From Acidobacteriota bacterium (lineage in GTDB: Bacteria > Acidobacteriota > Terriglobia > UBA7540): a stretch of DNA of 64,000 nucleotides. Positions 1-64,000 of this stretch are shown in pieces. The notes beneath the pieces are model-generated. The model did no database searches and was not told the origin of the DNA. It saw nothing but the letters and a program-made list of their open reading frames with translations. The stretch covers positions 124,001 to 188,000 of the forward strand of contig SCRD01000007.1 of the NCBI GenBank assembly GCA_004298155.1, read 5' to 3'. A program made the position numbers and the translations under genes. Numbering within the stretch: position 1 is the stretch's first letter; every line of letters begins with the position of its first letter.

Positions 1-1
1 G

Positions 2-1264
2 GGGAACCGGACGATGTTTGAAGGCGTCAGCCTGGTGCCCGGCGGCGCTGCCTGGGAATTCCGGAACGGGCCGGCCCCTCAAAAACGCTCTTATTTTGAC
101 GTCCGCGAATGGGAGGAGCAATCTCCCCTTGATGCGGAGGAATACTATCAGGAACTGCGGGAAGTTTTTTCACGCAACCTGGGCCGTTACTTCAACGGCA
201 GCCAGAAGGTCGGGGTTTCCCTCACCGGCGGGATGGACACGCGGGTGATTATGGCCTGGCGAAAGGCCCAGCCCGGCTCGCTGCCCTGCTACACCTACGG
301 CGGAATGTTCCGCGATTGCCGGGACGTGCAGATAGCGCGGGAAGTGGCGGGCATCTGCCACCAGTCTCACAGCGTCGTTGAGGTTGGGAGCGAATTCCTT
401 TCGCAGTTTGCGCACTATGCTGACCGCAGCGTTTATTTGAGCGACGGCGGCGTCTATGTCGGCCGCGCCGCCGACCTTTACGTAAGTGAAAAAGTCCGCG
501 ATATCGCGCCCGTCCGGGTTGCAGGCACCTACGGCAGCGAGGTGCTCACCCAGGTGCCGATGTTCAAGCCGATTGACCCCATGCCCGGCCTGTTCCAGCC
601 GGAGTTGTGCGCCGTCATCGAGCAGTCCAAGACAACCTATGGCGAACTTCGCCGGCGGCATCCCGTCACGTTCGCCGCTTTTCTGCAGTCGCCCTGGTGG
701 CACTACGGAGTTCTGGCGCTCGAGCAGAGCCAGCTAAGCGTCCGCTCTCCATATCTGGACAATGATTTCGTCCGCGTGGTTTACCGCGAGCCGAAGTCGC
801 TCGACATGACGCGCGACATCCGCTGGCGGATGATCTGCGACGGCAATCCGGCGCTGGGCCGCGTGCCAAGCGACCGCGGCGTTAACGGCGCCAAGAGGGG
901 GCTGACCACCATGCCCTTGCGCGGTTTCCAAGAGTTTACGTTCAAGGCCGAATACGCTTACGACTACGGCATGCCGCAGTGGCTGGCAAAATTCGACCAT
1001 TTCTTCTCGCCGTTGCGCTTCGAGCGGCTTTTCCTGGGGCGGCACAAGTTTGCCCATTTCCGCGTCTGGTTCCGGGACGGCCTGGCCGATTACGTGCGGG
1101 AAATTCTGCTGGACCCACGGAGCCTGTCGCGGCCCTATGTGGAACGCAAGGGGCTGGAAGCCGTAGTGAACGGCCACCTCAAGGGTGACCGCAACTATAC
1201 GGTTGAGCTGCTCACCCTGCTGACCCTGGAGCTTCTGCACCGCCAGTTCGTCGATCTGCAATAA
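2..1264 (+). CDS. Asparagine-synthase-like amidotransferase, 5' end cut by window
   Basis: The reading frame is open from base 2 to the stop at 1264, and the first visible ATG (14) lies inside a conserved stretch (GNRTMFEGVSLVPGG) that joins the glutaminase domain to the synthetase domain in class-II amidotransferases. The gene therefore begins upstream of the window. The visible part is the ATP-pyrophosphatase domain with a PP-loop around residue 70 (SLTGGMDTR, a variant of SGGxDS). The family adenylates a carboxylate and transfers ammonia from glutamine to it; in polysaccharide clusters such proteins are thought to amidate uronic acids or modify other glycan precursors. The O-antigen ligase gene starts 36 bases downstream on the same strand, supporting a role in surface-glycan assembly. 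The exact substrate cannot be told from sequence. Confidence 0.85.
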   Translation, partial: GNRTMFEGVSLVPGGAAWEFRNGPAPQKRSYFDVREWEEQSPLDAEEYYQELREVFSRNLGRYFNGSQKVGVSLTGGMDTRVIMAWRKAQPGSLPCYTYGGMFRDCRDVQIAREVAGICHQSHSVVEVGSEFLSQFAHYADRSVYLSDGGVYVGRAADLYVSEKVRDIAPVRVAGTYGSEVLTQVPMFKPIDPMPGLFQPELCAVIEQSKTTYGELRRRHPVTFAAFLQSPWWHYGVLALEQSQLSVRSPYLDNDFVRVVYREPKSLDMTRDIRWRMICDGNPALGRVPSDRGVNGAKRGLTTMPLRGFQEFTFKAEYAYDYGMPQWLAKFDHFFSPLRFERLFLGRHKFAHFRVWFRDGLADYVREILLDPRSLSRPYVERKGLEAVVNGHLKGDRNYTVELLTLLTLELLHRQFVDLQ

Positions 1265-1300
1265 GCCGGTATTTTTTGCCGGACCCACGGCTGATCCTTT

Positions 1301-2704
1301 ATGAGTTCCATCGCCACCCTCGTTTGCGGGTTCGTAATCCTGGGGCTGTTCGCGATTTACCACGACCCCAAGTCGCGGACTTCGCCGTCCCTCTGGATTC
1401 CCACCGTCTGGATCCTGCTGGCGGGCTCGCGGATGGTGTCCCTGTGGTTCGACAATCCCGCCGATGCTTTGCAGACCGCGAGCCAGGTGGGAGAAGGCAG
1501 CCCGCTCGACCGCCTCATCCTGACCGGGCTCCTGATGCTGGGGATCCTCGTCCTGATGTGCCGGGCGCGCCGGGTGATGAAGGTGCTGATGATGAACTGG
1601 CCGTTGCTGGCCTTCTTTGGGTATTGCGCGCTCAGCACCTACTGGTCAGCCACTCCCCAGGTGGCGATGAAGAGATGGTTCAAGGCCACGGGCGACCTGG
1701 TGATGGTCCTTATTATTCTTACGGACAGGAACCGGGGGGAAGCGATCAAGCGGGTCATCACGCGGGTAGCCTTCATCCTGATGCCGCTCTCGGTGCTGCT
1801 CATCCAGTTTTATCCCGACATCGGGCGCGCTTATAACCCTGAAGACGGAGAGATCGCCAATATCGGCGTCACGACCAACAAGAACATGCTCGGCGTCATC
1901 TGCCTGGTGGCCGGGCTTGGCTGCGTCTGGCTGTTCATGAAGGCCCTCCGCGAGGAGCGGCGAAAGAACCGTCAACTGCTGGCGCTCGTGGCCGCCCTCG
2001 GAACCATCGCCTGGCTCTTCGCGGTGGCCAATTCGATTACCCCTCTGTTCTGCTTTCTGACGGGAGCGGCGCTGATGGTGGTTGTGAACCTGCCCGGCAT
2101 GCAGCGGCCCAAAAACGTCCACCTTGCGGTCGGAGGCATGCTGTCCATCGCCGCCCTGATTTTTATGTTTCCCGAAATTTTCACATCCATCGTTCAGCTC
2201 TTTGGCCGCAACTCGACCCTGACCGGCAGGACCGATCTCTGGAAGGCCCTGATCGCCATGGATACGCATCCGTTATTTGGGACGGGATTTGAGAGTTTCT
2301 GGCTCGGGAACCGCCTGGAACAACTCTGGAGCATGTTCCCCTGGCAACCGAACGAGGCGCACAACGGTTATCTCGAAGTCTACTTGAACCTGGGATGGGT
2401 GGGCGTCATCCTGCTGGCCAATCTGCTGGTAACAGGCTACCGGCGCCTGATCGATGTCTACCGGCGGGACCCGATGGCCGGCAGCCTCAGGCTGGCGTAT
2501 TTTTCCGCTGCTGCGGCGTACAACTTTGCGGAAGCCGGGTTCAGAATGCTCGATCCCATGTGGATTTTCCTCCTGCTGGCTGTCATCGCGGTGCCCGACA
2601 TCGCTTCCCGCGAAGAAGCGGAAATCCGGCCGGAGGAACCGCAGGAACTCGTCCCCGCGGGCTTTCCGCCAGATGACGAACACGCTTTTGCGAGGACCTC
2701 ATGA
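1301..2704 (+). CDS. O-antigen ligase / polysaccharide polymerase (Wzy/WaaL-like) membrane protein
   Basis: A 467-residue protein with about ten hydrophobic segments. The C-terminal third has the Wzy_C (O-antigen ligase) signature: GRTDLWKALI, then HPLFGTGFESFW, then NEAHNGYLEVYLNLGWVG, including the conserved HN pair in the large periplasmic loop. The family joins or polymerises undecaprenyl-linked glycans on the periplasmic face of the inner membrane. The stop codon overlaps the start of the following flippase gene (ATGA at 2701-2704), so the two are probably translationally coupled. Ligase versus polymerase cannot be settled from sequence because both share the fold. The Shine-Dalgarno signal before the ATG at 1301 is weak. 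Confidence 0.85.
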   Translation: MSSIATLVCGFVILGLFAIYHDPKSRTSPSLWIPTVWILLAGSRMVSLWFDNPADALQTASQVGEGSPLDRLILTGLLMLGILVLMCRARRVMKVLMMNWPLLAFFGYCALSTYWSATPQVAMKRWFKATGDLVMVLIILTDRNRGEAIKRVITRVAFILMPLSVLLIQFYPDIGRAYNPEDGEIANIGVTTNKNMLGVICLVAGLGCVWLFMKALREERRKNRQLLALVAALGTIAWLFAVANSITPLFCFLTGAALMVVVNLPGMQRPKNVHLAVGGMLSIAALIFMFPEIFTSIVQLFGRNSTLTGRTDLWKALIAMDTHPLFGTGFESFWLGNRLEQLWSMFPWQPNEAHNGYLEVYLNLGWVGVILLANLLVTGYRRLIDVYRRDPMAGSLRLAYFSAAAAYNFAEAGFRMLDPMWIFLLLAVIAVPDIASREEAEIRPEEPQELVPAGFPPDDEHAFARTS

Positions 2705-4329
2705 GGCCATTTGACGCGCAGGGAATGTTCCACCCGATTGCCGGCGACCATGGCGAGGTGCGCCGCCTGGCAGTCCGGGGCGCCGGGGCCAATGTTACCG
2801 CCTCGGGCCTGATGCTGGTCATCCAGATGGTGTCAACCGTGGTCCTGGCGCGCCTGCTGGCTCCCTCGGACTTCGGGGTGGTTGCAATGGTCACCACCTT
2901 CAGCCTGCTGGTGATGAATTTCGGGCTGAACGGTTTTACCGAAGCCGTTGTGCAGACCGAGGAGATCAGCCAGGCGCTGACCAGCAACCTTTTCTGGATC
3001 AACCTGGGCGCGAGCCTTCTGCTGACAATCGCGTTTGCGGCCGCAGGTTCGCTGCTGGCGTGGTTTTACGGCGATCCACGCGTGACGATGGTGAGCATCG
3101 GAGTTTCGCTGACCATCTTCATTACCGGCGCTTCGGTGCTGCACCTGGCGCTTTTGAAACGGGCCATGGAATTCCCGGCCATTGCCGTTATCAACATCAT
3201 TGCCCGGGTTGTTTCAATTGCCGTATCGATCATTCTCGCCTTGATGGGATGGGGATACTGGGCGCTGGTAATTGGGACGGTCGCCCTACCGCTATGCACC
3301 TCTGCCGGCGCCTTTATCCTCTGCCCCTGGGTCCCCGGGCTTCCACGGCGCGTTGCGGGCACAGCAAAGCTGGTGCGTTTTGCCATCAACGTTTACGGCC
3401 ATTTCACCGTCAACTATTTCGCCCGCAACATGGACAACGTCCTTGTGGGATGGCGTTTCGGCGCGGGACCGCTCGGCTTTTACAAAAAGGCCTACGACCT
3501 GTTCGCCTTGTCTTCCAACCAGCTCGTCTCGCCGCTGGCAGTGGTTGCTGTTGCAGCCTTGAGCCGGCTGAAAGATGACGCCGCGCAATACCGGCGGTAT
3601 TTCCTGAGGTCGCTGGCGCTTCTGGCTTTTGTGGGAATGGGAGTCGGGGCGGACCTCTGCCTGGTGGGCAAGGACCTTATCCGCGTGGTGCTCGGACCAG
3701 GATGGGACGAGGCAGGCCGGATATTCGTCTTCTTCGGGCCGGGAATCGGCGTGATGCTGCTCTATTACACCCATGGCTGGATCCATCTTTCGATCGGGAC
3801 CGCGAACCGCTGGTTTCGCTGGGGAATGATCGAGTTTGGCGTCACGGCCCTGCTGTTTATCCTCGGCCTCGCGTGGGGGCCGGTTGGAATCGCAATGGCG
3901 TGGACAGTCTCATTCTGGGTGCTGATGCTCCCCTCGTTCTGGTATGCGGGGCAGCCCATCGGCTTTGGAATCAGGCCCGTGCTGGCCACCATCTGGCGGT
4001 ACATTACCGCTTCGGTGCTGGCGGGCCTCGCCTCCGCATGGGTGGTGTGGCATTCCCATCCCTTCGGCACTGGAGAAGGTATTGGGGACGCCCTGGCCCG
4101 GATGACATCGGTTTCTCTGATGTTCACGGCCCTATATCTCATCGCTGTGGTGGCCTTGTTCCGCAGCCTTGAGCCGGTGTCTCAGTTGGTGAAGCTTTTG
4201 CCCGACATGGTCCTTATGCGCCGCTCTCCGAAGCCGGCTCCCGCTGCCGCAGCTGCAACGGGGGAACTCAGCGGGGGTGCCGTCCTCTCAATGACCGGCA
4301 AAGAAGCTCCTGAAACGGGCGGGAGGTAA
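2701..4329 (+). CDS. Polysaccharide flippase (Wzx/MOP family)
   Basis: A 542-residue protein with 12 or more membrane segments and the N-terminal MOP-family pattern (VLARLLAPSDFGVVAMV). MOP flippases of the Wzx/WzxC type move lipid-linked glycan repeat units across the inner membrane. The protein carries a cytoplasmic C-terminal tail of about 45 residues rich in Ala, Pro and Gly. Its start overlaps the stop of the ligase gene by 4 bases and its stop overlaps the next glycosyltransferase start (TAATG), so these genes form one transcription unit. With the adjacent ligase/polymerase this indicates Wzx/Wzy-dependent assembly rather than an ABC-transporter route. Confidence 0.88.
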   Translation: MRPFDAQGMFHPIAGDHGEVRRLAVRGAGANVTASGLMLVIQMVSTVVLARLLAPSDFGVVAMVTTFSLLVMNFGLNGFTEAVVQTEEISQALTSNLFWINLGASLLLTIAFAAAGSLLAWFYGDPRVTMVSIGVSLTIFITGASVLHLALLKRAMEFPAIAVINIIARVVSIAVSIILALMGWGYWALVIGTVALPLCTSAGAFILCPWVPGLPRRVAGTAKLVRFAINVYGHFTVNYFARNMDNVLVGWRFGAGPLGFYKKAYDLFALSSNQLVSPLAVVAVAALSRLKDDAAQYRRYFLRSLALLAFVGMGVGADLCLVGKDLIRVVLGPGWDEAGRIFVFFGPGIGVMLLYYTHGWIHLSIGTANRWFRWGMIEFGVTALLFILGLAWGPVGIAMAWTVSFWVLMLPSFWYAGQPIGFGIRPVLATIWRYITASVLAGLASAWVVWHSHPFGTGEGIGDALARMTSVSLMFTALYLIAVVALFRSLEPVSQLVKLLPDMVLMRRSPKPAPAAAAATGELSGGAVLSMTGKEAPETGGR

Positions 4330-5636
4330 TGCGAGTGAGCACGCGAGCCCTGCAGGCCACGCCTGAGCTCAAAACAGAAAGCCTTCAAGGTCCCGGCCGG
4401 GCGGCACGGCTTGTAACGGAGCCGGTTGAGGCCGCTCTTCTCACTGGCGGCAGAGACAGGCACTACGCCTATGGCCTTGCCATGGCGCTTGCCTCCCGCG
4501 GGGCGCGCCTCGACGTGGTCGGCGGCGCCGGCGTGGACTGCGAAGAAATGCATACGACCCCGGGATTGAACTTTCTGGACCTGCGGAAAAGCCGGCGCCC
4601 CGGCGATGGCCTGCTGGAGAAAATCGCGGGGCTGGTGGCCTACTACGTCCGGCTGGTTGCCTACGCCTGGGACGCGAGGCCGGAAATATTTCATATTCTA
4701 TGGAACAACCAGATTGATTGGTTCGACCGGACGCTTCTGATGCTGTATTACAAGGCGCTGGGAAAGCAGATTGTGGTGACGGCGCACAATGTGAACGAGG
4801 CCCGGAGGGACCGGCGTGATTCCCTGATGAATCGCCTGTCATTAAAGATGCAGTACCGCATGGCCGACCACCTTTTTGTCCATACCGAAAAAATGAAGGA
4901 TGAACTCGTAAAGGAGTTCGGCGTTGCCCGAAAGGCTGTGACCGTCATTCCCTACGGAATCAACAACGCCGTGCCGCGCATGGACCTCGCGCCTTCCGAA
5001 GCAAAGTACCGGCTGGGCATCAGCGGCTTTGAGAAAACGATACTGTTCTTCGGCAATATGCGCCCCTCGAAAGGCATTGATGACCTGCTGGCCGCGATGG
5101 AACAGCTCCAGGCGGAGGACCCGCATTACCGGCTGATCGTGGCTGGCCAGCCCATCAAGGGATACGACAACTCCTGGCAGCGGACCCGCCGGGCGCTGCG
5201 GCGGCTCGAGGATAGCGGAAGCGTCATCCTGAGAAACGAATTCATTCCCGACAATGATATTTCTTTGTATTTTGCCGCGGCGGACGTTGTGGCGCTTCCT
5301 TATACCGACATCTTCCAGAGCGGCGTGCTTTTCCTGGCTTACAGCTTCGGACTTCCGGTGGTTGCGACCGACGTGGGATCACTGAAAGATGAAATCATCG
5401 AGGGCCGCACGGGCTTCCTTTGCAGGCCACGCGATCCCGCCAGCCTCGCTGGCGCCATCAGGAAATATTTTGAAAGCGACCTGTTCCGGGAACTGAATGG
5501 ACGAAGGCAGGAAATCCGCGATTATGCCAGCGCGCGCCATTCCTGGACCGAGGTTGCGGACATCACTCAGGGCGTGTATCAGAAGCTTGCCGTGAAGAAT
5601 TCGCCGGGAAGCCGGCAGTCGCCGCCTGAAGCCTAG
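4329..5636 (+). CDS. Glycosyltransferase family 4 (GT-B fold)
   Basis: A 435-residue protein with a two-domain GT-B layout. The C-terminal donor-binding half shows ILFFGNMRPSKGIDDLLAAM and the sugar-nucleotide region LPYTDIFQSGVLFLAYSFG followed by GLPVVATDVGSLKDEI, typical of GT4 retaining transferases. It would add a sugar from a nucleotide donor to the growing lipid-linked oligosaccharide on the cytoplasmic face of the membrane. A GGGAGG Shine-Dalgarno sits only three bases from the ATG at 4329; a GTG at 4335 is the alternative start. Donor and acceptor are unknown. Confidence 0.85.
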   Translation: MRVSTRALQATPELKTESLQGPGRAARLVTEPVEAALLTGGRDRHYAYGLAMALASRGARLDVVGGAGVDCEEMHTTPGLNFLDLRKSRRPGDGLLEKIAGLVAYYVRLVAYAWDARPEIFHILWNNQIDWFDRTLLMLYYKALGKQIVVTAHNVNEARRDRRDSLMNRLSLKMQYRMADHLFVHTEKMKDELVKEFGVARKAVTVIPYGINNAVPRMDLAPSEAKYRLGISGFEKTILFFGNMRPSKGIDDLLAAMEQLQAEDPHYRLIVAGQPIKGYDNSWQRTRRALRRLEDSGSVILRNEFIPDNDISLYFAAADVVALPYTDIFQSGVLFLAYSFGLPVVATDVGSLKDEIIEGRTGFLCRPRDPASLAGAIRKYFESDLFRELNGRRQEIRDYASARHSWTEVADITQGVYQKLAVKNSPGSRQSPPEA

Positions 5637-5693
5637 TTCGCAGGGTCTGTGCGGCGTTTTGCCGCCGCACATTAACAGTGAAAAAGAGGTCCC

Positions 5694-6854
5694 ATGCGCA
5701 TCTGTCATGTTGTTGGAGCACGACCCAATTTTATGAAGGCCGCACCCGTCATCCGGGCGCTCGCGGCGTATCCAGTGGAGCAGACCGTTGTCCACACCGG
5801 GCAGCACTATGACTTCAACATGTCCGAGGTGTTCTTCCGGCAACTGGGCATGCCGGCGCCCGATATCAACCTTCAGGTGGGCTCCGATACGCACGCTCAG
5901 CAGACTGCCCAGATCATGTCGCGCTTTGAGCCCGTGGTGCAGCAGACAAAACCGGACCTGGTGGTTGTTTATGGCGACGTCAACTCGACCGTTGCGGCCG
6001 CTCTGGTCTGCTCAAAGCTGATGGTCAGGACCGCTCATGTGGAGGCCGGGTTGCGGTCATTTGATCGCACGATGCCGGAAGAGATCAATCGCCTGCTGAC
6101 CGACCAGTTGTGCGACCTGCTCTTTACGCCCTCAGAAGACGGTGACCGGAACCTCGCCCGGGAAGGAGTCAGCTCCGAAAAAGTATTCTTTGTCGGCAAC
6201 GTCATGATCGACACCCTGATCCATATGCTGCCTCAGGCGGATGCCTCACTGCCTGCCGATCTGCCCAGAAAATACGCCCTGGTCACTCTGCATCGTCCGT
6301 CCAACGTCGACGAGCTCGACTGGCTGGCTGAACTGCTTTCGAGTCTTGAGAAAGCCAGCCGCGAACTCGCGTTCATCTTCCCGGTGCATCCGCGCACGCG
6401 GCAGAAGATGTCTGACCTCGGCATCACGCCCAACGGGAATGGCCACATCCGGTTCCTGGAACCGTTGCCGTATGTCGAGTTTCTTTCGCTGCAGAAGAAC
6501 GCGGCGCTGGTGATTACAGACTCGGGCGGCATTCAGGAAGAGACAACCTTCCTCGGAGTGCCCTGCCTGACCGTCAGAGAAAATACCGAGCGGCCAGTTA
6601 CCGTCTCCATGGGGACCAACATCCTGGTGGGAAAAGACGCCAGGCGGCTGGCCAGGGAAATCAGCCTGGTGCTCGAACGGCCCGGAAAGCAGGGAGAAAT
6701 TCCCCCGCTTTGGGACGGACATGCGGCGGAAAGGATTGCCAACATTGTCGTTCATTACGGCGCCAGCAAGGCGGAAGGTGCAACGCCGGAACTCGCGGGG
6801 TTTCATGAAGAAAGCTCCTGGAAAGAGACGAACCGGCAGGGCCGGCCTTCTTAG
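5694..6854 (+). CDS. wecB: UDP-N-acetylglucosamine 2-epimerase (non-hydrolysing)
   Basis: A 386-residue protein, close to the usual family length of about 370-380. Recognised motifs are GARPNFMKAAPV at the N-terminus, VYGDVNSTVAAALV, AHVEAGLRSFDRTMPEEINR, the HRPSNVD segment, and VITDSGGIQEETTFLG, which binds the UDP moiety. It interconverts UDP-GlcNAc and UDP-ManNAc. The UDP-sugar 6-dehydrogenase at 21237-22655 has the WbpA/WecC layout, so the two together could supply UDP-ManNAcA or a related uronic acid. An AGAGG Shine-Dalgarno precedes the ATG. The last 25 residues are a low-complexity polar tail. Confidence 0.92.
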   Translation: MRICHVVGARPNFMKAAPVIRALAAYPVEQTVVHTGQHYDFNMSEVFFRQLGMPAPDINLQVGSDTHAQQTAQIMSRFEPVVQQTKPDLVVVYGDVNSTVAAALVCSKLMVRTAHVEAGLRSFDRTMPEEINRLLTDQLCDLLFTPSEDGDRNLAREGVSSEKVFFVGNVMIDTLIHMLPQADASLPADLPRKYALVTLHRPSNVDELDWLAELLSSLEKASRELAFIFPVHPRTRQKMSDLGITPNGNGHIRFLEPLPYVEFLSLQKNAALVITDSGGIQEETTFLGVPCLTVRENTERPVTVSMGTNILVGKDARRLAREISLVLERPGKQGEIPPLWDGHAAERIANIVVHYGASKAEGATPELAGFHEESSWKETNRQGRPS

Positions 6855-7003
6855 CAGGCGTTATTCCTGACCTTTTTCTGTTCCCCTGTCCAGTAGCTAG
6901 GTCCCCTCAGGTGTCCATATACTGTCCAAGCTGCGGGAATATCTGCGATGACTCCTATTCAGTAGGTACCCCGGTAATCAACAGTTTAAGAGGCAGATGG
7001 AAC

Positions 7004-8839
7004 ATGGACCGAAAACTGTCCGTATTGTTTTTTGTTGTCGTGGTCGGGTTTCCCGTTTATCTCCGGGCCCAGAGCGCGAACGGAATTATCGCCCCAACCA
7101 GAATGATCAATTGGAGCAACGCCGGCGTACAAGGAGGCATTCAGGACCGTACCTCCATTTGCACCACCCTGAGCCCCGGCGCCACCTCTTCCCAGATCAA
7201 CAGCGCCATCGCAGCCTGTCCGAGCGGACAGGTTGTCTATTTGAACGCCGGCACCTATACCTTGTCTTCCGGGATTGATTTCAGCAGCCACAGCAATGTG
7301 ACCCTTCGCGGGGCCGGAGCAAACCAGACCTTCCTGGTCTTTTCAGGAAGCGTCAATTGCCACGGAATTAATACTGACGTCTGCATTGAAGGTGATTCGA
7401 GCTGGGTCGGTGGCCCGGCCAATACCGCCACCTGGAGTGGCGGATATACCCCGGGAACGACGCAGATTACGCTCAGTTCCACAACCAACCTGGCTCCCGG
7501 CAACTTGCTGATTCTTGACCAGGCGAACGATTCTTCGGACACCGGGTCCGTCTACGTCTGCGAAACTCAGGGCGTTTGCGCCACTGAAGGGCCGGCGGGC
7601 GGCGGGCGTTCGGGCAGGACGCAGGAGCAGATCGTGCAAGTCCAGGCGGTCAGTGGAAACACGGTTACCATCAGTCCCGGACTCTATATGCCGAACTGGA
7701 GATCATCGCAGAGTCCCGGAGCATGGTGGTCCACCATCGATGCAAAGTTGGACGGCATCGAAGATCTGTCCATGGACCACAGCGCCAGCGGCGGGCAGAG
7801 CGGGATGGTATTCTTCAACGCCATTAATTGCTGGGCCAAAGGGGTCCGCTCTGTCAATGCCAATCGCAACCATATCTGGCTCTACCAGGCTGCCCACACA
7901 ACGGTTGCGGATAGCTACTTCTATGGAACTCTTAACGCGGCATCGCAAAGCTATGGCATTGAAGGCTTCATGATTTCTGATACCCTGGTCCAAAACAACA
8001 TCTTCCAGCACATTACCGCTCCCATGAACGATAACGGCCCTGCCTCGGGCGACGTGTGGGCTTACAACTTTACAACGGACGATTATTACCAGGTTTCACC
8101 GAACTGGATGATGGCGGCTGCCTGGTTCCACAGTGCCGGCACTTCCATGGGCTTGTTCGAAGGCAATGTTGGCGCGGGTTACACCGCCGACGACATACAC
8201 GGGACACACAACTTCGAAACGGCATTTCGAAACTACTGGGTGGGGTGGGAACCCGGCAAATCGAACCAGACCATTCCAATCATCCTTTATGCCGGCAGCC
8301 GGTTTTTCAATATTATTGGAAACGTTCTTGGCGATCCGGGATACCACAACAACTATCAGGATGTCGCCCCCGGCGGTTCCAGCTATACGACCTCGATTTA
8401 TGCTCTGGGCTGGTCCGGGAATGGGAGCACCAGTTCAGGCGTGCCCGACGATGCGAATGTGGAGAGTACTCTGATGCGCTGGGGCAATTACGATGTCGTC
8501 ACCGGCAGCGCGCGCTGGAGCACTACAGAGGTGCCCAGCAGCCTTTCGCAATTCGCAAATGCCGCGCCATCCAGCCAGTCCCTGCCGGCCTCCTTTTTCC
8601 TTTCCGGGCAACCGGGTTGGTGGACGACTCCCTGGGGATCGCCTCCGTGGCCTGCTATTGGTCCTGATGTTGCCGGCGGCCCCGGGCCAGGCGGGCACGC
8701 ATATGCCATTCCTGCCCAGCTTTGTTACAACAATACCTCCAAGGACAGCAACGGAGTCCTGAATTTCAGCGCCAAAAGCTGCTACTCGAGTTCTGCGGCG
8801 CCCACGGCGCCATCCAACCTCGGCGCTGTTGCTCACTGA
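7004..8839 (+). CDS. Exported right-handed beta-helix protein (pectate-lyase-like fold)
   Basis: A 611-residue protein from the ATG at 7004, chosen because it gives a clean signal peptide (MDRKLSVLFFVVVVGFPVYL, cleaved near RAQS) behind an AGAGG box; the frame stays open upstream to 6911. The mature part begins with a pectate-lyase-3-like pattern (residues about 70-110, YLNAGTYTLSSGIDFSSHSN then VTLRGAGANQTFLVF) followed by repeated short beta-strand rungs with Asn ladders. Such folds occur in polysaccharide lyases, epimerases and depolymerases. Position inside the polysaccharide operon, right after wecB, suggests an exported enzyme trimming or modifying the cluster's own glycan. No catalytic set is recognisable, so the activity is unknown. 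The C-terminus is Ala/Pro/Ser-rich. Confidence 0.75.
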   Translation: MDRKLSVLFFVVVVGFPVYLRAQSANGIIAPTRMINWSNAGVQGGIQDRTSICTTLSPGATSSQINSAIAACPSGQVVYLNAGTYTLSSGIDFSSHSNVTLRGAGANQTFLVFSGSVNCHGINTDVCIEGDSSWVGGPANTATWSGGYTPGTTQITLSSTTNLAPGNLLILDQANDSSDTGSVYVCETQGVCATEGPAGGGRSGRTQEQIVQVQAVSGNTVTISPGLYMPNWRSSQSPGAWWSTIDAKLDGIEDLSMDHSASGGQSGMVFFNAINCWAKGVRSVNANRNHIWLYQAAHTTVADSYFYGTLNAASQSYGIEGFMISDTLVQNNIFQHITAPMNDNGPASGDVWAYNFTTDDYYQVSPNWMMAAAWFHSAGTSMGLFEGNVGAGYTADDIHGTHNFETAFRNYWVGWEPGKSNQTIPIILYAGSRFFNIIGNVLGDPGYHNNYQDVAPGGSSYTTSIYALGWSGNGSTSSGVPDDANVESTLMRWGNYDVVTGSARWSTTEVPSSLSQFANAAPSSQSLPASFFLSGQPGWWTTPWGSPPWPAIGPDVAGGPGPGGHAYAIPAQLCYNNTSKDSNGVLNFSAKSCYSSSAAPTAPSNLGAVAH

Positions 8840-8926
8840 CGTTTTTACAACATTAACGCTCGGCGCTGCCGGAATGCTCTGTGGGTTTAAGGGCATTCGG
8901 CGGCACCGGCGACGACCCCCTCTGTT

Positions 8927-9964
8927 ATGATTTACCAGATCAATCCAATTCAAGACCGGCGATGGGAAACCCTTGTCGAGAGGCATCCCCGTTCCTCGAT
9001 ATTCCACCGCCCGGAATGGCTCGAGGCGTTGCAGCGGACATACGGTTACAAACCCGTGGTCTACACCACCTCAGGGCCGCGTGAAGATTTGACGAACGGG
9101 CTGGTGTTCTGCTCTGTATCGAGCTGGATCACGGGCAAGCGGCTGGTTTCGCTTCCGTTCTCCGACCATTGTGATCCTCTGCTTGAAGAAGGCGGCATGG
9201 CTCCCGGTCTGCTGCATGAGTTGTACAAAGAGCAGAAAAGCGGGAAGTTCAGCCACGTTGAATTTCGGCCGCGCAATGACTTTCCGGGTCTCGATTCCGG
9301 AGCGGAGCCGAGCGAGAGCTATTGCTTTCACGCGATTGACCTGGAGCGTGACGGGAAGGCCATCTACTCAACCTTTCATAAAGACTGCATTCAACGAAAG
9401 ATCAAGCGGGCCGACAAGGAAGAGCTGAAGTACGTGGAAGGGCGGTCCGTCCCGGTGCTGAGGATGTTCTACACCCTGTTTGTCGAGACGCGGCAGCGGC
9501 AGCGCGTTCCTCCTCAGCCGTTCCGGTGGTTCCAGAACCTGGCCGAGTGCCTGGGCCCTGCCATGCAGGTGCGGTTAGCGCTGCACGGCGACCAGGTGGC
9601 GGCGGGCATCGTGACCTTGCAGCATCAGAAAACGATGGTCTATAAGTACGGATGTTCCGACACCCGCCTGAACAACCTGGGCGGGATGCCGTGGCTTTTC
9701 TGGAAAGCGATTCAGGATGCGAAGGAGCGCGGGCTCGCCGAGATGGACCTTGGCCGGTCGAGCTGGGACAATGAGGGGCTTGTTACCTTTAAAGACCGCC
9801 TTGGCGGAAAGCGAACGACATTGAATTATTGGAAATACCCGCAGCCGGCTTCGCGCCCCGACATTCTGGGCGCGATGAAGCGGCCTGCCGGGTGGGTCCT
9901 GGAGCATACGCCGCAGCCGGTGTTTATTGCCGCAGGGCGCGTTTTATACCGGCATTTTGGCTGA
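8927..9964 (+). CDS. FemAB-like GNAT-fold acyl/aminoacyl transferase
   Basis: A 345-residue protein resembling the FemAB-related proteins found in exosortase/EPS clusters. The central segment (FHKDCIQRKIKRADKEELKY, residues about 150-170) and the C-terminal GNAT-like half (KTMVYKYGCSDTRLNNLGG, MPWLFWKAIQDAKERGLAEM, DLGRSS) match the Acetyltransf_6/FemAB pattern. Family members transfer acyl or aminoacyl groups to amino sugars or peptidoglycan stem peptides. It precedes a CapK/PaaK-like adenylating enzyme, a frequent pairing in which one protein activates a carboxylate and the other transfers it. No Shine-Dalgarno is obvious before the ATG at 8927. Confidence 0.75.
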   Translation: MIYQINPIQDRRWETLVERHPRSSIFHRPEWLEALQRTYGYKPVVYTTSGPREDLTNGLVFCSVSSWITGKRLVSLPFSDHCDPLLEEGGMAPGLLHELYKEQKSGKFSHVEFRPRNDFPGLDSGAEPSESYCFHAIDLERDGKAIYSTFHKDCIQRKIKRADKEELKYVEGRSVPVLRMFYTLFVETRQRQRVPPQPFRWFQNLAECLGPAMQVRLALHGDQVAAGIVTLQHQKTMVYKYGCSDTRLNNLGGMPWLFWKAIQDAKERGLAEMDLGRSSWDNEGLVTFKDRLGGKRTTLNYWKYPQPASRPDILGAMKRPAGWVLEHTPQPVFIAAGRVLYRHFG

Positions 9965-10129
9965 TGGTTTTTTATCAATCTTCTCACCAGGTTTTTGGTT
10001 CCCGTTTAAATCTGATTGCATCCATTTGCTGGCGACGGCGCCAGGCTGCTGACTTTCTTTGTGATAGGGTCTCCACCGGAAAGTTGAAGCTCATGCGACA
10101 GCACAAAAGTTCCTGTGACAGGAGAAAAA

Positions 10130-11830
10130 ATGCGGAAGTATATCCGGTTTATCGATGGGTTTCGAAGGTTCCACAAGATTCGAATGCAGCCTGAGGAAGC
10201 GATTTCCCTGGCGCGCACGTCTCTAAAGAAACGAGTTGCGGCCCGCGAAGAGAATTTCCTGAACTTTGTTGAAAAGGGGATTTTCCAGTATCCCGCCAGC
10301 CCTTACCGGAATTTGCTGGAGCCGATAAAGATCACCATTGATGACGTCCGCGCCTGGGTCAGGAAAGACGGGCTTGAAGCAGCCCTCCGCACCCTGGAAG
10401 CGGAAGGAGTTTTTTTCACCGTGGACGAATTCAAGGGAAGAGTGCCGGTCCGGCGCAACGGAGTGTCCTTCCAATGCCATGAAAGGATGTTTGACAATCC
10501 CTTCCTGGCCGAGTCTTACGAAGTGCGCAGCGGCGCAACCCGCAGCGCCGGGACGAGGGTCCGGATTGACTTTGATTACCTTCACCAGCGGTCGCTTTAC
10601 GATGCCTTGTTGCTGGATGTTCACGGATGCCTGACGGCCCCGGTGGCCAACTGGTTTCCTGTGTTTCCGGGGGCGCCTGGCATCAATTCCAGCCTGAGGT
10701 ACGCGCATATCGGGAACCCGGTGCGGAAATGGTTTTCACAGGTTGATGAAGACAAGTTAAAACTCAGTTGGCAGAGGAATTGGGGCAAGAAGATGATTTA
10801 CCTGCTCAGCCGCGCCTATGGCAATCCGCTGGCCCCTGCCGAGCACGTTGACCTCAACCATGCGCAGACCGTGGCCCGATGGGCGTCACGGATGCTGGAC
10901 GAGCATCCACGCTGCGTGGTCTATACTTTCGCCGCCTCGGCTGCGCGCGTCTCGATGGCAGCCTCCGAATTGAATCTGAATCTCAAGGGCGCCAGGTTCC
11001 TTGTCACCGGCGAACCCCTCACGCTGCAGAAGAAAAAGGAGATCGAGAGCATGGGGGCATACGCGGTCCCGGTCTACGGAATTTCGGAAGCCGGCGTGAT
11101 CGCTGCAGGATGCGACGAGTCGTATGAAGTCAGTGACCACTGCCACCTGTACGAAGACACAACCGCCATCATTCCTCACAAGTGCCGCGTCCGGTATTCG
11201 GACGCCATTGTGGATTCGTATCTTTTCACCAATATCCTCTACGAGTCGCCAAAGGTGCTGCTGAACGTCGATATGGGCGACTACGGGGACGTTGACACCG
11301 GAGCCTGCGCCTGCGGGTTCGGCCAGCTTGGCTTCAGGACGCACCTCTCGAACATCCGGAGCTATGAAAAGCTTACGGGCGAAGGAGTCACTTTCGTCAA
11401 CACGGATTTCGTGTGGATCATCGAAAACAAACTGCCCGAAGCTTTCGGCGGGAAGAGCACAGACTACCAGCTTGTTGAGGGTGAAAGCCACAATGGGATT
11501 CCGCACCTGCAACTGCTGGTCAGCCCCCGCGTTGGGGCCATCAACGAAACCGATCTGGCCAATACTTTCCTTCGGCTCCTGCAGCACGCCGAAGACCGGC
11601 TCTGGGCCCAGTCCGGCACGGAGATGTGGACCCAGTCTGGAATGATTCAAGTGGTTCGCAAAGCGCCAATTCCTACGGCGAGCGGGAAAATCCTGCCTTT
11701 TTATTCTTTGAAACCTCAAAACAAATCTTCAGCGACGACGCACAACACCACAGGAGGAATGTATGGGATTTCCAGCACAAAGAATGAGAAGGCTCCGGCA
11801 GAACGGGACGTTCAGGCGGCTCGTTCGTGA
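10130..11830 (+). CDS. CapK/PaaK-like adenylate-forming enzyme
   Basis: A 566-residue protein from the ATG at 10130, preceded by ACAGGAG; a GTG at 10115 would add five residues. It resembles the phenylacetate-CoA-ligase/CapK branch: GARFLVTGEPLTLQKKKEIE, then VPVYGISEAGVIAAGC (the YGxxE motif), a C-x-C-G pair (DTGACACGFGQLGFRTHL) and a C-terminal subdomain with SNIRSYEKLTGEGV. Family members activate a carboxylic acid as acyl-AMP. In polysaccharide clusters CapK-type proteins are linked to acyl decoration of the glycan. The 3' end overlaps hemB by 68 bases, and the last 40 or so residues are low-complexity, so the stop may lie beyond the functional domain. Confidence 0.75.
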   Translation: MRKYIRFIDGFRRFHKIRMQPEEAISLARTSLKKRVAAREENFLNFVEKGIFQYPASPYRNLLEPIKITIDDVRAWVRKDGLEAALRTLEAEGVFFTVDEFKGRVPVRRNGVSFQCHERMFDNPFLAESYEVRSGATRSAGTRVRIDFDYLHQRSLYDALLLDVHGCLTAPVANWFPVFPGAPGINSSLRYAHIGNPVRKWFSQVDEDKLKLSWQRNWGKKMIYLLSRAYGNPLAPAEHVDLNHAQTVARWASRMLDEHPRCVVYTFAASAARVSMAASELNLNLKGARFLVTGEPLTLQKKKEIESMGAYAVPVYGISEAGVIAAGCDESYEVSDHCHLYEDTTAIIPHKCRVRYSDAIVDSYLFTNILYESPKVLLNVDMGDYGDVDTGACACGFGQLGFRTHLSNIRSYEKLTGEGVTFVNTDFVWIIENKLPEAFGGKSTDYQLVEGESHNGIPHLQLLVSPRVGAINETDLANTFLRLLQHAEDRLWAQSGTEMWTQSGMIQVVRKAPIPTASGKILPFYSLKPQNKSSATTHNTTGGMYGISSTKNEKAPAERDVQAARS

Positions 11831-12767
11831 AACAACGCTGGCAGTCGATGACCTGCTGCAGCCGTTTTTCGTGGTGCCGGGCCACGGCATAAAGCAGGAG
11901 ATCAGTTCGCTTCCGGGGAACTATCATCTCTCCATTGATTGCCTGGTAGAAGAAGCCAGGGAAGCGCAGGCCCTTGGCGTCCCCGCGCTTCTTCTTTTTG
12001 GCGTTCCCGATGCAGCCGACAAGGACCCGGACGCCATGGGGGCGTACTCCCCGCACGGCATTGTCCAGAAGGCGGTCAGGGCGCTCAAGCGCAGTGTTCC
12101 GGACATTCTGGTCACCACGGACGTGTGTCTCTGCGAATACACGCCTCACAGCCACTGCGGAGTTCTTGAGGACGGCTACCTGGTGAACGATAAGTCTCTG
12201 GAACTGCTCGTCAAGACGGCCGTTTCTCATGCCGAGGCAGGCGCGGACATGGTTGCTCCGGCCGCCATGCTCGACGGCCAGATCGGCGCCATGCGACAGG
12301 CCCTTGATGCCGGCGGCTTCGAGAACCTGCCCATCATGGCCTATTCGGCGAAGTTTGCGTCCAAGCTCTATGACCCGTTCTTCAAAGAGGGGACGCAATC
12401 CGCCCTGGCCAAAGGCGACAAGAAGACGCACCAGATGTCCTTCTTTAACTCCAACGAAGCCATGCGCGAAATCGAGCTGGACATCGAGGAAGGGGCCGAC
12501 ATCATTATGGTGAAGCCCGCCCTCTTTTATCTCGACGTGGTTTATCGCGCCAAGCAGCAGTTCCAGATGCCTCTGGCCGTTTACAACGTGAGCGGCGAAT
12601 GCGCCATGATCGATGCCGCCGCGCGGCTTGGACGGCTGGACCGGAACCGGATCATGTTTGAGGCTTTGGCCTGCATGAAACGCGCCGGCGCCGACATCAT
12701 CATCACCTACGCTGCCATGCAGGTCGCCCGGTGCCTGAATGGAAAGCAGCTTTGTGTCGCGGCTTAG
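11763..12767 (+). CDS. hemB: Porphobilinogen synthase (5-aminolevulinate dehydratase)
   Basis: A 334-residue, full-length protein. It condenses two 5-aminolevulinate molecules to porphobilinogen, the second committed step of tetrapyrrole synthesis, in the cytoplasm. Active-site lysines are K197 (YSAKFAS) and K251 (IIMVKPALFYLD). The metal site is the cysteine-rich zinc type: C122, C124 and C132 (DVCLCEYTPHSHCG). An AGGAGG box at 11752-11757 precedes the ATG at 11763, so this start is well supported although it lies inside the 3' end of the upstream CapK-like gene. hemA follows after 168 bases. Finding it in a polysaccharide operon is unusual. Confidence 0.95.
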   Translation: MGFPAQRMRRLRQNGTFRRLVRETTLAVDDLLQPFFVVPGHGIKQEISSLPGNYHLSIDCLVEEAREAQALGVPALLLFGVPDAADKDPDAMGAYSPHGIVQKAVRALKRSVPDILVTTDVCLCEYTPHSHCGVLEDGYLVNDKSLELLVKTAVSHAEAGADMVAPAAMLDGQIGAMRQALDAGGFENLPIMAYSAKFASKLYDPFFKEGTQSALAKGDKKTHQMSFFNSNEAMREIELDIEEGADIIMVKPALFYLDVVYRAKQQFQMPLAVYNVSGECAMIDAAARLGRLDRNRIMFEALACMKRAGADIIITYAAMQVARCLNGKQLCVAA

Positions 12768-12935
12768 GACGCGCGGCTGGATCGGGGCGCCGTGCAACGG
12801 CACGCCTCGCCTGGCAGGGCCTGCCGGACCCTGCGCGGCATTCCACACTCTCAGCCCAACGAAAGTTTTACGACAGGGCCCTATTGGGCCGCGGCGAACT
12901 TTTTGAGGTCCAGGAAGCAAGAGGGCAATTCTGCT

Positions 12936-14195
12936 ATGGAAATCGTTGTTGTCGGACTGAACCACTGCACAGCAAGCGTTGAACTGCGTGAGCGCATGTC
13001 TTTCAACAAAGAGCAGGCATCTGAAATCTCATCTCAGATCCTGTCTAGAGGCTTGCTGAATGAAGTCCTGGTCCTTTCCACCTGCAACCGCACGGAACTC
13101 TATGGAGTTCCCGGCAAATGGATCGGGAATCGAACGGGCCTGCTGGAAGATTTTCTGATGTCTTATCACAATCTGCCGCCTGATGAGGTGAACGGGGCGC
13201 TCTACCGGCACCGTGACCGGGATGCGGTGCGCCACATCTATCGCGTGGCTTCAGGACTGGACTCGATGATGCTGGGGGAATCTGAAATCCTGGGCCAGGT
13301 GCGCGCGGCTTACGCCAACGCCCACGGCCTGGGTGCCACGGGCCGCGTGCTGAACCGCCTGTTCCAGTCGGCCATCGAAGTGGGCAGGCGTGTCCGCACC
13401 GACACCGGAATTGGCGTGTATCCCATGTCAGTGGCGTTTGCCGGGGTGAAGCTTGCGGAGAAGGCCCTCACTTCGCTGAAGGACCGGCGCGCCATGATAC
13501 TGGGAGCTGGGATTACCAGCGAAAAGGTCCTCAAGCACCTGTGCGACCGCGGGATGCAGCAGATCCGCATCCTGAATCGGAGCACCGAACGCGCCGTGGT
13601 GCTGGCAGCACGTTTTGGCGGTGAAGTCGCGCCGTGGGATGGCCTCGGGAAGGGCCTGGATTGGCCTGACCTGGTTGTGGCGTCGGTAGCCAGCTCTGCT
13701 CCGGTGCTGAGCCGTGAAATGCTGAAGCAGGCCATGGCGGCGCGGAAAAACCGCCCGCTGATCCTGATAGACCTGGGCGTTCCGCGCAACGTCGCGCCCG
13801 ACGTGGCTGGCCTGAAGAATGTATCCCTCCACAATATCGACGATCTCAAGGAGATGGTTCTGCAGAACCTGAAGGCCCGCGAACAGGAGATACCGCGGGC
13901 TGAGACGATTGTTGATGAGCAGATTGAGAATTTCACGCGCTGGCAGGCTGGCGTATCGGCGTGTTCCATTATGCAAGACCTTCGTGCCGGGCCACAGATT
14001 GACCGCGACACATTCCTGCGGAAACATTTAGACGCGATGTCTCATTACTCTGACCAGGAACGGGCTTATGTGATGGAATTACTGAAAAAGTTTCTTGACG
14101 GCGCCGCTCCCGAAGCCGGCGGCCAGGAGCACGCAGAACTTGAAATGTGGAGCAAGGTCCGGGCTTTGAGTGCCTTCTGCGCTCATTTTGATTAG
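12936..14195 (+). CDS. hemA: Glutamyl-tRNA reductase
   Basis: A 419-residue protein of normal family length from the ATG at 12936 (MEIVVVGLNHCTASVELRER); the frame is open upstream but the conserved N-terminus starts here. It reduces glutamyl-tRNA(Glu) to glutamate-1-semialdehyde, the first step of the C5 route to 5-aminolevulinate. The catalytic cysteine lies in LVLSTCNRTELYG (C50 of the family). GLDSMMLGESEILGQVR is the substrate-binding segment and MILGAGITSEKVLKHL the NADPH-binding loop. The C-terminal dimerisation helices are present. hemL, needed to reach 5-aminolevulinate, and hemC are not in the window, so the step between hemA and hemB must be supplied elsewhere. Confidence 0.94.
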   Translation: MEIVVVGLNHCTASVELRERMSFNKEQASEISSQILSRGLLNEVLVLSTCNRTELYGVPGKWIGNRTGLLEDFLMSYHNLPPDEVNGALYRHRDRDAVRHIYRVASGLDSMMLGESEILGQVRAAYANAHGLGATGRVLNRLFQSAIEVGRRVRTDTGIGVYPMSVAFAGVKLAEKALTSLKDRRAMILGAGITSEKVLKHLCDRGMQQIRILNRSTERAVVLAARFGGEVAPWDGLGKGLDWPDLVVASVASSAPVLSREMLKQAMAARKNRPLILIDLGVPRNVAPDVAGLKNVSLHNIDDLKEMVLQNLKAREQEIPRAETIVDEQIENFTRWQAGVSACSIMQDLRAGPQIDRDTFLRKHLDAMSHYSDQERAYVMELLKKFLDGAAPEAGGQEHAELEMWSKVRALSAFCAHFD

Positions 14196-14212
14196 GACCT
14201 TAGGAAGCGTTG

Positions 14213-15397
14213 ATGGCCTTGTCTGCAATAACGAAACTGCCTGAGGGCGCAATCGGCGCGGGCACTGATCCTATGATGCCTCCCGCGCCTCTGCAGGAGG
14301 CGGAGCCGGGCCTGCGAATGGACCTCCGCGCATTTATCGACGCTTTGTCATGCCGCGGCGAGTTGAAGCGCATCAGCGATCTCGTCGACTGGAAAATTGA
14401 GCTCGGAGAGATCACCAGAAACCACCGGCAGCCGCTGCTCTTCGAAAACATCAAGGACTATCCCGGAAAGCAGGTGTTTGCCAATGGGCTGAGCAACTTT
14501 TCATCCGTCGCGCTCGCGTTGGGACTTCAGCCGGAAAAAGGCCGGAAAGCAGTCCTTCTTGAAGCCAGGCGCAGAGTTGCTGCCCCTGCCAAGCCTGTCA
14601 CGGTCAGCAGCGGGCCGGTGCTGGAAAATGTGATGGAGGGGCCGGGCATCAACCTCTACGAATTTCCGGTTCCTCAGTGGAGCAGTTGCGATGCAGGTCG
14701 CTACATCGGGACCTGGCATGCGAACGTAACGCGTGATCCGGAAACCGGCTGCCGGAACCTTGGCGTATACCGGATGCAGCTTCTCGGGCGCAGTCAGGCA
14801 ACCGTCAGCACGTCTTCAGCAAGCCACCTGGGGCGCCACTTTGCCAGGGCCGAGAGAAATGGAAAGCCGCTCGAAATGGCTGTTGTTATCGGAGGGCCTG
14901 AGCCGGTGGTGATGGCCGCTGGCTCCGGCTATCCGTCTGGCAGCGATGAATATGATCTGGCCGGCGGGCTCAGCGGCGGCGGAATCCCACTCGTAAGGTG
15001 CAAGACGGTAGACCTTGAAGTCCCCGCAGAAGCGGAGATTGTCCTGGAGGGGCTGATCCGGCCGGGAGTGCGGGTCCATGACGGACCCTACTTTGACTAT
15101 GCCGGAGCGCCGACCGAAAATCCCAGCGCTTTTCTGTTTGACGTGACCTGCGTGATGTTTCGCAACCGCCCCATCTTTCGCGGAGCAGCAGTCGGACACC
15201 GTGCCGCCGAGGACCAGCAGCTTTTTGCCCTCCTCGCGGACGTCGGCCTTTTTGACTTTCATGATTCGCGCCCGCGGCACTGGATCCAGACCGGGCTGAT
15301 CCAGCGGAGGTTCTTCAAGCTGTTTCAGTCTGCCGGAAGGGCGCATCCTCCGGCTTTTCTGCACCGGTTGGTCAAGAGGCGAGGCCTGAGCAACTGA
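14213..15397 (+). CDS. UbiD-family decarboxylase-like protein, C-terminally short
   Basis: A 394-residue protein; the family norm is about 450-500. The ATG at 14213 is preceded by AGGAAG; a TTG at 14210 is the alternative. UbiD enzymes use prenylated FMN to (de)carboxylate aromatic or unsaturated acids. The N-terminal and central parts are recognisable (LGVYRMQLLGRSQATVS, EMAVVIGGPEPVVMAA, AEIVLEGLIRPGVRVHDGPY). The usual EGPFGE catalytic segment reads DGPYFD, replacing both glutamates with aspartates at unchanged spacing, and the protein stops soon after it, so much of the third domain is missing. It may be a decayed enzyme, a repurposed one, or one completed by another subunit. The neighbours are hemA and a 6PGDH-like dehydrogenase. 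Confidence 0.75.
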   Translation: MALSAITKLPEGAIGAGTDPMMPPAPLQEAEPGLRMDLRAFIDALSCRGELKRISDLVDWKIELGEITRNHRQPLLFENIKDYPGKQVFANGLSNFSSVALALGLQPEKGRKAVLLEARRRVAAPAKPVTVSSGPVLENVMEGPGINLYEFPVPQWSSCDAGRYIGTWHANVTRDPETGCRNLGVYRMQLLGRSQATVSTSSASHLGRHFARAERNGKPLEMAVVIGGPEPVVMAAGSGYPSGSDEYDLAGGLSGGGIPLVRCKTVDLEVPAEAEIVLEGLIRPGVRVHDGPYFDYAGAPTENPSAFLFDVTCVMFRNRPIFRGAAVGHRAAEDQQLFALLADVGLFDFHDSRPRHWIQTGLIQRRFFKLFQSAGRAHPPAFLHRLVKRRGLSN

Positions 15398-15493
15398 ACT
15401 AAATCACAGGCGCGGGAGCATCACCGCGGGTCCTGAAGACCGCAGGCGCTCCGGCTGCCCGATTTCTTTACGCAACTCACAGGAGAGATTTTC

Positions 15494-16390
15494 TTGCAGC
15501 CCACCACACTGAATTCCGAGACAACGGTAGGGATCCTTTATTGTGGCGACATGGGATCGGCTTTCGGGAAGCTGCTGCGCGAGGGCGGCCTCCGCGTGGT
15601 CACCACTTGCGAAGGCCGCAGCCGTACCACACAGCAGCAGGCGGTGGCATCGGGAATCGAGATACTTCCGAAGCTGGAGGATGTGGTCGCCCAAAGCCAT
15701 TTTGTTTTTTCACTCGTTCTTCCCTCGGCGGCCGTTGAAGTGGCAAGGAATTACGCCGCCTGCTGCCGGGTTCGTCCTCAAGAGAGCGTTTTCATCGAGG
15801 CGAACGCAATCAATATGGAGACGATGGAGGAGATCGACCGCTTAATGGCCGAGCGGAACATCCCGCTGGTGGACGCGGCTATCCAAGGCGTAAAGAGGTT
15901 GCAGAACCTCGGCGTGTTGTACCTCAGTGGGCCAAAGGCCAGGCGCGTCGAGGCCGTCTGCCAGGGCCTTGTGCTTGTGAACTGCGTGGGAACAAGGATT
16001 GGGTTAGCAAGCCAAATGAAGCTGCTGATGCTGGCTTTGTCAAACGGTTTGGCCGCACTCGCCCTCGAGACCGGCATGTTAGCCGAACGAGCTGGCATGT
16101 TGGAACCTTTTTTGAAAAGTTGCCAGCAGTTGTACTCCGGCGTCATGACGGTCGTTGAGCGCACTCTGCCAACATACCCTCGTCACGCAGCCCGCCGGGC
16201 TGTTGATGTCCGGGAGATCGAAGAAATGGCCCACTCTTTGGGTTTACGCGCGGGCATGACTCACGAAGCCGGCGAACTGATACAGTTCGTTGCCAGCCTT
16301 CAGTGGGACAAAATGAAATTGGAAGATCCTTCCGATATACGGACGATCATTCATTCTGTGGCGAATGCGCGTCCGCCGGAGAAAAAATAG
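15494..16390 (+). CDS. NAD(P)-dependent beta-hydroxyacid dehydrogenase-like protein (6PGDH fold)
   Basis: A 298-residue protein starting at a TTG (15494) eight bases after a strong AGGAGAG box. The N-terminal Rossmann motif is GILYCGDMGSAFGKLL. The usual catalytic lysine of 6PGDH/beta-hydroxyacid dehydrogenases appears in ASQMKLLMLALSNG (residues about 172-185). The C-terminal helical domain resembles DUF1932, which accompanies this fold in poorly characterised dehydrogenases. It would oxidise or reduce a hydroxyacid or aldehyde with NAD(P). The next gene, an RraA-like aldolase-fold protein, begins 23 bases downstream, so the pair may act on the same metabolite. Confidence 0.75.
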   Translation: MQPTTLNSETTVGILYCGDMGSAFGKLLREGGLRVVTTCEGRSRTTQQQAVASGIEILPKLEDVVAQSHFVFSLVLPSAAVEVARNYAACCRVRPQESVFIEANAINMETMEEIDRLMAERNIPLVDAAIQGVKRLQNLGVLYLSGPKARRVEAVCQGLVLVNCVGTRIGLASQMKLLMLALSNGLAALALETGMLAERAGMLEPFLKSCQQLYSGVMTVVERTLPTYPRHAARRAVDVREIEEMAHSLGLRAGMTHEAGELIQFVASLQWDKMKLEDPSDIRTIIHSVANARPPEKK

Positions 16391-16413
16391 GTCATATCTT
16401 TGGAGGTTCAAAA

Positions 16414-17229
16414 ATGATATCGCAAAAACCAAAATCCGCCGATTTGCATCCCGGTCCAGGTTTTCGTATTCGCGAGAATTTCCCCAGGCTCGACGCTGAT
16501 TTGATGAAGCGCTTTCAGGAATTCGAAGTTCCTGACATTTCAGACTCGCTCAACCGGCTCTACGCCCTGGACGCTGCCATTACCTGCCAGACGAACAAGC
16601 ACCACCGGCTGTGCGGGCCGGCCTGCACGGTCCACGTGTATCCTGGAGATAACCTCATGGTCCACAAGGCGCTGGATGTCGCCAGGCCGAACGACGTTGT
16701 GGTAATTGATGGACACGGCGCCCGCGGCATGAACGCAGTCCTCGGCGACATCATCTGTACCAAGGCGAAACACCGCGGGATCGCGGGTTTTATTGTCGAC
16801 GGCCTGGTGCGGGACATGCCTGGCATCGAGCATCTGGATTTTCCCGTCTTCGCGCGAGGCACAACTCCCGTCGGTCCTCTGCATCGTGGACCCGGTGAAA
16901 TCAACTTCCCCACTTCTTGTGGAGGAGTGGTCGTCAACCCGGGTGACGTAATGGTTGCCGAAGCTTCCGGCATCGTCGTGGTGCCGAGGCTATGGGCGGA
17001 AGAGATTTTGCAACGTCTCGATGCCCACAAGGCGCACCAGGAAAAGTATCTCGCCGCGGTGAGTCGAGGCGAATTTTCTAACGCCTGGGTCGACGAACTG
17101 CTGAGGCAGGATAGTTGCCAGATTTATGACGGCACAGACGCAACGGATGATATCCCCGGTTACCCCGACGAGACCGGCCGCATCAGAGGCAATGGACACG
17201 CCGCTCCGGCATTGAGGGGGGTAATTTAA
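16414..17229 (+). CDS. RraA-like protein (HMG-aldolase / demethylmenaquinone methyltransferase-like fold)
   Basis: A 271-residue protein from the ATG at 16414, preceded by TGGAGG; the longer open frame from 16303 overlaps the upstream gene and is not favoured. It contains the RraA/class-II pyruvate-aldolase signature LGDIICTKAKHRGIAG then FIVDGLVRDMPGI, with the Arg-Asp pair that in 4-hydroxy-4-methyl-2-oxoglutarate aldolases binds substrate and metal. The RLCGPACTVHVYPGDN segment is also typical. Alternatives are an oxaloacetate-decarboxylase-like or RNase E-regulator-like role; the metabolic context favours aldolase or decarboxylase chemistry. The ATP-grasp gene begins almost at once downstream (GTG at 17232). 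Confidence 0.78.
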   Translation: MISQKPKSADLHPGPGFRIRENFPRLDADLMKRFQEFEVPDISDSLNRLYALDAAITCQTNKHHRLCGPACTVHVYPGDNLMVHKALDVARPNDVVVIDGHGARGMNAVLGDIICTKAKHRGIAGFIVDGLVRDMPGIEHLDFPVFARGTTPVGPLHRGPGEINFPTSCGGVVVNPGDVMVAEASGIVVVPRLWAEEILQRLDAHKAHQEKYLAAVSRGEFSNAWVDELLRQDSCQIYDGTDATDDIPGYPDETGRIRGNGHAAPALRGVI

Positions 17230-17231
17230 TC

Positions 17232-18329
17232 GTGATCCCTGCTTCGAGGTTGCTGCAGCTATTCGGTTACGCCGTGCGCGCAAAACGGTTGCTGGGCAGG
17301 GCTGCCGCTCAATCAAGTCAGGTGAAAATCAATCGCTCGCGATTCTATGAGGATGTTTGGCGCGAGGCGGCAGATAAGCTGGGTGCAGTGGTTGGAGTGG
17401 AGGGCGGAGAAATTCTCAAAATCGCTCTCGACGGCTCCGCCATCAGGGTCCACAACAACTACACTCCGCTGGACGATCCGGTCACGCAGGAAGTTGCTCT
17501 CGACAAACTTCTGGTCCACCAGATACTCCGGTCGCACGGTTTGCCGACTCCTGACCATGCTGAATTCTCTCTGAACAGTTTGACCAGGGCGTGTCAGTTC
17601 CTCGCGCGTCATCAGAGATGTGTTGTGAAGCCCGCCGACGGCTCGGCCGGAGGCGGGGGCGTCACGACGGGGATCGAAACTCGCCGCCAGTTTATCAAGG
17701 CTGCAGCCAGAGCTGCCGGTTATTCCTCAAGGCTTCTCGTGGAAGAGCAGGTCCCGGGCGATGTCGTTCGTTTGCTCTATCTCGAAGGGCAACTGCTGGA
17801 TGCTGTCAGGCGCGGTCCGCCCATGGTGATAGGAGATGGGCAGTCAAGGATTTCCCAGCTTGTCTACGGTCTCAACCAGAAACGGATTGAAGCCGGTTAC
17901 GCGCTGGCCCAGGTTACCTTGAAGTATGACATGGACATGGAACGGACCCTGGCACAGCAGGGCCTTTCATGGCGGTCGGCGCCAGCCATGGGCCGGAGAG
18001 TCAAGCTGAAAACCGTCATCAACGACAACACGGCGGATGATAATGAGTCAGTTGTCGATCAGTTATCTGTAAGCGTCGTCAATGCCGGCCGCCGGGCGGC
18101 GGAATTGGTCGGAGTTAAACTGGCGGGCGTCGATGTTGTCACGCCCGATATCAGCCAGGGGCTTGAGGAATCAGGTGGGAAGATCCTGGAAGTGAATACA
18201 GCCCCTGGATACCATTACCACTATTTCAAACGGGATGGGGCCTGTCGTGTGGCAATTCCTATCCTGAAGACATGTCTGGAGCAAGCCCATGGGCGCCGCT
18301 TTGCTGAAAACCAGTACGCCAAAATTTGA
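17232..18329 (+). CDS. ATP-grasp ligase, cyanophycin-synthetase-like
   Basis: A 365-residue protein starting at a GTG (17232) with a GAGGGGGG box about 11 bases upstream. ATP-grasp features are RCVVKPADGSAGGGGVTTG (nucleotide-binding beta hairpin), VEEQVPGDVVRLLY, PPMVIGDGQSRISQLV (strongly like the cyanophycin synthetase motif) and the Mg-binding GGKILEVNTAPGYHYHY near the C-terminus. Such enzymes form amide bonds through an acyl phosphate. Only the ATP-grasp part is present; the Mur-ligase half of cyanophycin synthetase is absent. It overlaps the next ATP-grasp gene by 41 bases, which suggests coupled translation and a joint role in attaching amino acids to a carrier or glycan. Confidence 0.8.
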   Translation: MIPASRLLQLFGYAVRAKRLLGRAAAQSSQVKINRSRFYEDVWREAADKLGAVVGVEGGEILKIALDGSAIRVHNNYTPLDDPVTQEVALDKLLVHQILRSHGLPTPDHAEFSLNSLTRACQFLARHQRCVVKPADGSAGGGGVTTGIETRRQFIKAAARAAGYSSRLLVEEQVPGDVVRLLYLEGQLLDAVRRGPPMVIGDGQSRISQLVYGLNQKRIEAGYALAQVTLKYDMDMERTLAQQGLSWRSAPAMGRRVKLKTVINDNTADDNESVVDQLSVSVVNAGRRAAELVGVKLAGVDVVTPDISQGLEESGGKILEVNTAPGYHYHYFKRDGACRVAIPILKTCLEQAHGRRFAENQYAKI

Positions 18330-19488
18330 CCGGTCTGCGCCTCTTCCTCCCGCAATCCTTTTTGGGGGATTCTTTCAGGCGTTCCGGGTCGTAGAAAGCC
18401 TTGCAACACGGTCCATTCCCGTCTACGTTCTGAATGACCGCTGGATCGAAGCGCGTTTCAGCCGTTATGCGCGAGCCATCCGGCTGCCCGCCAATGTACC
18501 TTATACACAGGCGGCAGTGGACTTCCTGACAGGCAGCGGCTCCGATTATCTCGAGGGAAGCGTGCTGTTGGCGGCCGGGGACCAGGAACTCGAAATGCTC
18601 AACGCGCACCGGAATACGCTTGCGCAGAAGTTCCGGCTCGATCTGTCCAATCCGGTCGCCCAGCGAATGATGCTGGACAAGCTGGCGACATACAAGGCGG
18701 CGAAAGAAGTGGGGGTGCCAGCGCCGAAGTTCTGGGAAATCCGGACGGAAGAAGAAATACATCGCCTGAGCGGGGAGTTTGTTTATCCGCTTATTGTCAA
18801 ACCCACCCTTTCCCACGTGTTTCGAGAAAAGTTCAACCAGAAGTTTTTTGTGGCTGAGAATCTCGGCGAGCTGCTTGAGAGCTACCGCCTTGCGGATGAA
18901 GCCGGCGTGGAAGTAGTACTGATGGAGAGTATCCCCGGTCCCGACAGCCGGTTGTGCAGCTACTACACCTATATGGATGAAGAAGGCAACCCTCTGTTTG
19001 ATTTTACGAAGCGCATCATCCGGCGCTATCCAGTCAATATGGGTCTTGCCTCTTACCACATCACTGACCGGGTTGAGGGCGTGCGCGAACTGTCGCTCAA
19101 GTTGTTCCGGCACGTCGGCCTCCAGGGACTGGCGAACGCCGAGTTCAAATACGACCATCGCGACGGCCAGTTGAAACTGATTGAGTGCAATGCCAGATTC
19201 ACCGCCGCGAACAGTCTTGTTGCCAGAGCGGGAATTGATCTGGGGAACCTTGTTTATAACCGGATTGTCGGCATCCCGCAGCCGCCCTTGAAGAGTTTCC
19301 GAACGGGATTGCGGATGTGGGACCCGCTCCGGGATTTTCGCGCCTTCCTGGAGCTCAGAGAACGCGGCGAGATGACGCTGATCGAGTGGCTTGGCAGCAT
19401 CATGCATCGGGCTTCAATTTCCTATTTCTCGTGGCGGGACCCGCTGCCGAGCCTTGTCCGGTTGTCGAGGCGCTCGCGAATCTACTGA
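18289..19488 (+). CDS. ATP-grasp ligase, carbamoyl-phosphate-synthase-like
   Basis: A 399-residue protein with the ATG at 18289 inside the end of the previous gene and a GGAG box seven bases upstream. The layout is a pre-ATP-grasp Rossmann-like domain (AILFGGFFQAFRVVESLA), the A-domain (VGVPAPKFWEIRTEEE) and the ATP-grasp B-domain (YPLIVKPTLSHVFREKF, VVLMESIPGPDSRL, GLANAEFKYDHRDGQLKLIE, ECNARF). The Glu and Asn of IECNARF are the usual Mg ligands. This subfamily often sits in exopolysaccharide clusters with polysaccharide deacetylases, as here, and its substrates are mostly unknown. Confidence 0.78.
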   Translation: MGAALLKTSTPKFDRSAPLPPAILFGGFFQAFRVVESLATRSIPVYVLNDRWIEARFSRYARAIRLPANVPYTQAAVDFLTGSGSDYLEGSVLLAAGDQELEMLNAHRNTLAQKFRLDLSNPVAQRMMLDKLATYKAAKEVGVPAPKFWEIRTEEEIHRLSGEFVYPLIVKPTLSHVFREKFNQKFFVAENLGELLESYRLADEAGVEVVLMESIPGPDSRLCSYYTYMDEEGNPLFDFTKRIIRRYPVNMGLASYHITDRVEGVRELSLKLFRHVGLQGLANAEFKYDHRDGQLKLIECNARFTAANSLVARAGIDLGNLVYNRIVGIPQPPLKSFRTGLRMWDPLRDFRAFLELRERGEMTLIEWLGSIMHRASISYFSWRDPLPSLVRLSRRSRIY

Positions 19489-19662
19489 ATGAGAGCCGAC
19501 TCCGTTTGTTCGTAAACGAGCTTTCGCTTGCCAGTCGAGTGGCCGCTCTTGCACTGGCAGATAGAAACCTCCGAAACGCAGGGCAATCTGGAGAAAAATG
19601 CGGCAGTGAGGGATATTTTGCAGGTTCCAGCTCAGAAGATAGTCGAGGCCCCGGCAGAGAAC

Positions 19663-21027
19663 ATGAAGCTATCGATCCTGGAACCGTCGAACCAGGTTAT
19701 CGTTGATCACTACCGGTGCCCGGGAGAATTCGTACGCATCCACGTGCAGGGTAATTTATCGGAGCAGGCTGGGTACTTCAAGTTTGGCTCCGAGTCGATC
19801 TGCTACGCGAGGGCCTCCGCCTTTACCCCATCTGATGACGCCGCGCAGCCCCTGTATGACGCTCTGGCCTATGCCAGGGTTGGCCGAAACGGAATAACCC
19901 TGCCGTTCGATGTTGCAGAGACCGCCACTGCGCTCCGTTTTGAAAGGTACATGCGGAAAGGGAACGGAGCAGGGAGGGGCAGCATCCTCCAGAAGTCCGT
20001 AAGAGCAGCGTATTATGCCGTCCGCCCCGTGACACCGGTGGCCGTGCGCAAGCACCTCCAACGGTATTCCTTACGCGGCTGGGACAGGAGAGTGTTCCCG
20101 CGCTGGCCGGTCGATACAAGCGTTGAATCCACCATCGAGACGGCAATGCGCCTGAACATGACGGCACAGGGCCTGAAGGAAATTCCCTTCATCTGGTTCT
20201 GGCCTGACGGCGCCCAGGCCTGTGCGGTGATGACCCATGACGTTGAGACCGCGGCCGGGAGAGATTTCTGCGGCCATCTGATGGATATCAATGATTCGTA
20301 CGGCATCAAGTCTTCTTTCCAGGTAGTTCCCGAACGCCGTTACGATGTTCGGGAGTCTTACCTTCAGAACATTCGCACACGCGGGTTCGAGGTCAACGTC
20401 CATGACCTCAACCACGATGGCAATCTGTTCAAAGATTACAAAGAGTTCAGGCGGCGGGCTGGCGAGATCGAAAAGTACAGAAAGACGTTTGACGCGCGGG
20501 GATTTAGAGCAGGGGTCCTCTACCGGAATGTCGACTGGTTTGACCTGTTGCATTTTGAATATGACATGTCGGTCCCCAATGTTGCGCACCTTGATCCTCA
20601 ACGCGGAGGGTGCTGCACCACTTTTCCTTACTTCATCGGAAACATTCTGGAAATTCCGGTGACCATGACCCAGGACTATTCGCTTTTCAACATCTTGCGC
20701 AGCAACAGGCTTGACCTTTGGAAAAAGCAAATGGGCGTCATTCGCGCGAAGCACGGCGTGATAAACTTCATCGTCCACCCGGATTACATCATCAACACAC
20801 GTGAGCAGAGTGTTTACAAAGGCCTGCTTGGGCACCTTGCTGAGCTGCGGAAGATGGCCGGCGTCTGGACTGCATTGCCGGGCGAACTGAACGATTGGTG
20901 GCGCCAGAGGAACCGGCTGAAACTGGCGAGATGCGCGAGCGGCTGGGAAATTGAGGGTGACGGCAAAGCCCGCGCCAGAATTGCCTGGGCGCGGCTGGAA
21001 AACGGCAAACTCATCTATTCACTTTGA
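19663..21027 (+). CDS. NodB-type polysaccharide deacetylase-like protein
   Basis: A 454-residue protein from the ATG at 19663; in-frame TTG codons at 19528 and 19618 and a GTG at 19606 are possible earlier starts, and none has a compelling ribosome binding site. The NodB homology region begins at CAVMTHDVETAAG (the TFDD-like metal Asp), continues with VNVHDLNHDGNL (HxxxH metal histidines) and FRAGVLYRNVDWF (RxPY-like arginine). The family removes N- or O-acetyl groups from glycans using a divalent metal. Here the canonical FDD is HDV, a variant also seen in EPS-cluster deacetylases. No signal peptide is visible, so it may act in the cytoplasm on lipid-linked or nucleotide intermediates. Confidence 0.78.
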   Translation: MKLSILEPSNQVIVDHYRCPGEFVRIHVQGNLSEQAGYFKFGSESICYARASAFTPSDDAAQPLYDALAYARVGRNGITLPFDVAETATALRFERYMRKGNGAGRGSILQKSVRAAYYAVRPVTPVAVRKHLQRYSLRGWDRRVFPRWPVDTSVESTIETAMRLNMTAQGLKEIPFIWFWPDGAQACAVMTHDVETAAGRDFCGHLMDINDSYGIKSSFQVVPERRYDVRESYLQNIRTRGFEVNVHDLNHDGNLFKDYKEFRRRAGEIEKYRKTFDARGFRAGVLYRNVDWFDLLHFEYDMSVPNVAHLDPQRGGCCTTFPYFIGNILEIPVTMTQDYSLFNILRSNRLDLWKKQMGVIRAKHGVINFIVHPDYIINTREQSVYKGLLGHLAELRKMAGVWTALPGELNDWWRQRNRLKLARCASGWEIEGDGKARARIAWARLENGKLIYSL

Positions 21028-21236
21028 ATTCGCAGGGCCTTTTTACCTTTTTCTTACGCGGCCGCGCAGAATTAGGAAAGCGTTCGAACAGGAACCTGGT
21101 TCCGGGGGTCCGTTGCGGCCGCTACGATTCTGAATTTTCAATACCGAACCATTGGTTCCTGGCTGTGGCGCAAGACTGCGTGCACCTGCCGGCAGTTGCC
21201 GGCGTAAAGGCAAGGGACCTGAGGAGGCTGAAGAAC

Positions 21237-22655
21237 ATGGTGTCTACTACGTTGTTGGCAAAAAGTCTCGATGAACAAAACGACGTCCTGGTGCGGTTCC
21301 GGGACCGGGTCAGGCAGAGAACCGCGAAGGTTGGAGTCGTGGGGATGGGCTACGTGGGACTTCCGATTGCACTCCTTTTCGCGAAAAAGGATTTTCACAC
21401 CACAGGGTTTGATATCGATGCCGCAAAAATCGAGTCTCTTCGCCAGGGAACCAGCTACATCAAGCATATCCCCGATTCTGAAATTGCTCAGGAGCTCCAT
21501 AGAAACAAATTCCTGCCGACGGCGGACTTTACCCAGTTGAGCGGCATGGATGCAATTATCATCTGTGTTCCAACTCCTCTTGATGACCACCGGGAGCCGG
21601 ACCTTTCCTATATCCGGGCGACTGCTGAATCCATCAGTCTCCACCTGCGCCGCGGACAGCTCGTGGTTCTTGAAAGCACGACCTATCCGGGTACCACCGA
21701 GGAGGTAGTGCTGCCCATCCTCGAAAAGTCTGGCCTGCACTGCCCGGTTTCCGATTATTCCGCGGAGGCGAACGGGCATGCCGGCACTGGCGAGGCCGGG
21801 GCGGATTTCCTTCTGGCCTTTTCTCCCGAGCGGGAAGACCCTGGCAACAAGCAGTTCAGGACCCACCAGGTGCCCAAGGTGATTGGCGGAGTCAATGCTC
21901 TCAGCGTGCTGGCAACGCGCGACCTCTATGAAACGGCGTTTGAGCACACGGTCCTGGTGAGTTCATCGCGGGCAGCAGAAATGACCAAGCTTCTCGAGAA
22001 CATCTATCGGTGCGTCAATATCGCGCTGGTGAATGAACTGAAGCTTCTCTGCCTGAGGATGGGCCTGGACATCTGGGAAATTATCGACGCGGCCAAGACC
22101 AAGCCCTTTGGTTTTTCTGCGTTCTACCCGGGGCCGGGCCTGGGCGGCCACTGTATCCCGATCGATCCCTTTTACCTGACGTGGAAGGCCCGCGAGTACG
22201 AATTCCCAACGCGGTTTATCGAACTGGCGGGAGAGATCAATGCCTCCATGCCCGAGCACGTGGTTGCAGCCACTGGCGAGGCGCTCAATCGCCGGAGGAA
22301 GTGCCTGAACAACGCGCGCATCCTGGTACTTGGGGTCTCGTATAAGAAGGATGTTGACGACCTGCGCGAGTCTCCCTCGCTGGCAGTTATGGCAATTCTT
22401 CAGGCCCAGGGAGCGCGGGTTGATTACCATGATCCTTATTTCCCGCATCTGGGCCGTATGCGCCGGTACAATTTCCAGATGGATTCGATGCCCCTGAACG
22501 CCGAAACGCTCTCACAATACGACGCTGTGGTGATTACTACAGACCATTCCTCATTTGATTACGAATTTGTGGTCCGCCACTCACAACTGGTGATTGACAC
22601 CCGCAACGCCACGCGAGACATCACCGAATACCCGGACAAAATTGTTCACTGCTAG
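21237..22655 (+). CDS. UDP-N-acetyl-hexosamine / nucleotide-sugar 6-dehydrogenase
   Basis: A 472-residue protein from the ATG at 21237, chosen for its GAGGAGG box nine bases upstream and because it starts just before the Rossmann fold (VGVVGMGYVGLPIALLF). ESTTYPGTTEEVVLPIL is a central family motif and the catalytic cysteine is in GPGLGGHCIPIDPFYLTWKA. The layout and the HCIPIDPFYL motif are closest to the WbpA/WecC group, which oxidise UDP-GlcNAc or UDP-ManNAc to the uronic acid with two NAD+. With wecB upstream it would provide an N-acetylhexosaminuronate for the polysaccharide. It is the last gene of the long + strand run; a perfect hairpin follows at 22701-22738. Confidence 0.9.
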   Translation: MVSTTLLAKSLDEQNDVLVRFRDRVRQRTAKVGVVGMGYVGLPIALLFAKKDFHTTGFDIDAAKIESLRQGTSYIKHIPDSEIAQELHRNKFLPTADFTQLSGMDAIIICVPTPLDDHREPDLSYIRATAESISLHLRRGQLVVLESTTYPGTTEEVVLPILEKSGLHCPVSDYSAEANGHAGTGEAGADFLLAFSPEREDPGNKQFRTHQVPKVIGGVNALSVLATRDLYETAFEHTVLVSSSRAAEMTKLLENIYRCVNIALVNELKLLCLRMGLDIWEIIDAAKTKPFGFSAFYPGPGLGGHCIPIDPFYLTWKAREYEFPTRFIELAGEINASMPEHVVAATGEALNRRRKCLNNARILVLGVSYKKDVDDLRESPSLAVMAILQAQGARVDYHDPYFPHLGRMRRYNFQMDSMPLNAETLSQYDAVVITTDHSSFDYEFVVRHSQLVIDTRNATRDITEYPDKIVHC

Positions 22656-22700
22656 ATTACTGGAGGTCTGAAGTTTAATCCCGCGGTCAGGCGGAGAGAG

Positions 22701-22743
22701 AGACCTTGCGCAAACTTGGCAAGACTTGCGCAAGGTCTTTCCC
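22701..22743 (+). terminator. Perfect 13-bp hairpin at the end of the polysaccharide operon
   Basis: The arms at 22701-22713 (AGACCTTGCGCAA) and 22726-22738 (TTGCGCAAGGTCT) are exact reverse complements separated by a 12-base loop. A short TTT then CCC follows, so the T-tract is weak for a classical Rho-independent terminator. It lies between the convergent ends of the nucleotide-sugar dehydrogenase (22655) and the minus-strand IPT lipoprotein (22800), where a terminator is expected; a bidirectional role or a protein-binding site is possible. Confidence 0.6.
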
Positions 22744-22799
22744 AACCAACGCCGCCGTTTCCAGGCGAACCGGCTGGCGCCTTCCTGCCAGGGAAGGTC

Positions 22800-24227
22800 T
22801 TAAGGTGACGTGGTGGCCGGGACGGGGCCGGCGGGGGCGCTTTCAGTTCCACTCGTGTCCACCGATTTCACCTCATAGTAATACGTTGTAGCCCCGCTAA
22901 CGGTGGCATCGCTATACGACGTCAGTGCCAACGGCGTTGGACCGTTGAGCCGGCCAAAGGGGCCTGCCGAGGAGTTCCCGCGGTAAACGTTATAACCGGT
23001 AACTGTAACGGGGGAAGCAGATGGCGCGTCCCAGAGCAAGTCGATGCTATGGAATGTAAAGTTCGAAGCCCAGGAGGCGGATTGGCCGCTTGTATTGGTT
23101 ATGATGACGGTTGCCGGTCCGGAACTGTGCTGGGGCGTCACCGCCACGATGGTGGAAGAGTTGCTGAGCTTAACTGACGTAGCTGCAAGCCCACCGAAGG
23201 TAACCGACACGCCCGTTTGAAAGTTTGCTCCGCTGATGGTAACCGTTGTACCGCCTGCCGCGGGCCCCGAGATTGGGGACACGCTGCTGACAGTGAGGGA
23301 CACCGTGCCAAACGTGAAGCCACCGGCAAGAACTGCGTTGGCGCCGTCAGGGTTGGTGACGGCTACACTCACGGACCCTGCGGCGTGTGCCGGAGTGGTG
23401 GCGTTCAACTGAGTTGCACTCACAAATGAAACACTGGACGCAGCGCTTCCGCCAAAGGAGACGGTTGCGCCACTCGCGAAGTTGGAACCGGTTATCGTCA
23501 CGACCGTTCCCCCCGCCGTGCCCCCGGAGTTTGGAGACACGCTGCTGACTGTGAGGGACGCCGCGCCAAACGTGAAACCTCCCTGTAGCATGGCGCTGGT
23601 GCCGTCAGGGTTGGTGATCATCACGTTGACGGATCCAGCGGCATGTGCCGGGGTGGTGGCCGTTAGCTGGGTCGAACTCACGAATGAAACGCTGGACGCA
23701 GCGCTCCCACCAAAGGAGACCGTCGCACCACTCACAAAGTTGGATCCTGCTATCGCAACAACGGTCCCCCCTGCTGTGCCCCCGGAGCCCGGTGAAACGC
23801 TGGCGACTGTGGGCGAGGAGGCTGTGTAGGTAAAAGCTCCAGGGAGCGATGATGACAGGCCGCCGGCCGTTGTTATCTGCACGCTGACGCTTCCCGATGA
23901 GTGCGGCGGGACGGTGACGCTCAGCTGCGAGGAGCTGACGATTTTAACATTCGCCGCCGGTACGCCGCCGAAACTGATCGAAGGCGGAACGGCCTGCGTG
24001 CTGGATGAAAAATTCGATCCATTGATGATGACCACCGTTCCTCCTGATGGAGGAGCTGTGTCAGGCACAATTGACTTCATCGCGGGCGCCGCACCCTGTT
24101 GTGACGTGCCGGCGCCAAGAGGGGTCATAATATCGCTCCGGCAGGCGGCAAAAAACAATGGGGCAACTGCAGCAAGCAGAGCAACAATGCACGTGACAAG
24201 ATTTTGTCCGAGTACGTTTGACTTCAT
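22800..24227 (-). CDS. IPT/TIG-repeat lipoprotein with C-terminal fibronectin-III-like domain
   Basis: A 475-residue protein from the ATG at 24227, with a GGAG box seven bases upstream on the minus strand. The signal peptide ends in a lipobox (PLFFAAC, lipidated Cys at about residue 29), indicating a membrane-anchored lipoprotein. Four IPT/TIG immunoglobulin-like repeats follow, each opening with a P-x-SGGTxGGT motif and ending PDG...GGFTF; the second and third are nearly identical 86-residue copies. The last 80 residues (LLWDAPSASPVTVTGYNVYR to the end) are FN3-like. No catalytic domain is visible. Such proteins serve as surface adhesion or scaffold modules. A shorter relative lies just upstream on the same strand. 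Confidence 0.8.
   Translation of the reverse strand: MKSNVLGQNLVTCIVALLAAVAPLFFAACRSDIMTPLGAGTSQQGAAPAMKSIVPDTAPPSGGTVVIINGSNFSSSTQAVPPSISFGGVPAANVKIVSSSQLSVTVPPHSSGSVSVQITTAGGLSSSLPGAFTYTASSPTVASVSPGSGGTAGGTVVAIAGSNFVSGATVSFGGSAASSVSFVSSTQLTATTPAHAAGSVNVMITNPDGTSAMLQGGFTFGAASLTVSSVSPNSGGTAGGTVVTITGSNFASGATVSFGGSAASSVSFVSATQLNATTPAHAAGSVSVAVTNPDGANAVLAGGFTFGTVSLTVSSVSPISGPAAGGTTVTISGANFQTGVSVTFGGLAATSVKLSNSSTIVAVTPQHSSGPATVIITNTSGQSASWASNFTFHSIDLLWDAPSASPVTVTGYNVYRGNSSAGPFGRLNGPTPLALTSYSDATVSGATTYYYEVKSVDTSGTESAPAGPVPATTSP
23286..23801 (-). repeat. Tandem 258-bp repeat encoding two near-identical IPT modules
   Basis: Two adjacent in-frame 258-bp units (23544-23801 and 23286-23543) encode 86-residue IPT modules that differ at only a small number of residues, sharing SGATVSFGGSAASSVSFVS and ATTPAHAAGSV. 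A third, more diverged module with the same register follows. The identity suggests recent intragenic duplication. Confidence 0.8.
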
Positions 24228-24402
24228 TCCATTTCTCCGCACAGGGCTGAAATCTGCAGGGAGGCGCGGAGTTGCGGATTTGATTGGCCGAAGATGCCTT
24301 GCCTTGTCAGAGCGTTCGAGTTTGCTGCCGAACTTCGTGTTTCCACCTGGACCCTCTTTCTGGCTCCCTGGATTTGCTGCAGCGGTTAAGACTGGCGGTC
24401 CC

Positions 24403-25563
24403 TTAAGGAGACGGAACGGCCGCCTGCGCCTGGTTTGAATACGCGCTTTCCGTGTTGCTGCTGTTAACCGCGGTTGTTACATAGAAGTACATGTGTCCGG
24501 CCTGTACGTTGTTGTCGCTGAATGATCTGCCGGAAAGTAAATTGGAATTCAGCCGGGTGTACGGGCCGCCGGAAGTCGAACTGCGGTAAACGTTATACCC
24601 GGATGCCGTTGGCGAACTGTCAGACCATGAAAGGCCTACGGTGTGGTAGTAAGTAAACGCCGAAGCCAGCGCCCCGCTCTGTGTATCCGAATTTGTCACG
24701 GCGATGGTGACGGTCCCGGCCGGTGAAAGGGGGCTGACGGCCTGGATCTGTGTGGGACTGACCAGCGTCACGGAGGTTGCCGCAATTCCTCCAAACGCCA
24801 CGCTCGCTCCGCTCTGAAATCCGCTGCCGAGGATCGTTACGCTGGTCCCGCCCGTCACCGGCCCTGTATTAGGCGAAATGCTGCTGACGGCAGGCCCGGA
24901 ACTGTAAGTGAAGGCAGAAGGGAGCGAAGCGGATTGAGCGCTGGAATCGGTGACCGTGATCGCAACTGTCCCCGCGCTTCCGGGTGGAGACATTGCGTTG
25001 ATCTGTGTGGAGCTTGCTACCGTGACGGCGGAGGATTTTGAGCCGCCGAACGCGACAGCCGCTCCTGTTTGGAAGCCTGTGCCGGTAATGGCAACTACCG
25101 TTCCACCTGTGGTTGGCCCCACGGCTGGCGAAGCGCCGGAGACGCTAATGCCGGTTGAACTGGTCGAGTTAGCGAGGTAAGTGAAACCACCTGTCTGCGT
25201 CGCCGTTTGATTGTGCGGGTTTTCCGTTATCGTTACGCTCACAGTCCCGCTCGCATGCGCTGGCGTGATCGCCCGTAACTGGGTTGAACTCACAACCATA
25301 ATTGACGCCGCGGGGACACCTCCGAAGGCAACTGAAGCAGACTGCGTGAATCCCGTGCCGAAGACGGTTACTGAGGTTCCTCCCGCCGCTGGCCCGCTGC
25401 TGGGTCCAAGGCTGTTGATTGAAAGCTGGTTGCCCAAATGGCCCCATCCATTGCCTTGAAACCCCGCGGCAAAGTCTGTGGCGATGGAAAATGCAAGGAT
25501 GGAAAAAACGGAAAAAAGAAGGTAGTGGCGACGCTTATTGGGGGTCGGCCCGAAAATACGCAT
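24403..25563 (-). CDS. Exported IPT/TIG-repeat protein with FN3-like C-terminus
   Basis: A 386-residue protein from the ATG at 25563 (MRIFGPTPNKRRHYLLFSVF), which gives a signal peptide with a basic n-region and hydrophobic core; the frame is open to 25626. Three IPT/TIG repeats follow (each with a P-x-xGPxxGGTxV opening and VAFGGxxA core), then an FN3-like end (VGLSWSDSSPTASGYNVYR). Unlike the downstream neighbour no lipobox Cys is present, so it is probably secreted or periplasmic. The shared architecture with the gene at 22800-24227 shows they are paralogues. No enzymatic domain is seen; adhesion or binding is an inference. Confidence 0.78.
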   Translation of the reverse strand: MRIFGPTPNKRRHYLLFSVFSILAFSIATDFAAGFQGNGWGHLGNQLSINSLGPSSGPAAGGTSVTVFGTGFTQSASVAFGGVPAASIMVVSSTQLRAITPAHASGTVSVTITENPHNQTATQTGGFTYLANSTSSTGISVSGASPAVGPTTGGTVVAITGTGFQTGAAVAFGGSKSSAVTVASSTQINAMSPPGSAGTVAITVTDSSAQSASLPSAFTYSSGPAVSSISPNTGPVTGGTSVTILGSGFQSGASVAFGGIAATSVTLVSPTQIQAVSPLSPAGTVTIAVTNSDTQSGALASAFTYYHTVGLSWSDSSPTASGYNVYRSSTSGGPYTRLNSNLLSGRSFSDNNVQAGHMYFYVTTAVNSSNTESAYSNQAQAAVPSP

Positions 25564-26294
25564 CCTGACGTTCCCTTTCTTACACAAATTCGCAAACTGC
25601 GCATCGGCCCCCCTCGATTGACTCAATGCTCTGTTTATCGTCCCCTGCTCCCGCGAGTTAGAAACTCGCGCTAAAAAGAGCAGAGTCCGTGTGTCATCAG
25701 TCCCTCCCCATAAGCACTACGGTGCACGTCCCTGACACCTGCAGGTTTTCAGTCAACCGTATCTGCTGAGAAATTTATTTTGCTGCAATTCGGTTTGAAA
25801 GCCTGCTTTTACAGCTCTTTTGGCTGCGGCAAATAGACTACTAAGCCGAGCCCCTGGCCAACAACTGTACGAAGGGCTAGAAGAGGTTCAGGTTCTACAA
25901 AGAACAGGTGGACAGGGTTCGCTGAAAGTCACGAGAGATTCCCTTTATGATGATGTAACATGCCTGCCATCAATATGATACAGAGTTGAGTATTACAGCC
26001 GCCAACAAGAGGCCAAAATGCCGGCATAGCTCGCGGTTCCCGCCTTTCCACCGCGCTCGCCAAATTTATCCTGGGCTTGGCGTTTCCGGCATTTCAAGTC
26101 ACACGCAGGCGGGTCTGCCTTGTCAGGAGTACTTCGCGCTTGCTGTGCCCAGGGCTCTTCAATTGGTTGTGGTGTTTCCGGCATTATGCCGGAAAAGTTT
26201 TCCCCGGCGTCGCCCCCGCAGGCTATGCACCAGCCCCGGGCGGCATGCTGAGAAATGGGTGACGCCTGCGGGGGAAGCCATTCGAGGTTTGGTT
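25564..26294. other. Divergent intergenic region with a two-stem hairpin
   Basis: About 730 bases separate the start of the minus-strand IPT gene from the start of the plus-strand regulator. An open frame runs from 25986 into the regulator, but its extra 100 residues are Arg/Pro/Cys-rich with no domain and are not taken as coding. The notable element is the hairpin at 25645-25683. No other gene, repeat or clear sigma-70 promoter was recognised. Confidence 0.5.
25645..25683. other. Two-stem RNA/DNA hairpin in the divergent region
   Basis: An inner perfect 8-bp stem (CGCGAGTT at 25652-25659, AACTCGCG at 25663-25670) closes an AGA triloop. An outer 6-bp stem (CTGCTC at 25645-25650, GAGCAG at 25678-25683) encloses it with an asymmetric bulge (C versus CTAAAAA). 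It lies about 80 bases before the start of the minus-strand IPT gene, so it could sit in that mRNA's leader. It does not match a riboswitch consensus that I recognise. Confidence 0.5.
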
Positions 26295-26957
26295 ATGGAA
26301 CCGAGGGCGGACAGGAATAATCATCCTCTGGTCTGCCTGCTTTCCAACCACCCATTGTTGTTGGGTAAGTTCAGCAGGAAGCTTTCGCAGTCTCACTTCG
26401 ACGTGAAGGCTTTCCGGCTGCATCAGGTGTTCTTTCAAGACGTGAATCGCCTGGAGATTCCCGCCGCAAAGGTTTACGTGGTGGATGGCCATGACCCATT
26501 CGCACCAACCCTGGTGGGCGGGCTGGTGAACCGTTTTCCCAACTCCCGTGTTATCGTGCTCTCTGATAAATTCACGGACTCCACTGCTTTTTCGTTTCTG
26601 GAGCTTGGAGCCATGGGCCTTCTCAATTACTCGGAGGCTTCAAGCCATTTGACGGAGGCAATCACCGGGGTGGCCAGGGGAGAATACTGGGTTGAGCAGC
26701 ACCTTTTTTCCCGCTTCATGGACTCATTCGCCCACAGGGACCGGCGCCGCCTTGCGAAGGCCGAGTCCCCGCACCTCAGCCCGCGGGAGCGCGAGGTGCT
26801 CGAGTTCCTGCTTAAGAACCGTTCGAATAAAGACATAGCCAGAAAGCTCAGGATTTCTGAGCGGACGGTCAAATTCCACGTATCAAACCTCCTGGCCAAA
26901 TTTGACGTAAAACGTCGCGCCGACCTGATTATGCTTCAGTTCCAGGACCAGCGGTGA
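26295..26957 (+). CDS. NarL/LuxR-type response regulator with atypical receiver
   Basis: A 220-residue protein from the ATG at 26295, preceded by CGAGG at seven bases. The C-terminal LuxR/NarL helix-turn-helix is clear (LSPREREVLEFLLKNRSNKD, IARKLRISERTVKFHVSNLL, residues about 155-210). The N-terminal 120 residues follow a receiver-like alternation (VYVVDGHDPF with a candidate phospho-acceptor Asp; VIVLSDKFTDS; GAMGLLNYSE), but the conserved lysine at the end of the fold is replaced (LLNYSE instead of LLKxxx), so phosphorylation may not control it. No sensor kinase is adjacent. Targets are unknown; the divergent IPT gene is a candidate. Confidence 0.8.
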   Translation: MEPRADRNNHPLVCLLSNHPLLLGKFSRKLSQSHFDVKAFRLHQVFFQDVNRLEIPAAKVYVVDGHDPFAPTLVGGLVNRFPNSRVIVLSDKFTDSTAFSFLELGAMGLLNYSEASSHLTEAITGVARGEYWVEQHLFSRFMDSFAHRDRRRLAKAESPHLSPREREVLEFLLKNRSNKDIARKLRISERTVKFHVSNLLAKFDVKRRADLIMLQFQDQR

Positions 26958-27360
26958 TAGCTGATGCTTGCCACCACGCATTTCACCAGGCCATGATGCA
27001 GGCCGCGTTCTTCGGCATTCCCCAAGCTGGGACCAGCGGCAACCAAAGTCCCACAATCCTTCCAGCAACCCGCCACTCCCCTGACTTTCCTGCACTCCAC
27101 TAAAGAATTTCCCTCCCTGCTTCATATCCTGATTTCAATTCCAAACGCAATTTGACGATTCTGGCCGGGCCTTGCAGCCGGATGAAGTTGCAGTGTACTC
27201 GTCCGTGGTTGTTGGGCTATCGTCACATACAGGGAGTATCTCCAGATACAAAATTGAAAATAATGCTGGAAGTCCGGGAACCTCTCAGGTTTAATTAGGC
27301 AGGAACCGGGTCACTTTCGCTCGCCATTTTTTGAAACAAGGGGAAGGAGAAGGCCTGCTT
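26958..27360. other. Intergenic region upstream of the glycan-use cluster
   Basis: About 400 bases with no convincing gene. A small inverted repeat GTATCTCCAGATAC lies at 27236-27249, about 110 bases before the next start codon, and could be an operator. A GGGGAAGGAG purine tract just upstream of 27361 provides the ribosome binding site of the next gene. Confidence 0.35.
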
Positions 27361-29544
27361 ATGGTAGTGAAGCGAGTGCTGCTGGCTTTTGTTTTCGGGC
27401 TGATGGCCGTGCCCATGCTGTTTGCGCAGGACACCCAATATTCGCCCAAGCACGAACAGATACCCGGTCCGCCCGGCTACCTCGAACGTGGCAGCCATTG
27501 TTGTTTCAGCTCGGAGCAACAGGAATATTCCAGGAAAGTTTTTCAGGAATGGGTCGCTGACATCAGGCACTTCCGCATGGAGCGGCTGGTCCGCGCGGGC
27601 TTCAATGGCTCCGAATACTCGCGCCCGGAATTGAAGTGGACCCAGAGCTCCTTTGTCCAGCCGCAGATGATGATGCAGGACCGCTTTTTCTATGATCCGG
27701 TCGCGCACCGTTACACCGTGGAACGTTATCTGGACGACCTGGAAAGCCGCTACGGCGGGATCGATGCCGTCCTGATCTGGCATACCTACCCGAACATTGG
27801 CATTGATAATCGCAATCAGTACGACTGGCTGCGCGACATGCCCGGCGGCGTTGCAGGCGTCCGCCAGATGATCGAAGAGTTCCATCGGCATGGAGTCAAA
27901 GTTCTGTTTCCTGTCATGCTGTGGGACCAGGGAACTCGTGACGAAGGCATGCCCAACTGGACAGCCACGGCCCGGCTGCTTGCCGAAGTGGGCGCGGATG
28001 GAGTCAACGGCGACACGCTGAGCGAAGTCCCGCTGGCGTTTCGCAAGGCCTCGGACTCGACCGGCCACCCGCTGGCTTTCGAGCCGGAAGGCGCTCCTGA
28101 AAGTCCCGCCGAAGCGCTGGCCTGGAACAACATGAGCTGGGGATACTGGGAGTATCCATTTGAGCCGATGGTAAGCCTGTACAAGTGGCTTGAACCACGG
28201 CACATGGTGAACGTCTGCAACCGCTGGGCCCGTGACAAGACCGACGACCTGCAGGCCGCATTCTTCAATGGTGTCGGCTATGAAAGCTGGGAGAACATCT
28301 GGGGCATCTGGAACGAGATTACTCCTCGCGATGCGGAAGCGCTTCGCCGCGTAGCCGCTATCGAAAGAGCGTTCCCGAGGCTGTTAATCAGCAGCGATTG
28401 GACGCCGCACACGCCGACGCTTCGCTACGGCGTCTTTTCAAGTATGTTTCCGGGCAGCGGTGAAACTCTCTGGACCATTGTCAACCGGAACCATTACGAT
28501 GTTGAAGGCCGGCAGATCCGCGTTGCCTACAAACCGGGCACGCGTTATTTCGATGTCTGGCGCGGAGTCGAGCTCAAGCCCGCGGTCGAGGGCGGCTCGG
28601 CCACTTTAAGCTTTGACGTTGAGGCGGACGGGTTCGGTTCTGTGCTGGCCACAACCGGTGGAATGGACCAGAAACTGAACGCCCTGCTTGCTGTTATGCA
28701 CGAGCTTTCTGAAAAGCCACTCAGCTCTTTTTCACACGAATGGAAGTTCCTACCCCAGCACATCGTGGAAATCCAACCGACGAAGCCCGTCGCCTCGGCC
28801 CCGCCGGGGATGGTCAGCGTTCCGGGCGGAAACTTTATGTTTGACGTGCAAGGAATTGAAATCGAGGGCGGCAACGACATCGGCGTTGACGTTCAGGAGC
28901 CGTGGGAAGATTCTCCGCGCCGCTATCATCACCACCGCATGTCCATACACGCGTTTTACATTGACCGCTACCCTGTGACGAACGCAGAGTTCCAAAAATT
29001 CCTTGACGCCTCGCACTATCAGCCCCCGAACGATCACAATTTCCTGAGAGACTGGAAGAACGGTAGCTACCCGGAGGGCTGGGGCAACAAACCCGTCACC
29101 TGGGTCTCGCTTGAAGACGCCCGCGCGTACGCCGCCTGGGCCGGTAAACGCCTTCCGCACGAATGGGAATGGCAATACGCGGCGCAGGGTACCGACGAGC
29201 GGCTTTATCCGTGGGGAAACGATTGGGACGCGGCTGCCGTTTCGCTGCTGGATAAGGGAAGAGAACTTCCGCCGCCTTCCGCCGTTGACGCTCACCCGAA
29301 GGGCGCCAGCCCGTTTGGCGTGATGGACATGGTGGGCAACGTCTGGCAGTGGACGGACGAATTTGAAGATCCTCATACGCGCGCGGCCATCCTGCGCGGC
29401 GGAAGCCACTATCACCCGCAGGGCACGCGCTGGTATTTTCCGGAGGCGTTCAAGCTGAATGAGCACGGCAAGTTCCTGCTGATGGCTCCCAGCACAGACC
29501 GCTCCGGCACCGTCGGTTTTCGTTGTGTCGTAGACGCCGAATAG
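27361..29544 (+). CDS. Exported TIM-barrel-like hydrolase fused to an FGE-sulfatase-fold domain
   Basis: A 727-residue protein from the ATG at 27361, giving a signal peptide (MVVKRVLLAFVFGLMAVPML, cleavage after FAQ). Residues about 30-420 look like a (beta/alpha)8 glycosidase-like region: DAVLIWHTYPNIGI, VKVLFPVMLWDQGT, GADGVNGDTLSEVP. Residues about 480-725 are an FGE-sulfatase/SUMF1-type domain (MVSVPGGNFMF, FYIDRYPVTNAEFQKFL, GKRLPHEWEWQYAAQG, GNVWQWTDEF, ILRGGSHYH, GFRCVV). The cysteine pair used by formylglycine-generating enzymes is absent after RGGS, so this half probably binds ligand or has another activity. A sugar transporter and a GH27 enzyme follow, which favours a glycan-degrading role. 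The exact substrate is unknown. Confidence 0.72.
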   Translation: MVVKRVLLAFVFGLMAVPMLFAQDTQYSPKHEQIPGPPGYLERGSHCCFSSEQQEYSRKVFQEWVADIRHFRMERLVRAGFNGSEYSRPELKWTQSSFVQPQMMMQDRFFYDPVAHRYTVERYLDDLESRYGGIDAVLIWHTYPNIGIDNRNQYDWLRDMPGGVAGVRQMIEEFHRHGVKVLFPVMLWDQGTRDEGMPNWTATARLLAEVGADGVNGDTLSEVPLAFRKASDSTGHPLAFEPEGAPESPAEALAWNNMSWGYWEYPFEPMVSLYKWLEPRHMVNVCNRWARDKTDDLQAAFFNGVGYESWENIWGIWNEITPRDAEALRRVAAIERAFPRLLISSDWTPHTPTLRYGVFSSMFPGSGETLWTIVNRNHYDVEGRQIRVAYKPGTRYFDVWRGVELKPAVEGGSATLSFDVEADGFGSVLATTGGMDQKLNALLAVMHELSEKPLSSFSHEWKFLPQHIVEIQPTKPVASAPPGMVSVPGGNFMFDVQGIEIEGGNDIGVDVQEPWEDSPRRYHHHRMSIHAFYIDRYPVTNAEFQKFLDASHYQPPNDHNFLRDWKNGSYPEGWGNKPVTWVSLEDARAYAAWAGKRLPHEWEWQYAAQGTDERLYPWGNDWDAAAVSLLDKGRELPPPSAVDAHPKGASPFGVMDMVGNVWQWTDEFEDPHTRAAILRGGSHYHPQGTRWYFPEAFKLNEHGKFLLMAPSTDRSGTVGFRCVVDAE

Positions 29545-29580
29545 AGCAGGTAAACTTTCTCGATCTGAAAGGCGCTAGCG

Positions 29581-30573
29581 ATGTTTGTTCCCACCACTTA
29601 TGCCGTTGCTCTTTTCATGATGGTCCTCAGCATGGTTTGCTGGGGAAGCTGGGCGAATACCCAGAAGCTCTGCAAGGGCTGGCGTTTTGAGCTTTTCTAC
29701 TGGGACTACGTCTGGGGAATTCTAATCATGTCCGTGCTCATGGGGTTCACGCTCGGCAATACCCAGCCGGGAAGCCCTGACAGTTTTATGGCCAATCTCG
29801 GCCGGGCGGACGCTCACCACCTGCTGCTGGCGTTCGTGGGCGGCATCATATTCAATGTCGCCAACATCCTGCTGGTGGCGGCGATTGCAATTGCCGGGCT
29901 GGCCGTAGCTTTCCCCATTGGTATCGGGCTGGCGCTGGTGATCGGGTCCATTCTCAATTACCTCATCACGCCGGCCGGGAACCCGCTGCTATTGTTCGGA
30001 GGCATTGCGCTGGTCTGCGTGGCCATCGTGCTGGACGCCATGGCCTACCGGAAAATTTCGCAGGACATGAAACTGAGCAGCAGGGGCATCCTGCTCAGTG
30101 TGCTTTGCGGCGTGGGCATGGGACTCTTCTATCCCTTCGTCGCCAAGGCGCTGACGGGCGAGCGCCACCTGGGTCCTTACACGGTAGCTTATGTTTTCGG
30201 GCTCGGAGTGCTGGTTTGCACCATCCCGCTGAATTATGTGTTCATGCGGAGGCCTGTTTCCGGCCCGCCGGTCCGCTTTGCGGACTACCTGCGAGGGGAC
30301 AAGTTACTGCACTTCTGGGGAGTGCTGGGAGGAATGATCTGGGGCGTGGGAACCATTTCAAACTTTGTGGCCTCCTATGTGCAAATGGTCGGCCCTGCAG
30401 CCTCCTATGCCCTGGGGCAGGGAGCCACCATGGTGTCGGCCATCTGGGGAATTTTTGTATGGAAAGAGTTCGCGCGCGCTGACCGCTCCGCCAGACGCTT
30501 GCTTGCCCTGATGTTCGCTTTTTTCATCGTGGGACTGGTTTGTGTTGCGCTCGCGCCGGTGATCAAGTTTTAG
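29581..30573 (+). CDS. GRP-family / DMT-superfamily sugar transporter
   Basis: A 330-residue integral membrane protein with about ten hydrophobic helices. The first helix (ALFMMVLSMVCWGSWANTQK) matches the GRP (glucose/rhamnose porter) branch of the drug/metabolite transporter superfamily, which includes RhaT and GlcU. It probably imports a monosaccharide with protons or sodium. The gene is 36 bases after the TIM-barrel/FGE fusion and just before the GH27 alpha-galactosidase, so the sugar released by these exported enzymes is the likely substrate. A nucleoside or drug substrate cannot be excluded. Confidence 0.75.
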   Translation: MFVPTTYAVALFMMVLSMVCWGSWANTQKLCKGWRFELFYWDYVWGILIMSVLMGFTLGNTQPGSPDSFMANLGRADAHHLLLAFVGGIIFNVANILLVAAIAIAGLAVAFPIGIGLALVIGSILNYLITPAGNPLLLFGGIALVCVAIVLDAMAYRKISQDMKLSSRGILLSVLCGVGMGLFYPFVAKALTGERHLGPYTVAYVFGLGVLVCTIPLNYVFMRRPVSGPPVRFADYLRGDKLLHFWGVLGGMIWGVGTISNFVASYVQMVGPAASYALGQGATMVSAIWGIFVWKEFARADRSARRLLALMFAFFIVGLVCVALAPVIKF

Positions 30574-30650
30574 GAAGGGAGCGCCAGACGGCACAGCCTT
30601 CTGGCGCCGCGGTATGCAGTTTTTCTTTACCCGGGGAGGTAATGCACTCG

Positions 30651-31817
30651 ATGCGGCTGATAACACATCATTGGATGGCGAGCGCGCTGGTGGCCCTGCT
30701 CATGGGCATGTCGATGGCGGCGCGGTCTTTCGCTCAGGCGGACCCCCTGGCTCAGACGCCTCCCATGGGCTGGAACGATTGGTATCAATACGAATGCAAG
30801 ATCAGTGATGCCATTGTGCGCGCCAACGCCGACGCCCTGGTGAGCACGGGAATGAAGGCCGCCGGATACACTTACATCAGCATTGATGATTGCTGGCAGG
30901 GCAAGCGCGACGCGGAGGGCAACATCCAGCCCAACAGCCGTTTTCCTGACATGAAAGCTCTGGCTGATTATGTCCACAGCAAGGGGCTGAAATTCGGCAT
31001 CTATTCCTCTCCCGGGCCGAAGACCTGCGCCGGCTATGAGGGCAGCTACGGCCACGAGGAGCAGGATGCCCGCACCTACGCCCGCTGGGGCGTGGACCTG
31101 CTTAAATATGACTGGTGCAGCGCCGCGAAGGTTTATAAACCCGACCAGATGCAGGCCGTATATAAAAAGATGGGCGACGCGCTCAAGCGCACCGGACGCC
31201 CGATCGTTTACAGCCTTTGCCAGTATGGGCTTGAAGCTGTCTGGCGATGGGGGGCCTCGGTGGGCGGCAACATGTGGCGCACTACGGATGACATCGGCGG
31301 CGACTACAACCGCGTCTCGATGTTCGGGTTCATGCAGAACGGCCTTGCCCCCTATGCCGGGCCGGGCCACTGGAACGATCCTGACATTCTCCAGATTGGC
31401 ATCGGCAAACTGAACCACGATGAGGAATTGACCCAGATGAGCCTGTGGTGCATCCTGGCCGCACCGCTGCAGGCGGGGAATAATCTGGCCCACATGAGCA
31501 AGGAAACGCTGGCCATCCTCACTAATCCCGAAGTTATCGCCGTTGACCAGGACCCCAAAGGCGCGGAAGGCCATCGTGCCTGGCAGGAAGGCCCAATGGA
31601 AATCTGGGTCAAGCCGCTTGCCGATGGAAGCAAAGCCGTGGGCCTGTTCAATCGCGGCATCGGGCCTCTGCCCATCACTCTCCGCTTTAAAGACATCGGC
31701 ATGGCCGGCTCAGTCCGGGTTCGCGATCTTTGGGCGCGAAAAGACCTGGGCGCATTCCATGGCACATATACCACCATGGTGCCCCGCCACGGCGGCGCGA
31801 TGCTCAAGGTTAATTGA
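30651..31817 (+). CDS. Exported GH27 alpha-galactosidase-like glycosidase
   Basis: A 388-residue protein. The ATG at 30651 lies about ten bases after GGGGAGGT, while the ATG at 30642 is only two bases away and less likely. A signal peptide (hydrophobic run ending near RSFAQA) precedes the catalytic domain: PPMGWNDWYQYECKISDAIV, YTYISIDDCWQGKRD, LKFGIYSSPGPKTCAGYEGS, and LLKYDWCSA with the nucleophile Asp. RTTDDIGGDY contains the probable acid/base Asp, and GHWNDPDILQIG is the usual GH27 segment. The C-terminal beta-sandwich ends in RHGGAMLKVN. The family removes terminal alpha-galactose (or alpha-N-acetylgalactosamine, beta-L-arabinopyranose). It probably works with the sugar transporter upstream. 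Confidence 0.9.
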   Translation: MRLITHHWMASALVALLMGMSMAARSFAQADPLAQTPPMGWNDWYQYECKISDAIVRANADALVSTGMKAAGYTYISIDDCWQGKRDAEGNIQPNSRFPDMKALADYVHSKGLKFGIYSSPGPKTCAGYEGSYGHEEQDARTYARWGVDLLKYDWCSAAKVYKPDQMQAVYKKMGDALKRTGRPIVYSLCQYGLEAVWRWGASVGGNMWRTTDDIGGDYNRVSMFGFMQNGLAPYAGPGHWNDPDILQIGIGKLNHDEELTQMSLWCILAAPLQAGNNLAHMSKETLAILTNPEVIAVDQDPKGAEGHRAWQEGPMEIWVKPLADGSKAVGLFNRGIGPLPITLRFKDIGMAGSVRVRDLWARKDLGAFHGTYTTMVPRHGGAMLKVN

Positions 31818-32198
31818 GCGGGTAGCACAGTCCGCCGCCTTTGCGATGTATGCGACTCGACGGCACTCCAGCACTGCTCTGGTGGCGCAGACGCTTGCCT
31901 TGTAGGGTCTGCGTTCTCGCGGCGCGAGAGGCATTTGGCTGTTTTCATTCCACCCGCCCCATTGTGATCAAAGAAATGTCCTCTAGAAAATAAAACCGCC
32001 AGCTTAACCATGGCCGTTCGCTCGGACAGTATTGGCGCTGGTGGTACGGCATGGCTCTCTACGATGCGCCTCGCAGCCACTTCAATTCACTCCCTTCGGG
32101 ATCGCAGAGACAGAAACCGCCTCTGCGCCAGCCCCGAAAGGATCGCATAGGTTGAGAGAATCGTTGCCTGCCAGTGATTTCTGCCGACTGTGGGCCGC
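31818..32198. other. Intergenic region after GH27 containing the first 47-bp repeat copy
   Basis: About 380 bases without a convincing gene. It contains a 15-base quasi-palindrome TCTCGCGGCGCGAGA at 31915-31929 and the first copy of a 47-bp direct repeat (32090-32136). Short open frames here have no recognisable coding character. Confidence 0.4.
32090..32136 (+). repeat. 47-bp direct repeat, copy 1
   Basis: Identical over 47 bases to 32764-32810. Both copies contain a GCAGAG...CTCTGC hairpin with an 11-base loop. The two copies bracket a 627-bp segment that carries the small minus-strand gene at 32199-32468. Confidence 0.9.
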
Positions 32199-32468
32199 TT
32201 ATCGCTTTTCGAAAACCTCATCAAGCTGTGTCAGCACATCCGATAAATCGGCGCGCTCTTGAACGGTTAAAACTCCACCTTCCTCGTTAAACACCCGCCG
32301 CAACGCGATTCGACTTTCACCCAAAAATTCCGTGCTTACGTTACTAGCCGCATGATGACTGGCAAGGGTCACAGCTTCGCTTAATTTGTCACGTTTCCGC
32401 TTCTTTAACTCAGTGACGAGAAAAAGCAGATATTCGTAAAGTTCTCGATTGGTGGATAACTGTTTCAT
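32199..32468 (-). CDS. Small hypothetical helical protein (89 aa)
   Basis: An 89-residue, charged, mostly helical-looking protein (MKQLSTNRELYEYLLFLVTE at the start; ERADLSDVLTQLDEVFEKR at the end). I do not recognise a family. It looks like a real gene rather than a shadow frame because its composition is balanced, with many Leu, Glu and Lys residues and few Arg/Pro runs, and no better frame overlaps it. No clear Shine-Dalgarno precedes the ATG. It lies between two 47-bp direct repeats in a stretch whose base composition is less GC-rich than its neighbours, so it may have arrived by transfer. Confidence 0.5.
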   Translation of the reverse strand: MKQLSTNRELYEYLLFLVTELKKRKRDKLSEAVTLASHHAASNVSTEFLGESRIALRRVFNEEGGVLTVQERADLSDVLTQLDEVFEKR

Positions 32469-32602
32469 GTTATGGCATATGAAACCCGAGGTTTCCTATA
32501 CCCCCGGGCGAAGTGACAACCTGAATTCCTCGGCCTGCATTCGCCCCGAGTCCTGGAGCTTCATTGGTGACTACCGATGCCCCCGGATTAAGAGCGAGTA
32601 GC

Positions 32603-32643
32603 GCAGAGTTGTCCCGCCGTGCGGGATTACTCTGCAGCTTTTT
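32603..32643 (+). terminator. Terminator-like hairpin with T5 tract
   Basis: A 7-bp outer stem (GCAGAGT at 32603-32609 with ACTCTGC at 32629-32635) and a 6-bp inner stem (TCCCGC with GCGGGA, loop CGT) are separated by a 2x2 mismatch. AGC and TTTTT (32639-32643) follow on the + strand. No + strand gene ends close by; the nearest is GH27 at 31817, so it may belong to a repeat family rather than to a transcript end. Confidence 0.5.
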
Positions 32644-32763
32644 CTCGAGTGAACCCGGACCTTCCAACTATCGGTTGACCATTGCGGAATAACGCAATAC
32701 CTGATGCGAGCCTATTTATGAAGTTAAAACCCGCAGAGTTAAATAACAACTCTGCGCTACCCG

Positions 32764-32810
32764 CTCCCTTCGGGATCGCAGAGACAGAAACCGCCTCTGC
32801 GCCAGCCCCG
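32764..32810 (+). repeat. 47-bp direct repeat, copy 2
   Basis: Exact second copy of 32090-32136. It immediately follows another palindrome (GCAGAGTT-AACTCTGC, 32733-32755) and runs into the GH27-like scar at 32801-32857. Confidence 0.9.
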
Positions 32811-32857
32811 GAGTCGTGATGCTCAAGTTGAAGTGGGGGTATCTAGAGCCCATGTAG
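32801..32857 (+). pseudogene. Possible 3' remnant of a second GH27-like gene
   Basis: In the frame starting at 32801 the sequence reads SPGVVMLKLKWGYLEPM and stops at 32855-32857. GH27 enzymes often end in a HGVVMLKL-like strand, and the intact GH27 gene upstream ends HGGAMLKVN. At the DNA level ATGCTCAAG is shared with the end of the intact gene (31799-31807). Only about 15 codons remain, so this is a suggestion, not a firm call. Confidence 0.3.
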
Positions 32858-32912
32858 GCCCGATGTTAGATTTGGAGAGTCCGTAGAATCTAGCCCACGC
32901 CTAGGCAACGGA

Positions 32913-33365
32913 CTAATCCGCTCCCGTTGCGGGCAGTAATGCCTCGCCAGATTTGTCCCGTTCGATCTCGAACAACATTTCGACGAACCTATCGACCCCC
33001 GCGGCTTCCACTTTGATGCTAAGTTCGGCACGGCCGGCGAGATACAAACGTTCATCGTCTTCGATCATGATTTCAACTACCGGATGCCCCGTATGGTCGA
33101 CACATCGGAGATGCAGCTTGCAATACCCTCCAGCTAGTGAACGATCACGACTCCCGAACTCGTACGCCCGTTCATCTTGAACGCTCGCCGGAAAGCCTCT
33201 TATCTGGTTTGCGAATTCGGTCAATTGCTGAAGGCCCGCGTAGATTCGAGCACTCCCTGCACACCTGCTATTGGCCGCCTGGATATCGAGCCCAAGGTAG
33301 TCGCCATCTGGATCGACGATCTTAATTCTCAAGCCTCGAATCTGTTGCCATTGTCCATTCATCAT
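32913..33365 (-). CDS. Hypothetical protein (150 aa)
   Basis: A 150-residue protein from the Met at 33365 (MMNGQWQQIRGLRIKIVDPD). The open frame extends to 33566 but that part overlaps the dehydratase gene and reads like a shadow. It looks like an alpha/beta protein with a regular hydrophobic pattern (RIKIVDPDGDYLGLDIQAA, GYCKLHLRCVDHTGHPVVEI, AELSIKVEAAGVDRFVEMLF). I do not recognise the family; small single-domain proteins of this kind include immunity-like proteins, but nothing nearby is a toxin. It lies 82 bases downstream of the dehydratase gene on the same strand, next to the repeat-rich region. Confidence 0.5.
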   Translation of the reverse strand: MMNGQWQQIRGLRIKIVDPDGDYLGLDIQAANSRCAGSARIYAGLQQLTEFANQIRGFPASVQDERAYEFGSRDRSLAGGYCKLHLRCVDHTGHPVVEIMIEDDERLYLAGRAELSIKVEAAGVDRFVEMLFEIERDKSGEALLPATGAD

Positions 33366-33447
33366 CCTGCCTCGATCTGGTGTAAGCCCCACCAACGCCC
33401 GCGTTCGCCGCCGCACCGCGCCATCCAGCACATCACCCGGCACCGGA

Positions 33448-34809
33448 TCACCAGTCGTGAACGCTGCCGTCTTTTCGCCGGGCGAGAGGTAAATACGACC
33501 GCCGGTACGGATATTTTTTGGCGAGTTCCTCGTTGATGTCGGTTCCGAGTCCGGGCGAATCGTCAATGTTCATGTAGCCTCCCTGGAACACTGGCCCGCC
33601 GGGCATCACCTCGCGGGCAGCGTCGGAGATGAAGATCATCTCCTGGATGCCGAAGTTCTGGATTGTGAGGTCGAGATGGACGCTCGCCGCGTGCGCGGGA
33701 GGTCCCACATCCGCCGGCCCGTGCCAGGCGGTCTTCACCTGGTAGAACTCGGCCAGCGAGGCCAGCTTGCGCGCGGCGGTCAGTCCCCCGATGTGCGTGA
33801 CGGCGCAGCGCAGGTAATCAATCAGCCGCTCGGTGATGAGAGGCAGGAAGTCGAGCGGCGAATGGATGATCTCTCCGATGGCAATGGGCGTTGCAGACCG
33901 TTGCCGGACCAGGCGCAGGCCTTCTTTGGCTTCCGGCGGCACAGGGTCTTCAAGAAAGAACAGGCGGAAAGGTTCGAGGTCGTGCGCCAGCCGCGCGGCT
34001 TCAAGAGGGCCAAGCTTCTGGTGGACGTCGTGCAGCAGTTCAACCTCATCGCCCAGCTTGAGTCGAAGATGCTCAAACAGTTTGGGAATGGTGCGCAGGT
34101 ACGGGCCAGGCTCGAACACTTCCGTCGAAGGAAGGTCAGCCTGTTGGTCCACGCGGCCGGCATTCTCTTCAGATGTTTTGGTCAGCGACGTTCCGTAGGT
34201 GCCTTCGAGTCCGGGGATGGCCACCTGCGCGCGCACTGCCTTAAAGCCGCGCTCGATCGCGCGCCGGACGGCGTCTTCGGTTTCATCAAAGTTTTTGCCC
34301 GAGGCGTGTGTATAGGCCAGAGCGCCGCGCCGCGTGCGCCCGCCCAGCAACTGGTAGACTGGCATTCCAGCCAGCTTGCCCTTGATGTCCCAGAGCGCAA
34401 GGTCAATGCCCGCAAGCGCGGTCATCTGCACGGGTCCGGAGCGCCAGTAGGGAGCGCGATAGAGGCACTGCCAGATGTCTTCCACCTGTTCCGGGTCGCG
34501 CCCGATGAGCATTGGCGCAATGTGCTTTTCAAGCGTCGTGGCCACGGCCAGTTCGCGGCCATTGAGCGTGGCGTCGCCCACGCCATAAAGCCCAGGCTCG
34601 CTTGTGAGGATTTTGACAAGGACGTAGTTGCGGTCGGGGCAGGTGACGATGACGCGCACTTCGGTGATCTTCAGATGCGGCCAGCCGTGCGCTGTCCGGC
34701 TCTGAATTCTGTTTCCACTGCCGCCCGCCTGCATCGCGAGCGAGTTGTCCTTTTCCCTTGTGCGAGGTCTCGACGAACGAGTGGCAGGTCCAGCCTTCCG
34801 GGTTTTCAT
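33448..34809 (-). CDS. Enolase-superfamily sugar-acid dehydratase (mannonate dehydratase/RspA-like)
   Basis: A 453-residue protein; the conserved part starts near residue 46 (LKITEVRVIVTCPDRNYVLV), so the true start may be the ATG at 34734. Motifs match the ManD/RspA branch of the mandelate-racemase group: the lid (YGVGDATLNGRELAVATTLE), VELLHDVHQKLGPLEAARLA and FFLEDPVPPEAKEGLRLVR with metal-binding acids, IAIGEIIHSPLDF, TAWHGPADVGPPAHAASVHL and the C-terminal PGLGTDINEELAKKYPYRRS. The family dehydrates D-mannonate or D-gluconate to 2-keto-3-deoxy sugar acids, or has weak activity. It fits uronate or galactoside breakdown with the glycosidases nearby. No strong ribosome binding site is seen. 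Confidence 0.85.
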   Translation of the reverse strand: MKTRKAGPATRSSRPRTREKDNSLAMQAGGSGNRIQSRTAHGWPHLKITEVRVIVTCPDRNYVLVKILTSEPGLYGVGDATLNGRELAVATTLEKHIAPMLIGRDPEQVEDIWQCLYRAPYWRSGPVQMTALAGIDLALWDIKGKLAGMPVYQLLGGRTRRGALAYTHASGKNFDETEDAVRRAIERGFKAVRAQVAIPGLEGTYGTSLTKTSEENAGRVDQQADLPSTEVFEPGPYLRTIPKLFEHLRLKLGDEVELLHDVHQKLGPLEAARLAHDLEPFRLFFLEDPVPPEAKEGLRLVRQRSATPIAIGEIIHSPLDFLPLITERLIDYLRCAVTHIGGLTAARKLASLAEFYQVKTAWHGPADVGPPAHAASVHLDLTIQNFGIQEMIFISDAAREVMPGGPVFQGGYMNIDDSPGLGTDINEELAKKYPYRRSYLPLARRKDGSVHDW

Positions 34810-34984
34810 AAAGGTAATTTTCGGCTAAAGTCCGCCGCAACACAATGCGTTCTTTTTTGCGGGATTCCAGCGGTGGGAAATCCGACGAGTGCGATTGTGG
34901 AACATACGCGCGCGGCCAGCCCACGGGCTGCCGATGCACAATATGAAAATGCCTGGTGTACGCGAGGCCTCTAAGGGGCGGATC

Positions 34985-35722
34985 TTACGGGCGGATGACG
35001 ACGACATGCGGGCCCGAGGGGAGGCTGAAATTCGTTCCGAGTTCCCGGTTCAGTTCGAGCGTTGTGGGAACATCCAGCTCGGCAATGGGGACCTTCTTTG
35101 TCCACGAACCATTGTTCCAGTAATCGTTGCTGGCATAGATGTTGCCGCCGACGATGGTATATCGGGAGACTTTTTCTTTGTGCCCGTCGCGGAACACGAG
35201 CACGGCGGGCGGAAGCTCGCGAGGCAGTTCATTGGCTGCACTCGCCTGCGGCGCTATCGTCCGCACGTTCGCGGCTTTTTCGGGGCCCTTTTCGCCGGGC
35301 CGCAGGTCGGCGACAGTCTGGCCAGAATCTGTTACCCGTACCCAATGGTTACCGCGGAGCTCCAGCATCAGCGATTGAGGAGGAGGCGATGGCGGAACTT
35401 CGGCGCGCGGCTGGGTGTTTTCAATCACCACCACGCGTTCCTGTTGAGGCCCAGTGTCGACCGGTTCGGAATAATAACCCGAATCGTAATAAGGAGGATA
35501 GAGATAAGGGTAAGCGCCTGGCCAGTATTGCGGAAAATGCCTATGGTCGCTTCTCCCGGTGAGGACCGGCCCCTGACGCGTGCCCCCAATAGGACCATGT
35601 GGCCGCCATCGCATAAACTGGCCTGTACCCGTCAAAGAACCTCTCTGTGCCTGAGCGCGTAACGGCAGGAAGATGATCCCAAAAGTGGCAACAACCAATA
35701 TTAAAGTGAGTTTCTTCACCAT
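34985..35722 (-). CDS. Exported proline/tyrosine-rich hypothetical protein
   Basis: A 245-residue protein with a signal peptide (MVKKLTLILVVATFGIIFLP, cleavage after RAQA). The mature N-terminus is rich in Pro, Tyr, Gly and Arg (YWPGAYPYLYPPYYDSGYYS). A more ordered C-terminal region follows (LMLELRGNHWVRVTDSGQ, AVLVFRDGHKEKVSRYTIVG, DVPTTLELNRELGTNFSLPS), which repeats the theme of a displayed value with a trailing peptide. The layout suggests a cell-envelope protein; I do not recognise a named family. It is on the minus strand, separate from the receptor gene that starts at 36137. Confidence 0.7.
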   Translation of the reverse strand: MVKKLTLILVVATFGIIFLPLRAQAQRGSLTGTGQFMRWRPHGPIGGTRQGPVLTGRSDHRHFPQYWPGAYPYLYPPYYDSGYYSEPVDTGPQQERVVVIENTQPRAEVPPSPPPQSLMLELRGNHWVRVTDSGQTVADLRPGEKGPEKAANVRTIAPQASAANELPRELPPAVLVFRDGHKEKVSRYTIVGGNIYASNDYWNNGSWTKKVPIAELDVPTTLELNRELGTNFSLPSGPHVVVIRP

Positions 35723-36136
35723 AGGCGGTCCCCAGTCCGTCGGCTGGCTGCGCTTGTCTATCTATATGTTACGTATATTCCTGCAATCTCCGAAAGTCAA
35801 GCCAGGCACGACCTGATGAGCACTGCGGCATGGAGTGAAAGTCGCGAGGTTGCCGCCCGTAGTTCTCTAGCGGGATTGCACCAGTTAGGCATAAGCGACA
35901 CTGGCCCATCTTTTACAGACAATTTGCAGTCAAGGAGCTTCGTTGGGGACATACTTCGAGTTTGGAATTATGGAGATCGGCGGACGTCTGAACCACCAGC
36001 AGAAAGCCGGAACGCGACCTGTGCGAGAGCGATTTCCTCCTCGAAATGAAACCTTTTTGTTGCAGGACTCGTCCGCCTTACTAAGCAAAACGACGCCATT
36101 TTAGCTAGCGGTCGTTGCGCGTGAGGGTTTGAGAAA
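35723..36136. other. Divergent intergenic region
   Basis: About 410 bases between the minus-strand exported protein and the plus-strand TonB receptor. Short open frames (for example 35816-36049) have no recognisable character. No strong promoter or repeat was recognised; GAGGG at 36124-36128 is the probable ribosome binding site of the receptor gene. Confidence 0.35.
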
Positions 36137-39100
36137 ATGAGGGCAAAAAAGCTCCTTTGCTTTGCCGGAACTTGGGCTGCGATGCTGATGATTGTGCTTT
36201 GCACATGTCTTGCGGCAGCGGCGCAAACAGCAGCCGGCGCGAGAGTCGAGGGGCTGGTAAGGGGACCGGGGGAAGTAGCGGTGCCGGGCGCGAGGGTAGT
36301 GCTCTTCAACCTTCAAACCCGCGAGCGCAAACAGACGTGGTCCGATGAAACCGGGAGGTACGTTTTCAGTGATGTGGCGCCGGGGCAGTATCGAGTGATT
36401 GTTCTGATTCTGGGCTTCCGGCCGTCGCTGCTGGGGCCGTTGACAGTAACTGCCGGCAAGGATTCGGCCCTGAATGCGACGCTAGCGTTGGCGATGCCGG
36501 GTGAGCAGGCCGGCTTTGGCAGCTTCGGACGGCAAGGCGCGGGGCGGGGCGGAACGGATCGTGGTAATTCTCCCGGGCGTGCGGGCCAGTCGGGGTCTGG
36601 TGAAAGGGCCGGGGCGGGACCAGCGTCAGCCGGGGTTTCGCAGCAGGCCCAAGGGAACGCTCGCGGCTCCTCTCCTGCGCGGGGGACATCGGGCCAGGAA
36701 GGGGCCGGTGACCTGAACAGTATTCTGGCAGAAGCGGGTGAAAGCGATACGACTGGCGGTTTGAGTTTCTCGGGCGAGAGTGGCGGAGCAGCTCAGACGG
36801 GCCAGGGAGGTGGTGGCGTTGGGGGAGACCTCGCAGGCGCGGCGGGCGCCAGCAGTTCCTTCCTGCTGGCGGGCAACGTTGTAAACGCAGCCGCCCCGCC
36901 GATGGAGCGCGATGGCAAAGGCCGATTCTTCAGGTTTGGCGGTGAACCAGGAGGGCTTGGCGGCCCGGGCGGTGAGTCAGGCTTGCCTTTCGGCGGTGGC
37001 GGCGGTGGCCAGGTGTTTTTCTTCGGCGGGTTTCGCAGACCGGGCGCAAATCGGATTCGAGGGAATATCAATGAGACATACACCAACTCAGCCTTTGACG
37101 CCCGTCCTTATCCGTTGAACACGCCTTCGCAGGCACAGGCGCCTTTTTATCGCGAGCTTTTTGGCATTTCGATCGGCGGGCCTTTGAACATTCCCAGGAT
37201 CTACAACGGCGGCAACAAGACGAGCTTCTTCGTGAATTTCAATATTAACCGCGGTACCAGCCCGCAAAATATTCTGGCATCGCTCCCTACTGTGGCAGAG
37301 CGCCAGGGTGATTTTTCAGCAACGACAATTGTTTCGGGGCCAGGTGCAGGAACGATGCCTATCATCTACCAGCCGACATCGTCCCCGGGGCCGCGAACGG
37401 CTTTTCCGGGGAACGTGATACCGTCATCGATGCTGAACTCCGCCTCTCTTGGGCTGATGCAATACCTTCCGCTGCCTAACCTGCCGGGGCAGGTACAGAA
37501 TTACCACGTGCAACTTTCACTCCCAGCGGCCAGCCAGATCTTCATGGCAAGAGTGGGCCAGGAGATTTCGAACAAGGATAACTTGGCAGTGATGTATTTC
37601 TATGATTCCTCGCATACCGACGGCATTACCGGTTTCCCGAATATCCCTTCCACGACCACCACGCGCAGACAGAACGTCAGCGTGACCGAAACACATGATT
37701 TCAGCAGCAAGGCGGTAAACAACTTTGCCGTGAACTTCAACCGCGCACGAACATACGTGACGAATCCCTTTTCCAACAGCCGGAACATCGTAGGGGAACT
37801 GGGAGTTCAGGGCGTTTCACAAAATCCCATGGATTGGGGCTTGCCTACGATCGGATTTACCAATTTCAGCGCGCTCAGTGATGCGACTCCCTCGGTGACC
37901 CGCAACCAGACACTGAGCCTCTCCGACTCCCTGCTTTACAGCGTGGGCAAACACAACCTTGAGTTTGGCGGAGAGATTTCAAAAATCCAGTTGAATTCCC
38001 TGACAAACCAGGAAGCGGCAGGAAGTTTCTCCTTCACCGGGTATAGTACCAGCGACTTCACGACTCAGGGGGCGCCAGTCGCGGGTAGCGGGTATGACTT
38101 TGCTGATTTTCTACTGGGACTTCCGCAGACGACTTCTGAGCGCTATGGCATCCCCGCAAACTATCTGCGATCATCCCGCTACGACGTTTACGGGCAGGAT
38201 GACTGGCGGGTGACGGACCATTTCACGCTGAACCTCGGCGGCCGATGGGAATACGCGGCGCCCTTCAGCGAAAAATACGGCCACCTGTCCGACCTGGCGC
38301 TGGGGCCGAATTTTTCCACTGCGGACGTGGTAACAGGACAAAATCCAGGAAGCTTGCCTCCTTCATTACTTCGTGGCCACCCGGAAAACGTGGCTCCACG
38401 TGTCGGGATTGCCTACCGGCCCTGGACTTCGCACTCTCTGGTGGTGCGCGCCGGTTATGGCATTTTTTATGACGAGTCGATTTACCAGAACCTGGTGGCC
38501 AATCTCGTGAATCAGGCTCCGTTTGCAACTACGAGTACTCTGGTGACCAGCCCGTCGCAAATCCTGACGCTCCAGAACGGCTTTCCCGCCATCAGTCCCG
38601 GAACGGCGAGCAACACCTATGCCGTTGACCCCAATTTTCTAAGCCCGTACGCGCAAAGCTGGAATGCGATGGTTGAACAGAACTTCGGCCAGTCCTATGT
38701 CCTGTCGGTGGCTTATATCGGTACCCGCGGGACACACCTGAACCTCCTGCTGGTACCAGGGGTCGGCACCGCCCTCGCTTCTACTACCCTGCCTTTTGAA
38801 TACAACACTTCGGGAGCGTCGTCCCTCTACAACGGGCTCCAGGTTAGCCTGCGGCACTTTTCGCGCCGGGACTTCTCTTTCTTTTTGAATTACACCTTTT
38901 CGAAAGCTGAGGATAACGCATCCAGCGTAGGAGGAGCTGCCAGCACGCGCTTTTTCAGGATTGGCGGCCCCGGCGGACTGGGAAGCGGGTCGGCCATCTC
39001 CGCGGCGGTAAGCCCGCTGGCTCCGGCGCAGAATCCCTCCGATCTGGGTGCGGAGTGGGCCCTTTCGGGATTCAATCCCACCCACAGCCTGCGCGGCTTT

Positions 39101-39637
39101 GTGCGATATCAGCTGCCATTTGGCGAGCGAGGCCGGTTCCTGAAGAATGCCGGCGCCCTGTCCGCCATCCTCAGCCGCTGGTCTCTGAGTGACATCATGA
39201 CCATCAGTTCCGGCCTTCCGTATACCGCATACGTAGGCGGCAACGCCAGCAACAATGTGAGCGGGCTCGCTCCGTTCGGCGGGTTGCGCGCCGACGCCAC
39301 GGGACTTCCCGTGGCGCTGTCCTCTTCCCAGCAATCAACGCTGAAGTACTTCAATACAGCGGCTTTTGCAGTGCCACTGGCGGGGGCGTTTGGGAATGCC
39401 GGCCGGAATACCATTCCCGGCCCGCCAACCATCAATTTCGATATGGGGCTCGACCGGCTCATCACCATCTCGCGCGAGAAGAACATTACGGCGAATTTTC
39501 GCCTCGCAACCAGCAACACGTTCAACATTGTCAATTATTCAGGCCTGTCTACGACGATCAGCAGCAATACATTCGGGCGGGTTAATGCCGTGGGTTCCAT
39601 GAGAACCATGACTCTTTCGTTCAGGCTGCGGTTTTAA
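36137..39637 (+). CDS. Oar-like TonB-dependent receptor with carboxypeptidase-regulatory domain
   Basis: A 1166-residue outer-membrane protein. A signal peptide (ends near AAAAQT) leads into a carboxypeptidase-regulatory-like domain (VEGLVRGPGEVAVPGARVVL, TGRYVFSDVAPGQYRVIV, residues about 35-115). A Gly/Ser-rich linker follows (about residues 120-310), then a large beta-barrel with LNLGGRWEYAAPFSEKYG, RVGIAYRPWTSHSLVVRAGY and a C-terminal FRLRF strand ending in Phe, typical for outer-membrane insertion. Acidobacteria carry many such Oar-like receptors, thought to take up large ligands such as oligosaccharides. The exceptionally long Gly-rich linker is unusual. The VWFA protein gene begins 63 bases downstream. 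Confidence 0.88.
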   Translation: MRAKKLLCFAGTWAAMLMIVLCTCLAAAAQTAAGARVEGLVRGPGEVAVPGARVVLFNLQTRERKQTWSDETGRYVFSDVAPGQYRVIVLILGFRPSLLGPLTVTAGKDSALNATLALAMPGEQAGFGSFGRQGAGRGGTDRGNSPGRAGQSGSGERAGAGPASAGVSQQAQGNARGSSPARGTSGQEGAGDLNSILAEAGESDTTGGLSFSGESGGAAQTGQGGGGVGGDLAGAAGASSSFLLAGNVVNAAAPPMERDGKGRFFRFGGEPGGLGGPGGESGLPFGGGGGGQVFFFGGFRRPGANRIRGNINETYTNSAFDARPYPLNTPSQAQAPFYRELFGISIGGPLNIPRIYNGGNKTSFFVNFNINRGTSPQNILASLPTVAERQGDFSATTIVSGPGAGTMPIIYQPTSSPGPRTAFPGNVIPSSMLNSASLGLMQYLPLPNLPGQVQNYHVQLSLPAASQIFMARVGQEISNKDNLAVMYFYDSSHTDGITGFPNIPSTTTTRRQNVSVTETHDFSSKAVNNFAVNFNRARTYVTNPFSNSRNIVGELGVQGVSQNPMDWGLPTIGFTNFSALSDATPSVTRNQTLSLSDSLLYSVGKHNLEFGGEISKIQLNSLTNQEAAGSFSFTGYSTSDFTTQGAPVAGSGYDFADFLLGLPQTTSERYGIPANYLRSSRYDVYGQDDWRVTDHFTLNLGGRWEYAAPFSEKYGHLSDLALGPNFSTADVVTGQNPGSLPPSLLRGHPENVAPRVGIAYRPWTSHSLVVRAGYGIFYDESIYQNLVANLVNQAPFATTSTLVTSPSQILTLQNGFPAISPGTASNTYAVDPNFLSPYAQSWNAMVEQNFGQSYVLSVAYIGTRGTHLNLLLVPGVGTALASTTLPFEYNTSGASSLYNGLQVSLRHFSRRDFSFFLNYTFSKAEDNASSVGGAASTRFFRIGGPGGLGSGSAISAAVSPLAPAQNPSDLGAEWALSGFNPTHSLRGFVRYQLPFGERGRFLKNAGALSAILSRWSLSDIMTISSGLPYTAYVGGNASNNVSGLAPFGGLRADATGLPVALSSSQQSTLKYFNTAAFAVPLAGAFGNAGRNTIPGPPTINFDMGLDRLITISREKNITANFRLATSNTFNIVNYSGLSTTISSNTFGRVNAVGSMRTMTLSFRLRF

Positions 39638-39700
39638 ACTGTCGTAACTGCGGGCCGGGTGATCTTCTACGGCCGCGGCCCTTTATGGTTTGAGGTTGTT

Positions 39701-42010
39701 ATGCGCCGACGCACAGTTCGTCAAAAAAATGTCCGCTACGGTTCTGGCCGTACCGTGATGCTGGCAGCCATTGCCGTGAGTGTGGTCGCAGTTGGGATGG
39801 TTGTGCAGCTTGCTATGGCCGCGCAGGACCAGGGGCAGGCGGGCGCGCCGACCTCCGGCCAGATCGGCTACCAGAATCTTTCACAAGGCTACACCCTGAA
39901 GGTCTCTACAAATGAAGTTCTGGTTGACGTTCGCGTAACGGACCGTAGGGGCAATCCTGTAACGAACTTTAAGCAGAGTGATTTTAAAGTGTACGAAGAC
40001 GGCGTGCCGCAGGAGATCAACTCGTTCGATCTCGAAAACATTCAGAAGCTTGTGGAGGAGACCGGCGAAAACGGCAAGCCGACAGAGATCAATCTGGGCG
40101 CCCTTCCTAAAACGACACCCCAGGAGACTTACCGCCGACTGGTTCAGAACCACCGGCTGGTGGTCCTATTCTTCGACCTTTCGTCGATGCAGATTCCGGA
40201 TCTGCTGCGCGCGCTCAAATCCGCACAGAATTTCCTGAAGACGGACATGACGCCAGCCGACCTGGTCGCCCTCGTTACCTATTCGAGCGATCTGAAAGTG
40301 CTTCAGGATTTTACCAACAACCGCGATGTGCTGTCGAAAGCCATCAGGAGCATCCAGATCGGCCAGTCGTTCACGCTCGCGTCAAGCGGGAGCGTGGGCG
40401 AGGCCGGCGGCACGGATTCGTTCGGAACTGAAGTAGTGACGCAGGATACAGGCAATGCGTTCACTCCCGATGAGACCGAGTTCAACATCTTCAATACCGA
40501 TGAAAAACTCTCGGCTCTGCAGTCGCTGGCCAACCTGCTGCAGGCTGTGCCAGGGCGCAAGTCGGTCATCCACTTTTCGAGCGGCATCGAGCAGACGGGC
40601 GTGGACAACGAAGCACAGTTGCAGGCAACGATTGACGCGGCCAACCGGGCCAACGTCTCCTTTTACACGCTGGACGCGCGAGGGCTGATGGCCATGCCGT
40701 CAGGCGGCGGCGCTTCCGCAGCCAGCCCTTCTGGGACCGCAATCTATACTGCGAGCGCCGTATCGTCACAGATCAACTCAACACATAATAGCCGCGAGAC
40801 GCTCTCCACGCTGGCAACGGACACCGGCGGACGCATGTTTACAGACCTGAACAACTTCGCGCCCGTTTTCGAGTATGTGCAGAAAGCGAACACCAGCTAC
40901 TACCTGATCGGATACACTCCATCGAACACCAAAGCAGACGGAAAGTTCCGCCGCATCCGGGTGGAAGTGGTGGAGGGGCGTGGCCTGAAGGTTGAGGCCC
41001 GTCCGGGTTATTACGCCCCTGTCAGCTTCGGGCGCTCTTCAGGCCAGCAAAAGGAGCTCCAGCTTGCCGACGCCCTCAATTCAGAGGCGCCGTTCCTCGA
41101 TCTCCCGCTGGCGATCGAAACCGCATACTTCCTTCAGCCTGACCATCACTATTACGTTGTGCTTGCGGCCAAAATTCCAGGTTCCTCGATTCCTTTTCGC
41201 CAGCATTCATCGGACCACCGGACGCAATTCGATTTTGCATGGCGGGCGACAGACTCCCAGGGCAAAGTGGCAGGCGCGCTTCGAGATACGCTGCCTGTAA
41301 AGCTGGACGCGTATACGTTCCAGACGGTGCTGAAAGGGAACCTCCTTTATGAAGGCGGACTCGTGCTGCCGCCAGGCACTTACAAGCTCAAGGTGGTGGC
41401 GCGTGAAAATCTGACGGGAAAGATGGGCACCTTTGAAAAGCAACTGGTACTTCCTCCTGTCAGCAAGACAGGCCTTGCACTGAGTTCGGTTGTGGTGTCG
41501 AATGAGCTTTCAAAGAAGCCCCCCACGCGGCCTCAGCGCGGTCCCTGGACCACTGGCGCGGAAGATAATCCGCTTGACTCGGGTTCTCAGGCAATCCTGC
41601 CGAGCGTTACCCGGGTGTTTTACGCCAACCAAAACCTATACGTGTATTTCCAATCGTACGTCGCCAAGTCTGCATCATCCGGTAAATCCCCTAGGGGTTC
41701 CAGCCCATCTCCTCCGTCCATGGCGCTCATCTTCTTCCGGAATGGCGTGCAAATTTCTCAAGCTGGACCCTACGCAGCCAAGTCAGGGAAGTCAGGTGAA
41801 GGGACAGCATCCTATTTCACTGAGATCCCGCTGGCCAAATTTCCTCCGGGCAGATACTGGATGCAGGTGAATGTGATGGACGTCCCAGCAAATCAGGTGG
41901 CATTCGCGCGCATTCCAATGGCCATCGTATCGGCCCCAGACAAGGGAGGGAACCACACCGGAAGCAGCCGGGATGAAAAGTACGCCGGCCCTGGAACAAG
42001 CGGCAATTAG
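39701..42010 (+). CDS. VWFA-related acidobacterial protein
   Basis: A 769-residue protein from the ATG at 39701, preceded by GAGG at six bases; the open frame upstream to 39659 is short. An N-terminal hydrophobic segment (VMLAAIAVSVVAVGMVVQLA) could be a signal anchor. Then comes VEVLVDVRVTDRRGNPVTNF-like sequence (residues about 65-90) and a von Willebrand factor A-like domain (LVVLFFDLSSMQIPDLLRAL with a MIDAS-like DxSSM, residues about 155-370, ending near YTPSNTKADGKFRRIRVEV). The later half is beta-rich (GLVLPPGTYKLKVVARENLT). This family is characteristic of Acidobacteria; it is thought to bind metal-dependent protein ligands on the surface, but no function has been established that I can name. 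Confidence 0.85.
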   Translation: MRRRTVRQKNVRYGSGRTVMLAAIAVSVVAVGMVVQLAMAAQDQGQAGAPTSGQIGYQNLSQGYTLKVSTNEVLVDVRVTDRRGNPVTNFKQSDFKVYEDGVPQEINSFDLENIQKLVEETGENGKPTEINLGALPKTTPQETYRRLVQNHRLVVLFFDLSSMQIPDLLRALKSAQNFLKTDMTPADLVALVTYSSDLKVLQDFTNNRDVLSKAIRSIQIGQSFTLASSGSVGEAGGTDSFGTEVVTQDTGNAFTPDETEFNIFNTDEKLSALQSLANLLQAVPGRKSVIHFSSGIEQTGVDNEAQLQATIDAANRANVSFYTLDARGLMAMPSGGGASAASPSGTAIYTASAVSSQINSTHNSRETLSTLATDTGGRMFTDLNNFAPVFEYVQKANTSYYLIGYTPSNTKADGKFRRIRVEVVEGRGLKVEARPGYYAPVSFGRSSGQQKELQLADALNSEAPFLDLPLAIETAYFLQPDHHYYVVLAAKIPGSSIPFRQHSSDHRTQFDFAWRATDSQGKVAGALRDTLPVKLDAYTFQTVLKGNLLYEGGLVLPPGTYKLKVVARENLTGKMGTFEKQLVLPPVSKTGLALSSVVVSNELSKKPPTRPQRGPWTTGAEDNPLDSGSQAILPSVTRVFYANQNLYVYFQSYVAKSASSGKSPRGSSPSPPSMALIFFRNGVQISQAGPYAAKSGKSGEGTASYFTEIPLAKFPPGRYWMQVNVMDVPANQVAFARIPMAIVSAPDKGGNHTGSSRDEKYAGPGTSGN

Positions 42011-42450
42011 TTCCGCCGACTGCCCGTTGCTGCTACCCCTTATCCGCAAAATGCAATGAAGGCTTGCAAGGACCATCCGGACACTCCCTGGCGTGCGACC
42101 GGGCGCTTGAATGATGCGTGGGCATCTCCACTCTTGTTCTCGTGGTGCTGCTCCCAATACGCTGCTCTCTTTTCTGACAAATCAATAGACGAGTTCGATA
42201 GCAGATTCAAAGCATTAGAAAATGTTTTTGGCGCAAACCTTAAAAGCTGTGTATAAAGGTACATGCTTTTTTGACGCATGTTCCAAGAGCGCGGAATAGG
42301 CCTTGACACGGCAGTGAAAATAATGGCATGTACAGTCCGGGCCCAGTGAATCATATGCCTTGACAGTTGCAGGGTTATTGCTTACAGTTTCGCATTTCAG
42401 TCAACGGAAGGAACTCCCAAAAAATCTAAGCTTCAGGAGAGGAGCAGCAA
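42011..42450. other. Intergenic region upstream of HU
   Basis: About 440 bases with no convincing gene (the open frame at 42040-42354 on the minus strand lacks a recognisable domain). Two related stretches begin CCTTGACA at 42301 and 42358 and both contain TACAGT downstream; the second has consensus spacing and is listed as a promoter. Confidence 0.4.
42360..42388 (+). promoter_or_regulatory. Sigma-70-type promoter of the HU gene
   Basis: A perfect -35 box TTGACA (42360-42365) and a -10 box TACAGT (42383-42388, four of six consensus) are separated by exactly 17 bases. The pair lies 62 bases before the start codon of the HU-family gene, which gives a short leader containing the AGGAGAGGAGCAGC ribosome binding region. 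Confidence 0.6.
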
Positions 42451-42750
42451 ATGGCAAAAGTAATGACCAAATCCCAGGTGGTATCCCATCTGGCTGACAA
42501 AGTCGGGCTGCAGAAGAAAGCCACGGCCGCGATACTTGAAGAACTTGTGGCCCTGGCTACTAAAGAGTGCAAGAGCGGTGGACAATTTGTGATCCCGGGC
42601 CTCGGCAAGGCAGTCAAAGCTCACCGCAAGGAACGCATTGGTCGAAACCCTCAGACTGGCGCACCCATCAAGATCCCTGCCAAGACTGTTGTTAAGTTCC
42701 GCTTGGCGAAGGCATTCAAGGACGCTGTTGTCCCACCCAAAAAGAAGTAG
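42451..42750 (+). CDS. HU-family DNA-binding protein
   Basis: A 99-residue protein with a GGAGAGGAG box just upstream of the ATG. It shows the HU/IHF fold: an N-terminal helical region (TKSQVVSHLADKVGLQKKAT), IPGLGKAVKAHRKERIGRNP in the beta-arm region with the conserved RxGRNPxTG motif (IGRNPQTGAPIKIPAKTVVK) and a C-terminal FRLAKAFKDAV. It bends DNA and helps compact the nucleoid. It has its own promoter and a strong terminator (42902-42926) and is not in an operon with neighbours. The last residues are lysine-rich (PPKKK). Confidence 0.93.
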   Translation: MAKVMTKSQVVSHLADKVGLQKKATAAILEELVALATKECKSGGQFVIPGLGKAVKAHRKERIGRNPQTGAPIKIPAKTVVKFRLAKAFKDAVVPPKKK

Positions 42751-43130
42751 TCGACAGGCAAGCAGGGGGCCTTTTGCGGATTGCCCCGTTAAGCAGGGAT
42801 GTTACGTTTGGTCGGCTTCTGGCAGGCGGGTCTCGATGTATTGAGTTCGTGGCTCCCCAGGAATGTGGTCGTCCCTTCCCGGGGAGTCGCTATCTTGCGG
42901 CCGGAGAGTCGCTCTCCGATTTTCTTATCCACTTACTCAAGTGAACAGTTTGAAGATCAACTAACAAAAGAATCGTTGGCCTGCCAGGCATGATTTCCAA
43001 TTTCAGGCCAATGGTGGGCTGTTTTCACAAAGCGGCAAATTGACAGCAGACACCGGCTGGCCATCCAGTTGCTGCCCGTTCTGGTTTACCCAACGACCTT
43101 AAGTGCCGGCCATGACATCAAGCAAAATCA
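42751..43130. other. Convergent intergenic region between HU and GH15
   Basis: About 380 bases without a convincing gene. It contains the terminator at 42902-42926. No other repeat or RNA gene was recognised. Confidence 0.4.
42902..42926 (+). terminator. Rho-independent terminator of the HU gene
   Basis: A perfect 7-bp stem with a TCG triloop (CGGAGAG at 42902-42908, CTCTCCG at 42912-42918) is followed by ATTTTCTT. It lies about 150 bases after the HU stop codon in the expected orientation. Confidence 0.65.
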
Positions 43131-44999
43131 TCAGGGAGTGGCGGCCAGTCCAGGCCATTCTCTTTCGTTTGAGCTCAAAGCACGGTCCAGGTTGAACGCT
43201 GCGCTAATGAGCGCGACGTGCGTAAAAGCCTGCGGGAAGTTCCCAAGCCCCTCGGCACACGGTCCGGTTTCTTCTGAATAAAGTCCCAGGTGGTTTGCAT
43301 AACTCAACATTTTGTCAAACATCAGCACGGCCTGGTCCAGCCGGCGCTTGTCAACGCGTCCCGCGCGCGTCAGCGCCTCAACCAGCCAGAATGTGCACAT
43401 GTTGAATGTGCCTTCATTGTCCTTCAGCCCGTCAATCCCAACTTCGGCGTTATAGCGATAAACAAGACTATTTGATGCCAGGCCGCCTTTGTCCGCGGGG
43501 CGGTTGATGGCGTCGATGGTCTTCAACATGCGAGGATCGGTGGGCGACATGAAGAAAACCAGGGGCATGATCAGGCTGGAGGCGTCAAGGCAGGTGCAGT
43601 CGTAATATTGCACGAAGGACTGCCGGCTTGCGCTCCAACCCTTTTCGAGAATTTCGTTGTAGATGGTATCGCGGTTTTTCAGCCAGCGTTCACGGTCAGC
43701 CGGGAACGAACGCTTGTCCGCAAGGCGCAGACCTCGGTCAAGCGCAACCCAGCACATGACTTTTGAATACACAAAGTGCTGGCGTCCGCCTCTTACTTCC
43801 CAGATGCCATCGTCAGTTTGACGCCAGTTGTCGCAGACCCAGTTGAGCAGTTCGCGGAGTTCCATCCAGAGTTCATAAGAAATCGGACTGCCATACTTAT
43901 TGTACAGATAGACGGAATCCATCAGTTCGCCATAGATATCCAGCTGTAACTGGTTCGCGGCAGCATTCCCAATACGGACGGGCCGGGACCCCTTGTAGCC
44001 CTCCAGGTGATCCAGAGTAAACTCGTCCAGTTCGTGCCGCCCGTCAATGCGGTACATAATCTGGAGCGACCCGTCTTCGCGCCGCTCGTGGCATCGGGCC
44101 TCCAGCCACTGCATGAATTTTGCTGCTTCCTCCATGAAGCCGAGCCGCATAAGGGCGTAGACCGTGAAGGCCGCATCGCGGATCCACGTGTAGCGATAAT
44201 CCCAGTTGCGCTCGCCGCCAATGTGTTCCGGCAGGCTGCAAGTTGGCGCCGCGATGATGGCGCCGGTTGGATGGTAGGTGAGCAGCTTGAGGACCAGGGC
44301 GGACCGGTAAACCATTTCCCGCCATCTGCCTTTATACCGGCAGCGCGAAAGCCATCGGCGCCAGTAGTTTACGGTGTTCTGGAAAAGCTCCTCTTCGCGC
44401 GACTCGGTGACAGGCACTCCGCAGCCTGAGCCGGGCGGCACGGCCTGGAGCAGGAATATGGCGCTTTCCTCTTCCCCGAGAGCGAATTCTGCGCTCACCC
44501 CGCCCTGACCGTCGTTCTTCAACGGAACTTCGGTGGCAAGTCCGAGCTGCAAGCCCGGCGACTCAAAACAGGCTCCCTCGGTAATCATCCGCAGCTTGTG
44601 TAAGTCGCGCCCGTAATTGAATGCTGGCCTGCACACCATACGGAAAGGCATTGAGCCACGGACCACTCGCACTCGCCGCACCAGTAGGTGTTTGCCTTCC
44701 CACAAACCTTTTTCATCGATCGGCATATAGTCCGTAATTTCGCCCACGCCTGCGGTTGAGAGAAAGCGGGTGACCAGCACGTTCGTTTCAGGCCAATAGA
44801 GTTGCTTGAAAGTGATTCCGTCAGCGGTTGGAGTTACCTGGAACCGGCCGCCCTTTTCATCGTCCAGTATGGCTGCGAAGACGCTCGGGGAGTCGAAATT
44901 CGGAAAGCAAAGCCAGTCAATCGACCCGTTGATTCCTACCAGGGCAGCAGTGTGCAGATCGCCGATGATTCCGTAATTTTCGATCCGTTGGTAGCCCAT
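43131..44999 (-). CDS. GH15 glucoamylase-like glycoside hydrolase
   Basis: A 622-residue protein from the ATG at 44999 ([20 protein letters not shown]), with GGAGAG eight bases upstream; the open frame to 45059 adds a hydrophobic stretch that is not part of the family. GH15 features are [39 protein letters not shown] (substrate-binding Arg-Asp), [20 protein letters not shown] with the probable acid Glu, and [20 protein letters not shown] with the probable base Glu. Members hydrolyse alpha-glucosidic bonds (glucoamylase, glucodextranase) or trehalose. No signal peptide is visible, so it probably acts in the cytoplasm on glucans or trehalose. It stands alone on this strand. Confidence 0.88.
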
Positions 45000-45802
45000 G
45001 CGGAGTTCTCTCCAGGCCCAAATTATTCCAAATAAGAACGCAAGCGATAATTTTAACACCCTCGGCGGAGCTGCCCGCCGCGAAATGAGTGATTACTTCA
45101 TTCGCCTCACGTACAAAATGCGGGCCTCTCCCCGCAAGCGTTTTCGGCGCAACAATAAGGCGCAGGTGTTCGTGGTCCTTCGAGGCGCGGAGTAGGGAAG
45201 TGTTGCTTTGTGAATCGAAAGTGGCTGGTCCGCAACCGGCGCCATTGGCGTGGATCGCAGGCCCCAAAAACAAGGGTGATTGGAAGCCTCTTTCGGAAGC
45301 AGCCAAACGTTTGCGGGTTTGTTATTTCCTTAGTAACATTGTATGGCCTCAGAAAGTGTAGTATTTGGAAAGCGTTTTCTGTTTCGGAAGCTTATACCCG
45401 AAGCAGGACATGCTTGGCAAACCAAGCTTCTCCGTTTCCCGGCAAAAGAGGCCGGATTTATAACGGCGGTAAGCTAGCGGGGCCCTATATCGCGGACTTC
45501 TCCGACAGTGGTGGCTCGCAGGTGAAGAGGCCCAAACGGATGAGAATATCACAGTTTATCACGTGGCCGGACCTTACGTTTTCGCACACGCCTGGGTCGC
45601 GAATGACGATTGAAATCCCTGCTGAACCTTACAGCGCATTTGTAATTGAGACGGCGTAATCCGGGCGAGGGCCTCCTGGTTTGGGGCGTTCAATCAGGTT
45701 TGCAAGCTAAGATAAAGAGAGGCAAAAGGGAAGCTTTGATTCCGCCTTGCCTCTGCCCGGAGGTAAGGCCGGGAGGGCTAAACCGAGGAGGCGGCTTGAG
45801 CG
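45000..45802. other. Long noncoding region upstream of the arabinose locus
   Basis: About 800 bases between the GH15 start and the ribulokinase start. An open frame at 45210-45659 on the + strand has a more protein-like end (SRMTIEIPAEPYSAFVIETA) but a poor beginning; it could be the 3' scar of a lost glycosidase gene and is not called as a gene. A LacI-type operator candidate lies at 45365-45378. A GAGGAGG box at 45784-45790 serves the ribulokinase start. Confidence 0.4.
45365..45378. promoter_or_regulatory. Candidate LacI-family operator
   Basis: GGAAAGCGTTTTCT is an imperfect palindrome centred on CG and fits the AANCGNTT core favoured by LacI/GalR-family repressors. It lies about 430 bases upstream of the ribulokinase gene and could be read by the LacI-type regulator encoded at 49838-50842. 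No second clear copy was found near the regulator or GH127 genes, so the call is weak. Confidence 0.25.
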
Positions 45803-47506
45803 ATGGGACGGCAGATCTTTCCCGCCAAGAGCAGAGATAAATTCGCGCTGGGGATCGACTATGGAACCGGGTCGGGACGGGTTGCCGTGGTGCGCGTTGC
45901 CAACGGTGAGCTGGTGTCGAGCGTTATCATTCCTTATCCGGACGGCGTAATCGACATGAGGCTTCCAGGAGGCCCAAAGCTTGCCCGCGACTGGGCCTTG
46001 CAGAACCCGCGCGATTATCTCCAAGTGATGGAAAAAGGAGTTCCAAAAGCGCTCAAGGCAGCCGGCGTAAAGTCTGAACAGGTGATTGGCCTGGGTACTG
46101 ACTTTACGGCGTCGAGTCCGCTTCCGGTGAAGCGTGATGGGACGCCGCTCTGCTTTCTGCCAAAATTCCGGAAACAACCCCACGCCTGGGTCAAGCTTTG
46201 GAAGCACCACTCAGCACAGCCGGAAGCAGACCGCATCAATGAAATCGGGAGGGAACGGAACGAAGACTTCATTCGTACATACGGCGGGAAGTACTCCTCC
46301 GAGTGGTTTTTCTCAAAGTTGCTGCAAATTGTGAACGAGTCGCCTGCGATCTACGACGCCACGGAGCGTTTCGTTGAATCGGCCGACTGGATCGTGTGGC
46401 AACTGACCGGAGAAGAAAAGCGCAGCACCTGCACGGCGGGATACAAAGCCATGTGGGTAAAGGGCAGGGGATTTCCTTCATCGGACTTTTTCCGGGCCTT
46501 GCATCCTTCACTTGAAAACGTGATTGGGACAAAGATTTCCGAGGAATATTTTCCACTCGGCGCGCGGGCCGGCGGGATGACGGCCGAATGGGCGCGCAAG
46601 ACAGGTTTGCGCGAGGGAATTCCCATTTCAGTCGGCAACGTGGACGCGCACGTCTCCGCGCCAGCCTGCGCCGTCACCGAACCGGGTTCCATGGTGATGA
46701 TCATGGGCACTTCCATTTGCCACATCCTGCTGGGGCGAGAGCGCCAGATGGTGGAAGGGATGTGCGGTGTGGTGGAAGACGGCGTCGTGCCCGGACTGTG
46801 GGGATACGAGGCCGGCCAGTCAGCGGTAGGAGACATCTTTGCCTGGTTCTTTGAGAACGGCGTGCATGAGTCGGTCCTTCGCGAGGCGCGCAAGAGCAAG
46901 GTTCCCTTCACAACTATCCTGGAAAAGCACGCTGCGGCGCTTGCGCCCGGAGAGTCAGGATTGCTGGCGCTCGACTGGTGGAACGGAAACCGCTCAGTGC
47001 TGGTGGATGCCGGGCTGACGGGCGTGCTGCTGGGGTTGCGGCTCGCGACAAAGCCCGAGGAGATTTATCGCGCTTTGATTGAAGCGACGGCCTTCGGCAC
47101 GCGGCAAATCATCGAAGCCTTTGAGTCCAGAGGCATTGAGGTTCGAAACCTTGTGGCCTGTGGCGGCTTGCCGGAAAAGAACAGGCTGCTGATGCAGATT
47201 TATTCGGACGTCACTGGCCGCGAGATTAGGATTGCCCGGCAGATGCTTACCTGCCCGGCGCTTGGTTCGGCCATGCATGGGGCCGTGGCAGCGGGAAGAG
47301 GAGCCGGGGGCTACGATACCATTTTTGAGGCAGCTCAGAGCATGGCGCATCTCCAGAATGATTCCTACCGGCCGCGGAAGAAGGCACACGAGGTTTACAA
47401 CACAATATTCAAGGAGTACCAGACGCTGCACGATTATTTCGGCCGCGGGGCGAACGAGGTGATGAAGAGGTTGAAGGCTCTGCAAAGCGAAAAGGTCTTT
47501 CAGTAG
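45803..47506 (+). CDS. araB: Ribulokinase (FGGY family)
   Basis: A 567-residue protein of normal length for AraB. FGGY signatures are present: an N-terminal phosphate-binding loop (FALGIDYGTGSGRVAVVRV), a central GSMVMIMGTSICHIL segment near the sugar site, and the C-terminal LVACGGLPEKNRLLMQIYSD and CPALGSAMHGAVAAG region. It phosphorylates L-ribulose to L-ribulose-5-phosphate with ATP. The epimerase gene araD starts 57 bases downstream, and an isomerase-like gene after that, giving the L-arabinose pathway order kinase, epimerase, isomerase. A GAGGAGG box precedes the ATG. Confidence 0.92.
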   Translation: MGRQIFPAKSRDKFALGIDYGTGSGRVAVVRVANGELVSSVIIPYPDGVIDMRLPGGPKLARDWALQNPRDYLQVMEKGVPKALKAAGVKSEQVIGLGTDFTASSPLPVKRDGTPLCFLPKFRKQPHAWVKLWKHHSAQPEADRINEIGRERNEDFIRTYGGKYSSEWFFSKLLQIVNESPAIYDATERFVESADWIVWQLTGEEKRSTCTAGYKAMWVKGRGFPSSDFFRALHPSLENVIGTKISEEYFPLGARAGGMTAEWARKTGLREGIPISVGNVDAHVSAPACAVTEPGSMVMIMGTSICHILLGRERQMVEGMCGVVEDGVVPGLWGYEAGQSAVGDIFAWFFENGVHESVLREARKSKVPFTTILEKHAAALAPGESGLLALDWWNGNRSVLVDAGLTGVLLGLRLATKPEEIYRALIEATAFGTRQIIEAFESRGIEVRNLVACGGLPEKNRLLMQIYSDVTGREIRIARQMLTCPALGSAMHGAVAAGRGAGGYDTIFEAAQSMAHLQNDSYRPRKKAHEVYNTIFKEYQTLHDYFGRGANEVMKRLKALQSEKVFQ

Positions 47507-47563
47507 ATTGCGGGCTGTCCCATACGGGTCCCCGTGCGACCGAGGAAAGGGGAAGTTTGAAGG

Positions 47564-48226
47564 ATGACGGTTTCGGAACAGTTCCGACGAGAGGTCTGGG
47601 AAGCCAACCTCGGAATCTACCGTGCAGGGCTGGTGACGATGCATGCCGGTAACGCCAGTGGAGTTGACCGCAAGCGCGGCCTGGTGGTGATCAAACCAAG
47701 CGGCCTGGATTACGACAAGCTGCAGCCGAAGGACATGGTGGTGACCGATCTTGAAGGGCGGAAAGTCAGCGGCAAGTGGAACCCATCGGTTGATCTGCCC
47801 CACCACCTTTATCTTTACCGACACCGGCCTGAAATCGGCGGCGTCATCCACACGCATTCGAATTACGCCACAAGCTTTGCGCTGCTGGGGCTGCCCATTC
47901 CAGTTTACCTGACGGCGATTGCCGATGAATTCGGCGCCGTGGTTCCCTGTGTGCCTTACACCGACAACCAGGGTGAACACATCGGGGAAGGAATCCTGAA
48001 GCACATGGGTAAGGCGCCTGCAGTCTTGCTGGCGAAGCATGGCGTCTTCGCGTTCGGACCCACGCCCCGTGCAGCATTGAAATCCGCCGTGATGCTTGAG
48101 GATGCGGCCAAGACCTGCCACCTGGCGCTGCTGCTTGGCAAACCCAGGCCGTTGCCGGCGATGGAAGTTCGCAAGTGGTACGACCGTTACCATACGACTT
48201 ACGGGCAGCCGGGCAAAAAGCGATAA
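47564..48226 (+). CDS. araD: L-ribulose-5-phosphate 4-epimerase (class II aldolase fold)
   Basis: A 220-residue protein, close to the usual AraD length of about 230. The AraD/class II aldolase signature includes GNASGVDRKRGLVVIKPSGL, the zinc histidines in GVIHTHSNYATSFALLG, and AVLLAKHGVFAFGPTPRAAL with the third histidine. It converts L-ribulose-5-phosphate to D-xylulose-5-phosphate, which enters the pentose phosphate pathway. Position directly after the ribulokinase supports this over fuculose-phosphate aldolase. The C-terminus ends in a conserved-looking WYDRYHTTYGQ segment. Confidence 0.92.
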   Translation: MTVSEQFRREVWEANLGIYRAGLVTMHAGNASGVDRKRGLVVIKPSGLDYDKLQPKDMVVTDLEGRKVSGKWNPSVDLPHHLYLYRHRPEIGGVIHTHSNYATSFALLGLPIPVYLTAIADEFGAVVPCVPYTDNQGEHIGEGILKHMGKAPAVLLAKHGVFAFGPTPRAALKSAVMLEDAAKTCHLALLLGKPRPLPAMEVRKWYDRYHTTYGQPGKKR

Positions 48227-48303
48227 AAGTTTGGTCCTTGTTTCGATCTGTCCGGTTTCTTTCGCAATGATCTCTGCGGTGAAAAGTTGAGGAGGTCTAC
48301 CAG

Positions 48304-49722
48304 ATGAGCGCAACAACATTTGGAGTGGTTATTGGCAACCGTGGGTTCTTCCCTGATGTTCTTGCCCGCGACGGCCGGGAAGAGGTTCTGAGGACCCTGG
48401 AAGCCGCCGGCTATAAGACCATCTGTCTGACGCCGGAGGAGACCAAGCACGGGGCGGTCGAAACGCAACAGGAGGCGCGCAAGTGCGCAGACCTGTTCAG
48501 GCGGCGTGCCGATGAGATTGACGGCATCCTGGTATCGCTGCCCAATTTCGGCGATGAGCGCGGTGTGGCCAATACGGTTCGCATGAGTGGACTGGACGTC
48601 CCGGTGCTGGTTCAGGCTTTTCCGGACGAGCCCGACAAGATGATGATGGGCGGGCGGCGAGACAGCTTCTGCGGCAAGATTTCGGTATGCAACAACCTGT
48701 GGCAGTACGGAATCCGCTGCACTCTAACTACGCTTCATACCGAAGCACCTGCCTCGCAGGCTTTCAAGGATGATCTCGATTCCTTCGCCGCCGTGTGCAG
48801 GATTGTCAGGGGACTGAAAAACCTGCGGGTAGGCGTCATTGGCGCCCGCCCCGCGGCGTTCAATACCGTCCGCTTCAGCGAGAAGCTGCTGGAGCACACC
48901 GGAATTTCGGTGGAGCCACTGGATCTGTCGGAGGTCTTCGGACGCATCCGGCGCCTCACAGATGATGATAAGAAGGTGAAGGAGAAGCTTGGCAACATCG
49001 AGAAATACGTCGCGACGGGCGGAACACCACAGGCGTCACTGCTTAAAATGGCCAAGTTTGGTGTGGTGGTCGATGAATGGATGGCCGCAAACGAATTGGC
49101 TGGGACCTCCATTCAGTGCTGGACGGCGATGGAAGAGTTCTTCGGCGTTGTTCCTTGTACGCTGATGAGTATGATGTCAAACAACCTGTTTCCAAGTGCC
49201 TGCGAAACTGATATGACAGGCATGATCGGCATGTACGTGCTTCAGTTAGCTTCTGGCACGCCGAGCGCGATCGTGGATTGGAATAACAACTACGGCAACG
49301 ACCCTGACAAGTGCGTCATCTTTCACTGCTCGAACCTGCCAAAACACTTCTTTGAAAATTTCAAGATGGACTTCCAGGAAATCATTGCCAGCTCGGTGGG
49401 GAAGGATAATACTTACGGAACAGTTGTGGGCCAGCTGAAAACCGGCCCCATCACATTTTGTCGCGTATCGACGGATGATCTGAAAGGCGGCATCCGGGCT
49501 TATACCGGGGAAGGCGAGACAACGAACGACCGGCCGGCAAGCTTTGGCGGATACGGTGTACTGAAAGTGCCGAGACTTCAAGATCTCCTGCAGTATATCT
49601 GCAAAAACGGCTACGAACACCACGTGGCTGTCAACCGCAGCCGTTACATGAGGGCCGTTGCTGAAGCTTTGGGTAATTACAAGCGATGGGATGTTTACAC
49701 CCACAGCGTTGAAGGGCAATAG
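48304..49722 (+). CDS. L-fucose/L-arabinose-isomerase-fold protein
   Basis: A 472-residue protein with an AGGAGGT box before the ATG. It belongs to the fucose-isomerase-like group (N-terminal VVIGNRGFFPDVLARDGREE, central LVSLPNFGDERGVANTVRM, FGVVVDEWMAANELAGTSIQ, then CETDMTGMIGMYVLQLASG with conserved Glu and Asp). It is not close to canonical AraA. Placed after araB and araD and before a LacI regulator, it is the likely isomerase converting L-arabinose to L-ribulose, replacing AraA, but a related aldose such as L-fucose is possible. It probably uses a divalent metal, as the fold usually does. Confidence 0.8.
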   Translation: MSATTFGVVIGNRGFFPDVLARDGREEVLRTLEAAGYKTICLTPEETKHGAVETQQEARKCADLFRRRADEIDGILVSLPNFGDERGVANTVRMSGLDVPVLVQAFPDEPDKMMMGGRRDSFCGKISVCNNLWQYGIRCTLTTLHTEAPASQAFKDDLDSFAAVCRIVRGLKNLRVGVIGARPAAFNTVRFSEKLLEHTGISVEPLDLSEVFGRIRRLTDDDKKVKEKLGNIEKYVATGGTPQASLLKMAKFGVVVDEWMAANELAGTSIQCWTAMEEFFGVVPCTLMSMMSNNLFPSACETDMTGMIGMYVLQLASGTPSAIVDWNNNYGNDPDKCVIFHCSNLPKHFFENFKMDFQEIIASSVGKDNTYGTVVGQLKTGPITFCRVSTDDLKGGIRAYTGEGETTNDRPASFGGYGVLKVPRLQDLLQYICKNGYEHHVAVNRSRYMRAVAEALGNYKRWDVYTHSVEGQ

Positions 49723-49837
49723 CGCAAAACAGCATCGTGGACCGCCGCGACCGGTTATCCAGCGACACGAAGCCCGCAGGAAGTGTCAGCTCGTGGCAAA
49801 TTGATCCCGGCCTGAAGGCAAGAGGGGAGCAACAGCC

Positions 49838-50842
49838 GTGAATCTTGAAGATGTGGCAAGGCGCGCGAACGTCTCCATCAGCACCGTCTCACGCGTACTG
49901 AACAACACTGCACCCGTCAAAAATTCAACCCGGGCTCGAATCCTGAAGGTTGTTAAGGAACTCCGCTACCATCCGAACCTGCAGGCGCGAAGCCTGGCAG
50001 GAGGGAAGAGCCGAACACTGGGCTTGATTGTCTCCAACCTCGAAAATCCTTTTTTTCTTGATATCTTCCGTGCTTTTGAATCCGACGCACACCACCAGGA
50101 ATATGAGGTGCTGGTGGCCAACACGGATTACTCCCCCCGCCGGCTGGTCTCCAGCATTCAATTGATGATGGGACGGCGCGTGGCTGGACTGGCGGTCATC
50201 GTTTCAGAAATGAATCCGTCCCTGATGAATGAATTTGCTGAATTGAATCTGCCCATTGTCTTGTACGATGTCGGAATGCCAGCCAATAACATATACAAAA
50301 TCCGCGTCAACTATGAGAAGGGCATTCGTAAGACTGTGGAATACCTCTATTCGATGGGACACCGGAGAATGGCTTTTGTGGGGCATCACACTGGATTGGC
50401 TCCGCTGCTCGACCGCAAGAAATCCTTTCTGAATACGATGAAGCAATACAGTGGCGAGGTGGAGTTCACTACAGCAGCGGACCGGGACGGCCCGGAGGGA
50501 GGCCAGTCGGCCATGCGCCACTTTCTGGATTCAGGCCTCAAGCCGACAGCAGTGATTTGCGTAAATGACTTCATGGCCCTTGGAGTGCTCAAGGAGCTCC
50601 GGGAGAGCGGCCTGCGAGTTCCTGAAGACGTTTCGGTTACCGGCTACGACAATATTCGCCTTTCAGAGTTTGTTTACCCTCCCCTCACCACTGTGAATAT
50701 CCCTCGAGCAGAAATTGGCCACACGGCCTTTCAGGCGCTGGTTCCCTCAGGCGATGAATCGCCTTCCCAGGGCCGCGAGTTTCGCATCAATCCCGAATTG
50801 GTCATCCGCGAAACCACCGGACCCGCCCCGCGACCGCGCTAA
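49838..50842 (+). CDS. LacI-family transcriptional regulator
   Basis: A 334-residue protein starting at a GTG (49838) behind AGGGGAGCAAC. The N-terminal LacI helix-turn-helix is clear (LEDVARRANVSISTVSRVLN) with the hinge (YHPNLQARSLAGGKSRTLGL). The C-terminal periplasmic-binding-protein-like sensor follows (ICVNDFMALGVLKELRESGL, DVSVTGYDNIRLSEFVYPPL, NIPRAEIG). It lies between the arabinose catabolic genes and GH127, so it probably represses this locus and is induced by L-arabinose or a derivative. One candidate operator is at 45365-45378. Confidence 0.9.
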   Translation: MNLEDVARRANVSISTVSRVLNNTAPVKNSTRARILKVVKELRYHPNLQARSLAGGKSRTLGLIVSNLENPFFLDIFRAFESDAHHQEYEVLVANTDYSPRRLVSSIQLMMGRRVAGLAVIVSEMNPSLMNEFAELNLPIVLYDVGMPANNIYKIRVNYEKGIRKTVEYLYSMGHRRMAFVGHHTGLAPLLDRKKSFLNTMKQYSGEVEFTTAADRDGPEGGQSAMRHFLDSGLKPTAVICVNDFMALGVLKELRESGLRVPEDVSVTGYDNIRLSEFVYPPLTTVNIPRAEIGHTAFQALVPSGDESPSQGREFRINPELVIRETTGPAPRPR

Positions 50843-51056
50843 TGGCTCCGAAGTCTTCACTTTAAACCGTGGGGTCCGGCATGAACTCGGCCCGCAGGGT
50901 GAGCGGAGGTTTCCATCCTAATGGATTGGAATTCCGATCACCCCGTTAATTTCGAGAGCGCTGGACCACTCACATCTTGAACTGGTGCGCCTTTAAGATC
51001 TGGCTCTATCAGGGTTACTATTCACACATTGGTTCGGGCGAAGGGGAAACCATCCG

Positions 51057-53024
51057 ATGGATAACAACGAACATATCGACCGCCGTGAATTTATCGGACT
51101 CGCGGCCCTGGCCGTGGCCGGAGCCGTGCTGCCTCGTATGTCGGAAGGAGCTGCGCCCCGGAACCCGGGAGTAAATAAGGTGCTCCAAAATGGAACAACC
51201 GTAGATCGCGAAGTCGTGTCCTGGAAAGCCTTGCCGTTTCCAGGCAAGCAGGTTCGGCTGCTCGATGGAATCTTCAGGCGGGAAACCGACATCAACCGGA
51301 CCTACCTGCACATGCTGCCGAACGACCGCCTGGCCCACATGTTCCGTCTCACTGCAGGCTTATCTTCTTCAGCCGAACCGCTCGGTGGATGGGAGAAGCC
51401 CGATTGTGAATTGCGCGGACACTTTGCCGGCGGCCACTATCTTTCGGCCGCAGCGTTGACGTACGCCTCTGCAGGCGACTACGACCTTAAACGGAAAGCC
51501 GATGAGCTGGTCGCGATCTTCGCCAAATGTCAGCAGGCGCACGGCAACGGATACCTGAGCGCCTTCCCGGAGGAATTCTTTGACCGTCTGCGGGAAGGGA
51601 AGCCGGTTTGGGCTCCTTTCTACACACTCCACAAGATCATGGCCGGCCATCTGGACATGTATACTCTGGCTGGCAATGAGCAAGCGCTGGAAACATTGAA
51701 GGGCATGGCCGACTGGGTCGCCCGCTGGGTTGACCCCTTAAGTGAAACCCATATGCAGAGGGTCCTGGAAGTGGAGCACGGCGGAATGCTGGAGGTACTC
51801 TGCAATTTGTATGCGATGACTGGCAATGCGCGGTACTTGCAGATAGCGCGCCGCTTTGATCACCGTGCGATCTTCGATCCGCTTGCGGACTACCGCGACG
51901 AATTAACCGGATTGCACGTGAACACCAATATTCCTAAAATTATCGGCGCGGCCCGCCAGTATGAGTTGACTGGAGACGTCCGATATCGCGATATTGCGGA
52001 TTATTTCTGGCAGGAAGTGACTGCCCGGCGGACATTTTGCAGCGGCGGGACGAGCTACCGCGAACACTGGCTCGGGACTCCAGGGAACCTGACTAAAGAC
52101 ATCGGCCAGGACATGGAAGAATGTTGCTGTGGTTACAATATGCTGAAATTGACACGGCACATCTTTGGCTGGACTGCTGACCCCCGCGCGATGGATTACT
52201 ATGAGCGGGCCCTGTTCAACAGCCGCCTCGGAACCCAGGACCCGCACGGGCTCAAGAGTTACTTCCTCCCGCTTGGACGTGGATGGTGGAAGTATTACAA
52301 TTCGCCCTTTGACTCCTTCTGGTGTTGCACAGGGACTGGAATTGAGGAATTCTCCAAGTTTAACAATTCGATTTACTTCCATGACCAGGATGGAATTTAC
52401 GTCAATCTCTTCATCGCTTCGGAAGTGAACTGGCCACAGAAAGCTATTCGCCTGCGCCAGGAAACGCAATTCCCTGAGCAGGAGGTTACTACACTCGTTA
52501 TCAGCGCCGAGCGGCCAGCCGAGATGACGTTGAACATTCGCATTCCCTGTTGGGCGACCCAGGGCGGTGGCGTCAAGTTGAACGGCAGGCCGTTGGCCGC
52601 CTTTTCCAGCCCCGGAAGTTATCTCGCACTTCATCGCACATGGACCAGCGGCGATCAGGTTGAAGTGAGCCTTCCTATGAGTTTGCATTTGGACCCGCTT
52701 CCCGGTGATGGTTCGCAGCAGGCGGTAATGTATGGTCCGCTGGTGCTTGCAGGGCGGCTTGGAAATTCGCGATTAGGCAAATCCAGTACATACCTTGGCT
52801 ATCAAACAAGCCCCGGCGGGAAACCTGTGGCTGCTCCGGAGGTCCAGGCGGGGAAGGGCGCCCAGGCAAGCTGGGTTGAGCCTGTTCGCGGAAAGGCCTT
52901 GACATTCGGAACCGCAGGACAAGCTCAGTCAACAGAATTGGTTCCGCTTTACAAGGTGCATGATGAGCGCTACGTGGTTTACTGGAAGGTGAATTCGAGC
53001 GCCAGCTCGCAGTGCGGAACGTAG
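51057..53024 (+). CDS. Tat-exported GH127 beta-L-arabinofuranosidase-like enzyme
   Basis: A 655-residue protein with a twin-arginine signal (DRREFIGLAALAVAGAVLP). GH127 features are QVRLLDGIFRRETDINRTYL, the Zn-binding Glu and Cys cluster in GQDMEECCCGYNMLKLTRHI, and the CC pair in SFWCCTGTGIEEFSKFNNSI that includes the proposed cysteine nucleophile. The C-terminal beta-sandwich (VMYGPLVLAGRLGNSRLGKS) is present. The family removes beta-L-arabinofuranose from hydroxyproline-linked or other arabinan side chains. It would supply L-arabinose to the araB-araD-isomerase genes just upstream, under the LacI regulator. Confidence 0.9.
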   Translation: MDNNEHIDRREFIGLAALAVAGAVLPRMSEGAAPRNPGVNKVLQNGTTVDREVVSWKALPFPGKQVRLLDGIFRRETDINRTYLHMLPNDRLAHMFRLTAGLSSSAEPLGGWEKPDCELRGHFAGGHYLSAAALTYASAGDYDLKRKADELVAIFAKCQQAHGNGYLSAFPEEFFDRLREGKPVWAPFYTLHKIMAGHLDMYTLAGNEQALETLKGMADWVARWVDPLSETHMQRVLEVEHGGMLEVLCNLYAMTGNARYLQIARRFDHRAIFDPLADYRDELTGLHVNTNIPKIIGAARQYELTGDVRYRDIADYFWQEVTARRTFCSGGTSYREHWLGTPGNLTKDIGQDMEECCCGYNMLKLTRHIFGWTADPRAMDYYERALFNSRLGTQDPHGLKSYFLPLGRGWWKYYNSPFDSFWCCTGTGIEEFSKFNNSIYFHDQDGIYVNLFIASEVNWPQKAIRLRQETQFPEQEVTTLVISAERPAEMTLNIRIPCWATQGGGVKLNGRPLAAFSSPGSYLALHRTWTSGDQVEVSLPMSLHLDPLPGDGSQQAVMYGPLVLAGRLGNSRLGKSSTYLGYQTSPGGKPVAAPEVQAGKGAQASWVEPVRGKALTFGTAGQAQSTELVPLYKVHDERYVVYWKVNSSASSQCGT

Positions 53025-53046
53025 CCGCAGCTTTCCAGACAGGCGG

Positions 53047-55521
53047 TCAGGCGGCAGGATTCTTCAGGAGCCAAACTTCTGCGAGACGGGACTGCTGGCG
53101 CCAGTTCAATTTCTCCTCATTCTGCGGAGGGTCCCAGGTGAGGACTAACCTCCTGTTTTTGACAAACCGTGACACAACCGGAAATTCTTTAAACTGGCCC
53201 ATTTGGGCGCCGTTGATGGCTGGCTCAACCCTTTCACCATTGATCCGCAAGTGTGCCTGTCCATAGCCGGTAGACCTCACAACGTAGTTAGCATTGGGGT
53301 CGAGCCCTTCATAAACAACCGCAGTTGGCCACATCGTCACCTGCCAACTGAGGCGGGCACGGCTCTTCCCCTGGTCCCACCACCAGAATGTCGGCGCAGG
53401 ATGCTCCTCTGGTTCAGGTCCGTTACCGGGGAAGCAATGGACCACGTGGGGTGACTTCGCAATGTTACCCAAATCGTCATAAAAACTGCCGGGGCCCGGA
53501 TGTTCCCAGGTTGCAAGCTGAAGCAGCCGGCGGCACTGTTCGTCTTCCGAACCAAGCGTGCTGATGATTTTGAACTGGTCCTCAAGCCACCATCGATTGT
53601 TCAGTGGATAATCGACAAAATCGAGAACCGCGCCCCGCTCTTCACCGATGGCAAAATATTTTTGCACGCTCGTCTGAAGACCAATGGAATGGAACAGCAT
53701 ATCGCAAAGATCAGCGATGCGGGTCCGTAGTCCAACGCTGACAGGTTGGGTGACAGCAAGCTTCAGCACGCGGTTTGCTTCCACCATCGCTTTGTTCGCG
53801 CCGAGCCTCTTAGAATTGGCGAGAATGGCGTTTGCCAGTGATTCCAGCCTGGTCTCGTTCACGAGGCGGCGGCGCAAATAAGCATCGTAATTCGCTCGAA
53901 GCTGGCACATCTGCCAGCGCCAGTTTTCCTCAAGGTCCGGGGTCATGCTCGCCAGTTGTTGCCATTCTTGGAGTGTTCCCTCTACAGCCCCGTTGTCAAT
54001 CAGGGGCCCCCGCCAGTTATTTTCCAGCGCCAGGATGGCGTCGGCTGTCTGTTCCGTAATGTCAGCTTTGAAGTATACGCGAGCGTATTCGACAAGAATT
54101 TCTCTTGGGGCGAGGCTCGGGTCCCAGCTCAGGGCGCTCCAGATGGTTTTGTTGACGTCGTCATTGACCCCTTCGGAGTAGGAAATAAATCCGTTTGTGT
54201 AGCCGGAAGTTTGGCTGAAAATGGCCGCGTATCCGGCCGGACGAGGGTTGACGGACTCCCGTCCTTGCGTCAGGGCATAAGCCTGGTCCCAATCCGGGAC
54301 TTCATACTGGCAAAGCTTGTTGTGTGTAATGTCCGGATAATCGCGCAATCCGTATCGGTCCGCGAGCCGGTTGCGGACACCTTCCATTGGCGGGCTTCCC
54401 GGGCCGGCCACAAGGCCCCCGAGCCACGGCGGCAAGTGCTGGTCGATATAGTTGAATGTGTAATCGATTTCGGTGGGGGTAAAATGCTGCAGGCTCAACC
54501 AGACCCTCGCCTCGGGGTGAGTCCGGCTCAAAAGCTTGGCAATATCCTCCAGAAAGGGCAGAACAAGCTGAGGAGGATTGTTGCCGGGATCGCCGCCGGG
54601 GAATGTGAATCCGGTGAAAACCGGTGTAGAAGTCAAGAACTCCTCGCATTGCTTCAGCATTTCCGTGCGGCGGGCTTCGTCCTTCAAGCTGAAGTCGGCC
54701 GGAACCCAGGCCCAGTAGTCCAGTCCATAACGCTGGCAGATTTCGCCAATGGCCCGGTTCATCTCCGGCCGCGGGATTTTCATGACCGGGGTTTCGCGTT
54801 TGTCCTGAAAGGGAATGCCTTCAATGCTGTTGGCCCCGAAGAAAGTGAGTTCGCGAATATACTGCTCAAACTGGGCCGCGTTCCACGCGTCATAGGTGTT
54901 TGACGTGGCACGATACCCGAGTTGGTGCCCGCGAATCGCATAGGCCGGCGCAGTCGCTAAATCCAGATCTGAAGTTATCGCCAGCTTGCCTCGTGAGGCA
55001 TTGAGCCGTCGAAGCAGGCTGCCTACTCCGAACAAGGCGCCCCGGGCGTCAGCACCGATCACCCAAACAACGGGTTGCTGGTTCCGATTGTCGACAAAAA
55101 GCCGGTAACCTTCGGGTCGCGTTTCAGGTAAATACGTCTCCTGCCGGAAGGGTGCCTGGCGTCCCCATTCCCACGCCGCCTTCACCGAAGTAATGGCAAT
55201 AACTGGTTTGCCTTCCGGCCACTTCGTTGAAGTGCCCAGGCGAATCGACGTTCGCTTCTCTACTTCCTCCACCAACGCCTTCGCGGCCGTTTGCTCTGCA
55301 AAAGGCAGTGTTCCCGGCCGCGAAACGACGACCGCGTTATCCAGTCGAATTTCCGGTGAAGAAATGCCATGGCCATGAGAAGTGTCGTTCTGTGCTTTCT
55401 CGATAGGCGTGCCCTGAGGGTGCGGCGCAAGCGATCCCGTGGCGATTGCGGGACCCAGCCCTATCGCGCCTGCACTCACAGCCCCTTGCATAAGAAAACG
55501 CCGTCGATTCATCTGGAACAT
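53047..55521 (-). CDS. Tat-exported glycoside-hydrolase-like protein (paralogue 1)
   Basis: An 824-residue protein from the ATG at 55521 (GAGG three bases upstream) or the ATG at 55512 (MNRRRFLMQG). A Tat signal (NRRRFLMQGAVSAGAIGLG) is followed by a GH20/GH67-like alpha/beta N-domain (FAEQTAAKALVEEVEKRTSI, PEGYRLFVDNRNQQPVVWVI, GALFGVGSLLRRLN), a TIM-barrel-like centre (RGHQLGYR, GGDPG, YPDITH, YSEGVNDDVNK) and a helical C-terminal part ending in a beta-sandwich. The known GH67 catalytic segments are not seen, so the activity is open; an alpha-glucuronidase-like role on hemicellulose side chains is a guess. It lies 40 bases after its larger-spaced paralogue on the same strand. Confidence 0.72.
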   Translation of the reverse strand: MFQMNRRRFLMQGAVSAGAIGLGPAIATGSLAPHPQGTPIEKAQNDTSHGHGISSPEIRLDNAVVVSRPGTLPFAEQTAAKALVEEVEKRTSIRLGTSTKWPEGKPVIAITSVKAAWEWGRQAPFRQETYLPETRPEGYRLFVDNRNQQPVVWVIGADARGALFGVGSLLRRLNASRGKLAITSDLDLATAPAYAIRGHQLGYRATSNTYDAWNAAQFEQYIRELTFFGANSIEGIPFQDKRETPVMKIPRPEMNRAIGEICQRYGLDYWAWVPADFSLKDEARRTEMLKQCEEFLTSTPVFTGFTFPGGDPGNNPPQLVLPFLEDIAKLLSRTHPEARVWLSLQHFTPTEIDYTFNYIDQHLPPWLGGLVAGPGSPPMEGVRNRLADRYGLRDYPDITHNKLCQYEVPDWDQAYALTQGRESVNPRPAGYAAIFSQTSGYTNGFISYSEGVNDDVNKTIWSALSWDPSLAPREILVEYARVYFKADITEQTADAILALENNWRGPLIDNGAVEGTLQEWQQLASMTPDLEENWRWQMCQLRANYDAYLRRRLVNETRLESLANAILANSKRLGANKAMVEANRVLKLAVTQPVSVGLRTRIADLCDMLFHSIGLQTSVQKYFAIGEERGAVLDFVDYPLNNRWWLEDQFKIISTLGSEDEQCRRLLQLATWEHPGPGSFYDDLGNIAKSPHVVHCFPGNGPEPEEHPAPTFWWWDQGKSRARLSWQVTMWPTAVVYEGLDPNANYVVRSTGYGQAHLRINGERVEPAINGAQMGQFKEFPVVSRFVKNRRLVLTWDPPQNEEKLNWRQQSRLAEVWLLKNPAA

Positions 55522-55561
55522 TACCTCGCTTGAACGTGAGATTCTTCGCGCAGTTAAAGTC

Positions 55562-58090
55562 TTATATCCTGATGAGCCAGACTTCGGCAACCTGGCAGCC
55601 GCGGCCATTGTGGCCAAGTCCGGTTTCCCGATGCCAGGTCAGGGTGAGGTTTCCGGTCGCGGTTGCAGCACGCGGAACTTCAAACTCCAATGGCTTGGGC
55701 GGCCACGGTTTGTTGATCAACGGATGTATAGAGTGCTTTCCATTGCAATCCAGCCGGACCTTTACGTGGGGCGCATCGCCACTGTACACAACCCTCACCT
55801 TGTAATGCGCGTTGAGATCAAGCCCTTGGTATTGCACCTGGAGCGGCGCATCGAATAACGACTCCGCCCAGCACTTCCATGCCATGGGGAACGGGGCCCT
55901 CGACCATTCAGGATAGCCGTGACCGACCAGGGCCGAATGCCGGAATTCAGGATCGCTCCCTGCTCCAGGCCCCCGCACGAGGTGCGGCTGCTGTGTCAGG
56001 TCACCGAGGTTATCATAGAAGCCGCCTGGACCGGGATCCGTGCGATCCAGTATTTCGAGGATTGTAATGTACCGTGCGTTATAGGACGCCAGCTTGCGGA
56101 CTTCAGCAAACTTTTGCTTCAGCCAGGGAGCGTTGTTGAGCGGCACGTCGAGGGTATCCAGATTGGCAGCCCGCGACACGGCCTCGGCCTGATATCTCTC
56201 GACCGCCAGTTGCATATGAATACTCTGGAAAAGCGCTTCGCCAAGTTCAAGGATGCGAGTCCGCAGGTCTTGCGCTGGAGAATTGGTAAGAGCGTCATCG
56301 AGGTGCTTTTCCGCCCGGTTAATCAGTTCCAGCAGGTTGATGTCGCTGGTTGGTTCAGCCTTCTCATCTCCGACATCGAGTAGGTTTGGCCGTGCGCCAA
56401 GGCGACGAATCTCGCCAAGCACGGCCCTGACCTGCTCTTCCGCGTTTGTTTCATTCACCAGTCGCCGCTGAACGAAGGCGTCGTAATAGGCTCGGTAGAG
56501 GCCCATCTGGAAGCGCCAGTTCTCAAGTTCCGCCGGCGTGGCGCTCGATTCCATGTCCTGAAACTGTTCGAGAGTTGTGCCCACGCGCTCATGGGATAGC
56601 AGAGGGCCTCTCCAGTTTTCCTGCAGGCTCAGAATGCCCTGGGCAAAACCATCTCGCAGGCGTTCTGAAATGAAGTAACCGCTGTATTCACGCAGAATTT
56701 CGACGACAGGTTTTTCAGGGTCCCATCCGAGCGAACTCCATAGAATTTTATTAACGTCGTCGTTGCAGCCCTCTGAATAAGAAATGGACCCGATGGAATG
56801 AGGCGCTTGAAGTCGAAAAATATCGGCATCATCAAGCGGCCTGGGATTGATGACTTCCCGTCCTTCCGTCAGTGCATAAGCCAGGTCCCAATCCGGCACC
56901 GGAAACTGGCATTCCACGCTGTGGGTAATGTCAGGATATAGCCGGATCGGATAACGTTCCGGGAGCCTCTGGCGCAGGGTGGATACGTCGATGCGTATTT
57001 GAGGGCCATAGACCACCCCTGAAAGCCAGGCCGGTTGCCGGTCGATGATTTCAAAGAATTCCTTCATCCATGCTTCATCAAACGACTGCGGGGACATCCA
57101 CATCTCTGCATGAGGATGAAAGCGGTGCAGGTTCTGTGCCTGCTTTTCGAGCAGAGACATCATGTATTTGGGTTCGGTGTGCCCCGGATCACCTCCCGGC
57201 ACCATTACCGCGTCAACGCGCGGCAGGGCCTTAAAGACTTCCCCCCATTCGCGAATTGCAAAATCCACCGTCTCCGGATTCGAATAGTCCTTGTCCATTG
57301 CCGGATACCAGATCCAGACGTCCAGGCCGTACTCGTCCGCGAGGCGTGACATCTCAATCATCATCTGCATAGGAGGCAGCGGAAAGTGAGGGCTGGTTGA
57401 CTGATCGTCTGACCGTGGAGGGATGAGTTCAATAGCGTTCGTTCCGAACACTGCCAGGTCCCGGAAATATTGCTCCCACATAGGGACATTCCATCCGTCG
57501 TACGAGTTGGTCTTGGGGCGATAGCCCAACTGGTGGCCACGAAGTTTGTATTTTGGCGAGGTCACAACATCCAGCGGCCCCGTGAGGCTGACCTTCCGCG
57601 TTGACATTTGAAGGCTGCGCAACAATCCTCCAACGCCGAACAGCACGCCGCGCTCTCCGGCGCCAGCGACAGTCACGATCGTTGAGTCGGAGCTGTTCGA
57701 CGTACGCAGGCGATAGCCTTCCGGGCCGGCGGTCTGGCGCCCTTTCCCCGTCGCGCCACCCGCTAACTCGCCGCCTGCTTTTTCCAGTGCCTGCTCGGAA
57801 CCAACCACGATGGCGGGATGCGCGCCAACCTCCGACCGATGCACGACGGGCCAGCGGATTTCCGTGCGCTTCTCAACCTCTTCCATCAGAAGTTGAACAG
57901 CTTTCTGCTCTCGCCGGGAGAGGCCCTCTGGCATTACGACAACGGCATCCGTCAGATCAATTGCACCGGCCTTTGCAGTCTGCGCGCCATTCTTTGCGAA
58001 GAGGCCAGCACCACCGCCGCCGGTCCAGCCCCAGGCCCCGATCATCCCGGAAAAAAATGCGCCTTCTTTTAAGAAACGTCGGCGATTCAT
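55562..58090 (-). CDS. Tat-exported glycoside-hydrolase-like protein (paralogue 2)
   Basis: An 842-residue protein with a Tat signal (MNRRRFLKEGAFFSGMIGAW) behind GAGGTCAG. It is a tandem paralogue of the gene at 53047-55521, sharing RGHQLGYR (residues 184-191), GGDPG (299-303), YPDITH (385-390), PDWDLAYALTEGREVINPRP and SYSEGCNDDVNK (437-448). The N-domain resembles the GH20/GH67 alpha/beta domain (PEGYRLRTSNSSDSTIVTVA, GVLFGVGGLLRSLQ). The conserved acids in GGDPG and YSEGxND are catalytic candidates. The two genes are 40 bases apart and probably form an operon read away from the TolC gene. Its family assignment is uncertain. Confidence 0.75.
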   Translation of the reverse strand: MNRRRFLKEGAFFSGMIGAWGWTGGGGAGLFAKNGAQTAKAGAIDLTDAVVVMPEGLSRREQKAVQLLMEEVEKRTEIRWPVVHRSEVGAHPAIVVGSEQALEKAGGELAGGATGKGRQTAGPEGYRLRTSNSSDSTIVTVAGAGERGVLFGVGGLLRSLQMSTRKVSLTGPLDVVTSPKYKLRGHQLGYRPKTNSYDGWNVPMWEQYFRDLAVFGTNAIELIPPRSDDQSTSPHFPLPPMQMMIEMSRLADEYGLDVWIWYPAMDKDYSNPETVDFAIREWGEVFKALPRVDAVMVPGGDPGHTEPKYMMSLLEKQAQNLHRFHPHAEMWMSPQSFDEAWMKEFFEIIDRQPAWLSGVVYGPQIRIDVSTLRQRLPERYPIRLYPDITHSVECQFPVPDWDLAYALTEGREVINPRPLDDADIFRLQAPHSIGSISYSEGCNDDVNKILWSSLGWDPEKPVVEILREYSGYFISERLRDGFAQGILSLQENWRGPLLSHERVGTTLEQFQDMESSATPAELENWRFQMGLYRAYYDAFVQRRLVNETNAEEQVRAVLGEIRRLGARPNLLDVGDEKAEPTSDINLLELINRAEKHLDDALTNSPAQDLRTRILELGEALFQSIHMQLAVERYQAEAVSRAANLDTLDVPLNNAPWLKQKFAEVRKLASYNARYITILEILDRTDPGPGGFYDNLGDLTQQPHLVRGPGAGSDPEFRHSALVGHGYPEWSRAPFPMAWKCWAESLFDAPLQVQYQGLDLNAHYKVRVVYSGDAPHVKVRLDCNGKHSIHPLINKPWPPKPLEFEVPRAATATGNLTLTWHRETGLGHNGRGCQVAEVWLIRI

Positions 58091-58814
58091 TCTGACCTCA
58101 CACCAGTATTAACTTCCTTCCTGCATTGCTCGGCAATACTTCTCCTGACGACTCCGGTGACGAAGAGTATCAGGGTATCAGCTAGAATCCAATTTGGAAT
58201 TTTCAATGGCGATTCGACGATTGCCTGGCTCGGACGCACCCGGCCATCGCTCCAATTTACCAGGCGGCGGTGCAATTCAACTTACACCCCAAAAATCCAA
58301 TTGCCTGGTAAGTCTTGTCATCCGCAGGGTTTTGAAACAGCTTCCAGGCAACATGTGGCAAAGGCGATCGAGCGCCAATAATCAGTCTGAACCCATGGTT
58401 TGCGCTTTCCGGTCCGCTACCTTTATGTCCCTTTTGTGGGACCTCACAAGGATACCCTCTGGTCTGAAGCGCTGTCCGTTTCCGAGCATCTTAATCCCAA
58501 AACCGGTCATGCCCCCGGCCACCCCAATTCCGCCTTGCTTATTTAAGGAATGTCGTATCAACAAGTTCCATCCAAAAGACAATCTGGAACGAAATATGCA
58601 ATCCAGGTCGTGTCACCTTGCTCTGGTTGATGAGACCGCATCCATCTCATCGTGGAAGGTCGAAATTGAAAGAAACGCAGCGGGCTGGCAGAACTAAAGA
58701 CGCAAGAGCCTGTTGCGCTCCGCGGCCTGAAAGTTTCTGTCCGAGGGGAGAGCGTTTCCAAGGTTGCCCAGAAACCTGAAATATAGAAAATACCAAATGG
58801 AAGAGAGGAAGCCG
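58091..58814. other. Divergent intergenic region with repeated TTGCCTGG boxes
   Basis: About 720 bases between the exported glycosidase-like gene and TolC. The octamer TTGCCTGG occurs at 58221-58228 and 58301-58308, its complement CCAGGCAA at 58344-58351 and a near copy CCAGGCGG at 58260-58267. These could be regulator sites for the divergent promoters. Open frames here (for example 58194-58697) have no recognisable domain and are not called. Confidence 0.4.
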
Positions 58815-60674
58815 GTGAAAACGTTTTTGCCCACTGCTGTATTAATCCTTTTGTTCTCCAGTAGCGTCTGGGGAGCGCAGAAACCTGCAGGGCAGCATCC
58901 AGAGTCGTCAGAAGCCGCAATCCACGACTACACGCGCAGCCCGGCATTTCCAAATATCCTCTCCTCCTATTCCTCTCCGTATGTTCCCAGGACTAGGCTT
59001 GCCAATTCCGAGCTTCTAAACCAACTCATGAGCAGTGAAAAATTAAACCTGTCTCTTGAAGATGCCGTTGCGCTGGCTATCGAAAACAATCTCGACATCG
59101 GCGTGGCGCGTTATGATCTGCCGATTGCGCAAACGGACCTGCTGCGGGCCAAGGCCGGCGGGGCGGCGCGGGGCGTTGCCGGCGCAAACATTTCCCAGGC
59201 ACTGTTCGGAGGAGCTATTGGCACGGGCGTGGGGGGCGGAGGCGGCACGGGCGGCGGTAATGCGGGCGGAGCGCTGGGGGGAGGCATTCCGAATGTCGGC
59301 AGCACCAGTTGCTGCGACCCGCAAGTAAGGGTCCAGTATGCCTGGGGGAACACCGTTACTCCTTTGAATTATACAAGCGTCACCGGCGTCCCCGTGGTGA
59401 GCGCGCATACGAACTTTGTTTCAACCACCTTCAGCGAGGGTTTTTTGACCGGGACCAGCTTTATCGTCAACGTGTTTGGCGCCCGCCAGACGACCAACTC
59501 TCTGACCCAATTGTTCAATCCGGACCTCACCTCGAATCTCACTGTTGGAATTACCCAGAATCTGCTGAATGGGTTCGGACGTCGGGCCAACGCCCGCTTT
59601 ATCCGCATCGCCCAGAACGACCAGCAATTTTCGCGGAGCGTCTTCCGCCAGAGAGTCACCGATACCGTTTCCAAGGTGATTTCCACTTATTTCGACCTGT
59701 TGGCCGACCGGGAAAACATTCACGTCGCCACGGAAGCTCTCGGCTACGCTCGAAAACTTCTGGAAGATAACCAGGAAGAAAAGAAGATCGGTGCGGCGGC
59801 ACAGCTTGACGTGGCCCAGGCCGATCTCGATGTCGCCAATCGCCAGCAGGACCTTCTGACGGCTGAAAACACCTTCGAGCAGGATTCTCAGACCATGAAA
59901 TCCCTGATTTCGCGGAGCTTCAGCGGTCAGATTGCCGCCGTGGCCATCAACCCAACGGACCGGCTGCCGGACCCTGGTTCAAGCGATATTCCATCGCTGG
60001 CTGAAGCGCTGAAAGAAGGCGGAGCCAACCGGCCGGAAATTGAGCAGGCCATGGTGAATCTGAGAAATCAGGAGATCACGATCCATGCTACTCGAAATGC
60101 CCTGCTGCCCACCCTGACGGCATTTGCGGCCTTTTCGCCGCAGGGCCAGGAAGGACATCTGGGCGGCGCGCTCGACCAGGTGCTGCACAACAATTATCCC
60201 GGCTACGGCTATGGCGTGAGCCTGGAAATTCCGCTCCGCAACCGGCAGGCACAGGCGGATGCGGCCCGGGCTTTGCTCGAGCAGCGCCAGTTGGAGATGA
60301 AGCTGCAACAGGCCAGAAACCAGATGGTTTGGGACGTCAGCAAGGCAGTGTCACTTGTCCACCAGGCGCAAGGCAAGCTGGAAGCGTCTGTTAAGGTGGC
60401 TACGCTTGCCCGGCAAACCTATGAAATGACGCACACTAAATTCACAGCAGGACGGGCCACTGTCCGCGAGGTGATCACCGCGCAGACCCAGCTTGGCACA
60501 GCGGAAAACGAGGTGGTGCAGGCCCGGGCCGGCTATGCCAAGGCCCTGATCAGTTTTGAACAAGCCTCGGGCACTCTCCTTAGCCGCTACAACATTGAGA
60601 TCTCAAACGCTGTGCAAGGCACTGTTCCTCGCCCTAAGAATATTCCGGGTGAAAGCAACGTGCCCAGGGGGTAA
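58815..60674 (+). CDS. TolC-family outer-membrane efflux protein with Gly-rich insert
   Basis: A 619-residue protein from the GTG at 58815, chosen for its AGAGGA box six bases upstream; the ATG at 58797 is the alternative. A signal peptide (VKTFLPTAVLILLFSSSVWG) precedes two TolC-type outer-membrane efflux repeats (LSLEDAVALAIENNLDIGVA, RYDLPIAQTDLLRAKAGG; later IEQAMVNLRNQEITIHATRN and LEIPLRNRQAQADAARALLE). Family members are usually near 450-500 residues; here a Gly-rich insert with a CC pair (GGIPNVGSTSCCDPQVRVQY, residues about 140-180) lengthens the first half. It would form the trimeric exit duct for the adaptor and permease encoded downstream. Confidence 0.88.
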   Translation: MKTFLPTAVLILLFSSSVWGAQKPAGQHPESSEAAIHDYTRSPAFPNILSSYSSPYVPRTRLANSELLNQLMSSEKLNLSLEDAVALAIENNLDIGVARYDLPIAQTDLLRAKAGGAARGVAGANISQALFGGAIGTGVGGGGGTGGGNAGGALGGGIPNVGSTSCCDPQVRVQYAWGNTVTPLNYTSVTGVPVVSAHTNFVSTTFSEGFLTGTSFIVNVFGARQTTNSLTQLFNPDLTSNLTVGITQNLLNGFGRRANARFIRIAQNDQQFSRSVFRQRVTDTVSKVISTYFDLLADRENIHVATEALGYARKLLEDNQEEKKIGAAAQLDVAQADLDVANRQQDLLTAENTFEQDSQTMKSLISRSFSGQIAAVAINPTDRLPDPGSSDIPSLAEALKEGGANRPEIEQAMVNLRNQEITIHATRNALLPTLTAFAAFSPQGQEGHLGGALDQVLHNNYPGYGYGVSLEIPLRNRQAQADAARALLEQRQLEMKLQQARNQMVWDVSKAVSLVHQAQGKLEASVKVATLARQTYEMTHTKFTAGRATVREVITAQTQLGTAENEVVQARAGYAKALISFEQASGTLLSRYNIEISNAVQGTVPRPKNIPGESNVPRG

Positions 60675-60821
60675 GAAGCCCCGTTGCACTGCGGAAACGG
60701 GGTCTGTTGTTGGGAACAAAGAAAGAGGCTGGGTCGTAATGAAAAACAGAGGCTTTCAATTTACACTCCAGGCTGGCAGCCGGTTCGAGCTCACTTTCAA
60801 AGGCGGGTGGAGGTAAAGATC

Positions 60822-62075
60822 ATGGACATTCAACGAGTGGGCGCGGCAAGAAAGCGGCGAATTCGCATGGCCTTAATGGCGGGGGGCGGCTTATTGTTGA
60901 TTGGCCTGGCCACTCTGGGCCTCTCAAAACTAAAACCAGCCCCGCCGTCCGTGGACGCATCCACCCTTTGGCCGGGTACCGTGATGCGCGGCGACATGGA
61001 CGTGCAGGTGCGCGGTTTGGGAACACTGGTCCCTGTCCAGATTCAATGGATCCCGGCAGTGACCGATGGCCGCGTCGAGCGACGCTTCCTGCTTCCCGGT
61101 GTTAAGGTCACGCCTGATACCCCCCTGCTTCAGCTTTCCAATCCACAACTCCAGCAGGAAGCTCAAAACGCCGAATGGACAATGAAAGCGGACCAGGCCA
61201 ACCTCGAAAGCCTGAAATCCACGCTCAATAACCAACTCCTGAGCGAGCAATCCACGCTGGCGGGCCTGGAGTCTGACCATCAGCAGGCTAACGCGCAGGC
61301 CGATGTTGATGCCAACCTGGCGTCGAAAGGCATCGTCAGCGACCTCACCGCCCAACTTTCCAAGGCCAAGGCCACGGGTCTGGCATCACAGGTGGCAATT
61401 GAAAAGAAGCGCGTGGATACCCTGGCGGCCTCTCTTGAAAGCCAGCTTTCCGCGCAAAAGGCCAAAGTGGAGCAGGATCGGGCTTTGTATCTGCTGAAGA
61501 AAAAGCAATTGGACGACCTGATGGTGCGCGCAGGATATTCCGGCATCCTGACAGACATTCCGGTGGAAGTGGGCCAGCAGGTAGCAGCGGGCGCGACGCT
61601 GGCCAAGGTGGTTGATCCCACCCAGTTGAAGGCCCAGCTCCAGATCGCCGAGACGCAGGCCAAGGACATTCAGCTCAACCAGAAGGCTTCCGTCGATACG
61701 CACAATGGAATTATCCCGGGCAGGGTGGTGCGGATTGATCCGGCGGTAGTCAACGGAACTGTCACCGTGGATGTGGCTCTCGATGGCAAGCTGCCTGACG
61801 GGGCGCGTCCGGACTTGAGCGTTGACGGCACCATCGAAATCTCTCATCTGACGGACGTGCTCTACGTTGGGCGGCCGGCGTTTGGCCAGGCCAATAGCAC
61901 GGTGGGACTCTTCAAGGAACTCCCCGGCACCAATGAAGCAGAGCGGGTCCAGGTGAAGCTGGGTGAAGCTTCGGTGAATGAGGTCCAGATTCTCCAGGGG
62001 CTGAACGTTGGTGACAAGGTCATCCTGTCCGACATGTCGCGCTGGGACGGCTTCGACCGCGTCCGGCTGCAATAA
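60822..62075 (+). CDS. HlyD/MacA-type periplasmic adaptor (RND/ABC efflux)
   Basis: A 417-residue protein from the ATG at 60822 with GGTGGAGG about eight bases upstream; the open frame to 60684 is not favoured. An N-terminal membrane anchor (MALMAGGGLLLIGLATLGLS) is followed by a lipoyl/barrel-sandwich half (GTVMRGDMDVQVRGLGTLVP), a long coiled-coil (residues about 115-240, QNAEWTMKADQANLESLKST and on) and the second lipoyl half (RAGYSGILTDIPVEVGQQVA). The C-terminal membrane-proximal beta domain ends VILSDMSRWDGFDRVRLQ. It links an inner-membrane pump to TolC. The gene lies in the TolC-adaptor-permease order. Confidence 0.88.
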   Translation: MDIQRVGAARKRRIRMALMAGGGLLLIGLATLGLSKLKPAPPSVDASTLWPGTVMRGDMDVQVRGLGTLVPVQIQWIPAVTDGRVERRFLLPGVKVTPDTPLLQLSNPQLQQEAQNAEWTMKADQANLESLKSTLNNQLLSEQSTLAGLESDHQQANAQADVDANLASKGIVSDLTAQLSKAKATGLASQVAIEKKRVDTLAASLESQLSAQKAKVEQDRALYLLKKKQLDDLMVRAGYSGILTDIPVEVGQQVAAGATLAKVVDPTQLKAQLQIAETQAKDIQLNQKASVDTHNGIIPGRVVRIDPAVVNGTVTVDVALDGKLPDGARPDLSVDGTIEISHLTDVLYVGRPAFGQANSTVGLFKELPGTNEAERVQVKLGEASVNEVQILQGLNVGDKVILSDMSRWDGFDRVRLQ

Positions 62076-62108
62076 GTAAGTGGGGTATCGCGTGCATGGC
62101 GTTGTAGC

Positions 62109-62129
62109 GGCGAGTTCACCTCGCCTTTT
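62109..62129 (+). terminator. Hairpin with TTTT after the adaptor gene
   Basis: A 6-bp stem (GGCGAG at 62109-62114 with CTCGCC at 62120-62125, loop TTCAC) is followed by TTTT. It lies 34 bases after the adaptor stop and could attenuate transcription into the permease gene. Confidence 0.5.
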
Positions 62130-62179
62130 GTCTATTGAGCGATTTAGCGATTGAGCAATTGGAGAATGTAGAAATTACG

Positions 62180-62293
62180 AATTACAAATTACGAGTTACC
62201 GACGCTGAGTTTACGCGCGTGACTCGGCTCGGGCTCACTAAGTTCCAGAACTCATAACCCATAACTCTGAACCAGAACAGGTAATTTGTAATT
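62180..62293. repeat. 13-bp inverted repeat upstream of the permease
   Basis: AATTACAAATTAC (62180-62192) and its exact complement GTAATTTGTAATT (62281-62293) enclose 88 bases, and ATTGAGC/GCGATT repeats precede it. The AT-rich palindromic arrangement between two genes looks like a small nonautonomous repeat (MITE-like) remnant, though it is short. Confidence 0.45.
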
Positions 62294-62308
62294 TCAGAAA
62301 GGCGGAAC

Positions 62309-64000
62309 ATGAGTATGCTGATCCAGGATGTAAAGTACGGCCTGCGCCAGCTTGGGCGAAACCCTGGCTTTACGGCCATAGCCGTCCTGACGCTGGCCCT
62401 CGGCATCGGAGCGAACACAGCCATCTTTTCGGTCGTGAACGCGGTGCTGCTCAATCCACTGCCCTACTCGCAGCCGGACCGCCTGGTGGCGCTTTACTCG
62501 CGGACTTCGCAATTCCCGAATTCCTCGATTTCATACCCCAACTTTCTTGACTGGGTACGGCTCAACCACTCGTTTTCCGCCCTGGCTGCCTATCGCCAGG
62601 ATAGTTTCACTTTGACCGGTGTGGGCGAACCAGAGCGTGTCCCCGTGGAATTAGTCTCTGCCAGTTTTTTCCCGCTGCTTGGAATCAAGCCTGCCTTAGG
62701 CCGCTGGTTTACACCTCAGGAAGACGAGATAGGAGCAGCGCCCGTGGTGGTCCTGAGCGGCGGCCTCTGGAAACGCAAGTTCGGCGCCTCGCCGGATGTT
62801 CTGGGCAAGGTGATTACTTTGAGTGGGACGTCCTACACGATTGTCGGTATTCTCCCCGCCAATTTTTTCTACAGTGGGAACAACTTTCAGCGCAGTGATG
62901 TTTACGCGCCCATCGGCCAGTGGAATGATCCGACATTCCGCGACCGCAGGGCCAGCATGGGCATGGATGCCGTTGGCCGGCTCAAGCCCGGAGTCGCGCT
63001 TGCGCAGGCAAAGGCTGACATGGACGTTCTTGGCCGCCGTCTGGCGGAGCAGTACCCGGAGGCCGACAAGGGCACCGGGATCGCGCTCCTGCCTCTTAAG
63101 CAGAATATCGTGGGAGGAATCCAGGCTTATCTCCTGGTGCTCCTGGCCGCAGTGGGCTTTGTTCTGCTGATTGCCTGCGTCAACGTCGCAAACCTGATGC
63201 TGGCGCGTGCCACTGGGCGGTCCCGCGAGTTTGCCATCCGGGTTGCGCTGGGGGCAGGCCGCAGGCGCGTCATCCGGCAGGTCCTTACGGAAAGCACGCT
63301 GCTGGCATTTGCCGGCGGAGTGCTTGGCACGCTGGTTGCCGCCTGGGGATTGCAGGCGGCTTTGAGAGCGCTCCCTGACGTTCTGCCGCGCGTCGAGACC
63401 GTACAGCTCGACGGGCGCGTTTTGTTGTTTACGCTGGCAGCCTGCCTGCTGACGGGAATCCTCTTTGGCCTGGCGCCCGCTCTCAGGACATCAACACAAA
63501 ACCTTCAGCAGACGCTCAAGGAAGGCGGGCGCGGAACAAGCGCCGCGCACCATCGTACCCAGAGCGCTTTTGTCGTTGCGGAAGTGGCGCTTGCTCTGGT
63601 GCTCCTGGCCGGCGCCGGGCTGATGGTTCGCACTCTGATGGCGCTCTGGAGCGTTGATCCGGGTTTCGATCCGGGCCACGTTCTGGGCTTCCGGGCCGCT
63701 TTCCCTCCAGTCAAATCGCCGGACTCGATTCGGGCGATGTGGCGCCAACTTCAAGATAAGCTCGAAGCACTCCCCGGCATTGCGAGTGCATCGCTCACGC
63801 TTGGCTCCATGCCTACCCGCAGCGATTCTGACCTGCCGTTCTGGCTCGAAGGCCAGCCCAAGCCGGCGAGCAATTCCCAGATGAAGGTGTCTTTGTTTTA
63901 CCTTGTCCAGCCGGACTACCTGAAAGTGATGAAGATTCCGCTGGTGCGCGGCCGATTCCTTAATTCGACGGACACCGAGCATTCGCCTTTCGTAATCGTC
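62309..64000 (+). CDS. MacB-like ABC-type permease, ADOP type, 3' end cut by window
   Basis: An open frame of 564 codons runs to the last base of the window, with no stop. The ATG at 62309 has AAAGGCGG four bases upstream. The sequence begins [20 protein letters not shown] followed by a transmembrane helix with [20 protein letters not shown], the hallmark start of acidobacterial duplicated-orphan permeases. The MacB_PCD periplasmic region comes next ([30 protein letters not shown]). Then come FtsX-type helices ([40 protein letters not shown]) and a second repeat begins ([39 protein letters not shown]). No ATPase domain is in the visible part; ADOP proteins lack one. The adaptor and TolC genes upstream make it an export system. 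Confidence 0.88.

What the first reader, a model, noticed from the sequence alone, without database searches (positions are those of the whole stretch)
53047..58090. Tandem Tat-exported glycosidase-like paralogues of uncertain family
Two proteins of more than 800 residues share unusual motifs (RGHQLGYR, GGDPG, YPDITH, YSEGxNDDVNK) and a GH20/GH67-like N-domain but lack recognisable GH67 catalytic segments. They sit beside a GH127 and arabinose genes, suggesting a new or poorly described glycosidase family acting on hemicellulose or glycoprotein side chains.
Basis: partly seen in the sequence, partly recalled or inferred. Interest (0 to 1): 0.56.

Follow-up and report, generated by a model that had tools for sequence, protein, structure and literature searches.

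The report
Unclassified exported glycosidase family in Acidobacteria
Two neighbouring genes of a soil Acidobacterium encode exported proteins that look like sugar-chain-cutting enzymes of a family no library used here recognises, and relatives of one of them often sit in an operon with genes for taking up and breaking down acidic sugars.

Summary
P2 (55562-58090, -, 842 aa) and P1 (53047-55512, -, 821 aa) are 41% identical and share all the named motifs. Pfam finds only a weak GH20b/GH67N-like N-domain; no catalytic family in Pfam or NCBIfam matches. A predicted model of the P2 core (pLDDT 82, pTM 0.87) is an (alpha/beta)8 barrel nearest to GH84, GH115, GH67 and GH20 structures. Profile-profile comparison ties the barrel itself to GH163 (E 1e-5) and GH67 (E 7e-5); reversed and unrelated-barrel controls fail. 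The GH67 catalytic acid falls on a proline, so GH67 membership fails. Six acidic residues are invariant in 47 of 47 relatives, D301 and D387 among them. P1 and P2 are not a recent duplication: they belong to two deep subfamilies that usually occur in the same genome. Genes of P2's subfamily are followed directly by an HpaI/GarL-type 2-keto-3-deoxy-acid aldolase in 17 of 35 loci and by an acid-sugar type MFS transporter in 5 more; P1's subfamily in 0 of 7. Best reading: an unclassified family of exported exo-glycosidases, P2's branch releasing an acidic sugar. The substrate is inferred; no activity is known.

The parts
55562..58090 (-). P2, exported protein of subfamily C, 842 aa
   Evidence: ORF; 33-row family alignment; tree
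58001..58090 (-). Tat-type signal region of P2 (MNRRRFLKEG...)
   Evidence: sequence; Pfam TAT_signal matches 6 of 33 relatives, best E 0.0027
57602..57979 (-). GH20b/GH67N-like N-domain of P2 (residues 38-163)
   Evidence: PF02838 E 8.4e-6, PF03648 E 8.4e-4; solved GH84/GH67 N-domains by profile
56723..57544 (-). predicted (alpha/beta)8 barrel of P2 (about residues 183-456)
   Evidence: AlphaFold2 model mfd1d40c23b5e, pLDDT 82.2; fold searches
57188..57190 (-). D301 (GGDPG), end of strand 4, candidate catalytic acid
   Evidence: D in 47 of 47 relatives; position
56930..56932 (-). D387 (YPDITH), end of strand 7, candidate catalytic residue
   Evidence: D in 47 of 47
56771..56773 (-). E440 (YSEG), end of strand 8, candidate catalytic residue
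   Evidence: E in 42 and D in 5 of 47
53047..55512 (-). P1, exported protein of subfamily A, 821 aa; 49 bases downstream of P2, same strand
   Evidence: ORF; tree
54589..54591 (-). D308 of P1 (GGDPG), counterpart of D301
54331..54333 (-). D394 of P1 (YPDITH), counterpart of D387
54172..54174 (-). E447 of P1 (YSEG), counterpart of E440
51057..53024 (+). GH127 protein, convergent with P1
   Evidence: PF07944 E 2.9e-114; the P1-GH127 arrangement recurs in L184
49838..50842 (+). LacI-type regulator
48304..49722 (+). FucI-fold sugar isomerase, probable stand-in for AraA
   Evidence: PF02952 E 2.3e-26; no AraA_N in the genome
47564..48226 (+). L-ribulose-5-phosphate 4-epimerase (AraD type)
   Evidence: NF005123 264.8 bits, over cut-off
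45803..47506 (+). ribulokinase AraB
   Evidence: NF003154 735.9 bits, over cut-off

Best explanation
P1 and P2 are members of a glycoside hydrolase family that the libraries searched here do not hold. Shown: export signal, a GH20b/GH67N-like N-domain, and (by prediction) an (alpha/beta)8 barrel of the GH20/GH67/GH84/GH115/GH163 fold group, with a fixed set of acidic residues at strand ends. Inferred: they act outside the cytoplasm as exo-glycosidases on glycan pieces, with the carboxylates D301 (strand 4), D387 (strand 7) and E440 (strand 8) doing the acid/base chemistry. For P2's subfamily (C) the product is most likely an acidic sugar, a uronic or 3-deoxy-2-ulosonic acid: it would be taken up by the ACS-type MFS transporter and finally split, as a 2-keto-3-deoxy acid, by the HpaI/GarL-type aldolase encoded next door in about half of the relatives. 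P1's subfamily (A) is a partner that usually occurs in the same genome and probably cuts another bond of the same glycan.
For: No catalytic family match in Pfam, NCBIfam or PDB sequences. P2 core model pLDDT 82.2, pTM 0.87; Foldseek best GH115 4zmh_B E 5.1e-18 TMq 0.65, GH67 1mqr 2.9e-17, GH84 6pv5 2.3e-14; VIA Z 21.3 (GH84, rmsd 4.7, 431 aligned) to 20.5 (GH115 4c91_A, rmsd 4.2, 459 aligned), tied within 1. Barrel-only profile match to GH163 80.9% E 1.2e-5 and GH67 63.4% E 6.8e-5; reversed profiles at most 0.6%, unrelated TIM barrels at most 1.0%. D198, D229, D301, D387, E412, D445 in 47 of 47 rows. Subfamily C: HpaI aldolase directly downstream in 17 of 35 loci, ACS-type MFS instead in 5 more; subfamily A 0 of 7, B 0 of 10. 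The aldolase's nearest models and structures are GarL, HpaI and YfaU/RhmA; the MFS's is the D-galactonate transporter subfamily. The genome of the window keeps a 64% identical aldolase and a 72% identical MFS, the latter near a DHDPS-family gene and a GH29 gene. Subfamily A was found in 9 genomes, 8 of which also have C.
Against: No activity is known for any member, and the catalytic residues are inferred from conservation. The model region around YPDITH (blocks 351-410 of the model) has pLDDT 47-67. 13 of 35 C loci, the window included, have neither aldolase nor MFS next to the gene, and several of the 17 are close relatives (L053-L055; L045 and L047). The aldolase and MFS matches are all below their curated cut-offs, so their substrates are not fixed. 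The barrel-only match to GH115 fails (2.1%).
Confidence: 0.55

Rival explanations
1. P2 is a uronidase that works like GH67/GH115: it removes GlcA, MeGlcA or GalA side groups from plant polysaccharide fragments, with a different set of catalytic residues.
For: Foldseek ranks GH115 and GH67 alpha-glucuronidases first; barrel-level profile match to GH67; ACS-type MFS and GarL-type aldolase beside subfamily C; a 2-hydroxyacid dehydrogenase follows the aldolase in L045, L047 and L048; the window's genome has no GH67 or GH115 match. GH67 and GH115 themselves share a fold but not active-site residues (PMC3879575, passages read).
Against: No uronate isomerase, aldarate dehydratase or pectin lyase was seen among the neighbours scanned. 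The GH67 acid falls on P302. Fold rank does not give the substrate.
Confidence: 0.2
2. P2 releases a 3-deoxy-2-ulosonic acid (Dha or Kdo), or works beside an enzyme that does, on material such as rhamnogalacturonan II; the HpaI-type aldolase then splits the free sugar directly.
For: A compact unit C gene-HpaI-MFS occurs in L038, L040, L043, L176 and L178; HpaI-type aldolases cut 2-keto-3-deoxy acids (names). The C-A tandem of L174 is preceded by a TonB protein and a BT_1020-like propeller with a sialidase-like CBM (PF24067 E 3e-80, PF22585). Sialidase-fold BNR proteins lie near C genes in L049, L051, L052, L056 and L069. A FucI-like isomerase and FucP occur in several loci; that L-fucose isomerase also takes D-arabinose, the other half of Kdo, is recalled. 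GH127 lies beside P1.
Against: Only one locus has the BT_1020-like protein. Known Kdo/Dha hydrolases have propeller folds (recalled). The aldolase family is promiscuous. A paper search combining Kdo, aldolase, D-arabinose and RG-II gave nothing to the point.
Confidence: 0.15
3. The family acts on glycoprotein glycans, in the manner of GH163 (endo-beta-GlcNAcase) or as a hexosaminidase.
For: GH163 is the nearest characterised family by profile among the three compared (full length 98.9% E 9.8e-18, barrel 80.9%); a subfamily B member in Asticcacaulis sits among GH2, GH3, beta-galactosidase, GH125, GH92, alpha-L-fucosidase and a beta-GlcNAcase gene; the Granulicella member between GH29 and a GH20-like gene; NAGLU and TonB genes near L031. 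GH163 cleaves GlcNAc-beta-1,2-Man (PMC10154615, passages read).
Against: This is mainly subfamily B, 37-38% identical to P2; A and C mostly lack this context. The GH20 Asp-Glu pair (recalled) is Asp-Pro here.
Confidence: 0.12
4. One reading: P1 and P2 debranch arabinose-rich hemicellulose or arabinogalactan, with GH127 and the ara genes.
For: GH127 and ara genes adjacent; the P1-GH127 arrangement recurs in a same-genus genome (L184, 83% and 79% identity); GH127 and GH30 lie near a subfamily B gene in L060.
Against: Convergent strands; no other P1 or P2 relative outside L184 and L060 showed GH127 in the stretches examined, and AraB/AraD were seen in none; GH127 also holds aceric acid hydrolases (NF049879, 91.5 bits against a cut-off of 950).
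Confidence: 0.08

Closest known systems
GH163 (DUF4838, PF16126)
   Same: N-domain type; barrel profile match E 1.2e-5; the Asp of the GH163 'ND' motif aligns with D301; the helix after strand 8 (W.P....I..EY) aligns
   Different: PF16126 does not match; the Cys cluster after the Asp, kept in GH163 and in several distant sisters, is absent
GH67 alpha-glucuronidase
   Same: GH67N-like N-domain, barrel, colinear alignment through the post-barrel helices (E 1.3e-12 full, 6.8e-5 barrel); predicted fold
   Different: PF07488/PF07477 do not match; the acid Glu285 aligns with P302
GH115 alpha-glucuronidase
   Same: best Foldseek E-value, TMq 0.65-0.66, VIA Z 20.5
   Different: PF15979 does not match; barrel-only profile comparison fails, 2.1%
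GH84 O-GlcNAcase / GH20 hexosaminidase
   Same: best VIA Z (21.3); GH20b-type N-domain
   Different: no catalytic Pfam match; one Asp followed by Pro where those families have an acidic pair (the pair is recalled)

Membership tests
GH67 | catalytic domain model PF07488 (and PF07477) | tested here: not met
   no match for P1 or P2 at E up to 10 nor in any of 33 relatives at E up to 1
GH67 | general acid Glu (E285 of the Geobacillus enzyme, in KADSE) | tested here: not met
   aligns with P302 of P2, proline in 47 of 47; D301 is next to it
GH67 | N-domain PF03648 | tested here: inconclusive
   20.0 bits for P2, cut-off 24.3; listed for 23 of 33 relatives at E up to 1
GH115 | family model PF15979 | tested here: not met
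   no match; barrel hhalign 2.1%
GH115 | fold | tested here: met
   predicted model only: Foldseek E 5.1e-18, VIA Z 20.5
GH163 | family model PF16126 | tested here: not met
   no match
GH163 | remote homology of the barrel | tested here: met
   80.9%, E 1.2e-5 with 8 sequences; controls at most 1.0%
GH163 | endo-beta-N-acetylglucosaminidase activity | not testable with these tools
   needs enzyme assay
GH20 | catalytic domain model PF00728 | tested here: not met
   no match; only the N-domain PF02838 matches
GH20 | catalytic Asp-Glu pair after strand 4 (recalled) | tested here: inconclusive
   Asp-Pro (D301-P302) in 47 of 47, but no residue-level alignment to GH20 was made
GH84 | catalytic Pfam domain and Asp-Asp pair (recalled) | tested here: inconclusive
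   no catalytic Pfam match but best VIA Z, 21.3; no profile alignment to GH84 was made
glycoside hydrolase (any) | hydrolysis of a glycosidic bond | not testable with these tools
   fold, export and glycan-related neighbours only

The most novel reading that the evidence does not exclude
A glycosidase family with no member in the libraries searched here, whose C branch forms with an HpaI-type aldolase and an ACS-type MFS a minimal three-gene pathway for 3-deoxy-2-ulosonic acids (Dha, Kdo) from rhamnogalacturonan II or similar glycans: a barrel-fold answer to a job so far known from propeller-fold hydrolases (recalled), with P1 and GH127 taking neighbouring residues of the same side chain.
Probability: 0.15. 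Interest if true: 0.65.

Novelty: new variant of a known kind. Interest (0 to 1): 0.42.

Why it matters
The proteins link two enzyme groups that compare poorly by sequence (GH163 and GH67) and form a glycosidase-like family that the three annotated records found call 'hypothetical protein'. The operon with a 2-keto-3-deoxy-acid aldolase gives a concrete lead to the substrate, so the activity can be tested directly. Acidobacteria are common in soils, and what they take from plant cell walls is poorly known.

Tried and rejected
Recent tandem duplication: rejected by the tree. P1 groups with L063-L066 and L091 (support 0.999), P2 with L032, L043, L042 and L037.

One operon with GH127 and ara: rejected, the strands converge.

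Viral copies: a scan of viral contigs with the family profile found no relative.

Consensus promoters and terminators near P1/P2 do not exceed shuffled sequence.

First full-length model (pLDDT 68.7): active-site stretch 353-425 of low confidence; its fold ranks name the same families as the second model and were not relied on.

Solved relatives of the 579-aa FucI-like protein and of the window's isomerase: none by sequence.

Literature: searches showed no paper on this family in their listings; this is no proof that none exists. One search looked for the accessions and locus tags of the three annotated members: 0 papers. CAZy/dbCAN could not be searched.

Rows dropped: A1 holds 33 members; family ORFs L006, L013, L016, L027, L031 and L037 were left out, as were the locus copies of P1/P2 and the weak hits L023 and L024. 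The GH163 profile used 8 of the 20 loci fetched, GH67 8 of 10, GH115 18 of 18. The tree and the 47-row counts leave out fragments and locus duplicates, and the genomes. In one search subfamily labels of loci outside the tree rest on best match or default (L182 and L183 by default); four C loci (L041, L179, L037, L069) and one A locus (the P1-like gene of L174) with under 900 bases downstream were left out of the counts; L062 and L147 are the same sequence.
Full report
What is there. P2 (55562-58090) and P1 (53047-55512) are two minus-strand genes 49 bases apart, P2 first. Both begin MNRRRFL, a Tat-type start. The search of the genome shows no third copy. GH127 on the plus strand ends 22 bases before the P1 stop, so it converges on P1 and is not in the same operon.

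Family search. At E up to 10, Pfam gives P2 only the GH20b N-domain (27.0 bits, cut-off 26.1) and a sub-threshold GH67N, besides one chance-level match; P1 gets GH20b just below its cut-off. NCBIfam gives nothing near a cut-off. None of 33 relatives scanned matches a catalytic glycosidase barrel model; 2 weakly match a GH36 C-terminal model, best E 0.014. A family profile against PDB sequences finds only the N-domains of GH84, GH67 and hexosaminidase enzymes, and one chance-level match.

Distribution. 25 of 396 Acidobacteriota genomes have a match at E up to 0.001; four of these (G235, G242, G250, G348) are short weak matches, and those of G242 and G250 are GH20 and GH67 proteins. Of 296 genomes of a Segetibacter's phylum, 3 have clear members (a fourth, G492, matches in the N-domain). 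Of 294 genomes of a Pirellulales' phylum, 9 match at 1e-10, but only G396 is a full-length member; the rest are more distant sisters or partial matches. Members also lie on plasmids of Asticcacaulis, Sphingomonas and Granulicella, annotated as hypothetical proteins. Among 61 related genomes, the window's own included, 17 have members.

Subfamilies. A tree of 47 members plus two outgroups gives A (P1, L063-L066, L091; support 0.999), B (L057-L062, L067, L145, L146) and C (P2 and most others); the support for the node that joins B and C is only 0.567. P1 and P2 are thus ancient paralogues brought together. A was found in nine genomes: G000, G062, G125, G325, G367, G591, G991, G1009, G1020. Eight also have C. 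In the ninth, G991, the contig ends inside the P1 orthologue. The C-A tandem recurs in G1009 (L174; 58% and 67% identity).

Fold. The P2 core (residues 36-550), modelled from 15 sequences, reached pLDDT 82.2 and pTM 0.87, the best of five models; the others were at 68-75. The N-domain is followed by eight strands and a helical tail. Foldseek ranks GH115, then GH67, GH84 and GH20. VIA-align gives Z 21.3 for GH84 and 20.5 for GH115, tied within 1. A shared fold does not give a function.

Profile comparison. Full-length hhalign scores: GH163 98.9% (E 9.8e-18), GH67 97.8% (1.3e-12), GH115 97.0% (9.8e-11); these include the N-domain. With the barrel and tail alone: GH163 80.9% (1.2e-5), GH67 63.4% (6.8e-5), GH115 2.1%. 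Reversed templates give 0.3-0.6%; two unrelated TIM-barrel families from the neighbourhoods give 1.0% and 0.2%. Distant sister proteins (L074, L094-L096) match the family barrel at 99.9% (E 6.6e-34). The sisters' own barrel matches to GH163 (37.3%) and GH67 (0.3%) are weak, so the sisters do not strengthen the link by themselves.

Catalytic residues (inferred). Over 47 members D198, D229, D301, D387, E412 and D445 are invariant; E440 is Glu in 42 and Asp in 5. In five of the six sisters examined the motif search finds an Asp at the D301 place, an Asp or Glu at the D387 place, and YSEG; it missed L094. The GH67 acid Glu285 (I counted along the chain printed) falls on P302, next to D301. GH67 and GH115 are known to share a fold but not active-site residues (PMC3879575, passages), and in GH115 even the base is unsettled (PMC9063842, passages). 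A third layout in this fold group would not be odd.

Neighbourhoods. In subfamily C, 35 loci have at least 900 bases downstream. In 17 the next gene is an HpaI/GarL-type aldolase, mostly overlapping or within 20 bases. In 5 it is an ACS-type MFS transporter. In 13, the window among them, it is neither. Several of the 17 are close relatives and not independent, but the pattern spans subgroups of the tree (L034, L038, L040, L043, L046, L049, L051). Subfamily A has 0 of 7 and B 0 of 10 (two of these ten are one sequence); a weak HpaI relative (34%) lies 2.1 kb from the A gene of L065. Further out, C loci hold TonB proteins, DHDPS-family genes, a FucI-like isomerase, FucP and GntR regulators and, in L049, L051, L052, L056 and L069, sialidase-fold BNR proteins. 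The window's genome has the aldolase (64% identity) and MFS (72%) on other contigs, the MFS followed by a DHDPS-family gene and, further on, an alpha-L-fucosidase gene.

Subfamily B. The Asticcacaulis member stands in a run of TonB, GH2, GH3, beta-galactosidase, GH125, GH92, (member), alpha-L-fucosidase, GntR and a beta-GlcNAcase gene, which resembles glycoprotein N-glycan breakdown. The Granulicella member is beside GH29 and GH20-like genes. The Sphingomonas member has no such context.

Mechanism. Shown: export signal, fold by prediction, invariant residues, operon partners. Inferred: that they cut glycosidic bonds, which residues do it, and that P2's product is acidic. The simplest reading of the three-gene unit (C gene, aldolase, MFS) is that the enzyme frees an acidic sugar which enters through the MFS and ends at the aldolase. 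Uronic acids need further enzymes that were not seen among the neighbours scanned. 3-Deoxy-2-ulosonic acids would not, and the BT_1020-like propeller protein next to the tandem of L174 hints at rhamnogalacturonan II; that BT1020 is the Dha hydrolase (GH143) and beta-L-arabinofuranosidase (GH142) is recalled, while the co-occurrence of GH142 and GH143 in RG-II debranching is in PMC7922503 (passages). This stays a minority reading.

Verdict. A glycosidase-like family not held by the libraries searched, of a known fold group, well conserved in Acidobacteria; worth an enzyme screen. CAZy itself could not be searched, so 'unclassified' means unclassified in Pfam, NCBIfam and PDB sequences.

Noticed in passing
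window 48304-49722 (+): A FucI-fold isomerase (PF02952) sits between AraD and LacI, and the genome has no AraA_N match. Probably a non-canonical L-arabinose isomerase; no solved relative by sequence. A 72% identical copy lies about 5.5 kb from the P2 orthologue in L043.
   Followed up: partly
L074 8058-9953; L092-L096: Distant sister proteins, mostly from Planctomycetes, with YDxGGC.C..C or a similar motif in place of GGDPG and with YSEGxxED.NK: a further group without a catalytic Pfam match in the one member scanned, L074.
   Followed up: partly
L031 / G1004:C118: The P2 orthologue has an in-frame TAG: pseudogene, recoding or sequencing error.
   Followed up: no
L047 16229-17965, L033, L045, L053-L055: A 579-aa FucI-like protein in several subfamily C loci has no solved relative by sequence and only a weak Fucose_iso_C match.
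   Followed up: partly
L146 (Sphingomonas plasmid): The subfamily B gene lies between defence genes (DISARM helicases, a Cas3 gene) and an alpha/beta hydrolase.
   Followed up: no
window 36137-42010 (+): A TonB-type outer membrane protein followed by a protein with a weak VWA domain.
   Followed up: no
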